Source of the DNA: Neoroseomonas lacus
GTDB taxonomy: Bacteria > Pseudomonadota > Alphaproteobacteria > Acetobacterales > Acetobacteraceae
NCBI RefSeq assembly: GCF_014644535.1
Contig: NZ_BMKW01000006.1
Span: 62,001 to 126,000 of the forward strand
Direction: 5' to 3'
Length of the DNA: 64,000 nt
Positions within the stretch are counted from its first letter, which is position 1. Each line of letters begins with the position of its first letter. The notes beneath the pieces were generated by a model. That model was not told the DNA's origin and searched no databases. It saw only the letters and a program-made list of their open reading frames with translations. A program made the translations under genes and the position numbers. Below are positions 1-64,000 of the stretch, in pieces.

Positions 1-600
1 GCCTTGCTGCAGGCGCAAGCCAATGCGGACAACGCCGTGCATGAATCGCAGCGGCGCCAACGCCTGACCGACATTGCCGTCTCGGCCGAGGAGCAGCAGA
101 CCTTCGCGACCCGCGCCGCGATGGCCCGCGCCCAGGTGCAGCAGGCGCAGGCCAATCTGGATCAGGCCCGCGCCAATCTAGAACGCACGGAGATCCGCGC
201 ACCCGTTGATGGCTGGGTGACCAATCTGTCCGCGCGCCTGGGCGACTATGCGACGGTCGGTGCGTTGCGGATCTCCCTGGTCGATGCCGCATCCTTCTGG
301 GTCGATGGCTATTTCGAGGAGACGGCCCTTGCGTCCGTCCGGGAAGGCGATGCGGCAACGATCAAGCTGATGAGTCATGGCGAGGTGCTGCGCGGCCATG
401 TGGACAGCATCGCGCGCGGCATCGCGGTGGCGAATGCGCAGCCGACGCAGCAGGGGCTGGCCACGGTCAATCCGATCTTCACCTGGGTCCGCCTGGCGCA
501 GCGCATCCCGGTGCGCATTCACATCGACCAGGTGCCGGAAGCGACACGACTGGCGGCAGGGATGACGGCCACCGTCCAACTGACGCCGCGGCACCCGTAG
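1..600 (+). CDS. HlyD/AaeA-family efflux pump periplasmic adaptor (3' part)
   Basis: The gene is open at the window edge, so only the last 199 codons are seen. The protein is the membrane-fusion subunit of a tripartite efflux pump: it sits in the periplasm and links an inner-membrane transporter to an outer-membrane channel. Visible are the end of the coiled-coil hairpin (ARAQVQQAQANLDQARANLERT), the lipoyl-like half (EIRAPVDGWVTNL) and the beta-barrel domain. The segment NPIFTWVRLAQRIPVRIHID near the end is characteristic of the AaeA (hydroxybenzoate efflux) branch, whose usual partner is an AaeB/FUSC permease. No partner gene follows; a prophage remnant begins 131 bases downstream, so any partner must lie upstream. 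The family is sure; the AaeA subgroup is inferred from that motif. Confidence 0.9.
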   Translation, partial: ALLQAQANADNAVHESQRRQRLTDIAVSAEEQQTFATRAAMARAQVQQAQANLDQARANLERTEIRAPVDGWVTNLSARLGDYATVGALRISLVDAASFWVDGYFEETALASVREGDAATIKLMSHGEVLRGHVDSIARGIAVANAQPTQQGLATVNPIFTWVRLAQRIPVRIHIDQVPEATRLAAGMTATVQLTPRHP

Positions 601-731
601 CCAGACAGAGAGTGGCGCCCAGGGCGGAACTGCCGGACGTTCTCCATAACGTTCAGCTCGGGGCATTTCAGCGGCAGCAAGGGAGTGACTGATCGCGTCC
701 GTGATCGAGCTGTCCCATCCGATGTCGGCGC

Positions 732-2210
732 CTACCGTGGTTCCGGCCAAGGCTGATTTGGAATGAAAATTGGACCAAGAATGGGAACCGTGGGCGGGCG
801 CTCCTCCGCCCAGATCAGGAATTGAGAGGTGCTGTCGACCTGATCGTCATGGCGGCCACCCGGGAAACTCAGCAATTCCCGTCGATACTCCGGCAACCAG
901 TGTGCGTCCGGCGGGGATAACACGCGCCCTGCCTCAAACACCGCCGATGCGCGCTGCACGCGGGCAGGCTTGTCCAGCTTAGGCTTGATCGCGATGACCG
1001 CGCACTTTTCCCCTAACCGAAGCGCCTGAGCGAGGGCTGACCCTGAACTGGCATCTTCGATCAGAATCCGATGGGCGGAGAAGCGCTGTGCCAATTCCTT
1101 GGCCCGGTGCAGTAGATCCGGGAACTCCATGCGCTCACGCAGGACGTGAAGAAGGTAGTATTTGCGGCCGCGGATGCCCCAGGTCGTGCAGACCGACCAG
1201 TCGTTCCTTCCGCCCACCTTGCTTGCCACGTCCCAGCTCTGCACAATTTGCTCGAACTCTTCGGGAGCTGACATCGCCCCATCGGGACAGGTCAGAAGCC
1301 ATTCCGCTCGGATCAGCGTACCGCCGGCAGGGATCGGATCCTGCTGATACTGTGCCTCAAACAAATAGCTGCCGAGGTGCCGGCGTGCTTCGTCAAGCTG
1401 CTCAGCTGCAGCCCGCCCCGGCTCCAGGATGTCTCCAGTGCGACGCCGCCACGTTCGCTTCGCGTCGAGGGGAACGTCTTCATCCTCGGTCGCGATTGCT
1501 TGGAGACGAAGGTGGTGCCAACCGCCCTTCTCCAGCAGATGCCCTGACAGATCGTCTTCATGCACGCGCTGCATGATGACAGCGATTGCTCCGGATGCAG
1601 GATCATCCAGCCGCGAGACCACCGTGCTATCGAACCATTCATTCACCTTGCGCCGTTCGGCCTCGGAGGCAGCATCCATTGGCTTGATCGGATCGTCGAT
1701 GATGATCACGTCACCGCCGCGCCCTGTGAGCGTGCCGCCGACCGATGTGGCGTATCGAAAGCCGGCCGCGGTGGTTGCGACTTCGGCCTCCGTGTTCTTG
1801 CGCGCGTCGATCTGCATGGCCGGGAAAAGCGCGCGATACCATGATGTCTCGATGACCCGTCTGAAGTCGCGCGCTAACCTGCGCGAGAGGTCGTCCGAAT
1901 ACGAAGCGACAATGATTCTGGTCGACGGGCTACGCCCGAGAATCCAGGCTGGGTAGGCGACGGATGCGATAAGGGACTTCAGCGACCTCGGCGGCAGGTT
2001 GACGATCAGCCGCCGGAGTTCACCATCGCGCATCCGCAGCATTTGATGGCCGATTGCGTCGATGTGCCGGCCCGGCACGAACCGGTCTCCAACGTTGACG
2101 GTCGAGAACACTTTCCGGACGAAACTCGGGAAGTGCTGCCGGAGGATGGCGTTAAGAATCGCCGCATGCTGCGACGCACTTCCGGGTTCGGAACTAGCCT
2201 TCCTGGGCAT
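732..2210 (-). CDS. Phage terminase large subunit (TerL)
   Basis: This is the ATP-driven DNA packaging motor and nuclease of a tailed phage, 492 residues, of usual length. The ATPase half has a Walker-A-like PPRSLKS (residues 73-79) and Walker B DVIIIDDP (167-174). The RNase-H-like nuclease half has SWD (326-328), IEDASSG (385-391) and HDDQVDS (455-461), which carry the metal-binding acidic residues. The start chosen (MPRKASS) leaves a 17-base overlap with the DUF5681 gene upstream; a longer reading would overlap it much more. Terminase is normally followed by portal and capsid genes, but here only 131 bases separate its stop from the stop of a host efflux gene. The prophage is therefore cut off just after this gene, although TerL itself looks intact. 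Confidence 0.93.
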   Translation of the reverse strand: MPRKASSEPGSASQHAAILNAILRQHFPSFVRKVFSTVNVGDRFVPGRHIDAIGHQMLRMRDGELRRLIVNLPPRSLKSLIASVAYPAWILGRSPSTRIIVASYSDDLSRRLARDFRRVIETSWYRALFPAMQIDARKNTEAEVATTAAGFRYATSVGGTLTGRGGDVIIIDDPIKPMDAASEAERRKVNEWFDSTVVSRLDDPASGAIAVIMQRVHEDDLSGHLLEKGGWHHLRLQAIATEDEDVPLDAKRTWRRRTGDILEPGRAAAEQLDEARRHLGSYLFEAQYQQDPIPAGGTLIRAEWLLTCPDGAMSAPEEFEQIVQSWDVASKVGGRNDWSVCTTWGIRGRKYYLLHVLRERMEFPDLLHRAKELAQRFSAHRILIEDASSGSALAQALRLGEKCAVIAIKPKLDKPARVQRASAVFEAGRVLSPPDAHWLPEYRRELLSFPGGRHDDQVDSTSQFLIWAEERPPTVPILGPIFIPNQPWPEPR

Positions 2211-2592
2211 CGTCCTCTCGCTGCGTCGCGAGGAATGCCGCGATGATCTTCTGATCATCCGCTTCGACTGACTGCTCACCGGCCGACGCCTGTGCGGCCG
2301 TCGGTTCGGCCCGCTGCATGAATGTCATCAGCAGGTTGGTCGTGCGTGGCTCGCCCTGCAGCGCCTTGTTGACCATGCTCGCGATCAATGCGTCGCGCTT
2401 GCGCACGCGGCGAACTTTACCGCCTTCGCGAACGGCAACCGACTTATCGAGCTCTTCCTTCAGCAGGACCATGAGGTTCCGGCTGCCGCGGCGTCGGCCG
2501 GCTGGATTGCCTGACTGACCCTTCCGAAAGCGGCTATGGGCGGGCGGCTTGCCATACCCGACGGCATAGTCATCCTCGCGGTCGTCAGTCAT
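2194..2592 (-). CDS. DUF5681 domain phage protein
   Basis: This small basic protein (132 residues) carries the DUF5681 signature YAVGYGKPPAHSRFRKGQSG with NPAGRRRGS directly after it (about residues 9-38). The function of the family is not established; such genes commonly sit directly before terminase genes in alphaproteobacterial prophages, which fits a terminase-small-subunit-like or packaging-accessory role (inference). The ATG start was preferred over an in-frame GTG nine bases upstream because AGGTG lies six bases before it. It overlaps the methyltransferase gene by eight bases and terL by 17, so the three genes are translated as one packaging module. Confidence 0.82.
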   Translation of the reverse strand: MTDDREDDYAVGYGKPPAHSRFRKGQSGNPAGRRRGSRNLMVLLKEELDKSVAVREGGKVRRVRKRDALIASMVNKALQGEPRTTNLLMTFMQRAEPTAAQASAGEQSVEADDQKIIAAFLATQREDDAQEG

Positions 2593-3979
2593 GGCCTTCA
2601 CCTAATGGTGCCTTGCCTGCCTGGTCGAGTCGAGCAGTCGCCACCTCGGCGAAGGTTCGGCCATCCCCGGCAAACACAGCGCTGTCCCCAGTCAGGTCTT
2701 GCCAGCGGCGGACGGCGAGGTCGACATAGGCCGGATGGATCTCGATCGCGAAGCTGCGGCGGCCGGTTCGTTCGGCAGCCAGGATTGTGGTGCCGCTGCC
2801 CGCGAAGGGGTCGAGCACGATGCCACGGCGATTGGAGCAATCAAGGATTGCGTCCGCGACCATCGCGACCGGCTTCACGGTGGGATGCATCGCCAGTTGC
2901 TGGTCGCGGCCTGGCCGCATGGAGTTCATGCCTGGATAGCGCCAGATATTGGTGCGATGTCGGCCGCTGACACCGAGCTGAACGTTGTTGATGGTGCGCC
3001 CCGGCCCGTTCTGGAATATCCAAACGAACTCATGCTGGGACCGATACAGCGATCCCATGCCCGCGTTGTCCTTGGCCCACACGCAGACATTCCGTGTCAG
3101 GTATCGCCCGCGAGCCGCGTCCAGAAGCTCGCGCGAGTGCCGCCAATCCATGCAAATGAAGTGCGTGGATGCGCGCTCGCTATGGCGACTGAATAATTCG
3201 AACGCTTGATCCAAGAACTTCGTGAACTCTGGCGGCGTCATTTCTCCACTCGCCATCGCGAATTCGCGATGCTGGGCCTTGCCGAGGCCGCTCACATGCC
3301 CCGCGATCGGGACGTTATATGGTGGATCCGTGAAGACCATCTGTGCGGTCTCACCCTCGAACAGCAGCCTGTAGGACGCCCCTTCGAGAGCGCTGCCGCA
3401 GAAGAGGCGGTGCTTTTCGCCCAACCGCCACAGGTCGCCTGGCGTCGACACCGCCGGTCCTGCTTCTGGTTCAGGTATTGGTGGCTCAACATCTTCGCCC
3501 GGCTCGGCGTCGAGGATCAGAAGGTCGGTCTCGGCCATGCCAAAACCGGTCAGCTCGATCTCGAACCCAAGGTCGACCAGTTCAGACAACTCGACCGCTG
3601 GGGCCGTCCGATCCCAGCCGGCTAACTCCGCCAGGCGATTATCGGCGACGACGTAGGCGCGCCGCTGTGCCGGAGTGAGGCCGTTGATCTGCAGCGTCGG
3701 CACCTGGGCCATGCCGAGTCGTCGGGCGGCCTCTAGCCGCCCATGGCCGGCGAGAACATTGGCGGCCTCATCCACGAGAATGGGGCTGGTGAAGCCGAAT
3801 GCCTTGATGGCGGATATCAGCCGCTGGAGTTGTCCTTCCGGGTGAGTGCGAGCGTTGCGCGGCGCGGGCGTCAGCGTCTCGATAGGCCGCCAGTACACCG
3901 CAGCGGCAAGGACCTGCGGGATTTGCGGTGGCGTTGTCGGCTCAGCGGTCTGCGGACGGCGGGCCCTGGGCTTGGGCAT
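2585..3979 (-). CDS. ParB-domain / N6-adenine-type DNA methyltransferase (phage)
   Basis: The protein has 464 residues. An N-terminal ParB/Srx-like nuclease domain (about 30-120, with NARTHPEGQL and the GHGRLEAARRLG motif) is fused to an amino-methyltransferase domain. Motif IV DPPYNVP (218-224) precedes the SAM-binding motif I DPFAGSGTT (390-398), the order of beta-class enzymes that methylate adenine N6 or cytosine N4. Such fused enzymes are common in alphaproteobacterial prophages and gene-transfer-agent-like islands next to terminase; they modify phage DNA or mimic host methylation. No restriction endonuclease is adjacent, so it is probably an orphan methyltransferase. It is transcribed with DUF5681 and terL. 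All catalytic motifs are intact. Confidence 0.9.
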   Translation of the reverse strand: MPKPRARRPQTAEPTTPPQIPQVLAAAVYWRPIETLTPAPRNARTHPEGQLQRLISAIKAFGFTSPILVDEAANVLAGHGRLEAARRLGMAQVPTLQINGLTPAQRRAYVVADNRLAELAGWDRTAPAVELSELVDLGFEIELTGFGMAETDLLILDAEPGEDVEPPIPEPEAGPAVSTPGDLWRLGEKHRLFCGSALEGASYRLLFEGETAQMVFTDPPYNVPIAGHVSGLGKAQHREFAMASGEMTPPEFTKFLDQAFELFSRHSERASTHFICMDWRHSRELLDAARGRYLTRNVCVWAKDNAGMGSLYRSQHEFVWIFQNGPGRTINNVQLGVSGRHRTNIWRYPGMNSMRPGRDQQLAMHPTVKPVAMVADAILDCSNRRGIVLDPFAGSGTTILAAERTGRRSFAIEIHPAYVDLAVRRWQDLTGDSAVFAGDGRTFAEVATARLDQAGKAPLGEGHD

Positions 3980-4077
3980 GGAAGCGTGTGTCTCCTGCGA
4001 ACGATCGGAGGAGAATGGCGGTGTGACGCAGGCAAGTCCGCGTCATATCCTGCCCGGTAAGTGAAGTGGTCGCCGGC

Positions 4078-4767
4078 TCAGTCTTCCTCCGAGGGTGGGA
4101 ACGGGTCGGGTTCACCACGCAGAATGGCGTTCAACCGAGCCTTTGCCCGACGCGCACTCTCTGTCAGCGCGGCCTCCTCCTCGTCGCGCATGCGCTTTCG
4201 GGTCTGCACAATCTCAAAGGGGGTCATGCCAAAGCCGCCCGCAAACTCCTCAAGGCGGCGGCGAACGGTTGGCTCCGTGCTGTTGACATCGTCCGCGGTT
4301 CTTTTGATCGCAGCAGTCGGCGTCGCGCCGCCCAGAACGTGATCTTCGAATTGCGCGAACCACGCCCCTCCTTCCCTTCGATTGCGCCAATCCGTTATCG
4401 GATTCTGATTCTTGCGCCTTGCTTTGAAACCCAGCGCGTTGCCGACCTCCTCAGCGAGCCGATCGGCCGGCACCCCATTGTCTTGCCAATCTCGAAGCTG
4501 CGCCGCGAAGGCGTCGAGGTGCACGATGACCCACGGAGGCAGTGGCAATCCAAACCCGCCACCGGTGTCGCGACACAGCCGCCAGGCAGCCCAAACGGCC
4601 ATCGGATTGCCAGTCTGTCGGTGCTCGGCTTCCATTTCTGCGAGCAGCGCCTCGCGGGCCTGCCAGTTCGTCGGCCGCGACGTGGGGCCTGCGGACCCGC
4701 TCGGATCCTCTGGGCGTGGCTCGCTGTTGATACCATTGCCTGACGTCACCCTGGGACACCGTCGCAC
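4078..4767 (-). CDS. Uncharacterised phage-type protein
   Basis: A 229-residue protein I do not recognise. It is rich in Trp, Arg and Glu, has no signal peptide or membrane segment, and ends in a charged helical region (about residues 185-229, RKRMRDEEEAALTESARRAK). The middle part (TPTAAIKRTADDVNSTEPTV, 150-169, then RRRLEEFAG) reads like a small helix-turn-helix, so a DNA-binding or terminase-small-subunit role is possible but not shown. The start used is GTG; an internal ATG at about residue 45 (MEAEHRQ) is an alternative. It lies 98 bases upstream of the methyltransferase gene on the same strand and shares the lower GC of the prophage block. Confidence 0.6.
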   Translation of the reverse strand: MRRCPRVTSGNGINSEPRPEDPSGSAGPTSRPTNWQAREALLAEMEAEHRQTGNPMAVWAAWRLCRDTGGGFGLPLPPWVIVHLDAFAAQLRDWQDNGVPADRLAEEVGNALGFKARRKNQNPITDWRNRREGGAWFAQFEDHVLGGATPTAAIKRTADDVNSTEPTVRRRLEEFAGGFGMTPFEIVQTRKRMRDEEEAALTESARRAKARLNAILRGEPDPFPPSEED

Positions 4768-5166
4768 AGTGTTGCAGCAGCGGTCGCCGACCCATCGCGC
4801 ATCGGTGGTTCACTGATCAATGATTCACAGCATTGAACGAGGGGCGGATTTGGTGGCCTGAAACGTTGCCCAATACCTCCCTGTTCCATCCGACATATTC
4901 CCTGCAAGGGTGAGACAAATTCCCTGCTTCGCGGTTAGGGAATTCGCAGCGTACGCTAGCTATTCTGTGGCCTTGCGCGGTGCATTGCGAGCATCCGGGC
5001 CTGAATTGCGTTGGATTTCCGTGTTTTTTCCCGGCGGAACAGGGAATTCAGCCATGTGGGCGGCCGAGACGGGTTCGCCCGAGACTGCGTCCACAGCCAT
5101 GCAGTCGCGGTGCCGCAGACGATTTCCGGGGCGGCGGGACCATCGGCTCACCAGTGGCGTCGGCGA
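4768..5166. other. Gene-free prophage edge with AGGGAATT inverted repeats
   Basis: No credible gene is present. The stretch is less GC-rich than its surroundings and has several copies of one octamer in both orientations: AATTCCCT at 4918-4925 facing AGGGAATT at 4937-4944, another ATTCCCTG near 4897, and CAGGGAATT at about 5040-5048 after a T-run. It lies beyond the 3' end of the broken recombinase gene, so a recombination site or a remnant of one is possible. Confidence 0.45.
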
Positions 5167-5745
5167 TCAACCCAGCCAATAGGCTCGGATGACTGGCATT
5201 GCCGCCCAGGCGGTGATCTTGTCGCGGATGCGCTCGCCGGTGACCTCCCTCTCGAACTGCGCGAAGGACAGCAGCATGTTCCGCGTCAGCCGGCCCATGC
5301 TGGTCATGGTGTTGAACTGCTAGGTGATCGAGACGAAGGAGGCGCCGTGGCCATCGAGCACTTCGACGATCTTGGCGAAATCGGCGAGCGACCGGGTCAG
5401 TCGGTCGAACTTGTAGACGACGACCAGATCGACCCGCCCTGCGGCGACATCGGCGAGCAGGCGCTGCAGCGCCGGGCGGTTCATGCTGCTGCCCGAGAGA
5501 CCGCCATCGTCGTAGCGCGTGGGGAGCAGCGACCAGCCCTCGTGGCGCTGGCTGCGGATATAGGCCTCGCAGGCCTTCCACTGGGCATCGAGAGAGTTGA
5601 ATTCCTGCTCCAGCCCTTTCTCAGAGGACTTTCGGGCGTAGATGGCGCAGCGCAGGCTGGTCCTGGTTGCAGGCTGACCTGAGCCCCGACGGCTACGCAT
5701 CGCGCGCATCCTCAGCCTGCTGATCCACCGACAGCGCCCTTGCAT
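5167..5745 (-). pseudogene. Serine recombinase (resolvase/invertase family), amber-interrupted and truncated
   Basis: The N-terminal catalytic domain is clear: CAIYARKSSEKGLEQEFNSL with the nucleophilic Ser in the RKSSE motif, then the typical YDDGGLSGSSMNRPALQRLL and VVYKFDRLTRSLADF segments. At 5320-5322 the frame has TAG just before QFNTMTSMGRL; the family normally has a Gln codon (CAG) here, so this is a simple C-to-T nonsense change. The same frame stays open afterwards and reads LLSFAQFEREVTGERIRDKI, then leaves homology and stops at 5167. The large DNA-binding C-terminal part, usually several hundred residues, is missing. The gene was probably the integrase of the adjoining prophage remnant and is dead twice over. 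The start at 5745 is approximate. Confidence 0.88.
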
Positions 5746-5859
5746 GCCTGTCGGCCTCCGCTCCGACAGACAGCTTGAATCAAATCCCTCCCGCGTCGCG
5801 GAAGACCCAAGATCCAGCCAGATCGAAATCCGCTCTAAGCGGCGTGAACGCAGTGTCCG

Positions 5860-6270
5860 CTACGGCTGGCGCCGGCGCGTCGTGGTCGTCCGATGCGTCG
5901 GCGTCGTCGTCCGCCGCGGGGGTGTCCGCGTCGGCGCCCGCCGGACCACCGGTCTGGGCGGCGGCGGCGGGCGACGGATCACGTAACGCTGCTGCGCCGG
6001 AGACATGATCAGCCAGCGCGCCTGCAGCTCCGCGTCATCATCTGGCACGTCCTCGCCCATGCGGCCGAGCGCGGCGCGGGCGCGGCGCTTGTGTTCCTCG
6101 GTCAGATCAGCCCAGGGGATCGGCCCGGGGGAATAGACATCCTCCGGATCAGGGTCGCCGGTCAGCTCCGGCACGGCCGGTGCTACCGGCGCGGGCGCCG
6201 GGGTCGCACAGGCGGACAGGCCGGTGAGCAGCGCCAGCAATCCCGCGCGCCGTCCGAAGTGTCGGGTCAT
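5860..6270 (-). CDS. Small Pro/Arg-rich lipoprotein, unknown function
   Basis: The start at 6270 gives a clean lipoprotein signal peptide (MTRHFGRRAGLLALLTGLSAC) with lipobox LSAC, and overlaps the xthA stop by four bases (ATGA). The mature protein of about 115 residues has a short acidic region with LTEEHKRRARAALGRMGEDV and ends in an unusual low-complexity tail of Pro, Arg and Thr (about the last 40 residues, PPPPPRPVVRRAP and then TTTPTHRTTTTRRR). The basic tail could bind peptidoglycan or anionic polymers (inference). No homologous family was recognised. Confidence 0.7.
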   Translation of the reverse strand: MTRHFGRRAGLLALLTGLSACATPAPAPVAPAVPELTGDPDPEDVYSPGPIPWADLTEEHKRRARAALGRMGEDVPDDDAELQARWLIMSPAQQRYVIRRPPPPPRPVVRRAPTRTPPRRTTTPTHRTTTTRRRQP

Positions 6271-7097
6271 GGGGCCAACTCCACCATCACCGGGACATGG
6301 TCCGAGGCCTTGGCCCAACCCCGCGCATCCTTGAAGACGACATGGCGCGACAGCGCGCCGGCAAGGTCCGGGCTGACCCAGACATGGTCAAGCCGTCGAC
6401 CGCGATCGGAGGCGCGCCAATCGGCCGCGCGATAGGACCACCACGTGTAAAGCTTCTGGTCGGCCGGCACGAAGTGGCGCAGCGCGTCGTGCCAGCCGCC
6501 GGCGCGCTGCCAGGCGCCCAGCGCCTCGACCTCGACCGGCGTATGCGAGACGACGTCGAGCAATTGCTTGTGCGACCACACATCATGTTCGAGCGGCGCG
6601 ATGTTGAGGTCGCCCACCATCACCGCCCGCTGCGCCGGCCGCGCGCTGGACCAGGCGGTGGCTTCCGCTACGAAATCCAGCTTGTGGCCGAATTTCAGGT
6701 TCTTCTCGCGGTCGGGAATGTCGCCGCCGGCGGGGATGTAGAAATTGTGCAGCTCGATCGGCCCACCCGGCGCGTCGATGCTGGCGCCGAGGTGGCGGCA
6801 ATCACCCTTGCCGCACCAGTCGGGGTCCTCGCCGCGCAACAGGATCGGCCGCTTCGACAGGATGGCGACGCCGTTATACCCCTTCATCCCGCGCACCAGC
6901 CGGTGCGTGAAGCCGAGCGCCTCGACCCCCTCATGCGGGAAGAACTCGTCGGGGCATTTGGTTTCCTGCAGGCACAGCACGTCGGGGTCGAGCGCGGCCA
7001 CGAGGTCGCTCAACAGCGGCAGCCGGAGCCGCACGCTGTTGATGTTCCAGGTGGCGATGCGCAGGGTGCCGCGCCCGGCGGCGGCCTTGGCCGGCAT
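6267..7097 (-). CDS. xthA: Exodeoxyribonuclease III
   Basis: A 276-residue AP endonuclease/3'-5' exonuclease of the EEP fold, which cleaves DNA 5' to abasic sites in base-excision repair. Family motifs are present in order: ATWNINSVRLRL near the N-terminus, LQETKC with the catalytic Glu, GDLNIAP with the catalytic Asp and Asn, RLDHVWVS and the C-terminal SDHVPV with the catalytic Asp-His. The start ATG at 7097 overlaps the stop of the fumarylacetoacetate-hydrolase gene by one base (TGATG), which fixes it; no motif lies upstream. It also overlaps the downstream lipoprotein gene, so all three are translationally linked. Confidence 0.95.
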   Translation of the reverse strand: MPAKAAAGRGTLRIATWNINSVRLRLPLLSDLVAALDPDVLCLQETKCPDEFFPHEGVEALGFTHRLVRGMKGYNGVAILSKRPILLRGEDPDWCGKGDCRHLGASIDAPGGPIELHNFYIPAGGDIPDREKNLKFGHKLDFVAEATAWSSARPAQRAVMVGDLNIAPLEHDVWSHKQLLDVVSHTPVEVEALGAWQRAGGWHDALRHFVPADQKLYTWWSYRAADWRASDRGRRLDHVWVSPDLAGALSRHVVFKDARGWAKASDHVPVMVELAP

Positions 7098-7783
7098 CAG
7101 ACGATCTTCGTCTTCACCTCGCCGACGCCTTCCACGAAGCCGGACAGCACGTCGCCTTTCACCACCGCCGCCACACCTTCCGGCGTGCCGGTCATGATCA
7201 GGTCGCCCGGGGCGAGCTCGACCAGTTCGGACAGGTTGGCGATCACTTCCGGCACCGACCAGATCAGCTTGGACAGGTCGGAGGTCTGGGTGACCTTGCC
7301 GTTCACCGTGAGTTCGATCTTGCCCTTGGAGGGGTCGATCCCGGCGGCCGGCACCAGCGCGCCCATCGGCGCCGATCGGTCGAAGCCCTTGCCCATGTCC
7401 CAGGGGCGGCCGGTCTTCTTGGCCTCGTTCTGGATGTCGCGGCGCGTCATGTCGAGCCCGCAGCAATAGCCCCACACATGCTTCAGCGCGTCGGCGACCG
7501 CGATGTTCTTCCCACCCACGCCGATGGCGACGACCAGTTCCATCTCGTGATGCAGCGACTTGGTCACGGAGGGGTAGGGCATGTCGGCATCGTTGATGAC
7601 GACGGCGTCGGCCGGCTTGGTGAAATAGAAGGGCGGCTCGCGCGTCGGGTCGGAGCCCATCTCGATGGCGTGCTCGGCATAATTGCGCCCGACGCAGAAA
7701 ATGCGCCGCACCGGGAACATGGCATCGCTGCCCTTCACGGGGATGGCGGCGACCGGCGGCGGGGGCAGGACGTAGGACACCAT
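7097..7783 (-). CDS. Fumarylacetoacetate hydrolase-family protein
   Basis: This 228-residue protein belongs to the FAH/FahD superfamily of metal-dependent C-C hydrolases and decarboxylases acting on 2-oxo-acids such as fumarylpyruvate, acylpyruvate or oxaloacetate. Evidence is [10 protein letters not shown] near the N-terminus, the metal-ligand stretch [11 protein letters not shown], the conserved YGYCCGLD-like [13 protein letters not shown], and the C-terminal IMTGTPEGV loop. I chose the start MVSYVLP because the longer reading adds residues with no family match. Substrate cannot be set from sequence; the small single-domain form with MTRRDIQ resembles fumarylpyruvate hydrolase. It is followed by xthA with a one-base overlap. 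Confidence 0.88.
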
Positions 7784-7948
7784 GCGGGCAAGGCTCCGAT
7801 CGAGGATGGGATGGCCCACCTATACAGGCCGATGCGCTGGGCCGGAAGCCGGACCGGCGGCCTCGCTGCAACTTAACATGTCACATGAAGTTGCCGGCCG
7901 AAGGACAAGTATACGGTCGACAAAACCGAGGGCAGCGGGCAAAAAGAA

Positions 7949-7976
7949 GCGCCCGGTCAGGGGGGTGACCGGGCGC
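7949..7976 (-). terminator. Rho-independent terminator behind the amidotransferase-like gene
   Basis: An 11-bp perfect stem (GCGCCCGGTCA / TGACCGGGCGC, loop six G) is followed on the minus strand by CTTCTTTTT. It lies about 170 bases after the stop of the gene at 8145-8945. The other flank (CATATTTTATT) is also T-rich, so it may work in both directions. The rest of the 7784-8144 gap shows no gene. Confidence 0.8.
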
Positions 7977-8144
7977 CATATTTTATTCCGATCGGAATGG
8001 TCGGGCGAGCCGGCAGGGGACACCGGTACTCGACCACCGGCATTTTGCGTGCCGGTTTGTGCACATTAGACCCCTGTGGCCTTGGAAGCAAAAGGCAATT
8101 GGACGAAAGCCGGTGACCGCCGTCACGCGGCTTCCGCGCCACTT

Positions 8145-8945
8145 CTATTCGGCGGCCTGCGCGAGCCCCGTATGGCCGAGCCGCGCGGCGCGGTGGGCGG
8201 CGCAGGCCTGCCCGAAGGCGAGGAAGATCGCACGGCTGTCGGCGTCATGCTCCCAATCGTATTCCGGATGCCATTGCACGCCGATGGCGAAGGCCGTCGC
8301 ACCCTCGACCCGCACCGCCTCCACCGTGCCATCCGGCGCCCAGGCCTCGGCCACCAGGCGCGGCGCCAGGCGCTGCACGCCCTGGTTGTGCAGCGAATTC
8401 ACCGCGAGCCGGCCGGCCTGCCGCGCGGGCGGCGTGAGCACCCGCGCCAGCGCGCCCTCCGTCTCGATCCGCACGCCATGCGCCTTGCCGGTCCGCACGC
8501 GCGGGATCGGCTGGTCGGACGGGGTGGAATGGTCCATCCGCCCGGGCAGATCCTGGATGCGCTGGTCGAGGCTGCCGCCCAGCGCCACATTCAATTCCTG
8601 CATGCCGCGGCAGATAGCCAGCAGCGGCACGCCGTTCTCGATGGCGGCGCGGATCAGCGGCAGGGTCGTGGCGTCGCGGCAATGGTCTTCCGGCGTGCCG
8701 TCGGCATGGGCCGGGCCGTCATAATGGCCGGGCCACACATTCGACCGGCTGCCGGTCAGGATCAGCCCATCGAGGTGCGGCAGCAATTCCTCCGACAGGT
8801 CCTCGCCGGCGGCGGGCAGCAGCACGGGCGTGCCATGCGCCGGCCCGCGCACGACGCGCACATAGCTGTCGGAGGCGGCATGATTCGGCGTACCGAAAAT
8901 GCCGAACGGTTTCTGGCAACAGGAGATGCCGATCAACGGTCTCAT
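8145..8945 (-). CDS. Gamma-glutamyl-GABA hydrolase-like class I glutamine amidotransferase (PuuD family)
   Basis: The 266-residue protein belongs to the peptidase C26 family (PuuD-like), which hydrolyses gamma-glutamyl amides such as gamma-glutamyl-GABA in polyamine breakdown. The catalytic triad is visible: nucleophile Cys in LAICRGMQELN (with the typical GG-SLDQRIQD following), His and Glu in GVQWHPEY. The oxyanion region DGLILTGS is also present. The gene stands alone, with its own terminator, and no other putrescine-pathway gene is next to it. A PuuE-like deacetylase with a polyamine-type transporter is in the same window, but about 48 kb away. Family confident, substrate inferred. Confidence 0.87.
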   Translation of the reverse strand: MRPLIGISCCQKPFGIFGTPNHAASDSYVRVVRGPAHGTPVLLPAAGEDLSEELLPHLDGLILTGSRSNVWPGHYDGPAHADGTPEDHCRDATTLPLIRAAIENGVPLLAICRGMQELNVALGGSLDQRIQDLPGRMDHSTPSDQPIPRVRTGKAHGVRIETEGALARVLTPPARQAGRLAVNSLHNQGVQRLAPRLVAEAWAPDGTVEAVRVEGATAFAIGVQWHPEYDWEHDADSRAIFLAFGQACAAHRAARLGHTGLAQAAE

Positions 8946-9090
8946 GGAATAACAGACTCACCCGATGCGGTGTCAGGATCAAGGCATTCCGTGGAGTTTT
9001 CGTGAAAGCCGGCCCAGCTTTGCATGCGAGCCATGCAGCCAGCCCGGGTTCCTGCGCAGCGCACGGTCATTCCGGCGCCGCGCGGCTGGT

Positions 9091-9762
9091 TCAATTGCCG
9101 CCACCCTGCGGGGCGCCCATGCCGCCGGGTTCGAAAAAGCGCGGGTCGTTGAACTGGAACAGGCTCGACGGGAAGCGCTGCCCGGTCTCGATGCGGAACA
9201 GGCTCACGCGGGTCTCGCGCCGCTGCGCGTCGAACACCGCCCATTGGCGCAGCTCCATCGGTTCGGGGTTGAACACCAGGGTCAGCCGGCCTTCGCCAGG
9301 CTCGCTCGTGCGGTACACGGTCACGCGCAGGAAGCCGCCCGAGCGTTCGACGGCGGTGACGGTCACATCGCCCGAGAGCTGAACCCGTTCGCGCAGGATA
9401 ATGCCGAGCGGCGTCTGGCTGATCAGCAGCGTCGTCGGCGCGCGCAATTCGCGATCATACATAAGGAACTGGCCGGCATAGGCGACCAGCAGCAGCGGCT
9501 CCGGCGGGTCGTATTCGAAGCGCATGCGGCCCGGCCGCCAGATCCAGGCGGTGCCCTCGGCCGCAGCGCCGCTCTGCGCGATCTGCAGGAAGCGCGCGCG
9601 CAGCGTGGTGAGGTTGTTCAGATAAGTCTCGACCCGTGCGAGATCGGCGCGGTCCCGGTCGGTCAGCGCGGCGGCGCCCGGCGCGGGGGGCGCCGCGGCG
9701 CGCTGGGCCAACGCCGGCGTGGCGAGCAGAGCGGGGGTGAGCAGCAGGAGACGGCGGTTCAT
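9091..9762 (-). CDS. lolA: Outer-membrane lipoprotein carrier LolA
   Basis: A periplasmic chaperone that takes lipoproteins released by LolCDE and carries them to the outer membrane. The start at 9762 yields a signal peptide (MNRRLLLLTPALLATPALA) and a mature protein of about 200 residues, usual for the family. Recognisable segments are LTTLRARFLQIAQSG, GTAWIWRPGRMRFEYDPPEP, the ISQTPLGIIL stretch and the C-terminal SLFQFNDPRFFEP. Alphaproteobacteria often keep lolA beside ftsK and xthA. Here the three lie within 16 kb but are separated by other genes, which suggests insertions into an ancestral cluster (inference). Confidence 0.88.
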   Translation of the reverse strand: MNRRLLLLTPALLATPALAQRAAAPPAPGAAALTDRDRADLARVETYLNNLTTLRARFLQIAQSGAAAEGTAWIWRPGRMRFEYDPPEPLLLVAYAGQFLMYDRELRAPTTLLISQTPLGIILRERVQLSGDVTVTAVERSGGFLRVTVYRTSEPGEGRLTLVFNPEPMELRQWAVFDAQRRETRVSLFRIETGQRFPSSLFQFNDPRFFEPGGMGAPQGGGN

Positions 9763-9821
9763 GGGCAAAGGATGTGGCGCGTCATGGCGGCCGTTGGAAG
9801 CCCCTCGGGGGTTGTACGGAA

Positions 9822-9842
9822 GGTTCGGCACCGGCCCGAACC
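9822..9842 (-). terminator. Possible terminator after the DUF4412-like gene
   Basis: GGTTCGG and CCGAACC form a seven-bp stem around a seven-base loop, 85 bases past the stop at 9927. On the minus strand only a short TTCC follows, so this is a weak candidate. Confidence 0.3.
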
Positions 9843-9926
9843 CCCACGACAGTATCCTGGAATCGGTGGCCGGGTGGGCGTGCCGTCCGTGGAAACGCGC
9901 CGGGCGGCGCGTCTCCAGACGGACTC

Positions 9927-10523
9927 TCAGCGCGGTGTCGCGCCGCGCGGGGCAGCCATGCCCGGTACGCCCTGCGGCACCTGCATGGTCTGGTAGCCCT
10001 GCGGACGGCGGAACTGCGCCGGGTCCTGCGTGCCATAGGCGACGCGCACGGCCTCCATGCGGCCCTGCTGCCCCTGTGAGGCCCCCTGGGCTCGCAGCAT
10101 CACGCCATCGGCGGTGATGCAGGCCTCGCCGGTCTGGTCACGGCCCTGGTAGCGCCACACGGTGCAGTCGGTGCCGGCGATCTTCTCGGTGGCGCCACGG
10201 GTGAAATTGGCGTCCTGCATGGCCTGCTGCACGCCGGCGGCCTGCTGCATCGGCACATCCATTATGGTGCGCATCGCCTCCATCACCATGAAGCCGCGCT
10301 GGTTCTGATGGTCGGCAACCATGTAGCCGACGCCGCCGGGCATGTTCATGCGCATCAGCCGCTGCGCCGCGGACCACTGCATGGTCAGCTCGGCACCCTG
10401 GCCCTGGCCGGAGACCCGATAGGTCACGGCAACGTCGCGCGTCGGATAGATCTGCGGGCGGTCCTGCGCCTGGGCGGCGAGGGGAAGGGCGATGATTAGG
10501 GCGGCGGCGATCGCGTGACGCAT
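9927..10523 (-). CDS. Exported DUF4412-like protein, unknown function
   Basis: The start at 10523 gives a signal peptide (MRHAIAAALIIALPLAAQAQ) and a mature protein of about 178 residues. It contains an Arg/Met-rich central region (AQRLMRMNMPGGVGYMVADH, then MEAMRTIMDVPM) followed by GTDCTVWRYQGRDQTGEACI, a pattern typical of DUF4412-type periplasmic proteins with one conserved Cys pair. The C-terminal 30 residues are Gln/Pro/Gly-rich. Function is unknown. It is transcribed away from the polyketide operon, with 232 bases between them, and towards lolA. Confidence 0.7.
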   Translation of the reverse strand: MRHAIAAALIIALPLAAQAQDRPQIYPTRDVAVTYRVSGQGQGAELTMQWSAAQRLMRMNMPGGVGYMVADHQNQRGFMVMEAMRTIMDVPMQQAAGVQQAMQDANFTRGATEKIAGTDCTVWRYQGRDQTGEACITADGVMLRAQGASQGQQGRMEAVRVAYGTQDPAQFRRPQGYQTMQVPQGVPGMAAPRGATPR

Positions 10524-10755
10524 GGCGTGGTCTCCTAACAACGGGGCACCGTCCATTCCGGATGACGGCGCAAAGAACATTTTGCCCCCACGAACGTGGC
10601 AAAGGAATGAAGCGCTTCACGGCTGGCTGCGCCGCGCCCGTCCTGGCGCGCCGCATCACTGTGTCGCCGGTCGGCGCCGAGACCCCGGAAGCCTTTGTCC
10701 GCCGCGGCCTGGCGCGCTTGCTCCACCTGGGTGCAGGGATTATGCACCCCGGCAG

Positions 10756-11820
10756 ATGACCGAAACATTCATCAATCGAATCGCCTGCGCGGTCCCGCCG
10801 AATCAAATTCACGAGGCCTTCTGCATTTTCGCCGGCCGCCACGCGCTGCAAGGCCGCGACGCAAAGACCTTCGCCCGCATGGCCGAGCGCAGCCAGATCG
10901 AGAAGCGTTGGTCGGTCCTGGAACCGTCAGAGCCGCTCGGCAGCGGCACCAGCTGTGGCTTCTACCAATGGGGCGCGGCCTTCCCCTCAACCAGGTCCCG
11001 CATGCAGCGCTACGAGGCCGCCGCCCCGGCGCTGGCCAAATCGGCGCTCGACACGCTCGGCCTGGAGGCGGAAGCACCGCGCGTCACCCATCTGGTCTTT
11101 GCGAGCTGCACGGGCTTTGTCGCCCCCGGCATCGACCAGTGGGTCATCAACCACTACGGCATCCGCGGCAGCGTCGAACGCAGCATCGTCGGCTTCATGG
11201 GCTGCCAGGCGGCGATCAACGCGCTGAAACTCGCCTGGCACATCGTGCGCAGCCAGCCCGAGGCACGCGTGCTGGTCATCTGCCTGGAACTCTGCACGCT
11301 GCACCTGCAGGGCACTTCGGCGATCGAACAATTGCTGTCATTCCAGATCTTCGCCGATGGCTGCGCCGCCGCCCTCGTCACCGCCGATCCGATCGGCCTG
11401 CGCATGGACGGCTTCCACGCCGGGCTGGTGCCGCAGGCCGCCGACCAGATCACCTGGCGCATCGGTGACAGCGGCTTCGACATGACGCTGTCGGGCATGG
11501 TGCCCTTCACCCTCGCCCATGCGCTGCCCGACTGGAGCGAGCAGATCCTCGGTGGCGCTGACCCTTCCGAGATCGACCTGTGGGCGGTGCATCCGGGCGG
11601 CCGCAGCATCCTCGATGCTGTGGCTCATGGCCTCGACCTTCCCGAGAATGCACTGGCGCCGAGCCGCGCGGTGCTCCGCGACCACGGCAACATGTCCTCC
11701 GCCACCGTGATGTTTGTGATGCGCAACATGATGGCGCAGGCGAGCCCCGGCCAGCGCGGCTGCGCCATGGCCTTCGGCCCCGGCCTGTCCGCCGAGACCA
11801 TGCGGTTCGTGACCGTGTGA
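10756..11820 (+). CDS. Type III polyketide synthase (chalcone/stilbene synthase family)
   Basis: This 354-residue homodimeric ketosynthase condenses an acyl-CoA starter with malonyl-CoA to make alkylpyrones, alkylresorcinols or related phenols. The Cys-His-Asn triad is intact: Cys150 in GFMGCQAAIN, His279 in AVHPGGRSIL, Asn312 in DHGNMSSATV. The ending GFGPGLS-like AFGPGLSAETM also fits. The start at 10756 is the first codon that gives the family's N-terminus; upstream in-frame sequence is intergenic. Its stop overlaps the start of the methyltransferase gene (TGATG), and an FAD oxidoreductase follows, a trio seen in several proteobacteria for phenolic-lipid or methylated-quinone products. Starter specificity cannot be read from sequence here. 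Confidence 0.94.
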   Translation: MTETFINRIACAVPPNQIHEAFCIFAGRHALQGRDAKTFARMAERSQIEKRWSVLEPSEPLGSGTSCGFYQWGAAFPSTRSRMQRYEAAAPALAKSALDTLGLEAEAPRVTHLVFASCTGFVAPGIDQWVINHYGIRGSVERSIVGFMGCQAAINALKLAWHIVRSQPEARVLVICLELCTLHLQGTSAIEQLLSFQIFADGCAAALVTADPIGLRMDGFHAGLVPQAADQITWRIGDSGFDMTLSGMVPFTLAHALPDWSEQILGGADPSEIDLWAVHPGGRSILDAVAHGLDLPENALAPSRAVLRDHGNMSSATVMFVMRNMMAQASPGQRGCAMAFGPGLSAETMRFVTV

Positions 11821-12521
11821 TGCCCGGCGGCTGGCTCGCCACCCGCAGCGCCGGCCCGGAATGGATGGACGATGCGGCGCAGGGCGAACCGGCCTTCCAC
11901 AGCGCGCTGCGCGACCTCGAATTCCTCAACCGCATCAGCTTCGGCTACCGCCCGACCTTGCGCTTCCTCGATGCGCTGGTGGCGCGGACGGGGGCCACAT
12001 CCCTGTCGGTGCTCGATGTCGGCGCCGGCGGTGGCGACATGCTGCGGCGGGTCGCGCGCTGGGGTGTCGAGCGCGGCATTACGCTCGAACTCACCGGTCT
12101 CGACCGCAGCCCTTCCGCGGTGACATCGGCGCGCCGCGCCGGCACCCCGGGGGACTGGATCACCGCGGACCTCTTCGACCTGCCGGCCGAGGCGCGCTTC
12201 GACGTCATCCTCTCCGCCCTGTTCACGCACCATCTGCCCGATCCCGACCTGGTCCGCTTCCTGCGCTGGATGGAACGGCATGCGCGGCGCGGCTGGATGA
12301 TCAACGACCTGCATCGCCACGCCATCCCGTGGTGCGGGCTTTGGGTCGGCACGCGGGCGATGCGGCTCGACCCGATGGTGGTGCATGATTCCACCATCTC
12401 CGTCGCGCGCGCCTTCACCCGTGCCGATTGGCGCCGCCTCTCGGCCGAGGCCGGCGTCGCGCCGCGCATCGCCTGGCAGTTCCCGTTCCGCTGGTCGGTG
12501 TCGCGGATCATCGTGCCGTGA
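11820..12521 (+). CDS. SAM-dependent methyltransferase of the polyketide operon
   Basis: A 233-residue class I methyltransferase. Motif I is VLDVGAGGGDMLRR (about residues 63-76), the acidic post-I residue is in ELTGLDRSPSAV, and motif IV/post-motif is DVILSALFTHHLPD. The His pair (THHLPD) is typical of the small methyltransferases that accompany type III polyketide synthases and act on phenol or quinone rings. It is preceded by the synthase gene with a one-base overlap and followed by the oxidoreductase with a four-base overlap (GTGA), so the three are one transcript. The product is inferred to be a methylated (C- or O-) polyketide. Confidence 0.88.
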   Translation: MPGGWLATRSAGPEWMDDAAQGEPAFHSALRDLEFLNRISFGYRPTLRFLDALVARTGATSLSVLDVGAGGGDMLRRVARWGVERGITLELTGLDRSPSAVTSARRAGTPGDWITADLFDLPAEARFDVILSALFTHHLPDPDLVRFLRWMERHARRGWMINDLHRHAIPWCGLWVGTRAMRLDPMVVHDSTISVARAFTRADWRRLSAEAGVAPRIAWQFPFRWSVSRIIVP

Positions 12522-13723
12522 GCGATGCCGACGTGCTGGTCGCCGGTGGCGGCCCAGCCGGGGCGGCCTGCGCCATCATGCTCGCGCGCGGCGGGCGTCG
12601 CGTGGTTCTGGTGGAACGCGAAACCGGCCCGCGCGAGAAGGTCTGCGGCGAATTCCTCGGCGCCGATGCGCTGGCCTGCCTCGCCGCGCTCGGGCTCGAC
12701 CCGTTCGCGCTGGGCGGCGTGCGCATCGCCGAGGCGCAGGTGGCGCGGGGCCGGGGTACGGCGGGATTCGTGCTGCCCTTCGCCGCCGCCGGCCTGCCGC
12801 GCCGCGTGTTGGATGAGGCCCTGCTCGATGCCGCGATCGCGTCGGGCGTGACCCTGCTGCGCGGCGCGTCCGTGCGCGATGCGGTGCGCGAGAGCCGCTC
12901 GCCTTCGGATGGGATCATCCGAGCGCATGACGATGCGCGCCGAAGAACGCCTGGCGCAGGTGGTGTGAACACCCGTGACCACGGCATGCCCGGGGGCGCG
13001 GCCTGGAGCCTGCGCCTGTCGGACGGAACGCGGCTGCGCGCGCCGCACCTGGTGCTCGCCACCGGAAAGCATGCGCTGCGCGGTTTCGTCCGCGCCGGGA
13101 CGGCCGGCGGGTCGGTCGGCGCGAAGCTGCATCTGCGCCTGCGTGCGCCGCTGCGTGCCGTCACGCTGTTGCCCTGCGCGGGCGGCTATGCGGGGTTGCA
13201 GCCCAGCGGCGATGGCGCGGCGAATCTCTGTGCTGCACTGGCGGCGCATCAGGTCACCGCGCTGCAGGATGCCGCGACTTTCGTCGCTTTGGTGCGCGAC
13301 GGCTCGCCGCTCGGCGCGGCGCTGCTCGACGGCGCGCGGCCCCTGATGCAACGTCCGCTCGCCGTGGCGGGCGTGCCCTATGGCTTCCTGCATCGCGACC
13401 CGGTGGATGCCGACCCGGCGCTGTGGCGCCTGGGCGACCAATTCGCCGTCATTCCCTCCCTGCTTGGCGATGGCATGGCGATGGCCATGGCTAGTGGCAT
13501 GGCGGCGGCGGCGGCGATGCTCGGGGGCGAAACGGCGCCGGCCTTCCACGCCGCCTGGCGCCGCCGGCTGGTCGCGCCCATGCGCATCGCCGGGCTGGTG
13601 GGCCACGTGTTCCGACAGCGGCCGGGGGTGTTCGCCGGGATTGTCGCCATGGCGCCGGGCGTGGCGCGGCTGGTGGCCCGGCGGACGCGCGTCATCACGG
13701 GCGAGGCGCCACGCGCGGCCTGA
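12518..13723 (+). CDS. FAD-dependent oxidoreductase (geranylgeranyl-reductase/UbiH-like) with an in-frame insertion
   Basis: This 401-residue flavoprotein starts with GTG. The dinucleotide-binding fold is VLVAGGGPAGAACAIMLARGG with the acidic end VLVERE; a CGEFLG motif (about 43-48) is characteristic of the geranylgeranyl-reductase/monooxygenase branch. The later motif is GDQFAVIPSLLGDGMAMAM, equivalent to the GD FAD-contact motif. It probably hydroxylates or reduces the polyketide made by the two upstream enzymes. Between VRDAVRE and AWSLRLSDGT lie about 35 residues (127-161) that look unlike the fold. They coincide with a palindrome-rich DNA insertion listed separately, and the frame is kept. 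Confidence 0.88.
   Translation: MSDADVLVAGGGPAGAACAIMLARGGRRVVLVERETGPREKVCGEFLGADALACLAALGLDPFALGGVRIAEAQVARGRGTAGFVLPFAAAGLPRRVLDEALLDAAIASGVTLLRGASVRDAVRESRSPSDGIIRAHDDARRRTPGAGGVNTRDHGMPGGAAWSLRLSDGTRLRAPHLVLATGKHALRGFVRAGTAGGSVGAKLHLRLRAPLRAVTLLPCAGGYAGLQPSGDGAANLCAALAAHQVTALQDAATFVALVRDGSPLGAALLDGARPLMQRPLAVAGVPYGFLHRDPVDADPALWRLGDQFAVIPSLLGDGMAMAMASGMAAAAAMLGGETAPAFHAAWRRRLVAPMRIAGLVGHVFRQRPGVFAGIVAMAPGVARLVARRTRVITGEAPRAA
12896..13000 (+). repeat. Palindromic mini-element inserted in frame within a coding region
   Basis: TCGGATG (12905-12911) pairs with CATCCGA (12916-12922) around GGAT, flanked by CGCTC and GAGCG. A second palindrome, GGTGTGAACACC, spans 12962-12973, with GTGG and CCAC around it. 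The segment encodes about 35 residues absent from the normal fold. This resembles palindromic elements known to insert into bacterial genes without breaking the frame. Boundaries are estimated. Confidence 0.5.
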
Positions 13724-13782
13724 CCGGCGCAACCCGGCGTCCGCCGGCGCGTTACCGCTCCAGCCACAACAGGAGAATGGTC

Positions 13783-14004
13783 ATGATCCGCAAGATCCCC
13801 GCCCTCATCGCGCTGACGGCTGGCCTCGGTCTGTCTGCCTGCGGCGAAACCCCGGGCGAGCGTGCCATCACCGGTGGCCTGCTCGGCGCCGGTACCGGTG
13901 CCGCGGTTGGTTCCTTCTCCGGCAATGCCGGGACGGGCGCGCTGATCGGTGGCGCGGTGGGCGCGGTGGGCGGTGCGGCAACGGCGCCGGGTGTGCTGCG
14001 CTGA
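13783..14004 (+). CDS. Glycine-zipper lipoprotein
   Basis: A 73-residue protein with lipobox LSAC (signal MIRKIPALIALTAGLGLSAC) followed by Gly-rich repeats (GGLLGAGTGAAVG and GALIGGAVGAVGGAA) that form the glycine-zipper found in small outer-membrane-associated lipoproteins such as the SlyB/Osm families. AGGAG at 13771-13775 is seven bases from the ATG at 13783, whereas the ATG at 13777 is only one base away, so 13783 is the start. It probably stabilises the envelope; the exact role is unknown. It is followed by an intergenic hairpin repeat and a convergent operon. Confidence 0.8.
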   Translation: MIRKIPALIALTAGLGLSACGETPGERAITGGLLGAGTGAAVGSFSGNAGTGALIGGAVGAVGGAATAPGVLR

Positions 14005-14057
14005 CGCGATGACGGCAGCGATCGCCATTCGCTTTCGAAGCCTCAGGAATGGACAGG

Positions 14058-14273
14058 CGTCGCCCCTCCAAACTACCCCGACAACGTACCGGGCACGTTG
14101 GTATGCACCCTTTGCCAGAATGCCCCCGTTGTCGGAATTAGCGCGGTGACCCACTCCCGCGCCCGAAGCACGTAGTGGGGGGCGCAATGACGCACCTGCC
14201 CAACGGCAGGCATCGTTTTCCAAAGGCCCCCCGGCCTTTGGCGGCGTGAGGTCCGGAGGGCGCAACGTCCCTC
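14058..14273. repeat. Intergenic hairpin-pair repeat, locus A
   Basis: At the left end the first hairpin has decayed (…CGCCCCTCC), and the second reads CAACGT…ACGTTG instead of the family's CAAAGG…CCTTTG, so both arms changed together. The right end is well preserved: CCAAAGGCC (14220-14228) / GGCCTTTGG (14233-14241), then GAGGG…CCCTC (14256-14273). It fills the gap between two convergent operons. Confidence 0.75.
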
Positions 14274-14290
14274 GTTGATCCGCTGCGCCG

Positions 14291-15409
14291 CTACCCTCGC
14301 CGCAACGCCGCCGCCGGTGACAGCCGCACCGCTCGCCACGCCGGATACAGGGCCCCTGCCGCACACAGCACCATCGCCCCCGCCAGCGGCACGCCCAGCC
14401 CCATGACGGTCGGCTTGAAGGTGATGTAGCGCCCGATGGCCGGGATCGCCTCGAACAGCCCGGTGAAGGCGATGCCGATCCCGGTGCCGAGCACGCACCC
14501 CATTGTCCCCAGCATCATCCCTTCCAGCAGGATCAGCCCGAGCAGCCGGCCGTCCGTCCAGCCCATCGCCGCGATGATGCCGATCTCGCGCGTGCGTTCC
14601 TGCACCGACATCAGTTGCGAACTCAGGACATTCAGCCCGCCCAGCGCCAGCGCGATCAGCGACACCGCCAGCGAGACCGCGTTCAGCACCGCGAGGTTGC
14701 GGTCAGTGTCCATCACCTCCGCCGCATCCGAGACCAGCACCGGGCCGGCGGCGGCGAGCGCCGCGCGCACTTCCTCCCGATGCGCGACGGTGCGCGGTTC
14801 CGCCAGTCGGATATGGAAGCCGGTCACCTGCCCGGTGCGGAAGGTGAGCGCCTGCAGCGCGGTGAGCGGCATCAGCACCACGCTGCGATTCATCCGCGAC
14901 TTCCACCGCGCGATGCCGACAACCTCGAAAGGCTCATCCTGCAACTCGATCATCGCGCCGGGCGCGAGGCCGAGGCTCTCCGCGATGACGTCGCCGAGCA
15001 CCACCTGGCGGTCGTCACCCTCCCGCAGATTGCGTCCCGCCACGATCGGCGCCTGGCGCAGCGCCGCCGAGCCGGGCGCGGCGCCAGCAACCAGGATGGG
15101 CCGCCCGCTCGCATTGGTCGCGAAGGCGATCAACTCGCCATCGACGCCGGCGACGCCGGGGATGGTGGCGAGCCGCGCACCCAGAGTCTCCGGCAACCGG
15201 CCGCCAAAGGCATCGGTCGAGGCGCGTTGCGACACGATGAGGTCGGCGCCGCGCTCATTCAAGCTGTCGCCCACGCCGCTCCTGATGCCCTGGCCGAGCG
15301 ACAGCAGCGCCACCGCGCCACCCACTGCAAGCCCGATTCCGATGGTGGACAGCACGGTGCGCGTCGGCCGCCGGCGCAGATTGATCAGAGCAAGACCCAG
15401 CAGGTTCAT
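14291..15409 (-). CDS. ABC transporter permease, MacB/FtsX type
   Basis: The 372-residue protein has an N-terminal transmembrane helix after the typical NLRRRPTRTVLSTIGIGLAV, a large periplasmic domain (about 45-250), and three C-terminal helices in the FtsX fold (VSLIALALGGLNVLSSQLMS; ERTREIGIIAAMGWTDGRLL; the final ALYPAWRAVRLSPAAALRRG). Such permeases extract or move lipoproteins, lipids or peptides at the outer face of the inner membrane rather than importing solutes. It overlaps the ATPase gene by four bases (ATGA) and converges on the polyketide operon, which raises the idea that its cargo is the polyketide lipid (inference). Confidence 0.9.
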   Translation of the reverse strand: MNLLGLALINLRRRPTRTVLSTIGIGLAVGGAVALLSLGQGIRSGVGDSLNERGADLIVSQRASTDAFGGRLPETLGARLATIPGVAGVDGELIAFATNASGRPILVAGAAPGSAALRQAPIVAGRNLREGDDRQVVLGDVIAESLGLAPGAMIELQDEPFEVVGIARWKSRMNRSVVLMPLTALQALTFRTGQVTGFHIRLAEPRTVAHREEVRAALAAAGPVLVSDAAEVMDTDRNLAVLNAVSLAVSLIALALGGLNVLSSQLMSVQERTREIGIIAAMGWTDGRLLGLILLEGMMLGTMGCVLGTGIGIAFTGLFEAIPAIGRYITFKPTVMGLGVPLAGAMVLCAAGALYPAWRAVRLSPAAALRRG

Positions 15410-16107
15410 GCCGCGAGCACCCCGGCCGGCTCATCTGCCATCACCGAGCCGTCATGCATCCGGATGCGCCGCGGGCAACGTGCCGCCAGCGCCGGGTCAT
15501 GCGTCACCATCAGCAACGTCATGCCGTCCTCCTCCGGCAGGCGCAGCAGCAGCGCCGCGATCGCCTCGGCATTGCCGCTGTCGAGGCTGCCGGTCGGCTC
15601 ATCGGCCAGCAGCAAAGCAGGGCGCCGCACCAGCGCGCGGGCGATCGCCACGCGCTGGCGTTCACCGCCTGACATCTCGGCCGGCAGATGCGTTGCCCGG
15701 CCCGCCATGCCGACGCGTTCCAGCGCCGCCTCGGCACGCTCGCGCTGCACGCGTTCGGACAGGCCGCCGCCCATCAGGGCGAGTTCCACATTCTGCCGCG
15801 AGGTCAGAGTCGGCAGCAGGTTGAATTCCTGGAACACGATGCCGATCGCCTGGCCGCGCAGCGCCGACCATTCGCGCCGTGCGCTGACTGGCCTGCCCTG
15901 CCACAACACCCGCCCGGCATCGGGGATGTCGATGCCACCGGCGATGTTCAGCAGGCAGGTCTTGCCCGAACCGCTGCGTCCGGTCAGCGCCACGCGCTCG
16001 CCGGCACCGATGCTGAGGCTGACATCGCGCAGCGCCGTCACGCGACCGCCATCGAAGCTGCGCGAGACACTCTCGAAGGCGATCAGCGGCGGTCTGATGC
16101 CGGTCAT
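15406..16107 (-). CDS. ABC transporter ATPase, LolD/MacB type
   Basis: A 233-residue ATPase with Walker A GRSGSGKT, Q-loop VFQEFNLLPTLT, signature MSGGERQRVAIARAL, Walker B LLLADEPTGSLDS and H-loop VTHDP. FNLLPTLT and ADEPTGSLDS are characteristic of the LolD/MacB/FtsE class, consistent with the FtsX-type permease encoded next to it. The start overlaps the MlaC-like gene by four bases. All nucleotide-binding residues are present. The three genes form one operon. Confidence 0.92.
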   Translation of the reverse strand: MTGIRPPLIAFESVSRSFDGGRVTALRDVSLSIGAGERVALTGRSGSGKTCLLNIAGGIDIPDAGRVLWQGRPVSARREWSALRGQAIGIVFQEFNLLPTLTSRQNVELALMGGGLSERVQRERAEAALERVGMAGRATHLPAEMSGGERQRVAIARALVRRPALLLADEPTGSLDSGNAEAIAALLLRLPEEDGMTLLMVTHDPALAARCPRRIRMHDGSVMADEPAGVLAA

Positions 16108-16694
16108 GGCAGCGGCGCGCCATGGGCCAACCCGGCGATCGCCGCTTCGGCATTGCCCTCGGCGGTATCGAAGGCGGCGCGCACCTGCTCATGCAGCACC
16201 GAGCTGAGGCTGACGCCATCGGCCGAGACATCGCTTGCCCGCCAGCCCCAGGGCCCGCCCGGTCGCAGCCGCCAGACCAGCGTGCGTTCCTCGGTTTCCG
16301 CAACAGACAGCCTGGCGGTGACGGAGAAGCCATCCGCTCGCTGGTGCGTGCGCAGCAGCGTCAGCGTACCTGGGCCACGGCGGCGCGCGCAGTCCCGTGC
16401 CAGCCTTTCGCGCAGGGCGGCGGTGAAGCGCGCATGGCCGTCGTCGCCGAGCTTGAGCCAGATGAAATCGCCGGCGACGGCGTGGGCAAGGAGCGGGATG
16501 TCGAAGCTGGCCTCGGCCTGGGTGTCGCAGGCGGCGATGCGCGGTGCGCCTGGCGGGGTCGCGGCGATCTCGCGCCAGCCGGCTTCGCTGCGGAGGAGGA
16601 AACTCTCGACCGGCGGTGGTTCCGCCGCGACGGCCGACGCCATGCAGGCCAGGAAAGGGGCGAGGATGCCGGCGTGGCGCATGGCCGGCTTCAT
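16104..16694 (-). CDS. MlaC/Ttg2D-like periplasmic lipid-binding protein
   Basis: The start at 16694 gives a signal peptide (MKPAMRHAGILAPFLACMAS, cut near AVAAE) and a mature protein of about 175 residues. FIWLKLGDDGHARFTAALRE and WRASDVSADGVSLSSVLHEQ match the pattern of the MlaC/Ttg2D family, which ferries phospholipids or related lipids across the periplasm. MlaC normally works with the MlaFEDB complex; pairing with a MacB-type ATPase and permease, as here, is unusual and points to a dedicated lipid route. Another ATG four codons downstream is possible. Family assignment is moderate. Confidence 0.68.
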   Translation of the reverse strand: MKPAMRHAGILAPFLACMASAVAAEPPPVESFLLRSEAGWREIAATPPGAPRIAACDTQAEASFDIPLLAHAVAGDFIWLKLGDDGHARFTAALRERLARDCARRRGPGTLTLLRTHQRADGFSVTARLSVAETEERTLVWRLRPGGPWGWRASDVSADGVSLSSVLHEQVRAAFDTAEGNAEAAIAGLAHGAPLP

Positions 16695-16790
16695 ACGCCG
16701 CATCCGTCGGGGCGCCAATCGCCGATGGGGCGAGCCGGTGCCGGTGGTCTCATGCCAACGGCACTATTTGATGGCCGGAAAGGGAAGGTT

Positions 16791-17015
16791 GGAGGGGCGC
16801 CGCCCCTCCAAGCCACCCCGCCAACGTGCAGTGCACTTTGGAATGCCATCTTTTGGCGCTGGGCACTGTACGCATCCTGTGGCCACGGCGCGCGCTTCGT
16901 GCGCAAGGGCGGGTTTCGCCACCACTGCTGACCGCTGCGCAAGGCACCAAGTCGAGGTTTCCAAAGGCCCTTAGGCCTTTGGTGGGGAGAGTGCGAGAGG
17001 GGCGACGCCCCTCTC
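16791..17015. repeat. Intergenic hairpin-pair repeat, locus B
   Basis: Left end: GGAGGGGC (16791-16798) / GCCCCTCC (16802-16809), then CCAACGTGC (16821-16829) / GCACTTTGG (16833-16841), with one mismatch and other positions covaried against the family stem. Right end: CCAAAGGCC (16961-16969) / GGCCTTTGG (16974-16982), then GAGAGGGGC (16995-17003) / GCCCCTCTC (17007-17015). The region 16695-17219 has no gene otherwise. Confidence 0.8.
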
Positions 17016-17036
17016 GGTCCCACCGGTCAAGCTCAA

Positions 17037-17222
17037 GGGCCGCCGGTATCATACCAACAGCCGACCGCTGGCATCCGCCGCAACAGGCCCTCGGACGCGC
17101 CGTGCCGGAGGCACGCCTCCGGCGTGACGCGCAGACCTCCGACTTGCTTGGCCTTCGCCAGACCGCTGGCGGGCCGCATTGGCGACCTCGGCACGAGTCG
17201 TAGCCGTGGGCCGCCGGTATCA
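17037..17222. repeat. 15-base direct repeat bounding a 156-base segment
   Basis: GGGCCGCCGGTATCA occurs at 17037-17051 and again at 17208-17222. The second copy contains the stop codon of the metallophosphoesterase gene. The segment between holds a stem (GCCGGAGGC…GCCTCCGGC near 17102-17119). It looks like a target-site duplication around a small insert, or a local duplication. Confidence 0.55.
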
Positions 17223-17987
17223 AGCGGCCTCGCTGCCCGTCGGCGCCGCGTCCCGCCATGTTAGCCCCTCGGCGATACGCTGCCGGACCAGCGGTGGCCC
17301 ATCCTCGTCCAACTCGATCAATGTCCAGCCATTCGGCACGCCCTGTACGCGATGGGACAGTGTGCTGCCGCAGATCACGACCGGCGGACTGCCGGGGATC
17401 GGCGCCGAGCGATGCAGGTGGCCCGAGAGAACCGCGCAAACCCCGGCGCGCCCCATCATCGCCAGCGCGGCGCCGGCGCCAAGCGGCCTGGCGCGGCCGG
17501 GCGCCATCGGCGGGTGGCGTAGCGGGTGGTGTGCGACCACAACGACACGACGCTCCCCGGCCGCCTCGATCCGCGAGGCGAGACGCGCCAGCCGCGCGGC
17601 CGAGACACCGCCGGCCGACCAGTCGAGATGCGGTTGCGCCCGCCGCACCGTATCGAGTCCGATCAGCGCCAGCCCAGGCAGCATCACCACCGGTTCGGTG
17701 GTTTGCGAGATGAAGCGCCGCCACCGCCGCCGCGGGTCGAACATCCGCTCGAACAGCGCGCGGGCCGGGATGTCGTGATTGCCCGGCACGGCGACGACGG
17801 GGGCGGGCAGTGTGGCGATGAAAGCTGCCGCCGCCTCGAATTCCAGCTGCCGCGCACGCTGCGTCAGGTCGCCGCTGATCGCGATGGCATCGGGCGCGAA
17901 GCTGGCGATGTCCTCGATCAACGGCCCAACCAAAGCAGGCAGATGCGCACCGAAATGGATATCGGACAGATGCGCGATGCGGATCAT
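17220..17987 (-). CDS. Calcineurin-like metallophosphoesterase
   Basis: This 255-residue dimetal phosphoesterase has all family motifs: DIHFG (residue 9 onward), GDLTQR, GNHD, a HHP loop and the final GHLH. These bind two metal ions and hydrolyse phosphomonoesters, phosphodiesters or nucleotide-lipids. The start ATG at 17987 overlaps the lipid kinase stop by four bases (ATGA), which fixes it. Coupling to a diacylglycerol-kinase-like enzyme suggests a lipid-phosphate or nucleotide-sugar-lipid substrate (inference). Its stop lies inside a direct repeat. Confidence 0.9.
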
Positions 17988-18886
17988 CCACGCGGCGGCC
18001 GCAGCACGCGCAGCGCATCGGGCCGCAGGCGGAAGCGCAGCGGCGCTTCCAGCAGATGCTGTTCGCCATCGAGGGTGACGCGCAGCCTTCCGTCGATGCC
18101 CTGCACCGCCAGATGCGGCCGATCGAAGGCGGTCACGCCCTGATCCGTGGCGAGGCGCCCGCGAATCCAGCGCCAGCCCTGCCGCAGCCCGGCGAGCAGG
18201 CCGCCGCGGCGCACCGCATGCACCTCGAAGCACGGCAAGGCACCGGGTGGCGGCAGCGTCACCACCACGGCATCGGCCCGGATGCGGCGGCCCTCGGCAC
18301 GCAGGCGGAGTGACCGGCGCGGCGCCCGCGCCATGCTCCGCAGCGTCGCGCGGATCAGCGGCAGCCAGCCGGCAAGGCCGACCCCGCGCTGCATTTCGCG
18401 AAAGCGCACCAGCCGCGACGGTCGCCCGACGATGGATTGATAGAGGAAGACCCGGCCGTTCAGCGTGCCCAGCGCCAGCGTCTCCACCGTCGCGCCGGCA
18501 AGGCTGCGCGCCGCCGCCAGCGGGTCGGACGGGATGCCGAGTCGCGCGGCCAGCCGGTTCATCGTACCGCCCGGCAGGACGCCCAGCATGACATCCAGCC
18601 CCACGATCCCCTCGGCAACGGCGCGGATCGTACCATCGCCGCCAAGGGTGAACACCACCGCCGGCCGCGCCGCGAGCGCCGCCGCGAGCTGGGCATCGAG
18701 CGGCAGGTCCGGTCGCGCCGGCATCGCGACATCATATCCGGCTCCCCCGAGCGCGGCGACGAGTCTGTCGATCCCGTCGCCATCCAGGCGTGCGGAACCG
18801 GCGGCCGGATTGACCAGCAGTGCAGCGGGTATCGGCCGCGCCATGACGGCATCGGCGGGCGAATGGACGGTCGGGTGTTCCGGCAT
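17984..18886 (-). CDS. Diacylglycerol/lipid kinase-family protein
   Basis: The protein has the DAGK catalytic domain: [13 protein letters not shown], the nucleotide-binding [16 protein letters not shown] and [16 protein letters not shown]. About 300 residues is normal for bacterial YegS/DgkB-type kinases, which phosphorylate diacylglycerol, phosphatidylglycerol or related lipids at the membrane. The C-terminal beta-sandwich ([23 protein letters not shown]) is also present. A second start, [10 protein letters not shown] at 18844, would remove a short unconserved N-terminus and is equally plausible. It overlaps the phosphoesterase gene by four bases. Confidence 0.88.
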
Positions 18887-18944
18887 GGCGCAGCAACGCG
18901 GCGGCGGGGGCGTGGTTGCATCGGATCAGGGGGGAGGAAGGTCC

Positions 18945-19076
18945 AAGTGGCGCTACCCTTCGAGCAGCCTGGCAGGAAGCTCGGTTTGAGGCCGTCGTGA
19001 AGGTCGAGGGGCGCTGCCCCTCGAGCACCCCGGCAGGAAACTCAGTTTCCTGCACCTTCGGGCGATTGCTGCGCAA
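18945..19076. repeat. Intergenic hairpin repeat, locus C (second sequence type)
   Basis: CGAGGGGC…GCCCCTCG (about 19008-19026) is followed by GCAGGAAAC…GTTTCCTGC (19034-19054). The plan matches the other copies, but both stems use a different sequence. A decayed tandem copy with the same GGCGCT…CGAGCA…GGCAGGAA…GTTT layout precedes it at about 18950-18990. It sits between ftsK and the lipid kinase gene. Confidence 0.7.
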
Positions 19077-19079
19077 TTG

Positions 19080-21662
19080 TCAGTCGCGCGGGCCCGGCGC
19101 CAATACCTCGCGTTTGCCGACATGGTTGGCGGCGCCGACGACGCCCTGCTTTTCCATCTGCTCGATCAGCTTCGCCGCGCGATTGTAGCCGATGTTCAAA
19201 TGACGCTGGACGAAGGAGGTGCTCGCCTTGCCCTCCCGCGTCACCAGATCCACCGCCTGGTCGTACAGCGAAGCCTCGCCATCCGTGTTGCCGCCCAGCA
19301 TGCCGGGCTGCATGCCGTCCTCATCCGGCTCCTCGGTGACTTCCTCGATGTAGGAAGGCTCGCCCTGTTCGCGCAGGAATTCCACCACGCGCTCGACCTC
19401 GGTGTCCGACACGAAAGGCCCATGCACGCGCGCCAGCCGCCCGCCGCCAGGCATGTGCAGCATGTCACCCTGGCCGAGCAGCTGCTCCGCGCCCTGCTCG
19501 CCGAGAATGGTGCGGCTGTCGATCTTCGAGGTCACCTGGAAGGAGATGCGCGTCGGGAAATTCGCCTTGATGGTGCCGGTGATGACATCAACCGACGGCC
19601 GCTGCGTCGCCATGATCACATGGATGCCCGCGGCACGCGCCATCTGCGCGAGGCGCTGCACGGCGGCCTCGATCTCCTTGCCGGCGACGATCATCAGATC
19701 GGCCATTTCGTCGATGACGACGACGATCATCGGCAGCGGCTCGAGCGCGAGCGGCTGTTCCTCAAACACCGGCTTGCCAGTATCGGGGTCGAAGCCGGTC
19801 TGCACCTTGCGCGTCAGCACCTCGCCACGCGTGCGCGCCGCGACGACCTTGTCGTTGTAGCCGCCGATGTTTCGCACGCCGAGCTGCGACATGGAGCGAT
19901 ACCGTCGCTCCATCTCGCGCACCGTCCATTTCAGCGCGCCGATCGCCTTGGGCGGTTCCGTCACCACCGGCGCCAGCAGATGCGGGATGCGGTCATAGAC
20001 CGACAATTCCAGCATCTTCGGGTCGATCATGATGAAGCGGCATTCCTCCGGCCCGAAGCGATAGAGCAGCGACAGGATCATCGTGTTGATGCCGACCGAC
20101 TTCCCCGAGCCGGTGGTGCCCGCGATCAGCAGATGCGGCATGCGTGCGAGGTCGGCGATGACCGGCCCGCCGCCGATATCCTTGCCCAGCGCCAGCGGCA
20201 GCTTCGCCTGGTGCCGTCCCCAGGATTCATCGGCGAACATCTCGGACAGGTACACGGTCTCGCGCTTGGCATTCGGCATCTCGATGCCGATCACGTTGCG
20301 CCCCGGCACCGTCGCGATACGGACCGCGATCAGCGACATCGACCGTGCGATATCGTCGGCGAGGCCGATGACGCGCGAGGATTTCGTCCCCGGCGCCGGC
20401 TCCAGTTCATACAGCGTCACCACCGGGCCGGGGCGTATCTCGGCGATGCGCCCGCGCACGCCGTAATCCTCCAGCACGCTCTCCAGCAGCCGCGCATTGG
20501 CCTGCAGCGATTCCTCCGAAGGCCGGCCGGTGCGCCGCGCTGGCGCCTCGGTCAGCAGGTCGAGCGGCGGCAGCTTCCACCCCTCGGTGCCGAGGTCGAG
20601 CGCGCGCTGCTCCGGCGCGCGGCGGCCCCGGTCGGGCGCGCGGTCCAGCACCTTGGTGCGCGAGGCCAGCCGTGGCTTGCCGGCGGGCTCGGTGCCCGGC
20701 CGCACGTCGCCATCCTGGCCCGGCAGCGGGGCGGGCGGGTCGGTCGGGTTGGGCGGAACGGCGGTCGCCGCCTCATCAGCCGCGCGCAACATCGCGCCGA
20801 GCGGCGTGGCATTCGGCTCCCGCCGCATCAGCGCGCCGGCGCCGCGGCCAACGCTGCGGCCCATGCTGCGGAAGGGTACGCCCAGCCGGGCGAACAGCCC
20901 CGGCACCGCCGGGTCGCGCCGCTCGGGTTCGTGATCCGGCTCTTCCTCGTCACGACCGGGGCCTTGGCGACGCAGGCTGGCCGCACCGCTGCGTGCCGCG
21001 CCGACGGCGACCTGCCCGGCGCCGACCGCCACGCGACCGGCGCCGCGCCATTCACCCACCGTCAGCCCGCAGGCGATGAAGGCGGTGCCGACCGCGGCGA
21101 CCATCACGATACCCTGGCCGACCAACATGCCGGCCGGCCCGAGGACGCGCGCCAGCGTATCCACCAGCAGCCCGGCCACGGTCGGCCCGACAATTCCGCC
21201 CGGCCCCGCCTCGACCGGCAGCAACTGGGGCAGCGGCAACAGCGACAGCGCCGCCGCAGCCATCGGCATCCCCGCCAGCAGCCCCAGCAGCCGTACCGTG
21301 ACCGACCCGATGCCGCGATGCGTCACCAGCCGGAACGCCCAGGCGAGCAGTGCCAGGCAGGGCAGCGCCGCGCCGAAGCCGAAGCCCTGCAGCATCAGGT
21401 CCGACACCACCGCGCCCACCGGCCCGGCCAAGTTCGTGGTCGGCCCATGGGTCGCGGTATTGAAGGACGGGTCTGCCGGATTGTGGCTGCCCAGCGCGAC
21501 GCCGAGTCCGATGGCGACGATCGCCACCAGCAGGCCGAACATCTCCATCGCCCGACGGCGCAGCACCGCACGGACAGCGGCCGAGGCGAAACGGCCGGAA
21601 CCGGAACTGGCGGAGGACCGGACGGAGGCCGGCGAGGGGTCGGTCAATGCGGCGCGGGTCAT
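19080..21662 (-). CDS. ftsK: DNA translocase FtsK
   Basis: An 860-residue septal DNA pump that clears chromosome dimers at division. From the start at 21662 there is a charged N-terminus, then four or five membrane helices (about residues 38-200, e.g. [17 protein letters not shown] and [20 protein letters not shown]), a Pro/Arg-rich linker (about 210-345), and the RecA-like motor with Walker [13 protein letters not shown] (near 512) and the Walker B region [14 protein letters not shown]. The C-terminal gamma winged-helix domain that reads KOPS sites is present ([20 protein letters not shown], then [18 protein letters not shown]). The next upstream in-frame reading adds non-homologous residues. 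Full-length and intact. Confidence 0.96.
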
Positions 21663-21835
21663 CGGCTCTTTGTCTTGATCCTGGCTGGCAATGCTACACG
21701 GGAAGTGCCTGCCGGCGCAGTGTTTCGGCGAGGGTGGCACGGATTGCCCCAACGAGGCGTTGCCGCCGCGCCACGGTGCCCCCGCCGCACCGCGCAAGAC
21801 GCCCTAGCCGCCCTGACGCCGCCGCCCGGCACCAG

Positions 21836-21897
21836 GCTGAGGTTTCCAAAGGCCCTTAGGCCTTTGGTGGGGAGGTTCGGAGGGGCAAAGCCCCTCT
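21836..21897. repeat. Intergenic hairpin repeat, locus D (right half only)
   Basis: CCAAAGGCC (21846-21854) / GGCCTTTGG (21859-21867), then TGGGGAGG and GAGGGGC (21880-21886) / GCCCCTC (21890-21896). It is preceded by GGCACCAGGCTGAGGTTT, a lead-in shared with other loci. It lies upstream of ftsK and just after the stop of the next gene. Confidence 0.75.
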
Positions 21898-21920
21898 GAT
21901 CAACAGCCCGCCCCAACGCC

Positions 21921-22430
21921 TCAAGCCCCCGCCAGGAACACCGGCGGCGGCACCTCGCCACCCGGCAGGGCGGTAGCCACCAGTACCGCGCCGCCCGGTG
22001 CGGGCTCCAACGCCAATCGCAGCACGCTGCTCGGCGGGGCCATCGCCGCGGCCTCCCGTGCGAGGCGCAAGATCGTCGCCTGCAACGCCGCCGGCGAGGC
22101 CGCCAGCGGCGGCAGCACCGGCGCCGCCACCATCTCCGCCAGGCGGCCAGGCCCAACGCTCAGCCGCACCAGTGGATTCATGCCGGCGAAGACGGCCTGC
22201 GCCGGTGTCCCGTCCGGGGGCGGCGCGCCGAGGGCGAGATAGGCGTGCAGCAGCGCCTGCAAACGCGCCGAGGCGTCGGTCAGCCGCTCGGCGCGGGCGA
22301 TGTCGCGCTCGCTGGCGCCGCGGGCCCGCTGCATCAATTCGGCGGTGCCGGACAGTGCGGCGAGCAGGTTGTTCGCCTCATGCCGCACCGGTCGGGCCAG
22401 CTCGACGAGCAGGTCAAGCGGGTCGGTCAT
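21921..22430 (-). CDS. Histidine-phosphotransfer / kinase dimerisation-like protein
   Basis: This 169-residue soluble protein begins like the DHp helix of a sensor kinase: His17 in ARPVRHEANNLLAALSGTAEL, the H-[E/D]-x-N-N pattern of phospho-acceptor helices. The rest resembles a shrunken HATPase fold, but no ATP-binding N- or G-box is visible, so it cannot be an active kinase. That arrangement recalls the ChpT class of alphaproteobacterial phosphotransferases (pseudo-HATPase with a DHp), though similarity is loose. Its start overlaps the stop of the penicillin-binding protein gene by four bases, coupling a signalling-like protein to cell-wall synthesis. Function unproven. Confidence 0.55.
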   Translation of the reverse strand: MTDPLDLLVELARPVRHEANNLLAALSGTAELMQRARGASERDIARAERLTDASARLQALLHAYLALGAPPPDGTPAQAVFAGMNPLVRLSVGPGRLAEMVAAPVLPPLAASPAALQATILRLAREAAAMAPPSSVLRLALEPAPGGAVLVATALPGGEVPPPVFLAGA

Positions 22431-24262
22431 TCGCCGCCCCGGCCGCGCTGGCTGTCCAGGATGTCGTGGAAGAGACGCGCCGGCAGGCCCCCGCCGGCCA
22501 CCCCATCCATCGGCGTCGCATCGTCATTGCCCAGCCAGATACCCATCACCAGCCCCCCCGCGATGCCGATGAACCAGGCATCGCGATTATCCTGCGTCGT
22601 GCCGGTCTTGCCCGCCACCACAATGCCGACCACCGCGGCGGCGCGGCCGGTGCCCCGCGATACCGTCGCGCCCATCATCCGGCGCATCGCCTCGGCCGCC
22701 TCGGCGGTGATGACCGGCGCGGGGGCCGGCGGCAGCCAGGCGATCGGGCGCCCCTCCGCGCGCGCCTCCGCCACGCCGAAGGGGGCGATGCGCCGCCCGC
22801 CATTGGCAAAGGGCGCATAGGCCGCGACCAGGTCGAGCAGCGTCACCTCCGCGGTGCCGAGCGCGATCGAGGCATCGCGTGGGAACGGCCCCGGCAGGCC
22901 AAGCCGCTGCGCCACGGCGGCGACGGCCCGCGCCCCGCCGGCGCGCTGCATGACCCGCACAGCCGCGGTGTTCACCGAAAAGGCCAGGGCGTCCTCGATG
23001 CTGATCTCCCCGCGCGTCCGCCAATGGCCATTGCCCGGCGACCAGCCACCCAGGCTGATCGGCCCGTCCGAGACCATGTCATCCGGCCGCCCCCCCGCCT
23101 CGATCGCGGCGAGATAGACGAAGGGCTTGAAGGCCGAGCCCGGCTGCCGCCGCGCCTGGGTGGCGCGGTTGAACGGGCTGGCGCGGTAGTCGCGGCCGCC
23201 GGCCATGGCGCGCACGGCGCCGGAGCCGGCCTCGATCGCCACCACCGCGCCCTGGGAGACGCCGGCGGGGCGGCCCTGGCTGGCCAGCATCGCCTCCAGC
23301 CGTGCCTCGACCGCCGCCTGCAACCGCGAATCGAGCGTGGTGCGCAGCAACAGGTCCGAGGTCGCCGGGGCGCGGTCGCCGATGCGGTCGCGCACCCAAT
23401 CGGCGAACCAGCCGGCATCGCGCGACGGCGCGCGCGGGAATTGCAGGCGTTCGGCCTCGACCATCGCGCTGGCGGCGGTCAGCGCGCCGGTCTCGACCAT
23501 GGCGTCCAGCACCTCCACCGCGCGATGCACCGCCGCGCTCGGGTTGACGCGCGGATTGTAGCGCGACGGCGCCCTGGGCAGCCCGGCCAGCACTGCCGCC
23601 TGGCCCGGTGTCAGCCGCCGCGCCGGCACGCCGAAATACAGCCGCGCCGCTGCATCCACGCCATAGGTTCCGGCGCCGAGATAGACGCGGTTGAGGTAGA
23701 TCGTCAGCAGTTCATCCTTGGTGAAGCGCTGTTCCAGCCACAAAGCGAGCAGCGCTTCCTGCACCTTGCGCCGCAGGCTGCGCTCGGGCGTGAGGAACAG
23801 GTTCTTGGCCAACTGCTGGGTCAGCGTCGAGCCGCCCTGCACGACCCGCCCGGCGGTCACGTTCACCACCATGGCGCGCACCAGCCCGACCAGGTCCAGG
23901 CCCCTATGGTCGCGGAAGCGGCGATCCTCGATGGCGATGAAGGCGGCCGGCACATGGGCCGGCAGGTCGCGCAGCCGCACCGTCTCGCCATACAGGTCGC
24001 CGCTGGTCGACAGCAGCGAGCCATCGGCGGCGACCATGGTGACCGAAGGCCGCCGGGTGATCAGCGAATCCTCCGGCCGAGGCAGGTCCCAGGCGAAGAA
24101 GATCACCGCGACGAAGGCGGCAACCAGGCCCCAGACAGCGAGGAAAAGTGCCCAGCGGAACAGGCGCGGCGCCATCCGGCGTCGCGCGCGAGCGGGGGGT
24201 GCGGGTCGGGCGGGTGCGGCGATGGGGGATCGCCGCACCCGTGGCGCGACGGCACGGGGCAT
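22427..24262 (-). CDS. Class A penicillin-binding protein 1A-type
   Basis: This 611-residue bifunctional peptidoglycan enzyme has one N-terminal membrane helix (about 37-58), a glycosyltransferase-51 domain (catalytic Glu112 in IEDRRFRDH; QGGSTLTQQLAKN at 142-154) and a transpeptidase domain (nucleophile Ser376 with Lys379 in PGSAFKP; SVN at 429-431; KTGTT from 552). It polymerises and crosslinks wall glycan. It is shorter than PBP1a of enteric bacteria and lacks the large inserted domain, resembling PBP1c/PbpF-like short forms but without a C-terminal BiPBP domain. All active residues are present. Confidence 0.95.
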   Translation of the reverse strand: MPRAVAPRVRRSPIAAPARPAPPARARRRMAPRLFRWALFLAVWGLVAAFVAVIFFAWDLPRPEDSLITRRPSVTMVAADGSLLSTSGDLYGETVRLRDLPAHVPAAFIAIEDRRFRDHRGLDLVGLVRAMVVNVTAGRVVQGGSTLTQQLAKNLFLTPERSLRRKVQEALLALWLEQRFTKDELLTIYLNRVYLGAGTYGVDAAARLYFGVPARRLTPGQAAVLAGLPRAPSRYNPRVNPSAAVHRAVEVLDAMVETGALTAASAMVEAERLQFPRAPSRDAGWFADWVRDRIGDRAPATSDLLLRTTLDSRLQAAVEARLEAMLASQGRPAGVSQGAVVAIEAGSGAVRAMAGGRDYRASPFNRATQARRQPGSAFKPFVYLAAIEAGGRPDDMVSDGPISLGGWSPGNGHWRTRGEISIEDALAFSVNTAAVRVMQRAGGARAVAAVAQRLGLPGPFPRDASIALGTAEVTLLDLVAAYAPFANGGRRIAPFGVAEARAEGRPIAWLPPAPAPVITAEAAEAMRRMMGATVSRGTGRAAAVVGIVVAGKTGTTQDNRDAWFIGIAGGLVMGIWLGNDDATPMDGVAGGGLPARLFHDILDSQRGRGGE

Positions 24263-24318
24263 TGAAGGCGCCTATAGCATGGCGGGGGGAGCGCGTCGCA
24301 AATCTCGGCGGAAGGTCA

Positions 24319-24672
24319 GAGGGGCGCCGCCCCTCCGAACCACCCCGCCAAAGGGCTGGGCCCTTTGGAATGCCTTTCCGTGGCTCCGGGCGCCGTTGTC
24401 GGATTGGGCGTCGGAACCCACCCCCGCGCCCCGTTCGACCGCGTGACGGCCCCCGGCCCGACGGGCGTGACCGATTGCCCGCCGCCAATTCAATTCCTGC
24501 CACCCGGCACGACAGCCAGGATCGGCATCAGGATTCATCGCCCTGCACAGCGCGACGCTCGTTCCCGCGAACAAGCCTCCGCGCCCAACACCAGGTATCG
24601 GTTTCCAAAGGCCCCGGGCCTTTGGTGGGGGCGTGAGGCACTGCCTCACGCGGAGAGGGCAAAACCCTCTCC
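24319..24672. repeat. Intergenic hairpin-pair repeat, locus F (most complete)
   Basis: Left end: GAGGGGC (24319-24325) / GCCCCTC (24329-24335), then CCAAAGGGC (24348-24356) / GCCCTTTGG (24360-24368). Right end: CCAAAGGCC (24605-24613) / GGCCTTTGG (24617-24625), an extra stem GCGTGAGGCA…TGCCTCACGC (24631-24651), then GGAGAGGG (24652-24659) / CCCTCTCC (24665-24672). The two ends are inverted copies of each other around about 235 bases with no gene. Confidence 0.82.
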
Positions 24673-24688
24673 GGTCCCGCCCCAACCG

Positions 24689-25042
24689 TCAGCCGACGCC
24701 CTTCATCCGCCGCAACAACGCCGCCAGCCGCGCCTCCGCAGCCCGCTGTGCGGCCCGTTCGATGGCGCGGTAATCCGCCACCAGGCTGCGCCCGGCATCG
24801 GTCAGGGTGGCGCCGCCGCCCCGATACCCGCCGGTGCTGGCCTCGACCACCGGGCTGCCGAGCTGGGTATTGAGCGCATCGACCAAATCCCAGGCCCGCT
24901 TGTAGCTCATCCCCAGCGCACGTCCGGCCGCCGAGATCGACCCTTCGCGGTCGATCGCCTCCAGCAGCCGAATCTTGCCCGGCCCAATTCGCCCGCCCCC
25001 CGGCAGGTCGATGCGCAGGCTCAGCTCGGCCGCCTCGGTCAT
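24689..25042 (-). CDS. modE: Short ModE-type winged-helix regulator
   Basis: A 117-residue protein with the N-terminal winged-helix domain of the molybdate regulator ModE: RIGPGKIRLLEAIDREGSIS followed by AAGRALGMSYKRAWDLVDALN and a wing (GGYRGGGATLTDAGRSLV). The two molybdate-binding MOP domains of classical ModE are absent, as in the widespread one-domain version. That version may sense molybdate differently or rely on another protein. It is the last gene of the modABCD operon, its start overlapping modD by four bases, which suggests autoregulation of the cluster. Confidence 0.88.
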   Translation of the reverse strand: MTEAAELSLRIDLPGGGRIGPGKIRLLEAIDREGSISAAGRALGMSYKRAWDLVDALNTQLGSPVVEASTGGYRGGGATLTDAGRSLVADYRAIERAAQRAAEARLAALLRRMKGVG

Positions 25043-25893
25043 GGCGCGGCCGCCGTGATGGCCACGCCGATATCGGCCGGCGGCGCGGCATAGACCGCCG
25101 ACGTCACCAGCAACTCGGCTCCCGCACGGGCATAGGCGGCGGCATTGGCCTCGGTCACCCCGCCGGCGACGACGAGCAGCGGGTGCTTCGGCAGCCTGGC
25201 CATGGCGCGAACCGCCTCGGCCACCTGCTCGGGGGAGAGCTTGTCGAGCTGCACCGCATCCACCCCGGCGGCAGCGAACCACAGCGCCTCGTCGACGCTC
25301 TCGGCCTCGACCTCGATCTTGCGTTCCGGCTGAGCGGCACGCAGCGCGGCGACCCACAGATGCGGCGGCTGGCGGCCGAGAAAGACGCGATGCTGGGCAA
25401 ACACCAGCACGCTGTCCGACAGGCCGAGCCGGTGCGGGATGCAGCTGCCGGCCATGATCGCCTTCAGCATCACGTCCTTCGCCCCAGGCAGGTGCTTGCG
25501 CGTGCAGGCCACGGCGATGCCCGGCCGGCCTTCCCGTGCGGCGGTCAGGATGCGCCGCGCGCGGGTGGCGACGCCGGAGGTCACCTCCATCAGCGTCTGC
25601 GCCACCTTCAGCCCGCGATGCAGGGCGGTAGCGTCGCCCTCGGCGATCAGCAGGTCCCCGCCCGCCTCGACCTGCGCGCCGGAGGCGGCCATGCGCCGCG
25701 CCGCCGTACAGCCGGCGAGCAGCATCAGGCGTTCGCCTTCCTCGACGCAGCAGGCGGTGATGGTCGCGCGGGTGCGGAAGGTTGCGGTGCCGCGCCGCTC
25801 GCCGATGCCCAGGCCGCGCGTCGTCAGGTCGCCAAAGGGCGCGTCCTCACGCAGCATGGCGAGCAGCCGTTCGTCAGGCAGCAGGTAGGGCAT
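25039..25893 (-). CDS. modD: ModD, NadC-like protein of the molybdate operon
   Basis: This 284-residue protein has the nicotinate-nucleotide pyrophosphorylase (NadC) fold. Recognisable segments are EDAPFGDLTTRGLGI, VAQTLMEVTSGVATRAR, CTRKHLPGAKDVMLKAIMAG and the C-terminal VAGGVTEANAAAYARAGAEL. In molybdate operons this NadC relative is called ModD; its reaction is not settled, though it retains the phosphoribosyl-binding architecture. It is placed between modC (20-base overlap) and the ModE-like gene (four-base overlap). The operon context and the CTRKHLPG signature separate it from true NadC. Confidence 0.87.
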   Translation of the reverse strand: MPYLLPDERLLAMLREDAPFGDLTTRGLGIGERRGTATFRTRATITACCVEEGERLMLLAGCTAARRMAASGAQVEAGGDLLIAEGDATALHRGLKVAQTLMEVTSGVATRARRILTAAREGRPGIAVACTRKHLPGAKDVMLKAIMAGSCIPHRLGLSDSVLVFAQHRVFLGRQPPHLWVAALRAAQPERKIEVEAESVDEALWFAAAGVDAVQLDKLSPEQVAEAVRAMARLPKHPLLVVAGGVTEANAAAYARAGAELLVTSAVYAAPPADIGVAITAAAP

Positions 25894-27013
25894 CGTCGCC
25901 TCCTGGTTCGATGGGGCGTTCGGCCCCTACGGCCATGCGATGGTCGAAGGTGACAGCCTTGACCAGCGCCCATAGCGGCATTCCCGGGCGCAACGCCAGA
26001 CGGCGGACGCTGTCGCGGGTGATGCGCGCGAGCAACGTGCTCGGCCCGATCGCCAGGCGCAGGAAAACCTCCTGGCCCTCGCCAGCGGGTTGGATGTCGG
26101 TGAGCGTGGTGCGCAGGATGTTCTGGGTGGAGATGCCGCGCGGTTCCTCGATGGCGACGGCGATGTCGCGGGCGCGCACCCGCACTCGCAGCCGTGTGCC
26201 CGGCGCGCCGGGATGCAGTGTGGTGACCAGCGCGCCGCCGGGGAAATCAAGCCGCGTCAGCCCATCGAGCGGCGCCGCCCCCACCGTGCAGTCGAGCAGC
26301 ACGCCGGCATCGCGCCGCGCCGCGAGCGGCAGGTCGGTGCGCGCCGCCAGCGTGGTGACCGGGCCATTGGCGAGCACGCGGCCGTGCTCCAGCAGCACCA
26401 GGTGGTCGGCGAGCGCGTCCACTTCATCGAGCGCATGGGTGACGTAGAGGATCGGTAGTCTGGCCACGTCGCGCAGTCGGGCGAGGAAGGGCAGCACCTC
26501 GGCGCGCCGCGCGGCGTCGAGCGCGGCCAGCGGTTCGTCCATCAGCAGCAGCCGCGGCCGGGCCAGCAACGCGCGGCCGAGCGCCACGCGCTGGCGTTCG
26601 CCACCCGACAGCCCGCCCGGGCGACGCGCGAGCAGATGGTCGATGCCGAGTAGCGCGACCACCTCATTGAAGCTTGGACCGTCGGCGTCTCGTGGCGCGC
26701 GACGCAGGCCGTAACGCAGATTGGTCTCGACGCTGAGATGCGGGAACAGCCGGGCATCCTGGAACACCACGGCACAGCGCCGGCGTTCCGGCGGCAGGGC
26801 GATGCCGCGCGCGGTGTCGAGCACCACCTCGCCGCCGATCGCCACGCGCCCTTCCTGCGGCCGCAACAATCCGGCGACGGCGGCGAGGATGGTGCTTTTG
26901 CCGCAGCCCGACGGACCGAACAACGCGGTCACGCCGCTCTCTGGCGCATCGAAGGCGACATCGAGCGCGAAGCCGTCGTGCCCGAAGCGGTGGCGCAGCG
27001 CGACCTGCGGCAT
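25874..27013 (-). CDS. modC: Molybdate ABC transporter ATPase
   Basis: A 379-residue protein: ATPase domain with Walker A GPSGCGKST, Q-loop FQDARLFPHLSV, signature LSGGERQRVALGRAL, Walker B LLLMDEPLAALD and H-loop YVTHA, followed by a C-terminal MOP/TOBE domain (about 295-365, PSTLLARITRDSVRRLALRPGM). The MOP domain binds molybdate and lets the transporter be inhibited by its substrate. RLFPHLSVETNLRYGL is typical of ModC. It lies directly after modB with a one-base overlap. Confidence 0.95.
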   Translation of the reverse strand: MPQVALRHRFGHDGFALDVAFDAPESGVTALFGPSGCGKSTILAAVAGLLRPQEGRVAIGGEVVLDTARGIALPPERRRCAVVFQDARLFPHLSVETNLRYGLRRAPRDADGPSFNEVVALLGIDHLLARRPGGLSGGERQRVALGRALLARPRLLLMDEPLAALDAARRAEVLPFLARLRDVARLPILYVTHALDEVDALADHLVLLEHGRVLANGPVTTLAARTDLPLAARRDAGVLLDCTVGAAPLDGLTRLDFPGGALVTTLHPGAPGTRLRVRVRARDIAVAIEEPRGISTQNILRTTLTDIQPAGEGQEVFLRLAIGPSTLLARITRDSVRRLALRPGMPLWALVKAVTFDHRMAVGAERPIEPGGDDALPAA

Positions 27014-27711
27014 CAGGCGCGACCCAGCAGGCGGTACATCCGCCGCGCGACGACTTCCGCCAGCAGCAGCCCGGCGATCGCCAGCGTGAAGGAAATGCCG
27101 GCGAGCCGCGCCGCCACGGCCTCGCCGCCGGCCGTCTGCGTCGCGGCATAGATCGCGAGCGGCAGGGTCTGCGTCTCGCCCGGGATGTTCGAGGCGAAGG
27201 TGATGACGGCGCCGAATTCGCCCAGCCCGGCGGCGAAGGCGGTGACCGCCCCGGCCAGGATGCCCGGCGACATCAGCGGCAGGGTGATGGTGACGAAGCG
27301 GTCGATCGGCCCGGCGCCGAGCGTGCGCGCCGCCGCCTCCAGCCCGGTATCGACCGTGTCGAGGCCAAGCCGCACCGCGCGCACGATGAGCGGGAAGGAC
27401 ATCACCGCGGTGGCGAGTGCGGCGCCCTCGGTGGTGAACACCAGCCGGATGCCGAACCAGTCATGCAGCGGCCCGCCGATCGGGCCACGGATGCCGAACA
27501 GCATCAGCAGCCCCCAGCCGACCACGACGGGCGGCACCACCAGCGGCAGATGCACCAGCGCATCGAGCAACATCCGCCCCGGAAACCGCCCGCGCGAGAG
27601 CAGCCAGGCGATGCCGATCGCCGGCAGAAGCGAGACCGCGACCGACCGCGAGGCGACCTCGAGGCTGAGTCGGACCGCCTGCCATTCCTCCGCGCTGAGG
27701 CCGAGATTCAC
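27013..27711 (-). CDS. modB: Molybdate ABC transporter permease
   Basis: A 232-residue inner-membrane protein with about five helices. It carries the ModB pattern LPLVVPPVVVGWGLLMLFG near residue 55 and the EAA-type coupling motif (AARTLGAGPIDRFVTITLPL, then MSPGILAG) that docks on ModC. The gene overlaps modA by four bases and modC by one, so the transporter is made from a single mRNA. Length and helices are normal. Confidence 0.95.
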   Translation of the reverse strand: MNLGLSAEEWQAVRLSLEVASRSVAVSLLPAIGIAWLLSRGRFPGRMLLDALVHLPLVVPPVVVGWGLLMLFGIRGPIGGPLHDWFGIRLVFTTEGAALATAVMSFPLIVRAVRLGLDTVDTGLEAAARTLGAGPIDRFVTITLPLMSPGILAGAVTAFAAGLGEFGAVITFASNIPGETQTLPLAIYAATQTAGGEAVAARLAGISFTLAIAGLLLAEVVARRMYRLLGRA

Positions 27712-28481
27712 TGCGGGATGCTGAAGCCGAAGCGTTGCCAGGTGGGCCGCGCCTCGGGCCCGGTCAGGAAGGCGAGCAGGGCGCGTGCCTGGGCGTTGCC
27801 CTCGGCCCGGCGCGTCAGGGCGAAGGGGTAGGTGACGGGGGTGTGGCTGCCGACCGGGAAGGTGCCGACCACGCGCACTCCACGCGACGCCGCCGCATCC
27901 GTGCCATAGACGATGCCGTAGGGGGCTTCCCCGCGTTCAACCAGCAGCAGCGCGGCGCGGACATTGTCGGCGCGGGCGAGGCGCGGGGCAATCACCGCCC
28001 ACTGGCCCATCCAGGTCAGCGCTGCCTGGGCGTAGCGGCCGACCGGCACATGCGCCGGGTCGCCCGTCGCGATGCGGCCATTCGGGCCGAGCAGCGCCAG
28101 CAGGTTGGTCTCGCGCGTCAGCGCCACCGGCTGCGCCGCATCGGCCGGCGCGATCAGCACCAGTGAATTGCCGATCGGGCTGCTACGCGTGTCGTTCACG
28201 ATCAGGTTGCGTTGCTGGACATAGTCCATCCAGGCCTCATCGGCCGACATGAACAGGTCAGCCGGCGCACCCTGTTCGATCTGCCGCGCCAGCGCCGAGG
28301 AGGCCGCCAGCGAGAGGCGCGGTGTCGGGTTGCCGCGCGCCGCCCATTCCTGGCCCAGGGCGCGCATCGCATCCGTCAGGCTGGCGGCGGCGAAGATCGT
28401 GACAGCATCCTGTGCCCGTGCTGCGGTGGCGCCAGCAAGGCCGAAGACGGCGGCGGCGGCGAGAAGGACGCGGCGAAGCAT
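27708..28481 (-). CDS. modA: Molybdate-binding periplasmic protein
   Basis: A 257-residue substrate-binding protein that captures molybdate or tungstate in the periplasm. The start at 28481 gives a signal peptide (MLRRVLLAAAAVFGLAGATA, cut after ARAQ) followed by the characteristic VTIFAAASLTDAMRALG and LSLAASSALARQIEQGAPAD, where the Ser/Ala residues form the oxyanion pocket; SADEAWMDYV and the later GRYAQAAL are also typical. It is the first gene of a five-gene operon and is divergent from a TrmO-like gene. A possible ModE site lies just upstream. Confidence 0.95.
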   Translation of the reverse strand: MLRRVLLAAAAVFGLAGATAARAQDAVTIFAAASLTDAMRALGQEWAARGNPTPRLSLAASSALARQIEQGAPADLFMSADEAWMDYVQQRNLIVNDTRSSPIGNSLVLIAPADAAQPVALTRETNLLALLGPNGRIATGDPAHVPVGRYAQAALTWMGQWAVIAPRLARADNVRAALLLVERGEAPYGIVYGTDAAASRGVRVVGTFPVGSHTPVTYPFALTRRAEGNAQARALLAFLTGPEARPTWQRFGFSIPQ

Positions 28482-28498
28482 AGGCACACTCCCGGTAT

Positions 28499-28526
28499 GC
28501 GTTATATGCAGTTGGAAATAGCCGAA
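28499..28526 (-). promoter_or_regulatory. Candidate ModE-binding site in the modA-trmO-like divergent region
   Basis: CGTTATAT (28500-28507) on one side and AAATAGCCG (28516-28524) on the other form an imperfect palindrome resembling the known Mo-box half-site CGNTATAT…ATATNNCG. The right half has mismatches. It lies 18 bases upstream of the modA start, where a repressor would block transcription. Confidence 0.35.
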
Positions 28527-28571
28527 GCGATGCGCCGCGTCCATCATGGCGCCGGCAAGGGGAATGAGACC

Positions 28572-29012
28572 ATGGACTGGAATGCCACGCGGCCAGGCGA
28601 GGTGGAGGGCGGCATGCCCGATCGCGCCGATGCCGCGATCAGCTTCATCGGCAGCATCCGCACGCCCTTCGCGACCCGGGCCGACTGCCCGCACCGCGGC
28701 AGCCCGGAGGGGCCAGTCTGTCGCATTGAGATCGAGGCACCCTGGCGTCCGGCCCTGCGCGGCATCGAGCCTGGCGCAAGGCTTGAGGTGCTGTACTGGA
28801 TGCACCTCGCCCGGCGCGACCTGCTGGTGCAGGCGCCCAAGGGAAGGCCGGCCCCGCTCGGCACCTTCGCGCTGCGCTCACCGAACCGGCCCAACCCGAT
28901 CTCGTCCTCCGAGGTGGAGGTGGTGGCGGTGACGGATGAGGCGGTGTTGGTGCGCGGCCTCGATTGCGTGGATGGAACGCCGCTGGTGGACATCAAGGCG
29001 TTGCGGCGCTGA
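28572..29012 (+). CDS. TrmO/TsaA-like SAM-dependent methyltransferase
   Basis: The 146-residue protein belongs to the UPF0066/TsaA-like family, whose best-known member TrmO N6-methylates t6A37 of threonine tRNA using SAM. Conserved segments: FIGSIRTPFATRADCPHRG, CRIEIEAPWRPALRGIEPGA, LEVLYWMHLARRD, GTFALRSPNRPNPISSSEVE and GLDCVDGTPLVDIK. It lacks the C-terminal extension of enteric TrmO. Short TsaA proteins are frequently found beside molybdate genes, as here, which hints at a separate metal-linked role (inference). The AAGGGG before the ATG supports the start. Confidence 0.85.
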   Translation: MDWNATRPGEVEGGMPDRADAAISFIGSIRTPFATRADCPHRGSPEGPVCRIEIEAPWRPALRGIEPGARLEVLYWMHLARRDLLVQAPKGRPAPLGTFALRSPNRPNPISSSEVEVVAVTDEAVLVRGLDCVDGTPLVDIKALRR

Positions 29013-29120
29013 CGGCTGGTGTGGGGCTATGTGCACCCCAATATAGCGCGGCGGGCGGGCGCGGATCGGGCACGCCATGCTATGCTGCGCCCCCGCGGCC
29101 GCCAGCCGAAAGGACCCAGG

Positions 29121-29537
29121 ATGACGACGACGGAGAAGACCTTCCCCATCACCCGCAGCGACGCCGAATGGCGTGCGCTGCTGACGCCCGAACAATACCG
29201 GGTGATGCGCGACCACGGCACCGAACGGCCCGGCAGCTGCGCCCTGCTGATGGAAAAGCGCGCCGGCGTGTTCACCTGCGTGGGCTGCGACACGCCGCTG
29301 TTCCGCTCGGGCCGGAAATTCGAGAGCGGCACGGGGTGGCCGAGCTTCGACGACCCGCTGCCCGGCGCGGTCGAGACCACGGTGGACCGCAGCTACGGCA
29401 TGGTGCGCGTCGAGGTGCATTGCGCGACTTGCGGCAGCCATCTGGGCCATGTGTTCGATGACGGGCCGCCGCCGTCGGGGCTGCGGTATTGCATCAATGG
29501 GGTGGCGATGAATTTCGCGCCGGAGGCGGAAGCGTAG
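29121..29537 (+). CDS. msrB: Peptide methionine-R-sulfoxide reductase
   Basis: A 138-residue enzyme that reduces methionine-R-sulfoxide in proteins. Two CxxC pairs bind structural zinc (CVGC and CATC), the core motif [16 protein letters not shown] is present, and the catalytic Cys lies in [11 protein letters not shown] near the C-terminus. The resolving Cys seen in some members is within GCDTPLF. Cytoplasmic form with no signal peptide. AGGACCCAGG lies just upstream of the ATG at 29121. It is followed by a hairpin repeat and a convergent oxidoreductase. Confidence 0.95.
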
Positions 29538-29540
29538 ATT

Positions 29541-29723
29541 GGAGGGGCTTTGCCCCTCCAAACCACCCCACCAAAGGGCAGTGCCCTTTGGAATGCCATC
29601 TGTTGGTACCGGGCGCCGGCGTTGGGCTGACTGCCAAAATGTCGCCCACGATTTCGCAGAAGACGAGCGAAGGTGCAGGAACCTTTGTTTCCTGCCGGGT
29701 GCTCGAGGGGCGACGCCCCCTCG
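29541..29723. repeat. Intergenic hairpin-pair repeat, locus E (hybrid ends)
   Basis: Left end is type 1: GGAGGGGC (29541-29548) / GCCCCTCC (29552-29559) and CCAAAGGGC (29571-29579) / GCCCTTTGG (29583-29591). Right end is an inverted type 2, like locus C: GCAGGAA (29675-29681) / TTCCTGC (29689-29695) and CGAGGGG (29704-29710) / CCCCTCG (29717-29723). It lies exactly between convergent genes. Confidence 0.8.
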
Positions 29724-29729
29724 ACCTTC

Positions 29730-31328
29730 TTACGCGCGCATATCCTCGGCAATGAGATCCGACGCCTTCTCCGCCACACTGAGCACCGTCGCATTGATGT
29801 TGCAGACAGGAATGTCAGGAAACACCGACGCATCCACCACCCGCAGCCCCTCGATCCCCCGGAACCGCAGCCGCGCATCCAGCGGCGCGTTCGCATCCCC
29901 GCCCATCCGCACCGTGCAGGATGGGTGATACACCGTCCCGCCTGTCGCCTTCGCCACGGCGAGCAACGCCTCGTCGCTCTCCGCTTCCGGTCCCGGACGC
30001 ACTTCCCGCGCGACAATCCCCTGCAATGGCGCCGCCGCCATCCAGCGCCGCGCCAACCGCATCCCGCGTACTACGCAGGCTTCGTCGGCGTGCTCCGTCA
30101 GGAAGCGCGGCGCGATCGCCGGCGCATCCTCCGCCCGCGCCGATTTCAGCGTCACCGACCCCCGGCTATGCGGCCGGCATTGCCAGACCCCGAGGGTGAA
30201 GCCCGGCTCCGTCTCCGGCACGCCGATCCGACCATCCTGCCAGGACAGCGGCCCGCCATTGATCTGGATGTCCGGCGCATCCAAGCCGGCCTCGGTGCGC
30301 GCGAACAGCGACATCATCCCCGGCGACCAGGTCAGCACGCCCTTGCCCGTGGTCAGCCAGCGCAGCACTTCCAGCCCGAGCCTCGGCCAGACGATGCGGC
30401 GATTGGCCGACCAGCGATGATCCGTCAGCCGATAGCTCAGCCGCACGATGTAATGGTCCTGCAGATTCTGCCCGACCCCCGGCGCATCGAACACCGGCGC
30501 GATGCCATGTTCCGCCACATGCGTCGCCGGCCCGATGCCCGACCGCATCAGCAGATGCGGCGATCCGATCGCGCCCGCCGAGAGCACCACGCCGAACCGC
30601 GCGCGAATGATGCGCTCCTCGCCACCGCGCCGGATCGCCACACCCGTCGCGCGGCCACCCTCCACCACGATGCGCAGCGCCAGGCTGTTGTCGATCACCG
30701 TCAGGTTCGGCCGCGACAACGCCGGCACCAGATACGCCCGCGCCGCCGAGACGCGCCGCTGCCCCCGCCGCGTCTGCTGGAAGGTGGCGAAGCCCTCGCG
30801 CCGCGGCCCGTTCATGTCCGCATTCACCGGCAGGCCGATCGCACGGGCGGCGGCGGCGAACTGGTCGAGCAATTCGGGCGTCTCGGCCAGATGCTCGATC
30901 GGCTGCGGCCCGCTGGTGCCGCGCCCCTCGCCACCGCCGGCGAAGGATTCATGGCGCACGAAATAGGGCAGCAGGTCGTCCCACCCCCACCCCGTGCAAC
31001 CCTTCTGCGCCCAGAGATCGTAGTCCGACGGGTCCCCGCGCACATGCCCGAGCCCGTTGATCGATGACGACCCACCCCAGACCCGCCCACGCGGATAATC
31101 CAGCGCGCGGTTGCCCGTCGCCGCATCCGGCTCGGTGCGGAACCCCCAGGTCAACTTCGCGTGGTCGAGAATGCGCGCATAGCCGGCAGGGATGTGGATA
31201 TAGGGGTGGCGATCCTTGCCCCCCGCCTCGATGATGGCGACCGTCGCGCCATGTGCCGAAAGCCTGTTGGCCAGCACGCAGCCCGCGGAGCCGGCGCCGA
31301 CGATCACATGGTCGAAATTGTCGCTCAT
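29730..31328 (-). CDS. GMC-family oxidoreductase (choline dehydrogenase-like)
   Basis: The 532-residue flavoprotein has the FAD-binding motif DHVIVGAGSAGCVLANRLS at its N-terminus, the GMC signature GRVWGGSSSINGLGHVRG (about 80-97), the second signature GAIGSPHLLMRSGIGP, and C-terminal GTVYHPSCTVRMG with the active-site His, then DASVFPDIPVCNINATVLSVAEKASDLI. GMC enzymes oxidise alcohols such as choline or aryl alcohols using membrane acceptors or O2; substrate not deducible. The start MSDNFDH at 31328 lies seven bases after the stop of the LysR gene; upstream starts would overlap it. Confidence 0.92.
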   Translation of the reverse strand: MSDNFDHVIVGAGSAGCVLANRLSAHGATVAIIEAGGKDRHPYIHIPAGYARILDHAKLTWGFRTEPDAATGNRALDYPRGRVWGGSSSINGLGHVRGDPSDYDLWAQKGCTGWGWDDLLPYFVRHESFAGGGEGRGTSGPQPIEHLAETPELLDQFAAAARAIGLPVNADMNGPRREGFATFQQTRRGQRRVSAARAYLVPALSRPNLTVIDNSLALRIVVEGGRATGVAIRRGGEERIIRARFGVVLSAGAIGSPHLLMRSGIGPATHVAEHGIAPVFDAPGVGQNLQDHYIVRLSYRLTDHRWSANRRIVWPRLGLEVLRWLTTGKGVLTWSPGMMSLFARTEAGLDAPDIQINGGPLSWQDGRIGVPETEPGFTLGVWQCRPHSRGSVTLKSARAEDAPAIAPRFLTEHADEACVVRGMRLARRWMAAAPLQGIVAREVRPGPEAESDEALLAVAKATGGTVYHPSCTVRMGGDANAPLDARLRFRGIEGLRVVDASVFPDIPVCNINATVLSVAEKASDLIAEDMRA

Positions 31329-31335
31329 CGCCGCC

Positions 31336-32286
31336 TCAATCGTCATCGCCACGCGGCGCACCACCGGCCTCGACCGCCGGCACGTCCCGCGCCACCGCCA
31401 GGATCAGCCGCCGCAGCCAGGCATGCCCGTCATCGCTTTCCAGCCGCCGATGGAAGATCATCGACAGCCGCGTATGGCGGATCTCGACCGGCGATTCGCG
31501 CACCACCAGCCCATGCGCATCCGCCAGCAACAGGGCGAGCCGCCCCGACAGCGTCATCACCATGTCGGTGCGTGCCAGGATGCCCGGTACCGCGGACAGA
31601 TGCGCCACCACCGCGCCGAGTCGCCGCTTCTTCCCCCGCGTCGCCAGCGCCACGTCCAGCGCCCCGTCGCGCGACCCGTTCGGCGAATGCAACAGATGCG
31701 GGAAGGTGATCAGCCGGTCCTCGGTCATCACCCCGCTCGCCAACGGGTGGCCCTGCCGCATCAACGTCATGAAGCCCTCGGGCAGCAGGCGGATGCGGGT
31801 GTAGATCGCCGGCGGCTCCGGCAGCACGCCGACGGCAAGCTCCGCCTCGCCGCGTTCCAGCAATTCCTGCCAATTGGTGCGGTCGGCATGGCGGATCGCC
31901 ACCAGGCAGCCCGGCGCCTCCCGCCCCATGCGTTGGAGCAGCGGCGGCGCCAGCACCGCCTCGGCATATTCCGACAAGGCAAGGGTGAAGACGCGATCGG
32001 AGGTCATCGGGTCGAACGGCGCATGGACGGCCAGCGTATCCCGCAGCCGGTCGAGCACCTCCGCCACCGGTCCGGCCAGGGCCAGCGCCAGCTCCGTCGG
32101 CTCCACGCCACCCGGGCGGCGCAGGAACAGCTCGTCATTCAGCGCCGCGCGCAGCCGGGCGAGCGCGTTGGACACCGCCGGCTGCGACAGGTTCAGCCGC
32201 TGCGCCGCGCGCGTGACGTGCCGTTCGCGCGCCACCGCGTCGAACACACGCAACAGGTTCAGGTCGAGAGTGGAAAGGTCCGCCAT
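31336..32286 (-). CDS. LysR-family transcriptional regulator
   Basis: A 316-residue regulator with an N-terminal winged helix (LDLNLLRVFDAVARERHVTR, then AAQRLNLSQPAVSNALARLR, residues about 7-46) and a two-lobe effector domain. The NLLRVF/SQPAVSNAL pattern resembles the NahR/LinR/SyrM group. The start is MADLSTLD at 32286. It is co-directional with the GMC oxidoreductase (seven-base gap) and divergent from the DoxX/OYE pair, so it may control either or both. No operator was located. Confidence 0.9.
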   Translation of the reverse strand: MADLSTLDLNLLRVFDAVARERHVTRAAQRLNLSQPAVSNALARLRAALNDELFLRRPGGVEPTELALALAGPVAEVLDRLRDTLAVHAPFDPMTSDRVFTLALSEYAEAVLAPPLLQRMGREAPGCLVAIRHADRTNWQELLERGEAELAVGVLPEPPAIYTRIRLLPEGFMTLMRQGHPLASGVMTEDRLITFPHLLHSPNGSRDGALDVALATRGKKRRLGAVVAHLSAVPGILARTDMVMTLSGRLALLLADAHGLVVRESPVEIRHTRLSMIFHRRLESDDGHAWLRRLILAVARDVPAVEAGGAPRGDDD

Positions 32287-32399
32287 TCGTGTTGGTGATG
32301 ATGGACGTTCCGAAGCCCCGTTGGAAGCCGGGGGGGCTCCCGAGGCATGGTGCGCCCCACCGAAGGCCGTGGGGCCTTTCCGCAACGAGGATGATGACG

Positions 32400-32834
32400 A
32401 TGCTCGACACCAAGACGACCACCCCCTACGCCGCCTTCCTGCTCCGCGTGAGCATGGGCGCGCTGTTCCTCGCCCATGGCGGGCTGCTGAAGCTGGCGAC
32501 CTTCGGTGTCGCCGGCACGATGGGTTATTTCGGCTCGCTCGGCTTCCCGCCGATCTTCGGCCTGATCGTGATCATCGCCGAGATCGGCGCCGGTATCGCG
32601 CTTGTCACTGGCGTCGGCGTCCGCGTCGTGAGCCTGCTGGCGCTGCCGATCATGATCGGCGCCACAATGCAGCATATCGGCAATGGCTGGGTCTTCAGCG
32701 CCGCGCGCGGCGGCTGGGAATTCCCCGCCTTCTGGACCGTGCTGCTGCTGGTGCAGGCCGGCCTCGGCGCCGGGGCCTTCGCCCTGGATGTGAACAAGCT
32801 GCTCGGCCGCCAGGTGATCCCGGCCAACGCTTGA
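32400..32834 (+). CDS. DoxX-family membrane protein
   Basis: A 144-residue protein with four membrane helices: LLRVSMGALFLAHGGLLKL, PIFGLIVIIAEIGAGIALVTGV, VVSLLALPIMIGATMQH and FWTVLLLVQAGLGAGAFAL. The HGGLLKL and EIGAG motifs are typical of DoxX/DoxD-like proteins, which are linked to membrane redox or quinone-related roles but have no single known reaction. Three in-frame ATGs lie close together; the one at 32400 has CGAGG nine bases upstream. The old-yellow-enzyme gene follows with an almost identical leader. Confidence 0.85.
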   Translation: MLDTKTTTPYAAFLLRVSMGALFLAHGGLLKLATFGVAGTMGYFGSLGFPPIFGLIVIIAEIGAGIALVTGVGVRVVSLLALPIMIGATMQHIGNGWVFSAARGGWEFPAFWTVLLLVQAGLGAGAFALDVNKLLGRQVIPANA

Positions 32835-32904
32835 GCATCGACACAACGCGAAGCGTGGGCGGGGGAGCAATCCCTCGCCCCTTCGCATTTCGAGGATGAT
32901 GACC

Positions 32905-33969
32905 ATGACGCAGACCCTGTTCAGTACCGTTCGCCTCGGCGACATCACGCTGCGGAACCGGATCGCGATGGCGCCGATGACGCGCAACCGCAGCCCCGAC
33001 GGCGTGCCGACCGACCTCAACGCGCTGTATTACGGCCAGCGCGCCACCGCCGGGCTGATCATAACCGAAGGCACCACGCCCGATGCCGGCGGCCGCGGCT
33101 ATATCGACATCCCCGGCCTGTACAGCGCCGCGCAGGTCGCCGGCTGGCGCAAGGTGGCCGAGGCCGTGCACGCCAAGGGCGGCAGGATCGTTGCGCAGGT
33201 GATGCATACCGGGCGCATCTCGCATCCCGACTTCCTCGATGGCGGCTCGCCGGTCGCGCCCTCCGCCGTGGCGGCGGCGGGCGACATCATCACCAAGGCC
33301 GGTCCCAAGCCGATGCCGGTGCCGCGCGCCCTGGACGCGGCCGAGATCCCGGCGGTGATCGCGACCTATGGCCGCGCCGCGACCCTTGCCATCGAGGCCG
33401 GCCTCGACGGCGTCGAGATCCATGGCGCCAACGGCTACCTGCCCAGCCAGTTCCTCTCGACCAACGCCAACCTCCGCACCGATGAATGGGGCGGGTCGGT
33501 CGAGAACCGCGCGCGCTTCCTGCTCGGCGCCGTGGCCGCGGCGGTGGCGGCGATCGGGCCTGGCCGAGTCGGTGTCCGCGTCAATCCGGGCAGCACCTTC
33601 AACGACGTGGCCGATACCGACCCTGAGGCGACGCTGACGCATCTCGCCACCGCGTTGTCCGGCCAGGGGCTGGCCTATCTGCACCTGGTGGGCGGCGCCT
33701 ACAGCTACGACGCGGCGGGCATCGCCCGGCGGCTGTTCGACGGCCCGCTGATCCTGAACGGCGGCTACGACGCCGCGCGGGCGGAAGCGGACATCGCCGG
33801 CGGGCGGGCGGATGTCATCGCCTTCGGCGTGCCGTTCCTGGCCAATCCGGACCTGCCGACACGGCTGCGGACCGGCACGGCGCTGAACGCGCCGGACCCC
33901 AAGACCTTCTATGGCGGGGATGCGCACGGCTACACGGACTACCCGACCCTGGCGATCGCGGCCGAGTAG
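32905..33969 (+). CDS. Old yellow enzyme / alkene reductase (NemA-like)
   Basis: A 354-residue FMN-dependent TIM-barrel enzyme that reduces activated C=C bonds or nitro groups using NAD(P)H. Signature elements are LRNRIAMAPMTRNRS at the N-terminus, the substrate-binding HGANGYLPSQFL with His/Asn (about 181-184), NLRTDEWGGSVENRARF, and the phosphate-binding end ILNGGYD…VIAFGVPFLANPDLP. Such genes respond to electrophiles and are typically divergent from a LysR or TetR regulator; the LysR gene at 31336-32286 fits. Start chosen at the third in-frame ATG, with CGAGG nine bases before it. Confidence 0.93.
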   Translation: MTQTLFSTVRLGDITLRNRIAMAPMTRNRSPDGVPTDLNALYYGQRATAGLIITEGTTPDAGGRGYIDIPGLYSAAQVAGWRKVAEAVHAKGGRIVAQVMHTGRISHPDFLDGGSPVAPSAVAAAGDIITKAGPKPMPVPRALDAAEIPAVIATYGRAATLAIEAGLDGVEIHGANGYLPSQFLSTNANLRTDEWGGSVENRARFLLGAVAAAVAAIGPGRVGVRVNPGSTFNDVADTDPEATLTHLATALSGQGLAYLHLVGGAYSYDAAGIARRLFDGPLILNGGYDAARAEADIAGGRADVIAFGVPFLANPDLPTRLRTGTALNAPDPKTFYGGDAHGYTDYPTLAIAAE

Positions 33970-33982
33970 GCGGGGCGGAACC

Positions 33983-34045
33983 GGAGGGGCTCTGCCCCTC
34001 CGAACCGCTTCAAGCCTGTGGCGAGGTGAGGTCCGGCGAGCGACC
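33983..34045. repeat. Intergenic hairpin repeat, locus G (degenerate)
   Basis: Only the first stem is intact: GGAGGGGC (33983-33990) / GCCCCTCC (33994-34001). The sequence after it (GTGAGGTCCGG) matches the right-end remnant of locus A. The rest of the 317-base gap (33970-34286) before the next stop codon shows no gene or other structure. Confidence 0.65.
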
Positions 34046-34286
34046 GCTTGCCCTGTCAAGCGATGGCGCGTGCATTGGCGTGGCGACCTGCGCCGCGGTC
34101 GGGAACGGCGCCGGGACCTGCGTCCGCGCAACAGCCGCGCTGCGCGGGCGCGGGATGCGTTCCATGTCCATCGCCAAAGCCGGCCTCCCAGCCGGCCCCC
34201 CGTCGATGGGAACCGGAGCAGGGTTGTTCGGAGGGCCGTCGCCGCTCCATTCGTCGTCCGCTGGTCATCGGCAAGCCCCCGTGGGA

Positions 34287-35366
34287 TCACAGCGAGACGA
34301 GGTGGTTGTCCCAGCGCAGCCGTTCGACCCAGCCGGCCGGCAAGGCTGCCACCGCGCCATCGGCGCCGACGGTGATGCCGCCGCCAAGGCCGGAGGTGAC
34401 GACGAAGCCGCCACCGCCCGCCGCGACCCCGCAGCCGTCGCGCAGCGGGGTGCGGAACAGCGCGCGCCGCGTCCGCGCCTCGATCACCGCCATCACCCCG
34501 CCGCGCGGGCTGGTCACCGCGACGAGCCGGCCATCGGCGGTCGCCGCCGTGCTGCCGGTATAGTGATTCAGCGCGTCCCAGAGCGGTTCCGCGCCGTCCA
34601 GCATGGCGATCCGCGCGGCGTCGGCGATCGCGACCAGCGGCGGCCGTTCGAAGCGCGGGCCTTCATGCTGCATGGCAACGAACACCTCGCCATCCGCGTC
34701 GATGGCGAGGTGGCGCAGCGAGAGCAGCGTGTCCTCCCCGGGCAGGCGGCGGCGCGCCTGGATCCGGCCGCTCGCCGCGTCGATCAGCACCAGGAAGCTG
34801 TCGATGGTCTCGAGGTCGAGCCGCGCGCGGGGCAACCTGGGGTCGGTGCGGATGCCGCCATTGGCGACCCAGAGCGACCGGCCGTCACGGGTCAGGCGGA
34901 TGTCATGCGGGTCGGCGCCGCCGGTGGGGAATTCGCCGATGCGGGCGAAGTCGCGGCCGGGGGCATAGACGCCGACAACGCCCTCGCCCTGAGCATCGAG
35001 TTCGGTCGCATACAGCAGCGCGCCATCGGCCGAGTAGGCGCCATGGCCGCAGAACCAGCGGTCGGTGGCGCGGGCGATGGTGTGCCGCACGGCACCGCTG
35101 GCGGCATCGAGCACCAGCGCGTAGTCGCCGGGCCGGCGGCCGAACAGCACGGCGGTGCCGCGATCGGGGGCGACCGCCGCGCCATGGCCGCGCGCCGGCA
35201 GGGCCAGTTCGAAGCGCGGCGTGCCATCCAGCCCGAAGGCGGCCGCCCGCCAGGCACCGCTGGCATCGGCGGCGGCCGAGAGGAAGTATGGCGTCGCCGC
35301 CAGGCTCGGCTTCGCCAGAGCGACCCCGGCCAAGGCGAGGGTGCCGCGTCGTCCGATCGTCGTCAT
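34287..35366 (-). CDS. DUF1513 beta-propeller protein of the iron module
   Basis: The 359-residue exported protein has a Tat-like signal (IGRRGTLALAGVALAKPSLA) and a WD-like/beta-propeller body with repeated blades, for example HGAAVAPDRGTAVLFGRRPGD, GHGAYSADGALLYATELD and PHDIRLTRDGRSLWVANGG. DUF1513 proteins are found at the end of imelysin operons, including the iron-regulated cluster of Pseudomonas. Function unknown; the propeller may bind a protein or metal. The start ATG overlaps the stop of the imelysin gene by one base (TGATG), fixing 35366. Confidence 0.85.
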   Translation of the reverse strand: MTTIGRRGTLALAGVALAKPSLAATPYFLSAAADASGAWRAAAFGLDGTPRFELALPARGHGAAVAPDRGTAVLFGRRPGDYALVLDAASGAVRHTIARATDRWFCGHGAYSADGALLYATELDAQGEGVVGVYAPGRDFARIGEFPTGGADPHDIRLTRDGRSLWVANGGIRTDPRLPRARLDLETIDSFLVLIDAASGRIQARRRLPGEDTLLSLRHLAIDADGEVFVAMQHEGPRFERPPLVAIADAARIAMLDGAEPLWDALNHYTGSTAATADGRLVAVTSPRGGVMAVIEARTRRALFRTPLRDGCGVAAGGGGFVVTSGLGGGITVGADGAVAALPAGWVERLRWDNHLVSL

Positions 35367-36439
35367 CAGTCGCCATCCGTCGAGTTGAAGCCGACCGGCA
35401 CGCCGATGGCCGGGGCCACCCGGTCGGCCAGCAGATGCCGGGTGTCGTTGAGCGCCTGGACCAGCGCCTCGACCTTCGGGCGCCCATTCGCATCGGCCAC
35501 GGCGGCTTCCAGGCCGGGTGTCACGCGCGTCGCGGCGGTGATGGCGGTGGCGAAGGCGGCGTCGATCGCGCCGGTCAGGCTGGGCTCGGCAGCGCTGGTC
35601 AGCGGCGCGAATCCGGTGCGCCACAATTCCTCCAGCGCGACAATGGCGGCGCTGACCAGCGCCAGCGACTGCCCGCTGCGCCAAGCCTCGGCCCGGCGGG
35701 GAAACGCCTCGCGCAGCGAGGGGCCGAGGGGCCGCGCCACCTCGCGCTCGGTGACGAATTCGATGCCGCCATGCAGGCTCTTGAACAGCACCAGCAGGCC
35801 GTCCTGCGGGGTCTGGTAGATGCCGCCGGGCGTGCCCTCCAGCAGCACTTCCTCGGTCGGGTGCTGGGTGGTCCAGGCTGCTTCGAGGCCGCTCGCCATG
35901 TCCTGCAGATTGCGCCCGATCGCCGTCAGCAGGCTGCGACGGAAGGCTTGGTCGGCGACGAGCAGGCGCGGCGCCTCGGCGCCGAACAACAGCCGTTCGG
36001 CGGCCGGCAGGCCTTGCGCGCCGACGCGGCCACGGGCGAAGGCCTCGGGTGTGATGCTTGCCGGGTCGGCGCCGCGCAGCAGTTCGGCGATGTCGCGCGT
36101 GATGGTGTTGCGCGTGTCGGGGAACAGGTCGATGCGGAAGCCGCGGTCGAAGGCATCCATCGGCCCGAAGCGCAGATGCCGGATGCCCTGGAAGGCAAGC
36201 GCCGTCCGCACCCAGGCAGCGCGCGCGGCATCGGCGGTGGCCGCCGAGGGGTTGGCCTCGACCGCCGCCGTGGCGGCGGCGAAGTCGTGCGCGGCGGCGG
36301 TGAAGGCAGCGTGGCGCGGCAGCACATGGCCGGCCACGATGCGCCGGATGGCTTCGCGTTGCGCCTCCGGTCCGGGCTGTGCCCAGGCCGCGACGGGTAG
36401 CAACAAGGCAGCGGCGAGCAGGGCGCGGCGAAAGGTCAT
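35366..36439 (-). CDS. Imelysin-family iron-uptake protein (second copy)
   Basis: A 357-residue exported protein with signal MTFRRALLAAALLLPVAAWA. It has the imelysin/peptidase-M75 all-helical fold related to EfeO: an N-terminal helical repeat with AARAAWVRTALAFQGIRHLRFGP, and later GIYQTPQDGLLVLFKSLHGG. The strict GxHxxE motif of the other imelysin is not evident in its usual form, as in many second paralogs. The TGATG overlap with both neighbours shows tight coupling. Role: iron binding in the periplasm or at the outer membrane (family knowledge). Confidence 0.85.
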   Translation of the reverse strand: MTFRRALLAAALLLPVAAWAQPGPEAQREAIRRIVAGHVLPRHAAFTAAAHDFAAATAAVEANPSAATADAARAAWVRTALAFQGIRHLRFGPMDAFDRGFRIDLFPDTRNTITRDIAELLRGADPASITPEAFARGRVGAQGLPAAERLLFGAEAPRLLVADQAFRRSLLTAIGRNLQDMASGLEAAWTTQHPTEEVLLEGTPGGIYQTPQDGLLVLFKSLHGGIEFVTEREVARPLGPSLREAFPRRAEAWRSGQSLALVSAAIVALEELWRTGFAPLTSAAEPSLTGAIDAAFATAITAATRVTPGLEAAVADANGRPKVEALVQALNDTRHLLADRVAPAIGVPVGFNSTDGD

Positions 36440-37860
36440 CACAGGCTTCCCAGGAAGGCGAGCAGGGCGGCGCGGTCGGCGGGCGGCAGGCCGACCACCC
36501 GGTCGCGCGCCGCCTGGGCCTCGCCACCATGCCACAATATCGCTTCCAGCGCATTGCGGGCGCGCCCGTCATGCAGCAGTTCGGTATGGCCGCTCACCGC
36601 CTGGGTATGACCGAGGCCCCACAGCGGCGCGGTGCGCCATTCATGCCCGTCCGCCGCGCCTTCGGGGCGGTTGTCGGCGAGGCTTTCGCCCATGTCGTGC
36701 AGCAGCATGTCGGTATAGGGCCAGATGCGCTGGCCCGAGAGTTCCGGCCGGTCATCCGCGTGGCCGGTGGTGAAGGACGGGCGGTGGCAGGCGGAGCAGC
36801 CGATGTCGCGGAAGATGGCACGGCCGCGCAGCACCTCCGGCGTCGGTTCGGCGCGGGCCGGTACGCCGAGATTACGGGCGTAGAACACCACCAGGTCGAA
36901 CAGCCGAGGTTCGACCTCGGGCTTGCCAGGGCCGGGGGAACCGTCGGGCGCGGCCCGGCACAGCGTCTGCGCCGGCGTACATTCGCCATAGCCCTGCGCC
37001 ACGTGGATCGGCGTGGACAGGCCCATATCCGCCATGAAGGCGTCGGCCGACTGGTCGGCGAGGGTGGGGGCGAGCGCCTTCCAGCCGAAGCGCCCGAGCG
37101 CGGCATGGCCGAGCGCGCCGCTCCAGACCCGCGCGGCGCGGCCGGAAACGCCGTCATGGTTGCGATCATCGGGGTCAGCGCCGGCGAGGATGTCGGCCTC
37201 CGGCACCAATTCCAGCAGGCCGAGTCCGATCATCGGCGGCGCGACGCGCGGGGAGGTCATCAGGCCCGGCCCCGGCGGCCCATAGCCCCAATTCTCGATG
37301 CGCCAGGCGGGGCGGCGCAGATGGGCGACCTCGCCGCCGGCGAGCGGCACCGCCTCCTCGGTCCAGTTCACCGCAACATGGCCTTCGGCGGCATGGCCTT
37401 GGATGCCGAAGGTCTGCAACTGCAGCCCATAGGTCGGGTCGGGCGTGGCCGGCAGCGTGGAGGCGGTGGGTTCGGTCGGGCGCGGGGCGGTGGGCGGCAC
37501 CGACAGGCGCATCAGCAAGGAGGACGCCGCCTCGCCCGCCTCCGGCGGCCGGCCGCGCCCGTCGCGCAAATGGCAGGACTGGCAGCCCCGCGAATTGTAG
37601 AGCGGCCCCAGCCCATCCGAGCTGGTGGTCGAGGATGGCGAGGAGACCCACAGCTTGCGGAACACCCCATCGCCGATGCGGAAGGTGAACAGCCGCTCAT
37701 AGGGAAGGTTGCCGGAGCCCTGGGAGAAGGCCCGCGCATCCCCGGTGTTGCGCACCGTGGCCGCCCCGCCTGGCAGCAGCTCGGACGGGTCCGGGCGGTC
37801 ACTGGCGAGCGCGGTGCCGGCCAGCAGCAAGGCGACCGCGGTCGGGATGAGGCGACGCAT
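36439..37860 (-). CDS. Di-haem oxidoreductase, DUF1111 family
   Basis: A 473-residue exported c-type cytochrome (signal MRRLIPTAVALLLAGTALAS). There are two haem-attachment sites: CQSCH at 93-97 and CSACH at 355-359. The family, often labelled thiol oxidoreductase, resembles MauG/CcpA peroxidases in layout and is consistently found with imelysins in iron-responsive operons. Extra conserved parts include ERLFTFRIGDGVFRKLWV and the end segment RTAPLWGLGHTQAVSGHTEL. It may oxidise Fe(II) or provide electrons for iron capture (inference). It is the middle gene of the operon. Confidence 0.9.
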   Translation of the reverse strand: MRRLIPTAVALLLAGTALASDRPDPSELLPGGAATVRNTGDARAFSQGSGNLPYERLFTFRIGDGVFRKLWVSSPSSTTSSDGLGPLYNSRGCQSCHLRDGRGRPPEAGEAASSLLMRLSVPPTAPRPTEPTASTLPATPDPTYGLQLQTFGIQGHAAEGHVAVNWTEEAVPLAGGEVAHLRRPAWRIENWGYGPPGPGLMTSPRVAPPMIGLGLLELVPEADILAGADPDDRNHDGVSGRAARVWSGALGHAALGRFGWKALAPTLADQSADAFMADMGLSTPIHVAQGYGECTPAQTLCRAAPDGSPGPGKPEVEPRLFDLVVFYARNLGVPARAEPTPEVLRGRAIFRDIGCSACHRPSFTTGHADDRPELSGQRIWPYTDMLLHDMGESLADNRPEGAADGHEWRTAPLWGLGHTQAVSGHTELLHDGRARNALEAILWHGGEAQAARDRVVGLPPADRAALLAFLGSL

Positions 37861-37865
37861 GGCGG

Positions 37866-39143
37866 TCAGCGACGCGGGATGCCATCGGGGTTGTCGAGGC
37901 TCTGCGAGCGTTCCAGCGTCACCGTCAGCCGCAGCGCGCCGATGATGCGCTCGATGGTGCGCGTCTGGTCGAGCAGCTTGTCGATGCAGTTCTGCACCAC
38001 CGCATTGCCCTCGGTATTGCCGTCCGCGAGCATCTGGTCATAGGCCTCGACCGTCTCGGCGCGGGTCTTCATCGCCTCGAAGGCGGCGAGCGTCGCGTCG
38101 AGCCTGGCGCGCATCTCGCGGTCCAGTGCGGGGAAGCCGGCGCGCACGAAATCCGACAGCGACGGGCCGCGCACGATGGAGCCATCGGTGCGGCGGTATT
38201 CGCCGAGATAGACCGACCGCATGCCGACGATGTTGCCGTAATGGCTGTTGTGGGTGTTGTCGGAGAAGCAGTCATGCTCCTCCTCCGGGTCATGCAGCAA
38301 CAGGCCGAGCTTCATCCGCTCGCCCGCCAGTTCACCGAGCGAGAGGCTGCCCAGCCCGGTCAGGATGACGGCGATGCCGGCATCGGTGCCATTGGCGGTG
38401 ACCGCGCGGCGGGCGGCGCCATTGGGCTGCCAGCTCGCCGCCATGGTCTCGAGTTCCGCCACCAGCATGCCGGTGACGACGGTTAGGTAGGCGCGGCGAC
38501 GGTCCATGTTGCCGCCGGTGCCGCCCTCGCCCAGCACGTAGTCGGTATAGGGCCGGTTGCCCGCGCCGGGACCGGTGCCGTTGAGGTCCTGGCCCCAGAG
38601 CAGGAATTCGATGGCGTGGTAGCCGATGGTGACATTCGCCTCGATGCCGCCGATCTCGTCCAGCTTGGTCAGCACCTCGGGCGTGATGACGGTGACGTCG
38701 ATCGTCTCGCCGGCATGGGTGATCTGGCGCGAGGCGATGATGTTGGCGGTGAACAGCGGGTTCTCGTCGCTGCTCTCGCCGTAGCTGGCGGTATCGACAT
38801 AGTCGATCAGGCCTTCATCGAGCGGCCAGGCATTCACATGGCCTTCCCACGCATCCACCACCGGATTGCCGAAGCGGAAACACTCGGTGCGCGAATATGC
38901 CGGACGGGCGGCGAGCCAAGCCTGGCGCGCCGCGGTGAGGGTCGCCTCGGATGGTGTCTCGATCAGTGTTGCGACGGCCTGCTGCAGCAGGCGCGCGCCG
39001 GCCAGGGCATCGGCATACATGGCGGCGCCGATATCCACATAGGTGGCGAGCACCGCGCGCTTCGCCGGCGCCGCTTCGGCATGCGCCTGGCGCGCGAGCA
39101 GAGAGGCGAGCGTGACGCCCAGGACGATGCGACGGCTTGGCAT
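37866..39143 (-). CDS. Imelysin-family iron-regulated protein (M75, IrpA-like)
   Basis: The 425-residue exported protein has a Tat-like signal (SRRIVLGVTLASLLA, cut near AHAEA). Its hallmark GxHxxE motif is GYHAIE (174-179), followed by FLLWGQDLNGTGPGAGNRPY, which is diagnostic of the IrpA/IcmP group. Later signatures are EHDCFSDNTHNSHYGNIVGM and EAYDQMLADGNTEGNAVVQN. Such proteins are outer-membrane or periplasmic iron-regulated proteins; the peptidase activity is doubtful. It is the first gene of a four-gene operon (five-base gap to the next), with a Fur-like box upstream. Confidence 0.93.
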   Translation of the reverse strand: MPSRRIVLGVTLASLLARQAHAEAAPAKRAVLATYVDIGAAMYADALAGARLLQQAVATLIETPSEATLTAARQAWLAARPAYSRTECFRFGNPVVDAWEGHVNAWPLDEGLIDYVDTASYGESSDENPLFTANIIASRQITHAGETIDVTVITPEVLTKLDEIGGIEANVTIGYHAIEFLLWGQDLNGTGPGAGNRPYTDYVLGEGGTGGNMDRRRAYLTVVTGMLVAELETMAASWQPNGAARRAVTANGTDAGIAVILTGLGSLSLGELAGERMKLGLLLHDPEEEHDCFSDNTHNSHYGNIVGMRSVYLGEYRRTDGSIVRGPSLSDFVRAGFPALDREMRARLDATLAAFEAMKTRAETVEAYDQMLADGNTEGNAVVQNCIDKLLDQTRTIERIIGALRLTVTLERSQSLDNPDGIPRR

Positions 39144-39227
39144 GACAGACAATTCCATTCCGGCAGGGAAGCGGCGGGGGAGGCGGCGTGCGGCCTGCGC
39201 GCCTGACGCGCCGGTATATGCCTCAAT

Positions 39228-39242
39228 TGCAAACCGCTCGCA
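39228..39242 (-). promoter_or_regulatory. Fur-like iron box upstream of the imelysin operon
   Basis: TGCAAACCGCTCGCA matches the alphaproteobacterial Fur/Irr-type 15-mer TGCnAAtnnTTnGCA at its ends and most arms. It begins 85 bases upstream of the imelysin start, in the divergent promoter region shared with the porin. The 318-base gap 39144-39461 has no gene. Confidence 0.5.
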
Positions 39243-39461
39243 ATCGCAATGCGGTCGGCCCCGCAGTGCCGACCGCTCTGCGCCGCGTCGCCGCCTCGCC
39301 CGACATCGCTGGAAAGAAGCCGATTTTCACGGTGTGGCGATGGATGGCAGCCTGGATGAAGTGCCGATAATGCGACGCAGTTGCGTTTCCGTCGATGTTA
39401 TATAGTATCATGTTGTGATTGCGTCCGCGAGGGCGGCCTCGTCGCCGCTGGGAGATTGTTG

Positions 39462-40829
39462 ATGATGCTGCTCCTTCCCCCCCAGATCCGTGGCTTGGCC
39501 ACGCGCGCCGCCCTGCTTGCGGGGCTGGCGGCGGTCACCCCGGCCGCCGGCCTGCGCGCCGAGGAGACCGAACCGGCAGCGGCCTGCGAGGAGGGCACCG
39601 AGGCGGCCAATGGCCTGTGCCTTTCGGCCGGCTTGATCGTCGACACCATCGGCAACACCACCGGCGGCGTGCGTTCGGGCGTGGCCGCGATCGCGCAGCT
39701 GCGCCTCGCCGCGCATCTGGACCTCGAGAAGATGCTCGGCCTCGAAGGGTGGTCGGCCCAGGCTTCGGCCTTCGGCATCTATGGCCGACAGCCGACGCCG
39801 ACGCTGGTCGGCAGCCTCGCCCCGGTCAGCAGCATCGAGGCGCTGTCGACCGTCCGGCTGTTCGAATTGTGGATGGAACGCAGCTTCGGCGAATACGGTT
39901 CGATCCGCTTCGGCCAGCTTGCCGCGGACAGCGAATTCGCCACCGCCGAGTTCGCCGGCAACCTGGTCAGCGGCACCTGGGGCTGGCCGGTCGCGCTGGC
40001 CAATACCCTGCCGGCCGGCGGGCCGGCCTATCCGCTCGCCGCGCCGGGCGTGCGCGTGAACATCGGCGATCCCGATGCCGGCACCGGCCTGCGCGCGGCG
40101 ATGTTCTCCGGCAATCCCGGCGGCAAATACGGCGTCGATACCAACCCGCAGGCGCATAACCGCTACGGCATCAATTTCAGCCTGGCCGGCGGCATTTTCT
40201 ACATGGCGGAATTCGTCACCGGCGGAACCGCGCCGGAAGGCAGCGACGACGCGCCGCGGCCATGGACCCTCAAGCTCGGCGGCTGGTACCACAATGGCGG
40301 CTTCGATTCCGTGAACACCGCCGATGACGGCCTGTCCCTGGCCAACCCGGCCAGCTCCGGCGTGCCCAAGCGCTTCAACAACAACTACGGCTACTACGCG
40401 ATCGGCGAGGCGGTGCTGTGGCGGGGCGAGAGCGGCCTGGTCGGCGTCTTCGGTCGCGCCTTCACCCAGCCGGACGACCGCAACGCCGTCTCCGTGCAGC
40501 TCGATGGGGGCGTCGCCTGGCGCGGACCGTTCGAGCGCGAGCACGACGCCATCTCGCTCGGCGTCTCCTGGGCGCGCATCGGCAATGATTCGCGCAACTA
40601 CGACCAGGAACTGATCGCCTTCGGCGCCGACCGGCCGGTGCGCGACTACGAGACGATCGTCGAGCTGAACTACAATTATTCGATCATCGCGGACCGGCTG
40701 GCGGTGCGGCCGCTGGTGCAGGCGCTGTTCCACCCGGCGGCGCGCGAACCGGATGAACGCCGCAGCGCGACCTCCGCCCTGCCCAACGCCTTGGTGGTGG
40801 GGCTGCGGCTGACGGCGACGCTGTACTGA
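39462..40829 (+). CDS. OprB-family carbohydrate-selective porin
   Basis: A 455-residue outer-membrane beta-barrel with a signal peptide (start at 39462, GGAG eight bases before; cleavage near AAGLRAEE). Typical OprB elements are LVDTIGNTTGGVRSG-like VDTIGNTTGGVRSGVAAIAQ, FELWMERSFGEYGSIRFGQL, the mid-barrel GLRAAMFSGNPGG, and a C-terminal alternating strand ending ALVVGLRLTATLY with the terminal aromatic needed for assembly. Such porins pass sugars or polyols; here the divergent iron operon and shared promoter region suggest a metal- or stress-linked expression (inference). Confidence 0.9.
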   Translation: MMLLLPPQIRGLATRAALLAGLAAVTPAAGLRAEETEPAAACEEGTEAANGLCLSAGLIVDTIGNTTGGVRSGVAAIAQLRLAAHLDLEKMLGLEGWSAQASAFGIYGRQPTPTLVGSLAPVSSIEALSTVRLFELWMERSFGEYGSIRFGQLAADSEFATAEFAGNLVSGTWGWPVALANTLPAGGPAYPLAAPGVRVNIGDPDAGTGLRAAMFSGNPGGKYGVDTNPQAHNRYGINFSLAGGIFYMAEFVTGGTAPEGSDDAPRPWTLKLGGWYHNGGFDSVNTADDGLSLANPASSGVPKRFNNNYGYYAIGEAVLWRGESGLVGVFGRAFTQPDDRNAVSVQLDGGVAWRGPFEREHDAISLGVSWARIGNDSRNYDQELIAFGADRPVRDYETIVELNYNYSIIADRLAVRPLVQALFHPAAREPDERRSATSALPNALVVGLRLTATLY

Positions 40830-40894
40830 CGCGGCTGCTGATTGGAGAGTGGCGCCGCCCCATAGGCGCGAACCGACCGACGCTGGCGGCCTTG

Positions 40895-40968
40895 AAGAGG
40901 GGCTCTGCCCCTGTCCACACCTCACCCCGTGGTTGGGGGTGGTCCGGAGCGGGCAAGGCCCTCTCCGG
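40895..40968. repeat. Intergenic hairpin repeat, locus H (degenerate)
   Basis: AGGGGC (40898-40903) / GCCCCT (40907-40912), then CACCCC-like CACCCCGTGG, and a right-end stem CGGAG…CTCCGG around GGGCAAGGCCC (about 40944-40967). It lies between the convergent porin and glutamate dehydrogenase genes. Confidence 0.6.
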
Positions 40969-41023
40969 CTCCCACCGTCGCACCGCGAAATCTCCGCGCG
41001 TATGGGGCGCCGTTCCCCCAGTC

Positions 41024-44000
41024 TTACGCCGCGAGCGACGCCACCCCTCGCACCGCCACCGTCACCGCCGCGAGGTCCCGCGCCGCTGCCGCTTCCTGCA
41101 CCAGCGCGGCGACCGAGGCCGCGCGCGCTCCATCCGGCGCCCCACCGGCCAGTCGTTGCGCCGCGAGCCGCATCTGGCTCGCGGCCACTTCCTCGACCAG
41201 CGCGGCCTTGGCACGCGGCCCGAAGGCGCCCGGCGCCGGTGCCGCGCCGATCCCCGCCCGCAGCGCATCGAGCGCATAGGCTTCCTCCACCGCCGCCCAG
41301 GCCGTCGCCGCCGTGGCCGCATCGACCCGGGCACGCGCCGCGAGCCGCACCACGGCCGGCGCGGCCGCCAGGCGCGGCGCGGCGGCGGCAAGCGCGCCAG
41401 CCTCCGCCGGCAGCCCTTCCGCGAGCGTTGGCGCATGCGCTGCGGCGGCACTGGCCAGCGCGGCGATGCCCGGCCGCAAGGTCGCGAGCGCCTGTTCCAG
41501 CGGCTGCGCCGGCGCGCCGAGCAGGTCTTGCGCCGCCGCTTCCTGAAGCCGCCGCAGCGCCAGCAGCGCATCGAGCCGCGCCTCGGCCGAGGCCGGTGAG
41601 GCATCGATCGCGTCGCACGCGGCTTCGAGCCCGAAGGCCTCGGCGGCGAGCAGCGCAGCGCGGCAGGCGGCGACCGGCTCGGCCGCCATGGTCAGCCGCG
41701 CCAGCGCCGCGCAGCCCAGCCGGTTGGCGACCGCATTGGCGACGATGGTGGCGATCAGGTCCCGCCGCAGCCGATGCCGCTCGATGAAGCGCGCATAAGT
41801 CGCCTGCAACGGTTGCGGGAAATAGGCGACCAGCGCCGGCAGCAGCGCCGGCTCATCCGGCAGCGAGGACTCCACCACCGCATCGGTCAGCCACAGCTTG
41901 GCGAAGGGCAGCAGCGCGGCGATCTCGGGCCGCGTCAAGGCATCGCCAGTGCCCATCCGCCGGCCCATCGCCGCCGCATCCGGCAGCCCGGCCACGGCGC
42001 GGTCGAGCAGCCCGGCATGCTCCAGCGTCTCCATCAGCGCCGCCTGGGCGGACAGATCCTCCGCCCCACCCATCTGTTCGAGCGTGACGGCCAGCGATTG
42101 CTGGTGGTTGTCGCGCAGTACCAGGCCGGCGACTTCATCCGTCATCTCGCGCAGTAGCTCGTCGCGATTGCGCCGCGTCAGCACGCCTTCGCCCTCGGCA
42201 TCGGCAAGCAGGATCTTGATGTTCACCTCATGGTCGGAGGTGGAGACACCGGCGGAATTGTCGAGCGCATCGGTATTGATGCGAATGCCCTGCCGCGCCG
42301 TCTCGATGCGCCCGGCCTGCGTCACGCCGAGATTGGCGCCCTCGCCGACGACGCGCGCGCGCACCTCGTTGCCATCGATGCGGATCGCGTCATTGGCGCG
42401 GTCGCCCGCATCGGCCTGTGATTCCGTCGAGGCTTTCACATAGGTGCCGATGCCGCCGAAATAGAGCAGCTCCACCTCCATGCGCAGGATCGCCTGCATG
42501 ATGGCGGTGGGCTCGGCGCGGTCGCTGGCAATGCCGAGCATCGCCTGCGCCTGCGGGCTCAGCGCAATGGTCTTGGCGTTGCGCGCGTGGACGCCGCCGC
42601 CCGTGCTGATCAGCGACGCCGTGTAGTCCGCCCAGGACGACCGCGGCAGCGCGAAGATCCGCTCGCGCTCGGCATAGGACGCCTCAGGGTCCGGATCGGG
42701 GTCGAGGAAGATGTGCCGATGGTCGAACGCCGCCCGCAGCCGCGTCTTTCGGGAGACGAGCAACCCATTGCCGAACACGTCCCCCGACATGTCGCCGACG
42801 CCGACCATGTCGAAGGGCGCATCCTGCACGGAACGGCCCAGCGTCTCCTGGAAATGCCGGTCGATCATCACCCAGGCACCGCGCGCGGTGATGCCCATGC
42901 CCTTGTGGTCGTAGCCCGCGCTGCCGCCCGAGGCGAAGGCATCGCCTAGCCAGAAGCCGTACTCGGCGGACAACCCATTGGCGATGTCGGAGAAGGTCGC
43001 CGTCCCCTTGTCGGCCGCGGCGACGATGTAGGGATCATCCCCATCCCGCCGCACGATCCCCGGCGGCGTGACGACAACGGTACCCTGGTAGTTGTCGGCG
43101 AGATCGAGCATCCCGCGCACCAGCATCTTGTAGCAGGCGATGCCCTCGGCCTGGAACGCCTCGCGGTCGCTCATCGGCGGCGGATGCTTCAGCACGAAGC
43201 CGCCCTTCGCCCCGGTCGGCACGATGATGACGTTCTTCAGCCGCTGCGCCTTCATCAGCCCGAGGATCTCGGTGCGGAAATCCTCCCGCCGATCGGACCA
43301 GCGGATGCCGCCGCGCGCCACCGGCCCGGCGCGCAGATGGCAACCTTCCATCCGCACGCCATGCACGAATATCTCGCGCCACGGCCGCGGCAGCGGCATC
43401 TCGCCGGCCTTCGCGCTGTCCAGTTTGAAGGCGATGGTGTCCTTGCCCTGGTAGAAATTGGTCCGAAGCATCGCATCGAGCAGCACGCGCAGCCGCGTCA
43501 GGATGCGGTCCTCATCGGGGTTCTCGATGCCGTCGAGCAGCATCGTCCAGGCGGCCTCGGCCTCGGATGTGTCGCGGTCGGTCGCCGCCGGGTCGAAGCG
43601 ACGGCGGAAGATCTCGACAAGCAACCGCGCCGCTTCCGGCTGCACAGCCAACGCCGCCTCGACGCTCGCCTGCGCGAACGGAAACCCGACCTGCTTGGCC
43701 CAGCGGAACATCGCCCGCAGCAGCCAGCATTCGCGCCAGTCGAGCCCCGCCCGCAATACGAGCCGGTTGAAGCCATCCGCCTCCGCCGCGCCATCGAGCA
43801 GCGCCGAGAGCGCACCGAGGATCTCGTCGAACCGATCCTCCGGGCAATCCGCCCCGGCTTGCAGCCGATAGACATGCAGCACCACCGGCGGCCCCCCAGC
43901 CGGCGCCATGTGATAGGGCTGTTCCTCCACCGCCCGCAGGTCGAGGCTCTCGAACAGTGGCAGCGCATCGGCCAGCGGCAGCGGCCCGCCGGCATTGACC

Positions 44001-45709
44001 AGCCGCAGCGTCAGCTCGCGCGGCCCGGCCCCGGGCGCGCGGCGCAGATCGGCCCGCGGCCGCCCCGCCGCGATGGCGCGCTCGGCGAGCAGTATGTCAG
44101 CCACGCCCTGCGCCGCGCCGACGGTCTCGCGATAGGTCGCGGGAAAGCCCTCCCGCCACCGCGCCAGCCGCCCGGCCGCCTCCGCCTCGCCCTGGGTGGC
44201 GGCGAGCGCCTCGGCCAGCCTTTCGCCGAAGCCACGCGCGACCTGCGCGATCGCCGCCTCCAGCGCCACAGTATCCACCGCCGGCACCTCGCCGGGCCTG
44301 GTCGCGATGATGTAGTGCACCCGCGCCAGCGGCGCGTCGCCCAGCGCGATGTAGAAGGCCGACAGACGACCGCCGAAGGCGCGCGCCAGCATCTGCCCCA
44401 CGCGTTCGCGCAGCCGGGTGTCGAAGGTGTCGCGCGGCAGCCAGGCGATCGCCGAGACGAAGCGCTCGAACGGATCGGGCCGCACCGCCAGCGCGGCGCG
44501 CGGGCGGATCGTCAGGTCGAGCGCACGGCGCGCCCCTTCCAACACCACCTCGGCCGGCGCCTGGAACAATTCGTCGCGCGGCCAGGTGTCGAGGATGTTG
44601 CGCAGCGCCCGCCCGTCATGGCTGTCCGCCTCGACGCCGGCGATCTCCAGGATATGGTCCACCTTGCGCCGCAGCAGCGGGATCGAGCGCGGGTTGCGGT
44701 TATAGGCCGCCGCCGCGAACAGCCCGAGGAACAGCCGCCCGCCCGCCACCTTGCCGGCAGCGTCGAAGATGCGCGTCGCCACCACATCGGCATGCTGCGG
44801 CCGATGCACCGTGGAACGCATATTCGCCTTGGCGACGGCCACCGGCGTAGGCAGCGACAGCGTCGCATGCACCGCCGGCGGGATCGCCGAGAGGTCGCGC
44901 AGCGCATCGAAGACCGGCAGCGAAGGATCGCGCAGCAGGCCGAGATTTTCCTCCGGCACGACGGCGATCACGCCATCCGCGCGCAGGGTGAAGCGCCGAT
45001 GGCCGAGCAGGACGAAATTATCCTCCGCCAACCAGCGCAGGAACGCGACGGCCTCCTCGGCATCCGGCCCGCCCGGGGCGGCGACCTCGGCCTCCGCGCC
45101 GCGCAGCAGGCCGAGCATGGTCGGGAAGGCGGAGGTCGCCGCGCGCACATCCGACAGCGCGCCAGCCAACGCCGCTTCCAGCGCGTCCAGCGCCTCCGCC
45201 GGACGCGCCGCCGGGCCCGACAGCACCGGCCCGGCGGCACCGAGGGTGACGCGCATCATGCTCTCGCGCCCGCCGCCCGCGGGGTCGAGGGCCAGCAGAT
45301 GCCCCGCCGCGTCGCGGCTGACGCGCAGCACCGGATGCAGCAGCGAGGTCACCGCCCGGCCATGCAGCGCCAGGGCGGCGAGCACCGTATCGACCAGGAA
45401 GGGCATGTCGTCGGTGACGATCTCGGCGACCGGGCGGGGGCCGATGTCCGGCCCGGCCGGTAGCAGCCGGACCTTGGCGGTCCCCGGCGCGCGATCCGCC
45501 GCGAAGCCGTACAGGCTGGCGGCCGCGGCGGCGAGTGTCTCGGGCGGCGTGGCGGCGAGTTCGCCGGTCGGCACCGCGGCATGCAGCACCCGCAGCAGCG
45601 TGGCGGCCCCGTGCGGCAGGCCGGGCGCCTGGGCGGCCAGCACATCGGCGGCGGCGCGCAGAACTTCCTCCCGCGTGGTGTCGGGAAGGGCGCGAATATC
45701 GTCCGCCAT
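41024..45709 (-). CDS. gdhB: NAD-specific glutamate dehydrogenase (large, about 170 kDa class)
   Basis: A 1561-residue enzyme that deaminates glutamate to 2-oxoglutarate with NAD+, linking amino-acid use to the TCA cycle. It belongs to the GDH-180 class: long N-terminal ACT-like and helical regions, then a central catalytic core with [21 protein letters not shown], the substrate-binding [17 protein letters not shown], NYQG…VVTPPGIVR, and [20 protein letters not shown], followed by [15 protein letters not shown] and a large C-terminal domain (about 1150-1561) rich in Ala. Length is normal for the class. The start has GGAGGAACC upstream. It is a single-gene unit, between a convergent porin and a divergent oxygenase gene. 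Confidence 0.97.
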   Translation of the reverse strand: [1561 protein letters not shown]

Positions 45710-45819
45710 GGCGGTTCCTCCAGCTGTTTATTGGCCCCCGTGGAACCCTGCGCCAGGGCTCGCCCCGGCGTCCAGCCCGACGCTGACGCGCTCACGACTT
45801 CCAGGCTAGAGTTCACGCC

Positions 45820-47040
45820 ATGACGATGACGTTGCAAGACCTGCTCGCCCCGATCACCCCCGAGCGCTTCTTCGCCGAGTTCCACGACCGGCAGCCGCTG
45901 CATGTCCAGGGCCACCCGGCGCGCTTCGCCGAGGTGCTGGACTGGGCCGCCATCAACCGCCTGCTCGACATGACGCATATCTGGTCCGAGACCAGCTTCA
46001 GGCTGGTGCTCGACAGCGTCGCGGTGCCGCCCCCCCAATACAGCGCCAAGGCCACCTCGCGCGACGGCGCGCCGGTACTCCAGCCGGTCGCCGCCAAGGT
46101 GCAGGACTGGGTGCGCCGCGGCGCCTCGGTGGTGATGAACGACGTGGACAGCCTGACGCCGGGCCTCGCCGCCGTCTCCGCCGCGCTCGAAGATGCCGGG
46201 CTGGGGAAGGCGCAGGCCAATGTCTACATCTCCTTCCAATCGCACAAGGCGTTCCATTCGCACTACGACACCCACGACGTCTGGGCGTTGCAGGTGGAAG
46301 GCGAGAAGACCTGGAACATCTGGGAAGGCCGTGCCGACTACCCAATCCCGCACCCCATCTTCCGCGGCCAGAAGCAGGACCATCACGACCGTGCCCGCGG
46401 CGCACTGCGCGAGCAGGTGGTGCTGAAGAAGGGCGACATCCTCTACCTGCCGCGCGGCTGGTATCACGACGCGCTGGCCGAGGCGCCGAACTCCGTCCAC
46501 ATTGCCTATGGCGTCCACGCGCCGCTCGGGATGGACGTGCTGAACATCCTGTCCGAACGCGCACTGTATGACGCGGCATTCCGCAAACCCCTGCCACGGC
46601 AGGACGGCACGGCGGCGGCGCGATATGCGCTGTCGCAACAATTCGCGAGCCTCGGCGCGCGGCTGACCGAACTGGCGAAGGACCCCAAGGTGATCGAGGT
46701 GCTGGAAAGCTTCATCCGCGACTACCGCTTCCATCGCGGCGGCTTCGACCTGCTCGCCGCGCGCGACGGCGCGGCTCCCGCGGCGCCCGCCGAGCGCGCC
46801 GCCGGCCCCCGCCTGCGCGTCGCCGAGCCCGGCGCCAAGACCGTGCGGCGCGGCAACGAATTCGGCCTCAAGACCGCCGGCGGTGTGATCCCCATGCCCT
46901 TTGGCGAGGTCGAGGCCACCGCCTGGGTGCTCGCCCGGCCGACGGTAACGGAGGCAGACCTCGCCACCGCCTGGCCGGCGGTTGATGCGCCGGGGCTGAT
47001 CGCGCGGCTGCGCCAGGCCGGGGTGCTGGTCGGGTCATGA
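45820..47040 (+). CDS. JmjC/cupin-domain protein-type oxygenase
   Basis: This 406-residue Fe(II)/2-oxoglutarate oxygenase-like protein has the metal triad His148-x-Asp150 (SHYDTHDVWALQ) and His214 (LPRGWYHDA) in the arrangement of the RoxA/NO66 ribosomal oxygenases. A dimerisation helix region and a C-terminal winged-helix-like part (about 305-406) are also suggested, as in ribosomal oxygenases that hydroxylate ribosomal protein residues. Target unknown. The ATG at 45820 or the next one (two codons later) can be used. The downstream OmpA-like gene overlaps it by four bases (ATGA), which puts a cytosolic oxygenase and secreted proteins in one transcript. Confidence 0.87.
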   Translation: MTMTLQDLLAPITPERFFAEFHDRQPLHVQGHPARFAEVLDWAAINRLLDMTHIWSETSFRLVLDSVAVPPPQYSAKATSRDGAPVLQPVAAKVQDWVRRGASVVMNDVDSLTPGLAAVSAALEDAGLGKAQANVYISFQSHKAFHSHYDTHDVWALQVEGEKTWNIWEGRADYPIPHPIFRGQKQDHHDRARGALREQVVLKKGDILYLPRGWYHDALAEAPNSVHIAYGVHAPLGMDVLNILSERALYDAAFRKPLPRQDGTAAARYALSQQFASLGARLTELAKDPKVIEVLESFIRDYRFHRGGFDLLAARDGAAPAAPAERAAGPRLRVAEPGAKTVRRGNEFGLKTAGGVIPMPFGEVEATAWVLARPTVTEADLATAWPAVDAPGLIARLRQAGVLVGS

Positions 47041-47585
47041 AGCGCCTCGCCCTTTTCCTCGCCCTGCTGACGACACCGGCCATGGCCGAGGTCGCCGCCA
47101 TCAACTGCGTCGGCGCGCTGCAACTGGAAGACGACGTCTATTCCATTCCCTTCGCGCGCGGTTCGGCGCGCATCGGCGACGCCGCCCGCTCGCCCCTCGC
47201 GGCGGTGGTCGAAGCGCTCGCCGCCGACCGCTCGCGTGTCGCCTGCGTGCTCGGCCATGCCGGGCAGGAAGGCGGCGCGACCACCTCCATCCGCCTTGCC
47301 GCCGAGCGCGCCCGGGCGGTGGCCACGGCGCTGGCCGGCCTCGGCGTATCGCGCGACCGGTTGCGGACGGAGGCGCGCAGCGCGCAGTTCAGCCCCCGCG
47401 TGCGGGCGGAGACGCCGCCATCGCGCACGGTGACGGTGGTGGTGCTGCCGGCAGCCGGGCCTGAGCCCGCGCCAGCACCAACGCCGGCACCGGCACCCGC
47501 GCCGGCAGCAACCCCAGCGCCATCGCTCGCGCCCGAACCCGCGCCAGCGCCCGACGCCGCCCCGCCACCCGCCCGCGCGCCCTGA
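47037..47585 (+). CDS. OmpA-like periplasmic protein with an Ala/Pro tail
   Basis: A 182-residue secreted protein (signal MKRLALFLALLTTPAMA). Residues about 35-138 form an OmpA-C-like peptidoglycan-binding fold: IPFARGSARIGDAARSPLAA, VVEALAADRS, and LAAERARAVATALAGLGVSR. The Asp-x-Arg motif is only partly kept. The last 45 residues are a Pro/Ala repeat (PAPAPTPAPAPAPAATPAPS and so on), a rigid spacer or cell-wall-crossing tail. It starts within the stop of the oxygenase gene. Whether it binds peptidoglycan is not shown. Confidence 0.72.
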   Translation: MKRLALFLALLTTPAMAEVAAINCVGALQLEDDVYSIPFARGSARIGDAARSPLAAVVEALAADRSRVACVLGHAGQEGGATTSIRLAAERARAVATALAGLGVSRDRLRTEARSAQFSPRVRAETPPSRTVTVVVLPAAGPEPAPAPTPAPAPAPAATPAPSLAPEPAPAPDAAPPPARAP

Positions 47586-47805
47586 CGCGGGCGCCATCCG
47601 CGCCGCCTGGGCCACGCCTGTCCAAGGCCCGGTCGGGGCGGCCGGCGACGACCCGCCGCAGCCAACGTGGCCCGCCGGCACCACGCCGCACAAACACCCG
47701 CCACGCATGCGTTTTTCCCCCGCACCGTGTCCTGTCAGCGCTTGCGGAGCGTCCGGCGCAACCGTCATCCTGCCCGACGCAAAACTCCCCCCCGAAAGGC
47801 CCTTC

Positions 47806-49260
47806 ATGCGCCTGCCTTCCCTGGCGATGGCCGTCTGCATCGCCCTGGCCCCGCTATCAGCCCTGGCCCAGCCCACGCCGCGCGCCACGACCCCCCAGCC
47901 CGCGCCGCGCGAGCGTGAAGCCACCATCACCAACCAATCCGGCCAGACCTTGCGGGAGCTTTACGCGGCCCCCCCCGGCGCCGCCGATTTCGGGCCCGAC
48001 CTGCTCGGCTCCGACACCGTGCCCGACCGCGGCACCTTCCGCGCGCGCCTCCCGGGGGCGACCTGCGACCTCGAATTCCGCGCCGTGTACCAGGACGGCA
48101 CCGAGGATCGTCGCCGGCAGAACATCTGCCAGAACCGTCGCGTGCAGTTCGGCGACACCGCCATTCCCCTGCGCGAGGTGACGGTGCGCAACGAGACCGA
48201 CGCCATCCTGCTGCAGATATTCGCCGCCCTGCCCAACGCGCCGGGCCGAGGCCCGGACCGGCTCGGCGAGAATGTCATCCCCGCCGGCCGCGAGTGGCGC
48301 GTCCGCCTCGGCCGCACGCGCGACTGCGTCTTCGACGTGACCGCCGTCTTCGAAGATGGCGAGGAGGAAACGCGCCCGGCCCTGAACATCTGCCGCACGC
48401 CGCGCGTCACCTTCGGGGACCCCAACGCGCCGCAGCGCGAGGCCCGCATCGCCAACACCGGCGATCGGGCGATCCGCGAATTCTTCGCCTCCACCCGCGC
48501 GCCGCTGGCCTGGGGACCGGACCGGCTGGGCACCGACCTGCTGCCCGCCGGCACCGACTTCACCCTGCGCGTCCGCGGCACCGCCTGCCTGTGGGACCTG
48601 CGTGCCGTCTATGAGGATGACGCGGAGGAAGTGAAACAGGGCGTCAACCTCTGCACGACGCGGGAAGTCGCCTTCGACGGTTCGGGTGCCCCGCGCGCCC
48701 CGGAACGCCGGGTGACGCTGGTCAACCGCCACGGCGCCGCGGTGCAGGAGGTCTATCTGTCCGGCAGCGCCGAGGATGATTGGGGCCCCGACCGACTGGG
48801 CGAGGAGCCCCTCCCGCGCGGCCAGCGCCGCGAGGTCGCCGCCCGGCTGCGCGACTGCGAGGCCGACCTGCGCATTGTCTTCGAGGAACGCCGCGCCGCC
48901 GAGGAACGCGCTTCCATCAATCTGTGCGAGAACCCGGTCATCGTGCTGCGGCCCGGCTGGACCCTGGTGGAGACGCTCGACCAGGATGAGCAGCAGGATC
49001 GTGGCCCGCGCCCCGGCAGCGTGCGGCTGCGCAACCGGGCCGAGGTTCCGGTCGCCGAGCTCTACGCGTATCCGCCCGGTGGCGAACGTGGGCCGGACCG
49101 GCTGGGCCGCACGGTTCTCGGCGTCGGCGAGGCGCTCGACTTCGCGCCCCCCGAGGGCACCGGCTGCCTCGCGGAGCTGATGGTGGTGTTCCGCGACGGG
49201 CGGGAGGTCGTCCTGACCGGTCTCGACCTCTGCGCCGGCGAGGAGCTGGTGCTGCAATGA
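47806..49260 (+). CDS. Exported protein with five tandem approximately 87-residue repeats
   Basis: A 484-residue secreted protein (signal MRLPSLAMAVCIALAPLSAL, cut near ALAQP) that I cannot place in a named family. It consists of five repeats (about 37-120, 122-208, 210-296, 299-383 and 405-484). Each repeat has an N-terminal strand (VTLVN, ARIAN, VTVRN), the motif GPDRLG (63-68 as GPDLLG, 149, 237, 327, 429), a Cys about 24 residues later, a D-x-R-x-V-[YF]-[EQ]-D-G strand, and a second Cys 21-23 residues after the first (87/108, 174/196, 261/283, 351/374, 454/476). The ten Cys probably form one disulfide per repeat. The period of about 87 residues suggests a beta-sandwich array in the periplasm or on the surface. 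Confidence 0.82.
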   Translation: MRLPSLAMAVCIALAPLSALAQPTPRATTPQPAPREREATITNQSGQTLRELYAAPPGAADFGPDLLGSDTVPDRGTFRARLPGATCDLEFRAVYQDGTEDRRRQNICQNRRVQFGDTAIPLREVTVRNETDAILLQIFAALPNAPGRGPDRLGENVIPAGREWRVRLGRTRDCVFDVTAVFEDGEEETRPALNICRTPRVTFGDPNAPQREARIANTGDRAIREFFASTRAPLAWGPDRLGTDLLPAGTDFTLRVRGTACLWDLRAVYEDDAEEVKQGVNLCTTREVAFDGSGAPRAPERRVTLVNRHGAAVQEVYLSGSAEDDWGPDRLGEEPLPRGQRREVAARLRDCEADLRIVFEERRAAEERASINLCENPVIVLRPGWTLVETLDQDEQQDRGPRPGSVRLRNRAEVPVAELYAYPPGGERGPDRLGRTVLGVGEALDFAPPEGTGCLAELMVVFRDGREVVLTGLDLCAGEELVLQ

Positions 49261-50108
49261 AGCGCCTGGCCCTGGCGCTGCTGATGGTCGTGGCGGCGCC
49301 GGCGCTGCCGCTGTTCGCCGCCCGGCCGGCGGCTGCGCAGGGCGTGCCCGAGGCGTTGCGCGGCACCTGGGCCCGCGGGTCCTGCGCGGCACCCGAGGCG
49401 CTGTTGCACGTCACCGCGCGCGGCGTGGTGCGGCTGCCGGCGGAAGGGCCGGCGCGGCTGGTGCGCTTCCGGACGGTGCGCGACCAGGCGGGCTGGACCT
49501 TGGGCGTCGGCGCCGGGGCGGAGGCGCCGCGCGTCATGTTGCGCCCGGCCGAGGATGCGATCGACCTCGCCGAACCGGATGCCAAGCTGCGCGACGACCG
49601 GCTGCCCGGCGAGACGCGGGTGACGCGCTGGTTGCGCTGCCAGGCGCCGGGGGTGGGCAACGCGCTGCTGCATGGCGAAGGGCTCGCCTTCCTCAGCACG
49701 CTCGAGCGGCTGGAGGCGGCCTGCCAGGCCGGACCGCCGGCCTCCTGTCTGGCTGTGCTGGTCCGCGAAGCCGATGTCTCCGGTGACCACAAGCTGAGCA
49801 TCGCCGAGGTGGCGCGACTGTTGCGCGGCGCCGCCTGGGCGCTGGCGCTGCAACAGGGCAGCGAGCCGGAGGTGATCGCCGTCACGACGGGGCTGGGCAG
49901 CATGGCGGCGCTGGCGGCGGCGCGGCTGGTGGTCGCCAGCCTGGATTACGACAATGACGGACAGCTCACGACGGCGGAATTGGCGCAGGACCGCATGGCG
50001 TTCCCCCCGGGCGCGGGCAGCCCGGATGGCCAGCCCGGTACGATCGAAGGGTTGGCCGAAGGCGCGGGGCTGTTGCGCAACCTGATCGAGCGGCTGGCGG
50101 TGGAATGA
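49257..50108 (+). CDS. Exported EF-hand protein
   Basis: A 283-residue secreted protein (signal MKRLALALLMVVAAPALPLF, cut near AAAQG). Two calcium-binding loops are clear: Asp173-Glu184 (D-V-S-G-D-H-K-L-S-I-A-E) and Asp230-Glu241 (D-Y-D-N-D-G-Q-L-T-T-A-E), each with acidic or Ser residues at positions 1, 3, 5, 9 and 12. Residues 30-130 form an unrecognised all-beta region with two Cys (43 and 128). The start overlaps the repeat protein stop by four bases, so the two secreted proteins are made together. Role unknown; calcium sensing or stabilisation is inferred. Confidence 0.8.
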   Translation: MKRLALALLMVVAAPALPLFAARPAAAQGVPEALRGTWARGSCAAPEALLHVTARGVVRLPAEGPARLVRFRTVRDQAGWTLGVGAGAEAPRVMLRPAEDAIDLAEPDAKLRDDRLPGETRVTRWLRCQAPGVGNALLHGEGLAFLSTLERLEAACQAGPPASCLAVLVREADVSGDHKLSIAEVARLLRGAAWALALQQGSEPEVIAVTTGLGSMAALAAARLVVASLDYDNDGQLTTAELAQDRMAFPPGAGSPDGQPGTIEGLAEGAGLLRNLIERLAVE

Positions 50109-50675
50109 GCGGAGGGCGCCCCCGGAAAGGTGCGCTGCCCCCGTGCGGACTTGGCGCCGTTACCGCCAAGCCCGCCAGATCACCGCGTCATCTCGAAGAC
50201 GGGCCGCACCGCCTTGCCGCGCGACCTGCGCTGAGGCGGGTCTCGGCACCGTGACATGATGGCGGCAGTGGATTTCCGCCGATGTTCCTGATATGTTCCA
50301 ATCATCAAGCGGCGTATTGCGCCTGCGACGGGTGGATGGCCGGGCCGCTTAAAATCCTAAAACGCTAAAATCCTAAAGTGTGCAAAAACAATAGTTTGAG
50401 CAGTTTAATGCCAATATCCTGCCGGCGACGTTCGCTGCATTTCCAGCGAATGGGCCGACATGCAGGCCAGTGAAACCAAGGGCTGGTGGCCTGGGAACGA
50501 CGCCCGCAGGATTTCGGAATCAGGACGTCGAAGCGGATTGCGTTCACGCCGACGACCACCTCCGCTCCGGGCCATTGTTTCTGCAGGCATCTGCACCTGA
50601 TCAGCACGCTCGGAGGCCGATCCCCTGGATGGGCCGTCCAGCCTGGCCCGGTGCCGCCAGATTGACCCACGGTTT
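50109..50675. other. Intergenic region with an AT-rich tandem repeat
   Basis: No gene is supported here; a 104-codon frame on the minus strand (50365-50679) has no recognisable features. The AT-rich part has two copies of a 16-base unit TAAAATCCTAAAACGC (50350-50365 and 50366-50381, the second imperfect at its end), giving AAAATCCTAAA at 50351-50361 and 50367-50377. A hairpin repeat follows. Confidence 0.5.
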
Positions 50676-50726
50676 CCAAAGGCCCCGGGCCTTTGGTGGG
50701 GTGGCTTGGAGGGGCAAGGCCCCTCC
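50676..50726. repeat. Intergenic hairpin repeat, locus I (right half only)
   Basis: CCAAAGGCC (50676-50684) / GGCCTTTGG (50688-50696) followed by GGAGGGGC (50708-50715) / GCCCCTCC (50719-50726). It lies 15 bases from the stop of the minus-strand hydrolase gene and ends a convergent gap. Confidence 0.8.
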
Positions 50727-50740
50727 AGTCTCGGCGCGCC

Positions 50741-51691
50741 CTACGCCAACCCCCAATGCGCCCGCAGCGCGGCGGCGGCCTGGCGCAGGGTGATGTCCGA
50801 GGTCGGCACCAGCCGTCCCATCGTCAGATAGGCGTGCATCTGGGTGGCCACATGCAGGTGGGTGACCGGCACGCCCTCGGCATCAAGTCGCTCGGCATAG
50901 GCGATGCCTTCGTCGCGCAGCGGGTCGTAGCCGCAGGTCATTACGAAGGCCGGGGCCGTGCCGGCGAGCGACGCCGCGCGCAGCGGGGAGGCGCGCCAGT
51001 CGATGCGCGCGGCGGCGTCGGGGATGTAGTGGTCGATGAACCAGCACATCGTCGCCGTGGTCAGCGGATAGCCCTCGATGCAGCGTTCATGGGAGGGCCG
51101 CTGCGCGGCGCCGAGGTCGGTCGCCGGATACAGCAGCAATTGGAAGCCCGGCGCCGGCACGGTGCCGTCGCGGCCCATCAGCGCCATCACCGCAGAGAGG
51201 TTGCCGCCGGCGCTGTCCCCGCCGACGGCGATGCGGGTCGCGTCGATGCGGAGCGCGGCGGCCTCGGCGTTGATGAAGCGCAGCGCGGCGGCGCAGTCAT
51301 CGACCGCGGCGGGAAAGCGGTTTTCCGGCGCCAGGCGGTAATCCACCGAAATGATGCAGGCGCCGAGATGGTTCGCCAGGCTGCGGCAGAGCTGATCATA
51401 GGTGTACAGGCTGCCGATCACCCAGCCGCCGCCATGGATGAAGACCAGGCAAGGAAGTGCCACCCCGGCATCGGTGCCGAGGCCGCGATACCGGCGCAGC
51501 CCGATCGGCCCGGCCGGGCCGGGGCAGGTGAGATCCTCGACCTCGGCCACAACGGGCGGGTCGGGTTGCAGCACGGGGGCGGCGGCGGTGGAGACCTCGC
51601 GCGCCTCCTCCGGCGTCAGGGTCTGCAGGGCCGGGCGGCCGCTGTCACGGATCAGGTCGAGGACGCTTTGCGCGCCGGGATCGAGGGGCAT
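50741..51691 (-). CDS. HSL-family alpha/beta hydrolase (esterase)
   Basis: A 316-residue esterase of the hormone-sensitive-lipase family (family IV). The oxyanion-hole motif FIHGGGWVIGS (about 85-95), nucleophile Ser in GGDSAGGNLS (about 157-166), acid in YDPLRDEG and His in MHAYLTMG make a complete triad. Family members hydrolyse short-chain esters and lactones. The start MPLDPGAQS at 51691 is the first codon giving the family N-terminus. It ends just beyond hairpin repeat I; the 250-base gap behind its start separates it from the GntR-type regulator gene. Substrate unknown. Confidence 0.92.
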   Translation of the reverse strand: MPLDPGAQSVLDLIRDSGRPALQTLTPEEAREVSTAAAPVLQPDPPVVAEVEDLTCPGPAGPIGLRRYRGLGTDAGVALPCLVFIHGGGWVIGSLYTYDQLCRSLANHLGACIISVDYRLAPENRFPAAVDDCAAALRFINAEAAALRIDATRIAVGGDSAGGNLSAVMALMGRDGTVPAPGFQLLLYPATDLGAAQRPSHERCIEGYPLTTATMCWFIDHYIPDAAARIDWRASPLRAASLAGTAPAFVMTCGYDPLRDEGIAYAERLDAEGVPVTHLHVATQMHAYLTMGRLVPTSDITLRQAAAALRAHWGLA

Positions 51692-51943
51692 GGTCACTCC
51701 GTCATTGCACTGCCACGGCGTCCGCTGCGGCGGCCAGGCGATGCCGGCATGCCCGCGCACGGTGACGCCGTCGCCGATCCGGCGATGGAACACGAGTTTG
51801 CCGGCACAGGCCATGACGCCCTGCGGCACGCCGGGAATGGCCGGGCCCGCAGCAGCGTCGCGCCCATGCGGGGCGCGGCGACGGCATGCGCGGCTCATGG
51901 CGGCGCGGTACGATGACGATGAAGCGCGCCGTGGTGCGACGGC

Positions 51944-53059
51944 TCAAGCCCGCTGAGCTGCGCCGCTGGACGGCTCGTCCCGTCTTTCGCTGTCGAGCCG
52001 CGCCTCGTTCGCGCCGAGATGACGCAGCATCAGCGCCACGGCGGCGGCGGACTCGCCACGCGCGAGGTGGTCGACGAGATCCGCATGTTCCTGCACCGCG
52101 CAGCAGGGTGGTGCGGCGCGGTCGTACAGCAGCACGGCAAGGGACGTCGTCGCCGTCAGTCGTTCGAGGAAACCGCGCAGGAAGTGATTGCTGCTCATCC
52201 CGGCGAGGACGAGATGGAATTCCGTGAGCAATTGCACCAGACGCACCCGCTGGCCGCTGGCCTCTGCGGTAGCCTGCGCGGCGATGTGCCGGCGCAAGGT
52301 CTCGACCTGCGCGGGGGCGAGCCGGCCGATATCCGAGACGATGCCGGCCTCGATGACGCGCCGTGCCTCATAGGCGCGGGCGATCTCCGCATCCGAGGGG
52401 CGCGCAACGAAGGCGCCGCGGTTGCGCTCGATGTGCACCACGCCAAGGAAGGCGAGGCTGCGCAGCGCGTCGCGGATCCGGGTGCGGCCGGCACCGAAGC
52501 GGCGCGCCAGGGCTTCTTCGGCGAGCTTCTCGCCGGGCCGGAAATGGCCGGCATGGATTGCTTCGGCGAGTTGTGCCGCGACGCCTTCCGGCGGTGTGGT
52601 GCTGGCAAGCCCTTCCGGCGGAGATCGCGCGGGCGGCGCCGATGCCGCCGGGCGCCAGGCCGGGTCGGCGCGCGAGATGATTCGCCGGATGGTCGAGACG
52701 GAAAGATCGATGCCCGAATCCCGTGCCAGCCGGTCGCGGATCCGACCGAAGCCGAGGCCAGCATCGCGCAAGGCGAGCACCGCCTCGCGCTGCGCGGGTA
52801 TCACCTTGCGCGACGGCGAATGAACCGGCGCTCGGCTGCGTTCCGCGAGGCCCGCGATGCCCTCGGCTTCGTAGCGCTGCCACCACTTGCGCAGCGTGGC
52901 CCGGGAAATGCCATGCCGGCGACAGACCTCCGCAGCATTGCCGCAGCGTTCATAGGCGGTGATCCAAGCGAGGCGCTGATCCAGGGCGGCGATTCCGGCG
53001 CGGAGGGTGAGATGAGCACTATGTCTTGACATCATATGCAGGCCAAGCGATAGCTTCAT
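51944..53059 (-). CDS. Fusion of a transposase-type HTH and a GntR/FCD regulator
   Basis: This 371-residue protein has two unrelated DNA-binding parts. Residues about 30-130 match the helix-turn-helix head of IS481/IS630-type transposases (AYERCGNAAEVCRRHGISRA, then TLRKWWQRYEAEGIAGLAER and the second HTH GIDLSVSTIRRIISR). Residues about 158-222 are a GntR winged helix (LAEAIHAGHFRPGEKLAEEA, GAGRTRIRDALRSLAFLGVV), and about 225-350 an FCD effector domain (ARRVIEAGIVSDI, EFHLVLAGMSSNHFL, EHADLVDHLARGESAAAVAL). It lies divergent from a polyamine-type ABC operon and probably regulates it. The start at 53059 is the longest; internal Met9/Met10 are possible. Confidence 0.85.
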   Translation of the reverse strand: MKLSLGLHMMSRHSAHLTLRAGIAALDQRLAWITAYERCGNAAEVCRRHGISRATLRKWWQRYEAEGIAGLAERSRAPVHSPSRKVIPAQREAVLALRDAGLGFGRIRDRLARDSGIDLSVSTIRRIISRADPAWRPAASAPPARSPPEGLASTTPPEGVAAQLAEAIHAGHFRPGEKLAEEALARRFGAGRTRIRDALRSLAFLGVVHIERNRGAFVARPSDAEIARAYEARRVIEAGIVSDIGRLAPAQVETLRRHIAAQATAEASGQRVRLVQLLTEFHLVLAGMSSNHFLRGFLERLTATTSLAVLLYDRAAPPCCAVQEHADLVDHLARGESAAAVALMLRHLGANEARLDSERRDEPSSGAAQRA

Positions 53060-53071
53060 CCTGCCGATTAT

Positions 53072-53083
53072 CTTTGATCAAAG
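53072..53083. promoter_or_regulatory. Perfect palindrome, candidate GntR-type operator
   Basis: CTTTGATCAAAG is a perfect 12-base palindrome 12 bases upstream of the regulator start, in the 166-base divergent region shared with the ABC transporter operon. FCD-type regulators bind short palindromes of this sort. A second TGATC follows nearby at about 53086-53094. Confidence 0.45.
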
Positions 53084-53173
53084 AATGATTGATCCCGCGG
53101 CAGGCTGCCTCGGTGATCGCATTTTTTGTGTGCAATCTCGGTTGCGGCGTGGCGCGCAGGCGCTGCTTTCCGC

Positions 53174-53189
53174 TGGCACGAGCCTTGCT
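53174..53189 (+). promoter_or_regulatory. Sigma-54 promoter for the ABC transporter operon
   Basis: TGGCACGAGCCTTGCT fits the -24/-12 consensus TGGCAC-N5-TTGCW exactly, with the GG and GC dinucleotides ten bases apart. It lies 37 bases upstream of the ATG at 53226 on the same strand, giving an expected transcription start near 53200. It implies RpoN-dependent, activator-driven expression. Confidence 0.75.
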
Positions 53190-53225
53190 GCCCACCCCTG
53201 CGGTGATCCGACAGGAGTGGGCGAC

Positions 53226-54263
53226 ATGACGACATTCTCCCGCAGGGGCCTGCTGCAGGCCGCCTCCGCCGGCGTGGCGGTGACAGGCTTTCCCGGTATC
53301 CTTCGAGCGCAATCGCGCGACCTGGTGGTCGGCGGCGCCGCGGGCATGGCCGGCTACATGCGCGAATTCGTCTTCCCGGTGATCGAGCGGCAGAGCGGCA
53401 TGCGCGTCGTCTTCGACGGTACGCGCTCGCTCGTGAACCTTGAGAAGCTGCGCGCTGACAAGGCCAGCCCGCGCATGTCCGTCGTGCTGATGGACGACCC
53501 GATCATGCAGATCGCCTGGGCCGAGGGGCTGCTCGAGAAGCTGGCGCCGAGTGCGACGCCGAACATCGCGAAGCTGATCCCGACGGCGATCCATCTCGAT
53601 GGCGCCTGGGTCAACTACCAAGCGCCCTGGGTCGGCATCGGCTACAATAGGGACTCGATGCCGCGTGGCGTCGACAGCTACGAAGCGCTGTGGGCGCCGG
53701 CCAATCGCGGCAAGGTCATCCTGCCGTCGCTGCAGAACACCGAAGGGCTGTGGACGATGATCGTCGCTGCCCATCTCGAGACCGGCAAGCCCTTCGCTGA
53801 AGCGCAGTACGATGCCGATGCCGCCTTCAAGAAGCTGGCGACGCTGAAGCCGAACCTGCTGACCATCTACACGAACCAGCCGCAGGCGGAGAACCTACTC
53901 GAATCCGGCGAGGCCACGCTGATGTCGGGCCAGTTCTCCTCCTACACGCTGATCCGCAAGGCCGGCGGCGCGCCGGTCGACCTCGCCGCGCCGAAGGAGG
54001 GTGTCTTCGCCATGCCCTCAGGCATCTGCAAGGTGAAGAATGGACCGAATGGTGAACTCGCCAACGCCTTCCTCAACGCCTTCATGAGTGCCGAGATCCA
54101 GCAGATCCTCGCCGAGAAATCCTATGTCCTGCCGACCAATACCGAAGCGCGTCTGCCGGCCGGCTTCGTCGTTCCGCCCGGCACGCCCTTCGCGCCCGAC
54201 TGGGAGAATGTGAACAAGAACCGCGATGCGTGGATCAGGCGCTGGAACGAGGTGATGGCCTGA
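53226..54263 (+). CDS. Polyamine-type ABC transporter substrate-binding protein
   Basis: A 345-residue periplasmic protein with a twin-arginine signal (TFSRRGLLQAASAGVAVTG). The body resembles the PotD/PotF and Fe(III)/thiamine-binding group (cluster D SBPs): FVFPVIERQSGMRVVFDGTR, ADKASPRMSVVLMDDPIMQI, WVNYQAPWVGIGYNRDSMP, and the hinge region NKNRDAWIRRWNEVMA at the end. The start at 53226 is set by the Tat signal and by GGAG (ACAGGAGTGGGCGAC) upstream. The substrate may be a polyamine, opine or other cationic compound; the adjacent PuuE-like gene favours a nitrogen compound (inference). Confidence 0.85.
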   Translation: MTTFSRRGLLQAASAGVAVTGFPGILRAQSRDLVVGGAAGMAGYMREFVFPVIERQSGMRVVFDGTRSLVNLEKLRADKASPRMSVVLMDDPIMQIAWAEGLLEKLAPSATPNIAKLIPTAIHLDGAWVNYQAPWVGIGYNRDSMPRGVDSYEALWAPANRGKVILPSLQNTEGLWTMIVAAHLETGKPFAEAQYDADAAFKKLATLKPNLLTIYTNQPQAENLLESGEATLMSGQFSSYTLIRKAGGAPVDLAAPKEGVFAMPSGICKVKNGPNGELANAFLNAFMSAEIQQILAEKSYVLPTNTEARLPAGFVVPPGTPFAPDWENVNKNRDAWIRRWNEVMA

Positions 54264-54267
54264 GGCG

Positions 54268-55338
54268 GTGGAGGCGCATCTCGACATCGCCGGCGTCGGC
54301 AAGCGCTTCCGCCAGACGGTCGTGCTGGAGGATCTTTCCCTTGCCATGCGCAAAGGTGAGTTCGTCTCGCTGCTGGGCCCGTCGGGCTGCGGCAAGACGA
54401 CGCTGCTGCGCATTCTCGCCGGACTGCTGAGCCCGGATGGCGGGCGGTTGCACCTCGCCGGGCGCGACATTGGGCGGCTGCCGCCGCATCGGCGCAATAT
54501 CGGGGTGGTGTTCCAGAACTACGCGCTGTTTCCGCATCTGACCGTCTTCGACAATGTCGCCTTTGGGTTGCGCGCCCGCGGCACGCCGCGCGAGGAGATC
54601 GCCCCGCGCGTGCGCCGGCTGCTTGATATGGTGCGGCTCGGGCCAATGGCGTCGCGCGCCATCGCGCAGCTTTCCGGCGGCCAGCAACAGCGCGTGGCGA
54701 TGGCGCGCGCGCTGGCGGTGAATCCGGAACTCATCCTGTTGGATGAGCCGCTGTCGGCGCTCGACCGAAAATTGCGTGAAACGATGCAGGTCGAGCTGCG
54801 GCAATTGCTGCGCGAACTCGGCATGACCGCGGTTTTCGTCACCCATGACCAGGAGGAGGCGCTGGCGCTGTCCGACCGGATCGCGGTGATGAATGCAGGC
54901 CGCATCGAGCAACTCGCCACGCCCGCGGAAATCTATGCGCGGCCGGCCTCGCCCTTCGTGCTGGATTTCGTCGGCCAATCCACGGCGCTGCATGGCGAGG
55001 TGGTGGAGGCCGGCGATGGCCGGCTTTCCGTGCAGACCGCCTACGGCGTCCTGCGCGCCCAGGGACATTTCGCAAAACGCGCCCGCGTGTTGGTCGCGGT
55101 GCGGCCGGAACGCATCGCGCCGCGCCCGGCGCCGGATGCCGAGTGGACCGGGATCGATCTGCCGCTTGCCGCGCAGACCTTCCTCGGCAGTCGTCGCCTG
55201 CTGCATGGCCATCTCGGCGGCGGTGATCGCGCCATCGTCGAATTGCCGGCCGAGACCGAGATCAGCGGCGACATGTTGCCGATCAGCTGGCGTATTACCG
55301 ACACGCTCGTCTTTCCCGCGCCGGACGTTGCCGAATGA
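54268..55338 (+). CDS. Polyamine-type ABC transporter ATPase (PotA-like)
   Basis: A 356-residue ATPase, GTG start. Walker A GPSGCGKTTLL, Q-loop VVFQNYALFPHLTVFDNVAF, signature LSGGQQQRVAMARALAV, Walker B LILLDEPLSALD and H-loop VFVTHDQEEALAL are typical of the PotA/spermidine class. The C-terminal TOBE domain (about 280-356, VRPERIAPRP…DLPLAAQTFLGSRRLLHG) is also present. It follows the binding-protein gene by four bases and overlaps the first permease by four bases. Confidence 0.92.
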   Translation: MEAHLDIAGVGKRFRQTVVLEDLSLAMRKGEFVSLLGPSGCGKTTLLRILAGLLSPDGGRLHLAGRDIGRLPPHRRNIGVVFQNYALFPHLTVFDNVAFGLRARGTPREEIAPRVRRLLDMVRLGPMASRAIAQLSGGQQQRVAMARALAVNPELILLDEPLSALDRKLRETMQVELRQLLRELGMTAVFVTHDQEEALALSDRIAVMNAGRIEQLATPAEIYARPASPFVLDFVGQSTALHGEVVEAGDGRLSVQTAYGVLRAQGHFAKRARVLVAVRPERIAPRPAPDAEWTGIDLPLAAQTFLGSRRLLHGHLGGGDRAIVELPAETEISGDMLPISWRITDTLVFPAPDVAE

Positions 55339-56159
55339 CGCGCCTCGGCATCGGTTGGCTGGCCGTGCCGGCCTGCGTCTTCTGCCTGCTGGTCTTCGCC
55401 CTGCCGCTCGCGTTGCTGTTGCTGGAGAGCCTGCGCGACGGGCAAGGCTGGACGCTGGATGGCTATCGCAACTTCCTTGGCAGCGCCTATTCCTGGCAGG
55501 TGACGACACGCACCTTGCGCCTGGCGGTGTTGACGACGCTGATCTGCATCATCATCGGCTACCCCGCCGCCTTCGCGCTGGCGCGCGCGCGTGGGGTCTG
55601 GCAGGCGCTGTTCGTCGCAGCGCTTCTGCTGCCGCTGTCGCTGAGCGTCATCGTCAAGGCCTTCGGTTGGACGGTGCTGCTGCGCAGCAATGGCGTTGTG
55701 AACCGGCTGCTGATGGCAAGCGGCCTGACCGATGCGCCGATGCGCCTGATCTTCACCGAGACCGGGCTGTTGATCGGCATAGCCAACATCTTCCTGCCCT
55801 TCATGGTGTTGCCGATCTTCTCGGTGATCCGGCAGATCGACCCGCGCCTGACCGATGCGGCGGCGACCCTCGGCGCCGGGCCGATCCATGGCTTCACGCG
55901 GGTGGTCGTGCCGCTGACCATGCCGGGGGTGGTGGCGGGCGTGACGCTGGTGTTCTCGATGTCCATTGCCGCCTATGTCATCCCGACGCTGCTCATGGGC
56001 GATCGCTACCAGACCCTGTCCACGACGATCGCGACGTCATTCCTCTATCTGCAAGACCCGCAGCGCGGCTCGGTGGCGGGCGTGGTGCTGCTGGTGCTGT
56101 CGCTGCTGGTGGTGGGCGCGAGCGTTGTCCTGGCACGCAAGGTGAGGGCAACGCCATGA
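55335..56159 (+). CDS. ABC transporter permease, PotB-like
   Basis: A 274-residue membrane protein with six predicted helices, beginning with VPACVFCLLVFALPLALLLL. The binding-protein-dependent transport motif (EAA loop) is DAAATLGAGPIHGFTRVVVP, followed by LTMPGVVAGVTLVFSMSIAA, which docks on the ATPase. Together with the next gene it forms a heterodimeric pore of the polyamine type. Four-base overlaps (ATGA) on both sides show one transcript. Confidence 0.92.
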   Translation: MTRLGIGWLAVPACVFCLLVFALPLALLLLESLRDGQGWTLDGYRNFLGSAYSWQVTTRTLRLAVLTTLICIIIGYPAAFALARARGVWQALFVAALLLPLSLSVIVKAFGWTVLLRSNGVVNRLLMASGLTDAPMRLIFTETGLLIGIANIFLPFMVLPIFSVIRQIDPRLTDAAATLGAGPIHGFTRVVVPLTMPGVVAGVTLVFSMSIAAYVIPTLLMGDRYQTLSTTIATSFLYLQDPQRGSVAGVVLLVLSLLVVGASVVLARKVRATP

Positions 56160-56950
56160 CACGCGGCATTGGCCTGGCTGTCGCCTGGTTCGCGCTGATC
56201 GGTTGCATCGTCTTCCTGCTGGCGCCGCTGGTGGTGACGGTCGGCGTTTCCCTGTCACCCTCGCCGGTGTTCCAGTTACCGCAAGGGGAGATCTCCTGGC
56301 GGTGGTATGAGAGGCTGGGCCGGCTGGATGGCCTGCTGGATTCGGTGCTGCTCAGCCTGCAGATCGCGGCCTTCGCCACGGCGGTGTCGCTGGTGCTCGG
56401 CACCATGGCGGCGATCGCGGTGGTGCGCGGCACCTTCCCCGGGCGCGAGACACTCGCGACCTTCCTGGTCTCGCCGTTGATGTTGCCGGGGCTCGTGATC
56501 GGCATCGCCATGCTGCAGTGTTTCCGCGCGCTGGGGCTGCGGGACGCCCTGCCGTCGCTGCTCATCGCCCATGTCATCGTCGTGCTGCCCTTCGTGATGC
56601 GCACGCTGACCGCGGGCCTGTCGCTGTTTGATTTCAGCCTGCTCGACGCGGCGCGGACGCTGGGGCTGTCCTATCCGAAGGCGGTGATCCGCGTGATGGT
56701 GCCGGTGCTCGCGCCATCCTTCATCACCGGCGGGTTGTTCGGCTTCCTGGCGTCGCTCGACAACTACCCGATCTCGATCTTCCTGACCGATGTCTATCAC
56801 CGCACGCTGCCGATCCAGTTGCTGCAATACCTGGGCGAATCGCCGGATCCGACGGTCGCGGCGGTGTCCACCTTGATCATTGCCATGACCGCGCTGCTGC
56901 TGATCGTCGGCGACCGCCTGGTCGGTCTGAATCGCATGGCCGGAGTCTGA
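56156..56950 (+). CDS. ABC transporter permease, PotC-like
   Basis: A 264-residue membrane protein with six helices, starting LAVAWFALIGCIVFLLAPLV. The second-permease motif is LDAARTLGLSYPKAVIRVMV (the EAA-type docking loop), and SPLMLPGLVIGIAMLQCF is typical of PotC. The start at 56156 overlaps the preceding gene by four bases; the same frame stays open far upstream only because of base composition. It ends two bases before the deacetylase gene start. Confidence 0.92.
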   Translation: MTRGIGLAVAWFALIGCIVFLLAPLVVTVGVSLSPSPVFQLPQGEISWRWYERLGRLDGLLDSVLLSLQIAAFATAVSLVLGTMAAIAVVRGTFPGRETLATFLVSPLMLPGLVIGIAMLQCFRALGLRDALPSLLIAHVIVVLPFVMRTLTAGLSLFDFSLLDAARTLGLSYPKAVIRVMVPVLAPSFITGGLFGFLASLDNYPISIFLTDVYHRTLPIQLLQYLGESPDPTVAAVSTLIIAMTALLLIVGDRLVGLNRMAGV

Positions 56951-56952
56951 TA

Positions 56953-57852
56953 GTGCCTGTTCTGGAGCGTGATTTCCTGGGCTATGGCGCGACGCCACCC
57001 GACCCGGCCTGGCCGGGTGGTGCGCTCGTGGCAGTCTCCTTCGTCGTCAACGTCGAGGAAGGCGCGGAGCTGTCGATCATCGATGGCGATGAGCGGAACG
57101 AAGCGGTCTACGAAGTCACCGACGAAGTACGCGATGCACCGGACCCCTGCCGCGACACGCATTTCGAATATGGCACGCGGGTCGGCTACCACCGCATCAT
57201 GCGGCTGCTCGATCAATACGGCGCGCCTTCGACGCTGAATGCCTGCGGCCGGGCGATCGCGCGATCGCCCTGGATTGCTCGGGATGCCGTGGCGCGCGGG
57301 CATGAGGTCGCCTGCCATGGCTGGCGCTGGGAACGGCATGCCGGCATGGCAGAGGCGGAGGAGCGCGTGACCATCGCCCGCGCCGTCGCTGCGATTCGCG
57401 ATGCTGCCGGCGTGGCGCCGCTCGGATGGCACACGCGGTCGGCGCCATCGGCCAATACGCGGCGGCTGCTGTTGGAGCATGGCGGCTTTCTCTATGACAG
57501 CGACGCCTATAGCGACGACCTGCCCTTCTTCACGCAGGTCGACGGGCGACGCCACCTCGTGCTGCCCTACAGCTTCGACACCAACGACATGCATTTCCAC
57601 CAGGGAAGCCAGCGCTTCACCACGGCGGGACATTTCGCGGAATATGTGATCGACGCCTTCGACGCCTTGTGGGCCGAAGGCGCGCAGACGCCGCGGATGC
57701 TGTCTATCGGGCTGCATCTGCGGATGATCGGCCGGCCTGGACGTATTGCGGGGCTGGAACGTGTGCTGCGGCATATGCGCGACAAGGGTGGTGTGTGGTT
57801 TGCGCGCCGCGACGCGATTGCGCGGCATTGGCTCGACCGCTTTCCGGCGTGA
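56953..57852 (+). CDS. Polysaccharide-deacetylase-fold protein, PuuE/allantoinase-like
   Basis: A 299-residue NodB-fold hydrolase with GTG start. The N-terminus (LERDFLGYGATPPDPAWPGG, then ALVAVSFVVNVEEGAELS) and EYGTRVGYHRIMRLLDQYG match the cofactor-independent allantoinase PuuE subgroup, which opens the hydantoin ring of allantoin. Metal-site residues include CHGWRWERH (His pair) and FSFDTND-like PYSFDTNDMHFH. Located last in the ABC operon, two bases after the permease stop, it suggests that the imported compound is a ureide or cyclic amide, such as allantoin or a hydantoin (inference). A true polysaccharide role is less likely because no signal peptide is present. Confidence 0.8.
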   Translation: MPVLERDFLGYGATPPDPAWPGGALVAVSFVVNVEEGAELSIIDGDERNEAVYEVTDEVRDAPDPCRDTHFEYGTRVGYHRIMRLLDQYGAPSTLNACGRAIARSPWIARDAVARGHEVACHGWRWERHAGMAEAEERVTIARAVAAIRDAAGVAPLGWHTRSAPSANTRRLLLEHGGFLYDSDAYSDDLPFFTQVDGRRHLVLPYSFDTNDMHFHQGSQRFTTAGHFAEYVIDAFDALWAEGAQTPRMLSIGLHLRMIGRPGRIAGLERVLRHMRDKGGVWFARRDAIARHWLDRFPA

Positions 57853-57937
57853 GTCCGTATCGGCGATGATGCGAGCACCTGGCGCCATGCGCGACGTGAT
57901 GTCGGCAGGGGCTTTCTGACAGCACTGCATGATTCGT

Positions 57938-57975
57938 TCAATCGACGCTGGCGGCAGGCTGCCAGCGTCGATTGA
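57938..57975. terminator. Perfect 15-bp inverted repeat between convergent operons
   Basis: TCAATCGACGCTGGC (57938-57952) and GCCAGCGTCGATTGA (57961-57975) pair perfectly around an eight-base loop (GGCAGGCT). It abuts the stop codon of the minus-strand synthetase gene. It probably ends both transcripts, although neither side has a clear T-run. Confidence 0.6.
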
Positions 57976-60045
57976 TCATCGCAGTACGACGAGCCCATCT
58001 ACCGCCCGCACGCCCGCACCCTCGGGCAGCACGAAGAGTGGGTTGATCTCCGCCTCCAGCAACCTCTCGCCGGCGGCGCCGGCCATCGTGGCGAAGGCCA
58101 TGACGGCATCGATCAGCGCGGCGATGTCGGCCGGCGCGCCACCGCGCCAACCGCGCAGCAGGCGAGCTGCCTTCAGCTCGCCCACCATCGCCTCGGCATC
58201 CGCGCGCGTGATGGGCAGCACGCGTAGGGCGGTGTCCTGGAACAGCTCCGCCGCGACACCGCCGGCGCCAAGCAGGATGACCGGCCCCAGCTGCGGATCG
58301 CGGTGAAAGCCGAGGATCATCTCGATGCCACCGCGGATGCGTTCCTGTACTAGGAAGCCCTCCGGCGTCGGCGCACCAGCCGCGCGCAGCGTCTCCAGCA
58401 TCGTGGCGCAGGCATCGGGCACCTGCTCGGCCGTCAGTCCGACCCTGACGCCGCCGAGGTCGCTCTTATGCGCGATGGCGCGGGAGAGAATCTTGAGAAC
58501 GACCTCGCCGCCAAACGCGTGTGCCGCTGCGGCCGCCGCATCGGCGTCGGCGGCGACATGCTCGCGTGTCACCGGCATGCCGAAGCGAGCGAAGATCGCC
58601 TTGCTCTCCGCCTCGTTCAGATTGCCCGCCGGCAGGCCCGCCAGCACGGCCTCATCGACGGCGATCGCCTCGGGCGCCGGGGGGAGGGGACGCCGGTGCA
58701 AGGCCCGCAATACCGAGGCGCAGCTCTCGGGCGTGGCGAAGGCCGGGATGCCCTTGCCGTTCAGCAACCGCACCAGATGCGGGGCATGCGGGCTGACATA
58801 GGCCAGCACCGGCTTGTTGCTGCGCGCCTGGCATTCGACGATCGCTCCCGCGACAATGTCTGGCGTCGCGAGGGCGGAGGAACCGATCACCACGACTACG
58901 CCGTCATATCCGGGGCTCTCCAGCAGTGCGTCGATGGCGCCGCGGAAGAGGTCCGGTCGCAGCCCGGCCAGCGTCACATCCACCGGATTGCGGCCGATCG
59001 CTGCCTGGTCCTCGTTGAGCAGCGTCGCGAGGCGTTCGGTCGTGATGTCGTCAGGGGGCGGCACCTCGATGCCCGCTATGCCGCAATTGTCAGCGAGCAA
59101 GGTGCCGGCCCCACCGGTCGAGGTCAGGATGGCGACGCGTTCGCCCGCCATGCGACGACCCGCGACGAGAGCGGCGGGAATGTCGAGCAGGTCCGTGAAG
59201 CTCCCAGCGCGGATCACGCCGACCTGGCGGAACAGCGCGTCATAGACGCGGTCGGCGCCGGCCAGCGCCCCGGTATGGGAGGTCGCCGCGCGCGCGCCGG
59301 ATTCCGACCGGCCAACCTTGTAGACGACGATCGGCTTGCCAAGTTCGGCGGCACGACGCGCCGCGCGCTTGAATGCCTCCGGCCGCCGCAGCCCTTCCAT
59401 GTAGACGGCGATGACGTCGGTCGCGTCATCCTCGACTAGGTGTTCGATCAGGTCGCTGCTGTCGAGATCCGCCTCATTGCCGGTCGAGACCAGCTTGGCG
59501 AAACCGATGCCGCGATCCGCCGCGCGCGACAGCAACGAACCCAGGATGCCGCCGCTCTGCGACACGACCGAGATGCGCCCGGCCGGCAGATCTGCGACCT
59601 CAAGCGCGCCGGTTGCCGAGAGCATGATGCCGTCGGTCAGGTTGACCAGCCCGATGGTGTTCGGGCCGAGCAACCGCATGCTTCCGGCGGCATCCTTCAG
59701 CGCCTGCTGGCGGCGCGCGCCATCCTCATTCGCTTCGCCATAGCCGCTGGCGAGTACGATGGCGGCCTTGCAGCCGCGCGCGGCGAGGTCGCGCACCGCC
59801 GCCTCGGCGCGGTCCGGCCCCAGCAACACGATTGCAGCATCCGGGGCGTCGGGCAGTGATGCCACATCCGGGTAGCAGCGCAGCCCGGCGATGGTCTCGA
59901 CGCGCGGATTGACCGGCCAGATCGCGCCGTCGAAGGCGTATTTCTGCAGGTAGCCAACGGGCCGGCCGGTCATCTTGCTCGCGTCGGCGGAGGCACCGAT
60001 GACGGCGACGCTGCGGGGCCGCAGCAGGGCGTTGAGCGCGGTCAT
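57976..60045 (-). CDS. Acyl-CoA synthetase of the ADP-forming type (CoA-binding plus ATP-grasp)
   Basis: A 689-residue protein: a CoA-binding Rossmann domain (LLRPRSVAVIGASADASKMT, about 8-130), a succinyl-CoA-synthetase-like flavodoxin domain with the phospho-acceptor segment ATSHTGALAGADRVYDALFR (His about 250s), and a C-terminal ATP-grasp domain (GEVVLKILSRAIAHKSDLGG, VRVGLTAEQV, EMILGFHRDPQLGPVILLGA, LEAEINPLFV). Family members form acyl-CoA from acid, CoA and ATP, with ADP + Pi. The start at 60045 overlaps the enoyl-CoA hydratase gene by four bases. It is the last gene of the catabolic operon; substrate not deducible. Confidence 0.9.
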   Translation of the reverse strand: MTALNALLRPRSVAVIGASADASKMTGRPVGYLQKYAFDGAIWPVNPRVETIAGLRCYPDVASLPDAPDAAIVLLGPDRAEAAVRDLAARGCKAAIVLASGYGEANEDGARRQQALKDAAGSMRLLGPNTIGLVNLTDGIMLSATGALEVADLPAGRISVVSQSGGILGSLLSRAADRGIGFAKLVSTGNEADLDSSDLIEHLVEDDATDVIAVYMEGLRRPEAFKRAARRAAELGKPIVVYKVGRSESGARAATSHTGALAGADRVYDALFRQVGVIRAGSFTDLLDIPAALVAGRRMAGERVAILTSTGGAGTLLADNCGIAGIEVPPPDDITTERLATLLNEDQAAIGRNPVDVTLAGLRPDLFRGAIDALLESPGYDGVVVVIGSSALATPDIVAGAIVECQARSNKPVLAYVSPHAPHLVRLLNGKGIPAFATPESCASVLRALHRRPLPPAPEAIAVDEAVLAGLPAGNLNEAESKAIFARFGMPVTREHVAADADAAAAAAHAFGGEVVLKILSRAIAHKSDLGGVRVGLTAEQVPDACATMLETLRAAGAPTPEGFLVQERIRGGIEMILGFHRDPQLGPVILLGAGGVAAELFQDTALRVLPITRADAEAMVGELKAARLLRGWRGGAPADIAALIDAVMAFATMAGAAGERLLEAEINPLFVLPEGAGVRAVDGLVVLR

Positions 60046-60869
60046 GCCGGGTTGCCCTTCGCCGCGCGGCGTTGGGCGACGCCGTCGAGGAAGGCCGCGA
60101 CCGATTCCTGATGCTCGCGCGAGCTGTAACAGATGGCCTGTGCCTGGCTGCCGAGAGAGAAGACCTGCTCGACCGTGAGTTCGAAAGTTTGGTCCATGAT
60201 ATTCTTGCTCAGCGCGAGCGCCGCCGGCGAGCCCTTGCTCAGTTGTTTCGCCCAGGCGCGTGCATCGGCGAGCAGCGTGTCGGCGCCGGTGACGCGATCG
60301 ATCATGCCCAGGCGCAGAGCTTCCTCCGGTTCCACGGTGCGGCCGGAGAAGATCAGCTCCTTGGCGCGCGAGAGGCCGACGCGGCGCGGCAGGAAGTACA
60401 TGCCGCCGCCATCCGGGATCAGCCCGCGCAGGATATAGGTCATGGCGAAGCGCGCGGCGTCGGAAGCGATGATGAAGTCGCAGCACAGCGCGACGTCGCA
60501 GCCGAGCCCGGTCGCCGCGCCATTCACCGCCGCGATGGTCGGCTTCGGCAAGGCATGCAGCAACGAGACGGCGTGGTGGGTGCGCTGCTGGCGGCGCCAA
60601 CCGTTCAAGGCGACCTCGCCTGGCGGCACGGCGAGCCGCGCCTGCATCGACTTCACGTCACCGCCGGCACAGAAGCCCTTGCCGGCGCCGGTGACGACCA
60701 GCGCGCGGATCGAATCGGTGCGCGCCACATGGTCGAGCGCAGCCATCAGATCCGCGCGCATCTCGTCGTCGATGGCGTTGCGCGCGGCTGGTCGGTTCAA
60801 GGTGAGGGTCGCGACAGGCCCATCCGCCTGGAGCAGGATGGCGTCGGAAGCCGAGGTGCTCAGGGTCAT
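60042..60869 (-). CDS. Enoyl-CoA hydratase/isomerase-family protein
   Basis: A 275-residue crotonase-fold enzyme. The oxyanion-hole residues lie in GAGKGFCAGGDVKSMQ and AAVNGAATGLGCDVALCCDF, and the IPDGGGMYFLPRRVG loop carries an acidic residue in the position of the general acid/base. It could hydrate, isomerise or hydrolyse CoA thioesters. It is sandwiched between the hydroxyacid dehydrogenase gene (four-base overlap) and the acyl-CoA synthetase gene (four-base overlap), in an operon for breakdown of an unknown organic acid. Confidence 0.92.
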   Translation of the reverse strand: MTLSTSASDAILLQADGPVATLTLNRPAARNAIDDEMRADLMAALDHVARTDSIRALVVTGAGKGFCAGGDVKSMQARLAVPPGEVALNGWRRQQRTHHAVSLLHALPKPTIAAVNGAATGLGCDVALCCDFIIASDAARFAMTYILRGLIPDGGGMYFLPRRVGLSRAKELIFSGRTVEPEEALRLGMIDRVTGADTLLADARAWAKQLSKGSPAALALSKNIMDQTFELTVEQVFSLGSQAQAICYSSREHQESVAAFLDGVAQRRAAKGNPA

Positions 60870-61855
60870 GCGGGATTTCCTTGTGGAGCTTGTGCGACGC
60901 CGTTTAGCGGTCGCGGCAGGGCTTCGCCGGCGCGCCAGGCCTGCAGGCAGGCGACGACGCCATTGAAGTAGAGGCCGACATTCTGCCGCGTGACGTAGCC
61001 GAGATGCGGCGTCAGGATAGTGTTGGGCGCGTCGCGGATCGGGTCGTCGGCGGCCATTGGCTCGGGGTCATGCGTGTCGATCGCGACACCACCGAGCTGC
61101 CCGCTGCGCAGCGCCGCGATCAGCGCCACCCGGTCCACCAGCCCGCCACGCGCAGTATTCACCAGCAGCGCCCCAAGACGCATCGCACCGAGTTCCGTCG
61201 CGCCGACGATACCGCGCGTCGCTGGGCCAAGGCCGAGATGCAGCGTCACGATATCGGCGTCGCGGAAGAGCCCGATGCGATCGGTGAGCACGGCGCCGGC
61301 GGCCTCGGCCTTCTCCGCCGTCATGTTCGGGCTCCAGGCCAACAACCGCATGCCGAAGGCGCGGCCGATCGCGGCCACCGCCCCACCGATGCGACCGAGA
61401 CCGGCGACACCGAGAGTCGCGCCCTCCAGCCCGAGCCCGGCGCCATGCTGCCAACCACCTTGCCGCAGCCGCTGTTCCTGCGCGGGAATGCCGCGCGCCA
61501 GGGCGAGGATCAGCCCCCAGGTCAACTCGACCGTCGGCGAGCCCCGCGAATCCGTTCCGCACACGGCGATGCCGCGCGCCACGCAGGCATCGAGGTCGAG
61601 CACGCGGTTGCGCATGCCCGCCGTGATGATCAGGCGCAGCGCCGGCAGACGTCGCAGCAGGCTTTCCGGCACAGCGGTTCGCTCGCGGATCAGTACCAGC
61701 GCGTCGGCATCGTGCAGATGATCGACCAGCGCTGCTTCCGAGAGCTTCTCGTGCAGGAATTCGACCGGCAAGCCCGACCAATCCGCCGCGCCGGGCGCCA
61801 CATCGCCGTAATCGTCGAGCACGACGATCCGACGCAGGGGTGGGCGCGCGATCAT
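60866..61855 (-). CDS. D-2-hydroxyacid dehydrogenase-family protein
   Basis: A 329-residue NAD(P)-dependent oxidoreductase of the D-isomer family. The NAD fold is ATLGVAGLGRIGGAVAAIGR; the catalytic Arg is in NTARGGLVD, the Glu in HDPEP and the His in TPHLGYVT. The WGLILALARGIPAQEQRLRQ segment is typical of the phosphoglycerate-dehydrogenase-like branch, with possible substrates such as glyoxylate, hydroxypyruvate or other D-2-hydroxyacids. It overlaps both neighbouring genes by four bases. Its position next to a Bug-type binding protein suggests that it acts on the imported carboxylate (inference). Confidence 0.9.
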   Translation of the reverse strand: MIARPPLRRIVVLDDYGDVAPGAADWSGLPVEFLHEKLSEAALVDHLHDADALVLIRERTAVPESLLRRLPALRLIITAGMRNRVLDLDACVARGIAVCGTDSRGSPTVELTWGLILALARGIPAQEQRLRQGGWQHGAGLGLEGATLGVAGLGRIGGAVAAIGRAFGMRLLAWSPNMTAEKAEAAGAVLTDRIGLFRDADIVTLHLGLGPATRGIVGATELGAMRLGALLVNTARGGLVDRVALIAALRSGQLGGVAIDTHDPEPMAADDPIRDAPNTILTPHLGYVTRQNVGLYFNGVVACLQAWRAGEALPRPLNGVAQAPQGNPA

Positions 61856-62832
61856 TCGGCGCGGATATGCGTGCGGGTGACCACCTGCTGCCAGCGCTGC
61901 CGGTCTTCCTCGATCAGACGGCCGAAATCCTGAGGCGCGGCGCTGGGTTCGATCTCGACGCCTTCCTCGGTCAGGCGGTTCTGTACCGTCGGGTCTGCCA
62001 GGGTGGCGTTAAGCGCCGCGTGCAGCGCAGTGACGCGGCGTGTCGGCGTACCGGCCGGGGCGAGCAGCCCATACCAGGTGGAGGAGATGATCTCGGGGAA
62101 GCCGGCCTCCACCGTGCTCGGGACATCGGGCAGGATGGCGAGGCGGCGGGGCGCCGCAACGGCCAGCGCACGCAGCCCGCCCGAGGCGATGTGGGGCCGC
62201 AGCGGTGCCGCCGCATTGGTCAGGATCTGCACGCGGCCGGCCAGCACGTCGGTCAGCGCAGGACCGGTGCCGCGATACGGGACGTGGTCCATCTCCGCCC
62301 CGAAGGTGAGCGAGATGAGTGCGCCGAGCAGATGGCCCGTGGTGCCGACGCCGGGGCTCGCATAGGAGATCGGTGGGTCGGCGCGCTTCGCGAGGTCGCG
62401 CAGCTCAGCCATGCTGTGCACGGGCACACCGGGGTTGACAGTGATGACGTTCGGCGCGGCGCCGATGAAGCCGATCGGCGCGAAGTCGCGGATGATGTCG
62501 TAGGGCACGCGCGGCTGCACCAGGCTGCTGATCAGGAAACTGCCGCTGCCGCCGAGCAGGAAGGTGTAGCCATCCTTCGGTGCGCGGGCGACGACCTCGG
62601 TGCCCAGGATGCCGCCGGCACCGCCGCGATTCTCGATCACGATGGTCTGGCCGAGCCGCGCGCCCATGCCTTCGGCGATGACACGGCCAACGATGTCGTT
62701 GCTGCCGCCGGCGGCGAAGGGGATGACCATGCGCATCGGCCGGTCGGGGAAGGCTTCGCCCTGCGCCAGAGCCTGATGGCCGAGCATGGCGGACAAAGCG
62801 GGGATGAGAGTCAGGGCGGTGCGGCGCTGCAT
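61852..62832 (-). CDS. Bug-family (TctC-like) periplasmic solute-binding protein
   Basis: A 326-residue periplasmic protein with signal MQRRTALTLIPALSAMLGHQ (cut near ALAQG). Family-defining segments are FPDRPMRMVIPFAAGGSNDI, VIENRGGAGGILGTEVVARA and MDHVPYRGTGPALTDVLAGR. Bug proteins bind carboxylates for tripartite tricarboxylate transporters, but no TctA/TctB genes lie nearby, so this is an orphan binding protein, as is usual in this group. It is the first gene of the operon and lies divergent from the LysR gene. Confidence 0.92.
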   Translation of the reverse strand: MQRRTALTLIPALSAMLGHQALAQGEAFPDRPMRMVIPFAAGGSNDIVGRVIAEGMGARLGQTIVIENRGGAGGILGTEVVARAPKDGYTFLLGGSGSFLISSLVQPRVPYDIIRDFAPIGFIGAAPNVITVNPGVPVHSMAELRDLAKRADPPISYASPGVGTTGHLLGALISLTFGAEMDHVPYRGTGPALTDVLAGRVQILTNAAAPLRPHIASGGLRALAVAAPRRLAILPDVPSTVEAGFPEIISSTWYGLLAPAGTPTRRVTALHAALNATLADPTVQNRLTEEGVEIEPSAAPQDFGRLIEEDRQRWQQVVTRTHIRAE

Positions 62833-62968
62833 GGTGGCACGTCCTCCGGTTGTCATTGCGCGTGACCGCGGCGGCGGCCTGGCGATGCGCTGTCCTGCCA
62901 CCGGGCCGGGGCGCCCCGAAAGCCACAGAGATTCTCGGCCTGCCCCAACCTCATGTTATGCTGACCCC

Positions 62969-63874
62969 ATGCCGCGCCTGTCCCTGCCCCTGGAAAGTCT
63001 CTGGGCGTTCCACATCGTCGCCGAGACCGGCAGCATCACTGCCGCCGCGGCGGTGCTGAAGGTGACCCAGCCCGCTGTCAGCCGGCGGCTGCGCGAGCTG
63101 GAAGCCGGGTTTGGCTGCGCGCTGGTGCGGCGCAGCGCCAATGCGTTGCGGTTGACGGAACCCGGCGAGCGCTTCGCCCGCGAGTTGCGCGATGGCTTCA
63201 GCAAGATCGAGGCGGCGATGCGCAACCTCCAGGCGCAGGACGCGCCGCTGCGGATTCGCGCCTACACCACCTGGGCGCTGCGCTGGCTGATCCCGCGCCT
63301 GTCGGGCTTTCGCGCACTGCATCCGGGCATCGATGTGGAGGTGACGACGTCGACCGCCGCGGTCGACCTGGCGCGCGACGGCGTCGATGCGGCGATCAGG
63401 ACGGCACCGATCGACGCGCCGCCGACGCCGGCGGCGCGACGACTTCAGGCGGTGATGATCGCTCCGTTCGCCGCGCCGTCGCTCGCCGATTCGCCGCGCG
63501 TCGCCGCCGGCTTGCCGGGGCGTCTGCTCGGCAGCCGGGTGCGCGCTGGCGACTGGATGCGCTGGCAGCGTCATGCGGGCCTCGCAGCCAACCCTTCGCC
63601 GTTGTTGTTCGAGAGCACGACGTTGGCGATCCAGGCCGCGCTGGAAGGCCTGGGCACGGTGATCTGTTCGCCGGTCTTCGTGCAGGAGGAATTGCGCGCT
63701 GGTCGCCTGCGCGCCCTGTCGGCCGACAGCGTGATGGCCGGCGATTGCTACTGGCTGATCCTGCCGCCCGGGCGCATCAGCCCGGCGCTGCGGATCTTCG
63801 CCGACTGGCTGCTGCACGAAGCCGAGGTGGAAGCGCCAGCCACGACGCCGCGCCCAAGGCGGCGTCGCGGCTGA
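62969..63874 (+). CDS. LysR-family transcriptional regulator, GcvA-like
   Basis: A 301-residue regulator. The N-terminal winged helix is LPLESLWAFHIVAETGSITA, then AAAVLKVTQPAVSRRLRELE; the effector domain starts LRIRAYTTWALRWLIPRLSG, a GcvA/AmpR-type pattern. The start MPRLSLP at 62969 fits; an earlier out-of-frame ATG lies at 62953. It is divergent from the Bug-dehydrogenase-hydratase-synthetase operon (136-base gap) and is the likely regulator of it. It ends two bases before the convergent SDR gene. Confidence 0.9.
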   Translation: MPRLSLPLESLWAFHIVAETGSITAAAAVLKVTQPAVSRRLRELEAGFGCALVRRSANALRLTEPGERFARELRDGFSKIEAAMRNLQAQDAPLRIRAYTTWALRWLIPRLSGFRALHPGIDVEVTTSTAAVDLARDGVDAAIRTAPIDAPPTPAARRLQAVMIAPFAAPSLADSPRVAAGLPGRLLGSRVRAGDWMRWQRHAGLAANPSPLLFESTTLAIQAALEGLGTVICSPVFVQEELRAGRLRALSADSVMAGDCYWLILPPGRISPALRIFADWLLHEAEVEAPATTPRPRRRRG

Positions 63875-63876
63875 CC

Positions 63877-64000
63877 TCAGCCGCAGCGCACCGACATGCC
63901 GCCATCGACGACGAGTTCCGTGCCGGTGATGAAGCGCGCTTCATCGGAGGCGAGGAACAGCACCGCATTGGCGGTGTCGCGGCCGTCGCCGGCGAAGCCC
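63877..64000 (-). CDS. Short-chain dehydrogenase/reductase, C-terminal end only
   Basis: The gene continues beyond the window edge, so only the last 40 codons are seen. They read NAVLFLASDEARFITGTELV followed by VDGGMSVRCG, which is the conserved ending of classical SDR enzymes (the segment after the substrate loop, with the ITG…VDGG signature). The cofactor-binding and catalytic YxxxK motifs lie outside. The gene is convergent with the LysR gene at two bases distance, so the two share a very short junction. Confidence 0.8.
   Translation of the reverse strand, partial: GFAGDGRDTANAVLFLASDEARFITGTELVVDGGMSVRCG

What the first reader, a model, noticed from the sequence alone, without database searches (positions are those of the whole stretch)
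47806..49260. Five-fold repeat protein of unknown family with a Cys pair and GPDRLG motif in every repeat
Repeats of about 87 residues keep a GPDRLG hexapeptide and two Cys at 21-23 residue spacing. No named family was recognised. The repeat is long enough to be a folded beta domain with its own disulfide, so the protein is probably a string of small domains outside the cytoplasm.
Basis: seen in the sequence. Interest (0 to 1): 0.65.

Follow-up and report, generated by a model that had tools for sequence, protein, structure and literature searches.

The report
Five-module secreted beta-sandwich scaffold protein
This bacterial gene encodes an exported protein made of five small beta-sandwich modules, each with its own pair of cysteines, from an unnamed domain type that is widespread in Proteobacteria; it is usually paired with a gene for a calcium-binding exported protein, which suggests a scaffold for holding partners outside the cytoplasm.

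Summary
Window 47806-49260 encodes a 484-residue exported protein with five repeats (31-41% identical, each pair above all its shuffles) and a Cys pair 21-23 residues apart in each. The hexapeptide is GPDRLG in four repeats, GPDLLG in the first. No Pfam or NCBIfam family and no PDB sequence matches the protein. AlphaFold2 gives one repeat as a six-stranded all-beta module (pLDDT 94.4). Module number and order are conserved: same-position modules are more alike across genera than modules within one protein. A secreted two-EF-hand protein follows with a 4-base overlap in 40 of 42 named loci, but is missing in 3 of 18 five-module loci found without the search pattern. The domain also occurs singly in other Pseudomonadota and fused to trypsin-like peptidase and TIR domains. 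Its fold resembles the VHL beta-domain, cytolysin domain 4 and VPS13 VAB modules, below significance; a sequence link to VHL was inconclusive. Most likely it is an extracytoplasmic protein-binding scaffold, commonly serving the calcium protein. The anatomy is well supported; the function is inferred.

The parts
47806..49260 (+). five-module repeat gene, 484 aa
47806..47868 (+). signal peptide (about aa 1-21), cleavage site judged by eye; followed by a low-confidence linker to aa 36
   Evidence: sequence; pLDDT under 50 for aa 1-3 and 5-32
47914..48153 (+). module 1 (aa 37-116), GPDLLG, Cys87/Cys108, Asn43
48169..48417 (+). module 2 (aa 122-204), GPDRLG, Cys174/Cys196, Asn129
48433..48681 (+). 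module 3 (aa 210-292), GPDRLG, Cys261/Cys283, Asn217; repeat modelled alone at pLDDT 94.4
48703..48966 (+). module 4 (aa 300-387) with the conserved RPGWT segment at its end, Cys351/Cys374, Asn307
48961..48999 (+). low-confidence linker between modules 4 and 5 (aa 386-398)
   Evidence: pLDDT under 50
49012..49257 (+). module 5 (aa 403-484), best conserved module, GPDRLG, Cys454/Cys476, Asn410
   Evidence: mean pairwise identity 0.635 against 0.516-0.569 for modules 1-4 in 18 proteins
49257..50108 (+). partner gene: exported 283-aa protein with two EF-hand loops (DVSGDHKLSIAE, DYDNDGQLTTAE) and four Cys invariant in 16 aligned partners; its ATG overlaps the repeat gene's stop by 4 bases (ATGA)
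47037..47585 (+). upstream OmpA-family protein; neighbour in some relatives, not part of the constant pair
   Evidence: PF00691 E 3.9e-11
45820..47040 (+). upstream JmjC-type cupin protein; neighbour in some relatives, not part of the constant pair
   Evidence: PF08007 E 1.9e-23

Best explanation
The gene encodes an exported, fixed-length scaffold of five beta-sandwich modules, each probably locked by a disulfide. Shown by sequence or prediction: the modules, the invariant Asn and Cys pairs, the constant module number and order, and the overlapping EF-hand gene in most relatives. Inferred: the modules fold in the periplasm or outside, each disulfide ties the hairpin of strands 4 and 5, and the array works as a protein-binding adaptor whose common partner is the co-made calcium-binding protein, with module 5 and the segment before it as the likeliest docking site. 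Single copies of the module would serve as extracytoplasmic binding or sensing parts on other proteins, such as trypsin-like peptidases and membrane TIR proteins.
For: Repeat anatomy and significance. All-beta models, mean pLDDT 83.7 for the whole and 94.4 for one repeat. Asn and second Cys in 109 of 109 non-redundant domains, first Cys in 106; 362 of 365 distinct copies have both Cys, and 3 of 3 exceptions have a Cys moved to before strand 1, where none of the 362 has one. Five modules in all 13 genus members with the full-length gene, own genome included, and in 42 of 42 named loci if L126, which the profile cut into seven pieces of which five bear the Cys pair, is read as five. Order kept: in 13 five-module proteins same-position identity is 0.47-0.61, different-position 0.28-0.44. 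Partner with the 4-base overlap in 40 of 42 named loci; L116 has offset 0 and L121 is cut by the contig end. Over 43 regions the partner is the only neighbour found throughout, in 41, the other two being contig ends, while upstream gene sets differ. Domain fused to Trypsin_2 and TIR_2. Module 5 most conserved.
Against: No binding was tested and no complex could be predicted. Of 18 five-module loci not chosen by the search pattern, three (L056, L059, L060; the last two from one genome) have no partner among the genes I called nearby, so the pair is not obligatory. 10 of 22 congeners have no full-length match (three of these ten are under 90% complete), so the gene is not essential to the genus. 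The arrangement of modules relative to each other is uncertain (pTM 0.55). Module 5 could be conserved for folding rather than docking. The disulfide is inferred from conservation; the three exceptions look like one subfamily and may be a single event.
Confidence: 0.5

Rival explanations
1. The array is a structural spacer or surface stalk, as in adhesins and pilins made of beta-sandwich domains, rather than an adaptor; the EF-hand protein stiffens or cross-links it with calcium.
For: Foldseek matches of the whole model include several extracellular strings of beta domains, such as BcpA, PitA and a biofilm-associated protein.
Against: Stalk proteins often vary in repeat number and have near-identical repeats (general knowledge); here the number is constant and the modules diverged early and kept their order. 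By eye the protein has no sortase motif or second hydrophobic segment.
Confidence: 0.25
2. Each module binds a small ligand, glycan or lipid, and the protein is a multivalent binder or sensor; fusions with peptidase and TIR domains read out ligand binding.
For: Conserved DxLG (with WG before it in most relatives) in the long loop between strands 2 and 3; single-domain relatives are common; fusions with TIR and trypsin-like domains.
Against: No ligand-binding family matched. The loop motif could be structural. No pocket analysis was possible because model coordinates are not exposed.
Confidence: 0.2
3. The module regulates exported peptidases (inhibitor or targeting part), since copies sit in front of trypsin-like domains.
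For: Domain and trypsin-like domain in one protein in 9 loci (L069, L079, L194-L200), 5 of them with a separate single-domain gene nearby (L079, L194-L197).
Against: The five-module gene has no peptidase as a constant neighbour.
Confidence: 0.05

Closest known systems
VHL beta-domain (Pfam PF01847), human pVHL and its bacterial relatives
   Same: Small beta-sandwich: the single-repeat model aligns over 76-77 of 87 residues at 2.7-3.0 A, Z 6.6-7.5. VHL has a conserved, buried Asn78 whose side chain holds a turn (passages of PMC3556325); the end points of the alignment (model 1 to chain residue 71) would place model Asn8 on it (inference, end points only). Bacterial VHL sequences also keep an invariant Asn in their first strand region.
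   Different: Z under 8, which the tool says may be only a common arrangement. PF01847 finds nothing in this genome, and profile-profile comparison is not significant (probability 0.8-4.4%). The bacterial VHL alignment shows neither the Cys pair spacing nor the DxLG loop of this family.
VPS13 adaptor-binding (VAB) domain, PDB 7u8t
   Same: Beta-sandwich modules set end to end, one strictly conserved Asn at the end of strand 1 of every module, and the last module with its junction as the most conserved surface and partner site (passages of PMC8978259; invariant Asn in each repeat also in passages of PMC10053439). Top Foldseek match of the whole model, E 6.4e-8; VIA Z 5.7 over 252 residues at 16.7 A.
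   Different: VAB has six nine-stranded modules and is cytosolic and eukaryotic; here five modules of six assigned strands, exported, with Cys pairs. The whole-model match may reflect any string of beta domains, since many unrelated ones follow it in the list.
2mca (Eubacterium rectale protein), AlgF N-terminal domain, domain 4 of cholesterol-dependent cytolysins
   Same: Small beta-sandwiches tied with VHL for the single repeat (Z 7.2, 7.4 and 6.7-7.4); 2mca is also the best VIA row of the whole model (Z 7.5, 90 residues, 3.5 A).
   Different: No significant Foldseek E-value for the single repeat (best 0.033) and no sequence match.

Membership tests
VHL beta-domain (PF01847) | match to the curated profile | tested here: not met
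   no match at E up to 10 in the own genome; PF01847 is not among the families matched by any of 24 domain members at E up to 1. The profile does find bacterial VHL proteins in 6 of 398 genomes.
VHL beta-domain (PF01847) | homology by profile-profile comparison | tested here: inconclusive
   score 16.55, probability 4.4%; 3 of 99 column-shuffled VHL profiles reached it; smaller alignments gave 0.8-1.7%. Positive control: the bacterial VHL profile finds human VHL at E about 2e-8.
VHL beta-domain (PF01847) | same fold | tested here: inconclusive
   Z 6.6-7.5, 2.7-3.0 A over 76-77 residues, tied with other folds
VPS13 VAB domain | string of beta modules with an Asn at the end of strand 1 of each | tested here: met
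   Asn43/129/217/307/410 end strand 1 in the model and are invariant in 43 aligned sequences
VPS13 VAB domain | module fold and topology (nine strands) | tested here: inconclusive
   six strands assigned in the model; module-level structural comparison undecided
VPS13 VAB domain | binding of Pro-X-Pro partner motifs | not testable with these tools
   needs a binding assay
EF-hand proteins (partner gene) | two 12-residue loops with canonical acidic positions | tested here: met
   loops read directly; EF-hand_1 E 8e-4, 19.2 bits, under Pfam's cut-off of 25.4; loop positions conserved in 16 partners with exceptions such as the first loop of L057
any named Pfam or NCBIfam family (repeat protein) | match above chance | tested here: not met
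   0 families at E up to 10 for the whole protein; 24 diverse domain members gave four single-member hits, best E 0.011

The most novel reading that the evidence does not exclude
The module is a secreted, disulfide-stabilised bacterial branch of an ancient beta-sandwich superfamily, marked by a buried Asn at the end of strand 1, that also gave rise to the VHL beta-domain and the modules of the VPS13 adaptor-binding domain; the five-module protein would be a periplasmic adaptor that works like the VAB domain, with partner docking at the last two modules.
Probability: 0.15. Interest if true: 0.7.

Novelty: new variant of a known kind. Interest (0 to 1): 0.45.

Why it matters
It defines an unnamed exported domain found in 47 of 398 sampled Pseudomonadota genomes and 48 of 100 genomes, one per genus, of its own family, own genome included in both; both are lower bounds because only part of the candidates was scored. 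This genome alone has nine genes with it. Fusions to TIR and peptidase domains point to binding or sensing outside the cytoplasm. The fixed five-module version with an overlapping calcium-protein gene gives a clear experimental handle. If the Asn signature reflects common descent, it would tie two medically important eukaryotic domains (VHL and VPS13 VAB) to a bacterial exported family.

Tried and rejected
Sequence searches of PDB with the protein and with the profile of the diverse domains gave nothing. The profile of the five-module repeats gave 5 rows, the best a leucine-rich repeat protein at E 1.8e-4 over 43 of 86 positions with no single stretch passing the limit; I judged these chance or composition and set them aside. 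In the structural comparison of the single repeat, 7u8t (VAB) was not among the 50 rows listed; this does not exclude it. Viruses: no relative in viral contigs or phage records, and no significant fold match in BFVD (best E 0.029). Plasmids: none for the whole protein; single-domain relatives gave 2, 6 and 2 records, annotated as hypothetical or not at all, one of them a weak match in Nostoc. Promoter and terminator scan of 47400-50400: none found, with shuffle means of 0.1 and 1.2. In one search the profile-profile part failed and repeated an older result; it was redone and those values are not used. The upstream genes (glutamate dehydrogenase-like, JmjC, OmpA-like) were considered as part of the unit and dropped because they change between groups. 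PADLOC matches of the TIR and peptidase fusions cover only the TIR or peptidase part, so no defence role is claimed. The neighbour clustering mixed antisense frames; only its domain counts and lengths are used. Rows left out: the single-repeat alignment A8 has 5 window repeats and 113 of 205 repeats listed, where L126 had been skipped. In one search my gene caller missed the repeat gene of L133, so that cluster shows 42 of 43.

Paper searches for an existing description found none: domain or taxon terms; bacterial VHL; PMC9002001, an in-silico study of a bacterial VHL-domain protein, seen as listing only; VAB in bacteria. Searches were used to find the VAB and VHL papers. Many subscription papers are not in that library, so this is weak evidence of absence.

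Full report
What is there. The window lies in a 6.4 Mb genome. The named records closest by this protein are Neoroseomonas, an Acetobacteraceae genus. The ORF 47806-49260 encodes 484 residues: a signal peptide (by eye) and five repeats. The repeats are 31-41% identical over their local alignments, and each of the ten pairs scores above all 300 shuffles. Each has a Cys pair 21-23 residues apart. The hexapeptide is GPDLLG in repeat 1 and GPDRLG in the other four. Nine columns are invariant among the five: one Asn, five positions of the hexapeptide, a Val and the two Cys.

Family search. Pfam and NCBIfam give no family for this protein at E up to 10, and PDB sequences give none. Twenty-four diverse members of the domain give only single-member hits at E 0.011 or worse. 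So those libraries hold no named family for it.

Distribution. The own genome holds ten more copies of the domain outside this gene, in eight genes. In the genus, 12 of 22 other genomes have a full-length orthologue at 76-85% identity, and 21 of 22 have at least one match at E up to 1e-5. All 12 have five modules, with the Cys spacing kept save one-residue shifts in the last repeats of four. In the family, 48 of 100 genomes have the domain at E up to 1e-6; in the class sample 25 of 240 and in the phylum sample 47 of 398 at E up to 1e-5, own genome included each time. These are lower bounds, as only part of the candidates was scored. In 46 fetched loci from the class and phylum searches the domain gene is a short open frame of 105-184 residues from its first Met in 44.

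Signature. In 109 non-redundant domains the Asn (model residue 8) and the second Cys are in all, the first Cys in 106, the Leu of DxLG in 103 and its Asp in 98. Among 365 distinct copies, 362 have both Cys. The other 3 lack the first and all carry a Cys right before strand 1, where none of the 362 has one. This fits a disulfide with a shifted partner; the three look like one subfamily, so it may be one event.

Structure. With 43 sequences the whole is predicted at mean pLDDT 83.7, pTM 0.55, with five all-beta modules. Repeat 3 with 118 repeat sequences gives pLDDT 94.4 and pTM 0.85, strands 2-8, 14-20, 42-47, 53-60, 65-72, 78-81. Asn8 ends strand 1; Cys52 and Cys74 flank the hairpin of strands 4 and 5, well placed for a bond (inference from strand positions). 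Foldseek with the whole model ranks the VPS13 VAB structure 7u8t first (E 6.4e-8), followed by many unrelated strings of beta domains; VIA-align ranks 2mca first for it (Z 7.5). The single repeat has no significant Foldseek match (best E 0.033). For it VIA-align ties VHL, a cytolysin domain 4, the AlgF N-terminal domain and 2mca at Z 7.2-7.5, a level that the tool says may be only a common arrangement.

VHL and VAB. Both known domains have a conserved buried Asn early in the fold. [quoted passage not shown] For VHL, PMC3556325 (passages) describes Asn78 as conserved, buried and holding a turn. Bacterial VHL proteins found with PF01847 (6 of 398 genomes) keep such an Asn and match human VHL at E about 2e-8. 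The domain studied here does not match them significantly: probability 0.8-1.7% with smaller alignments and 4.4% with 109 sequences, where 3 of 99 column-shuffled profiles did as well. So it resembles them; membership is not shown.

A conserved array. Of the 42 named loci, all have five modules by my reading; L126 came out as seven profile pieces, two of them without Cys, which I read as split modules. The scan patterns lay in module 5 and just after module 3, so those positions are enriched by selection. Conservation by module was therefore computed on 18 proteins found by similarity or profile searches: mean pairwise identity 0.532, 0.549, 0.516, 0.569 and 0.635 for modules 1 to 5. In 13 five-module proteins, modules at the same position are 0.47-0.61 identical, at different positions 0.28-0.44, and within one protein 0.34 on average. 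In the tree modules 1, 4 and 5 form clades, the last two with one module of a four-module relative inside; modules 2 and 3 are not cleanly resolved. The array is thus old and shows no sign of reshuffling. Two-, three- and four-module relatives exist in other genera; in three three-module forms the first two modules look most like modules 3 and 4, by small margins for the first.

The partner. The next gene (49257-50108) encodes an exported protein with two EF-hand loops and four Cys that are invariant in 16 aligned partners; L057 has a degenerate first loop. Its start overlaps the repeat gene's stop as ATGA. In named loci an in-frame start with this overlap is present in 40 of 42; L116 has offset 0 and L121 ends 115 bases after the gene (the script took the in-frame start nearest the stop). 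In gene clusters over 43 regions, window included, the partner occurs in 41; L096 and L121 are contig ends. The upstream genes change between groups. Against this, 3 of the 18 five-module proteins not chosen by pattern (L056, L059, L060) have no partner among the genes I called nearby.

Fusions. In other proteins the domain precedes a Trypsin_2 domain (two proteins scanned; nine loci by similarity) or follows a TIR_2 domain and a hydrophobic segment read by eye (five loci). In all five TIR loci a second domain frame follows, and in five of the nine peptidase loci a single-domain frame lies nearby. Most of these regions were fetched because earlier hits came in pairs, so these counts are not frequencies.

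Mechanism. An exported array of a stable module in constant number, diverged modules each with its own conserved residues, an overlapping partner gene, and fusions to signalling or peptidase domains fit a protein-binding scaffold best. Module 5 and the conserved RPGWT segment at the end of module 4 are the likeliest docking region. These steps are inference; there are no binding data.

Novelty. I found no name for this domain in the libraries and no paper in the searches listed under Tried and rejected. Strings of exported beta-sandwich modules are a known kind; the Asn and Cys signature, the five-module form and the pairing with a calcium-type protein make it a new variant.

Noticed in passing
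L080:4845-6233 (own genome, contig C11): TIR domain, hydrophobic segment and C-terminal copy of this domain in one protein, followed by a second domain gene; the pair recurs in four congeners (L190-L193). A candidate membrane TIR sensor.
   Followed up: partly
L079:5334-6422 and L079:6506-6856 (own genome, contig C13): Domain fused to a trypsin-like peptidase, with a single-domain gene just upstream; similar fusions in L069 and L194-L200.
   Followed up: partly
L154-L160: VHL beta-domain proteins in Pseudomonadota, in 6 of 398 genomes; several look exported by their N-termini (by eye).
   Followed up: partly
window 41024-47585: A glutamate-dehydrogenase-like gene (named by eye), a JmjC cupin and an OmpA-like gene lie upstream and stay together in some relatives; the JmjC and OmpA genes overlap by 4 bases.
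   Followed up: no
   Followed up: no
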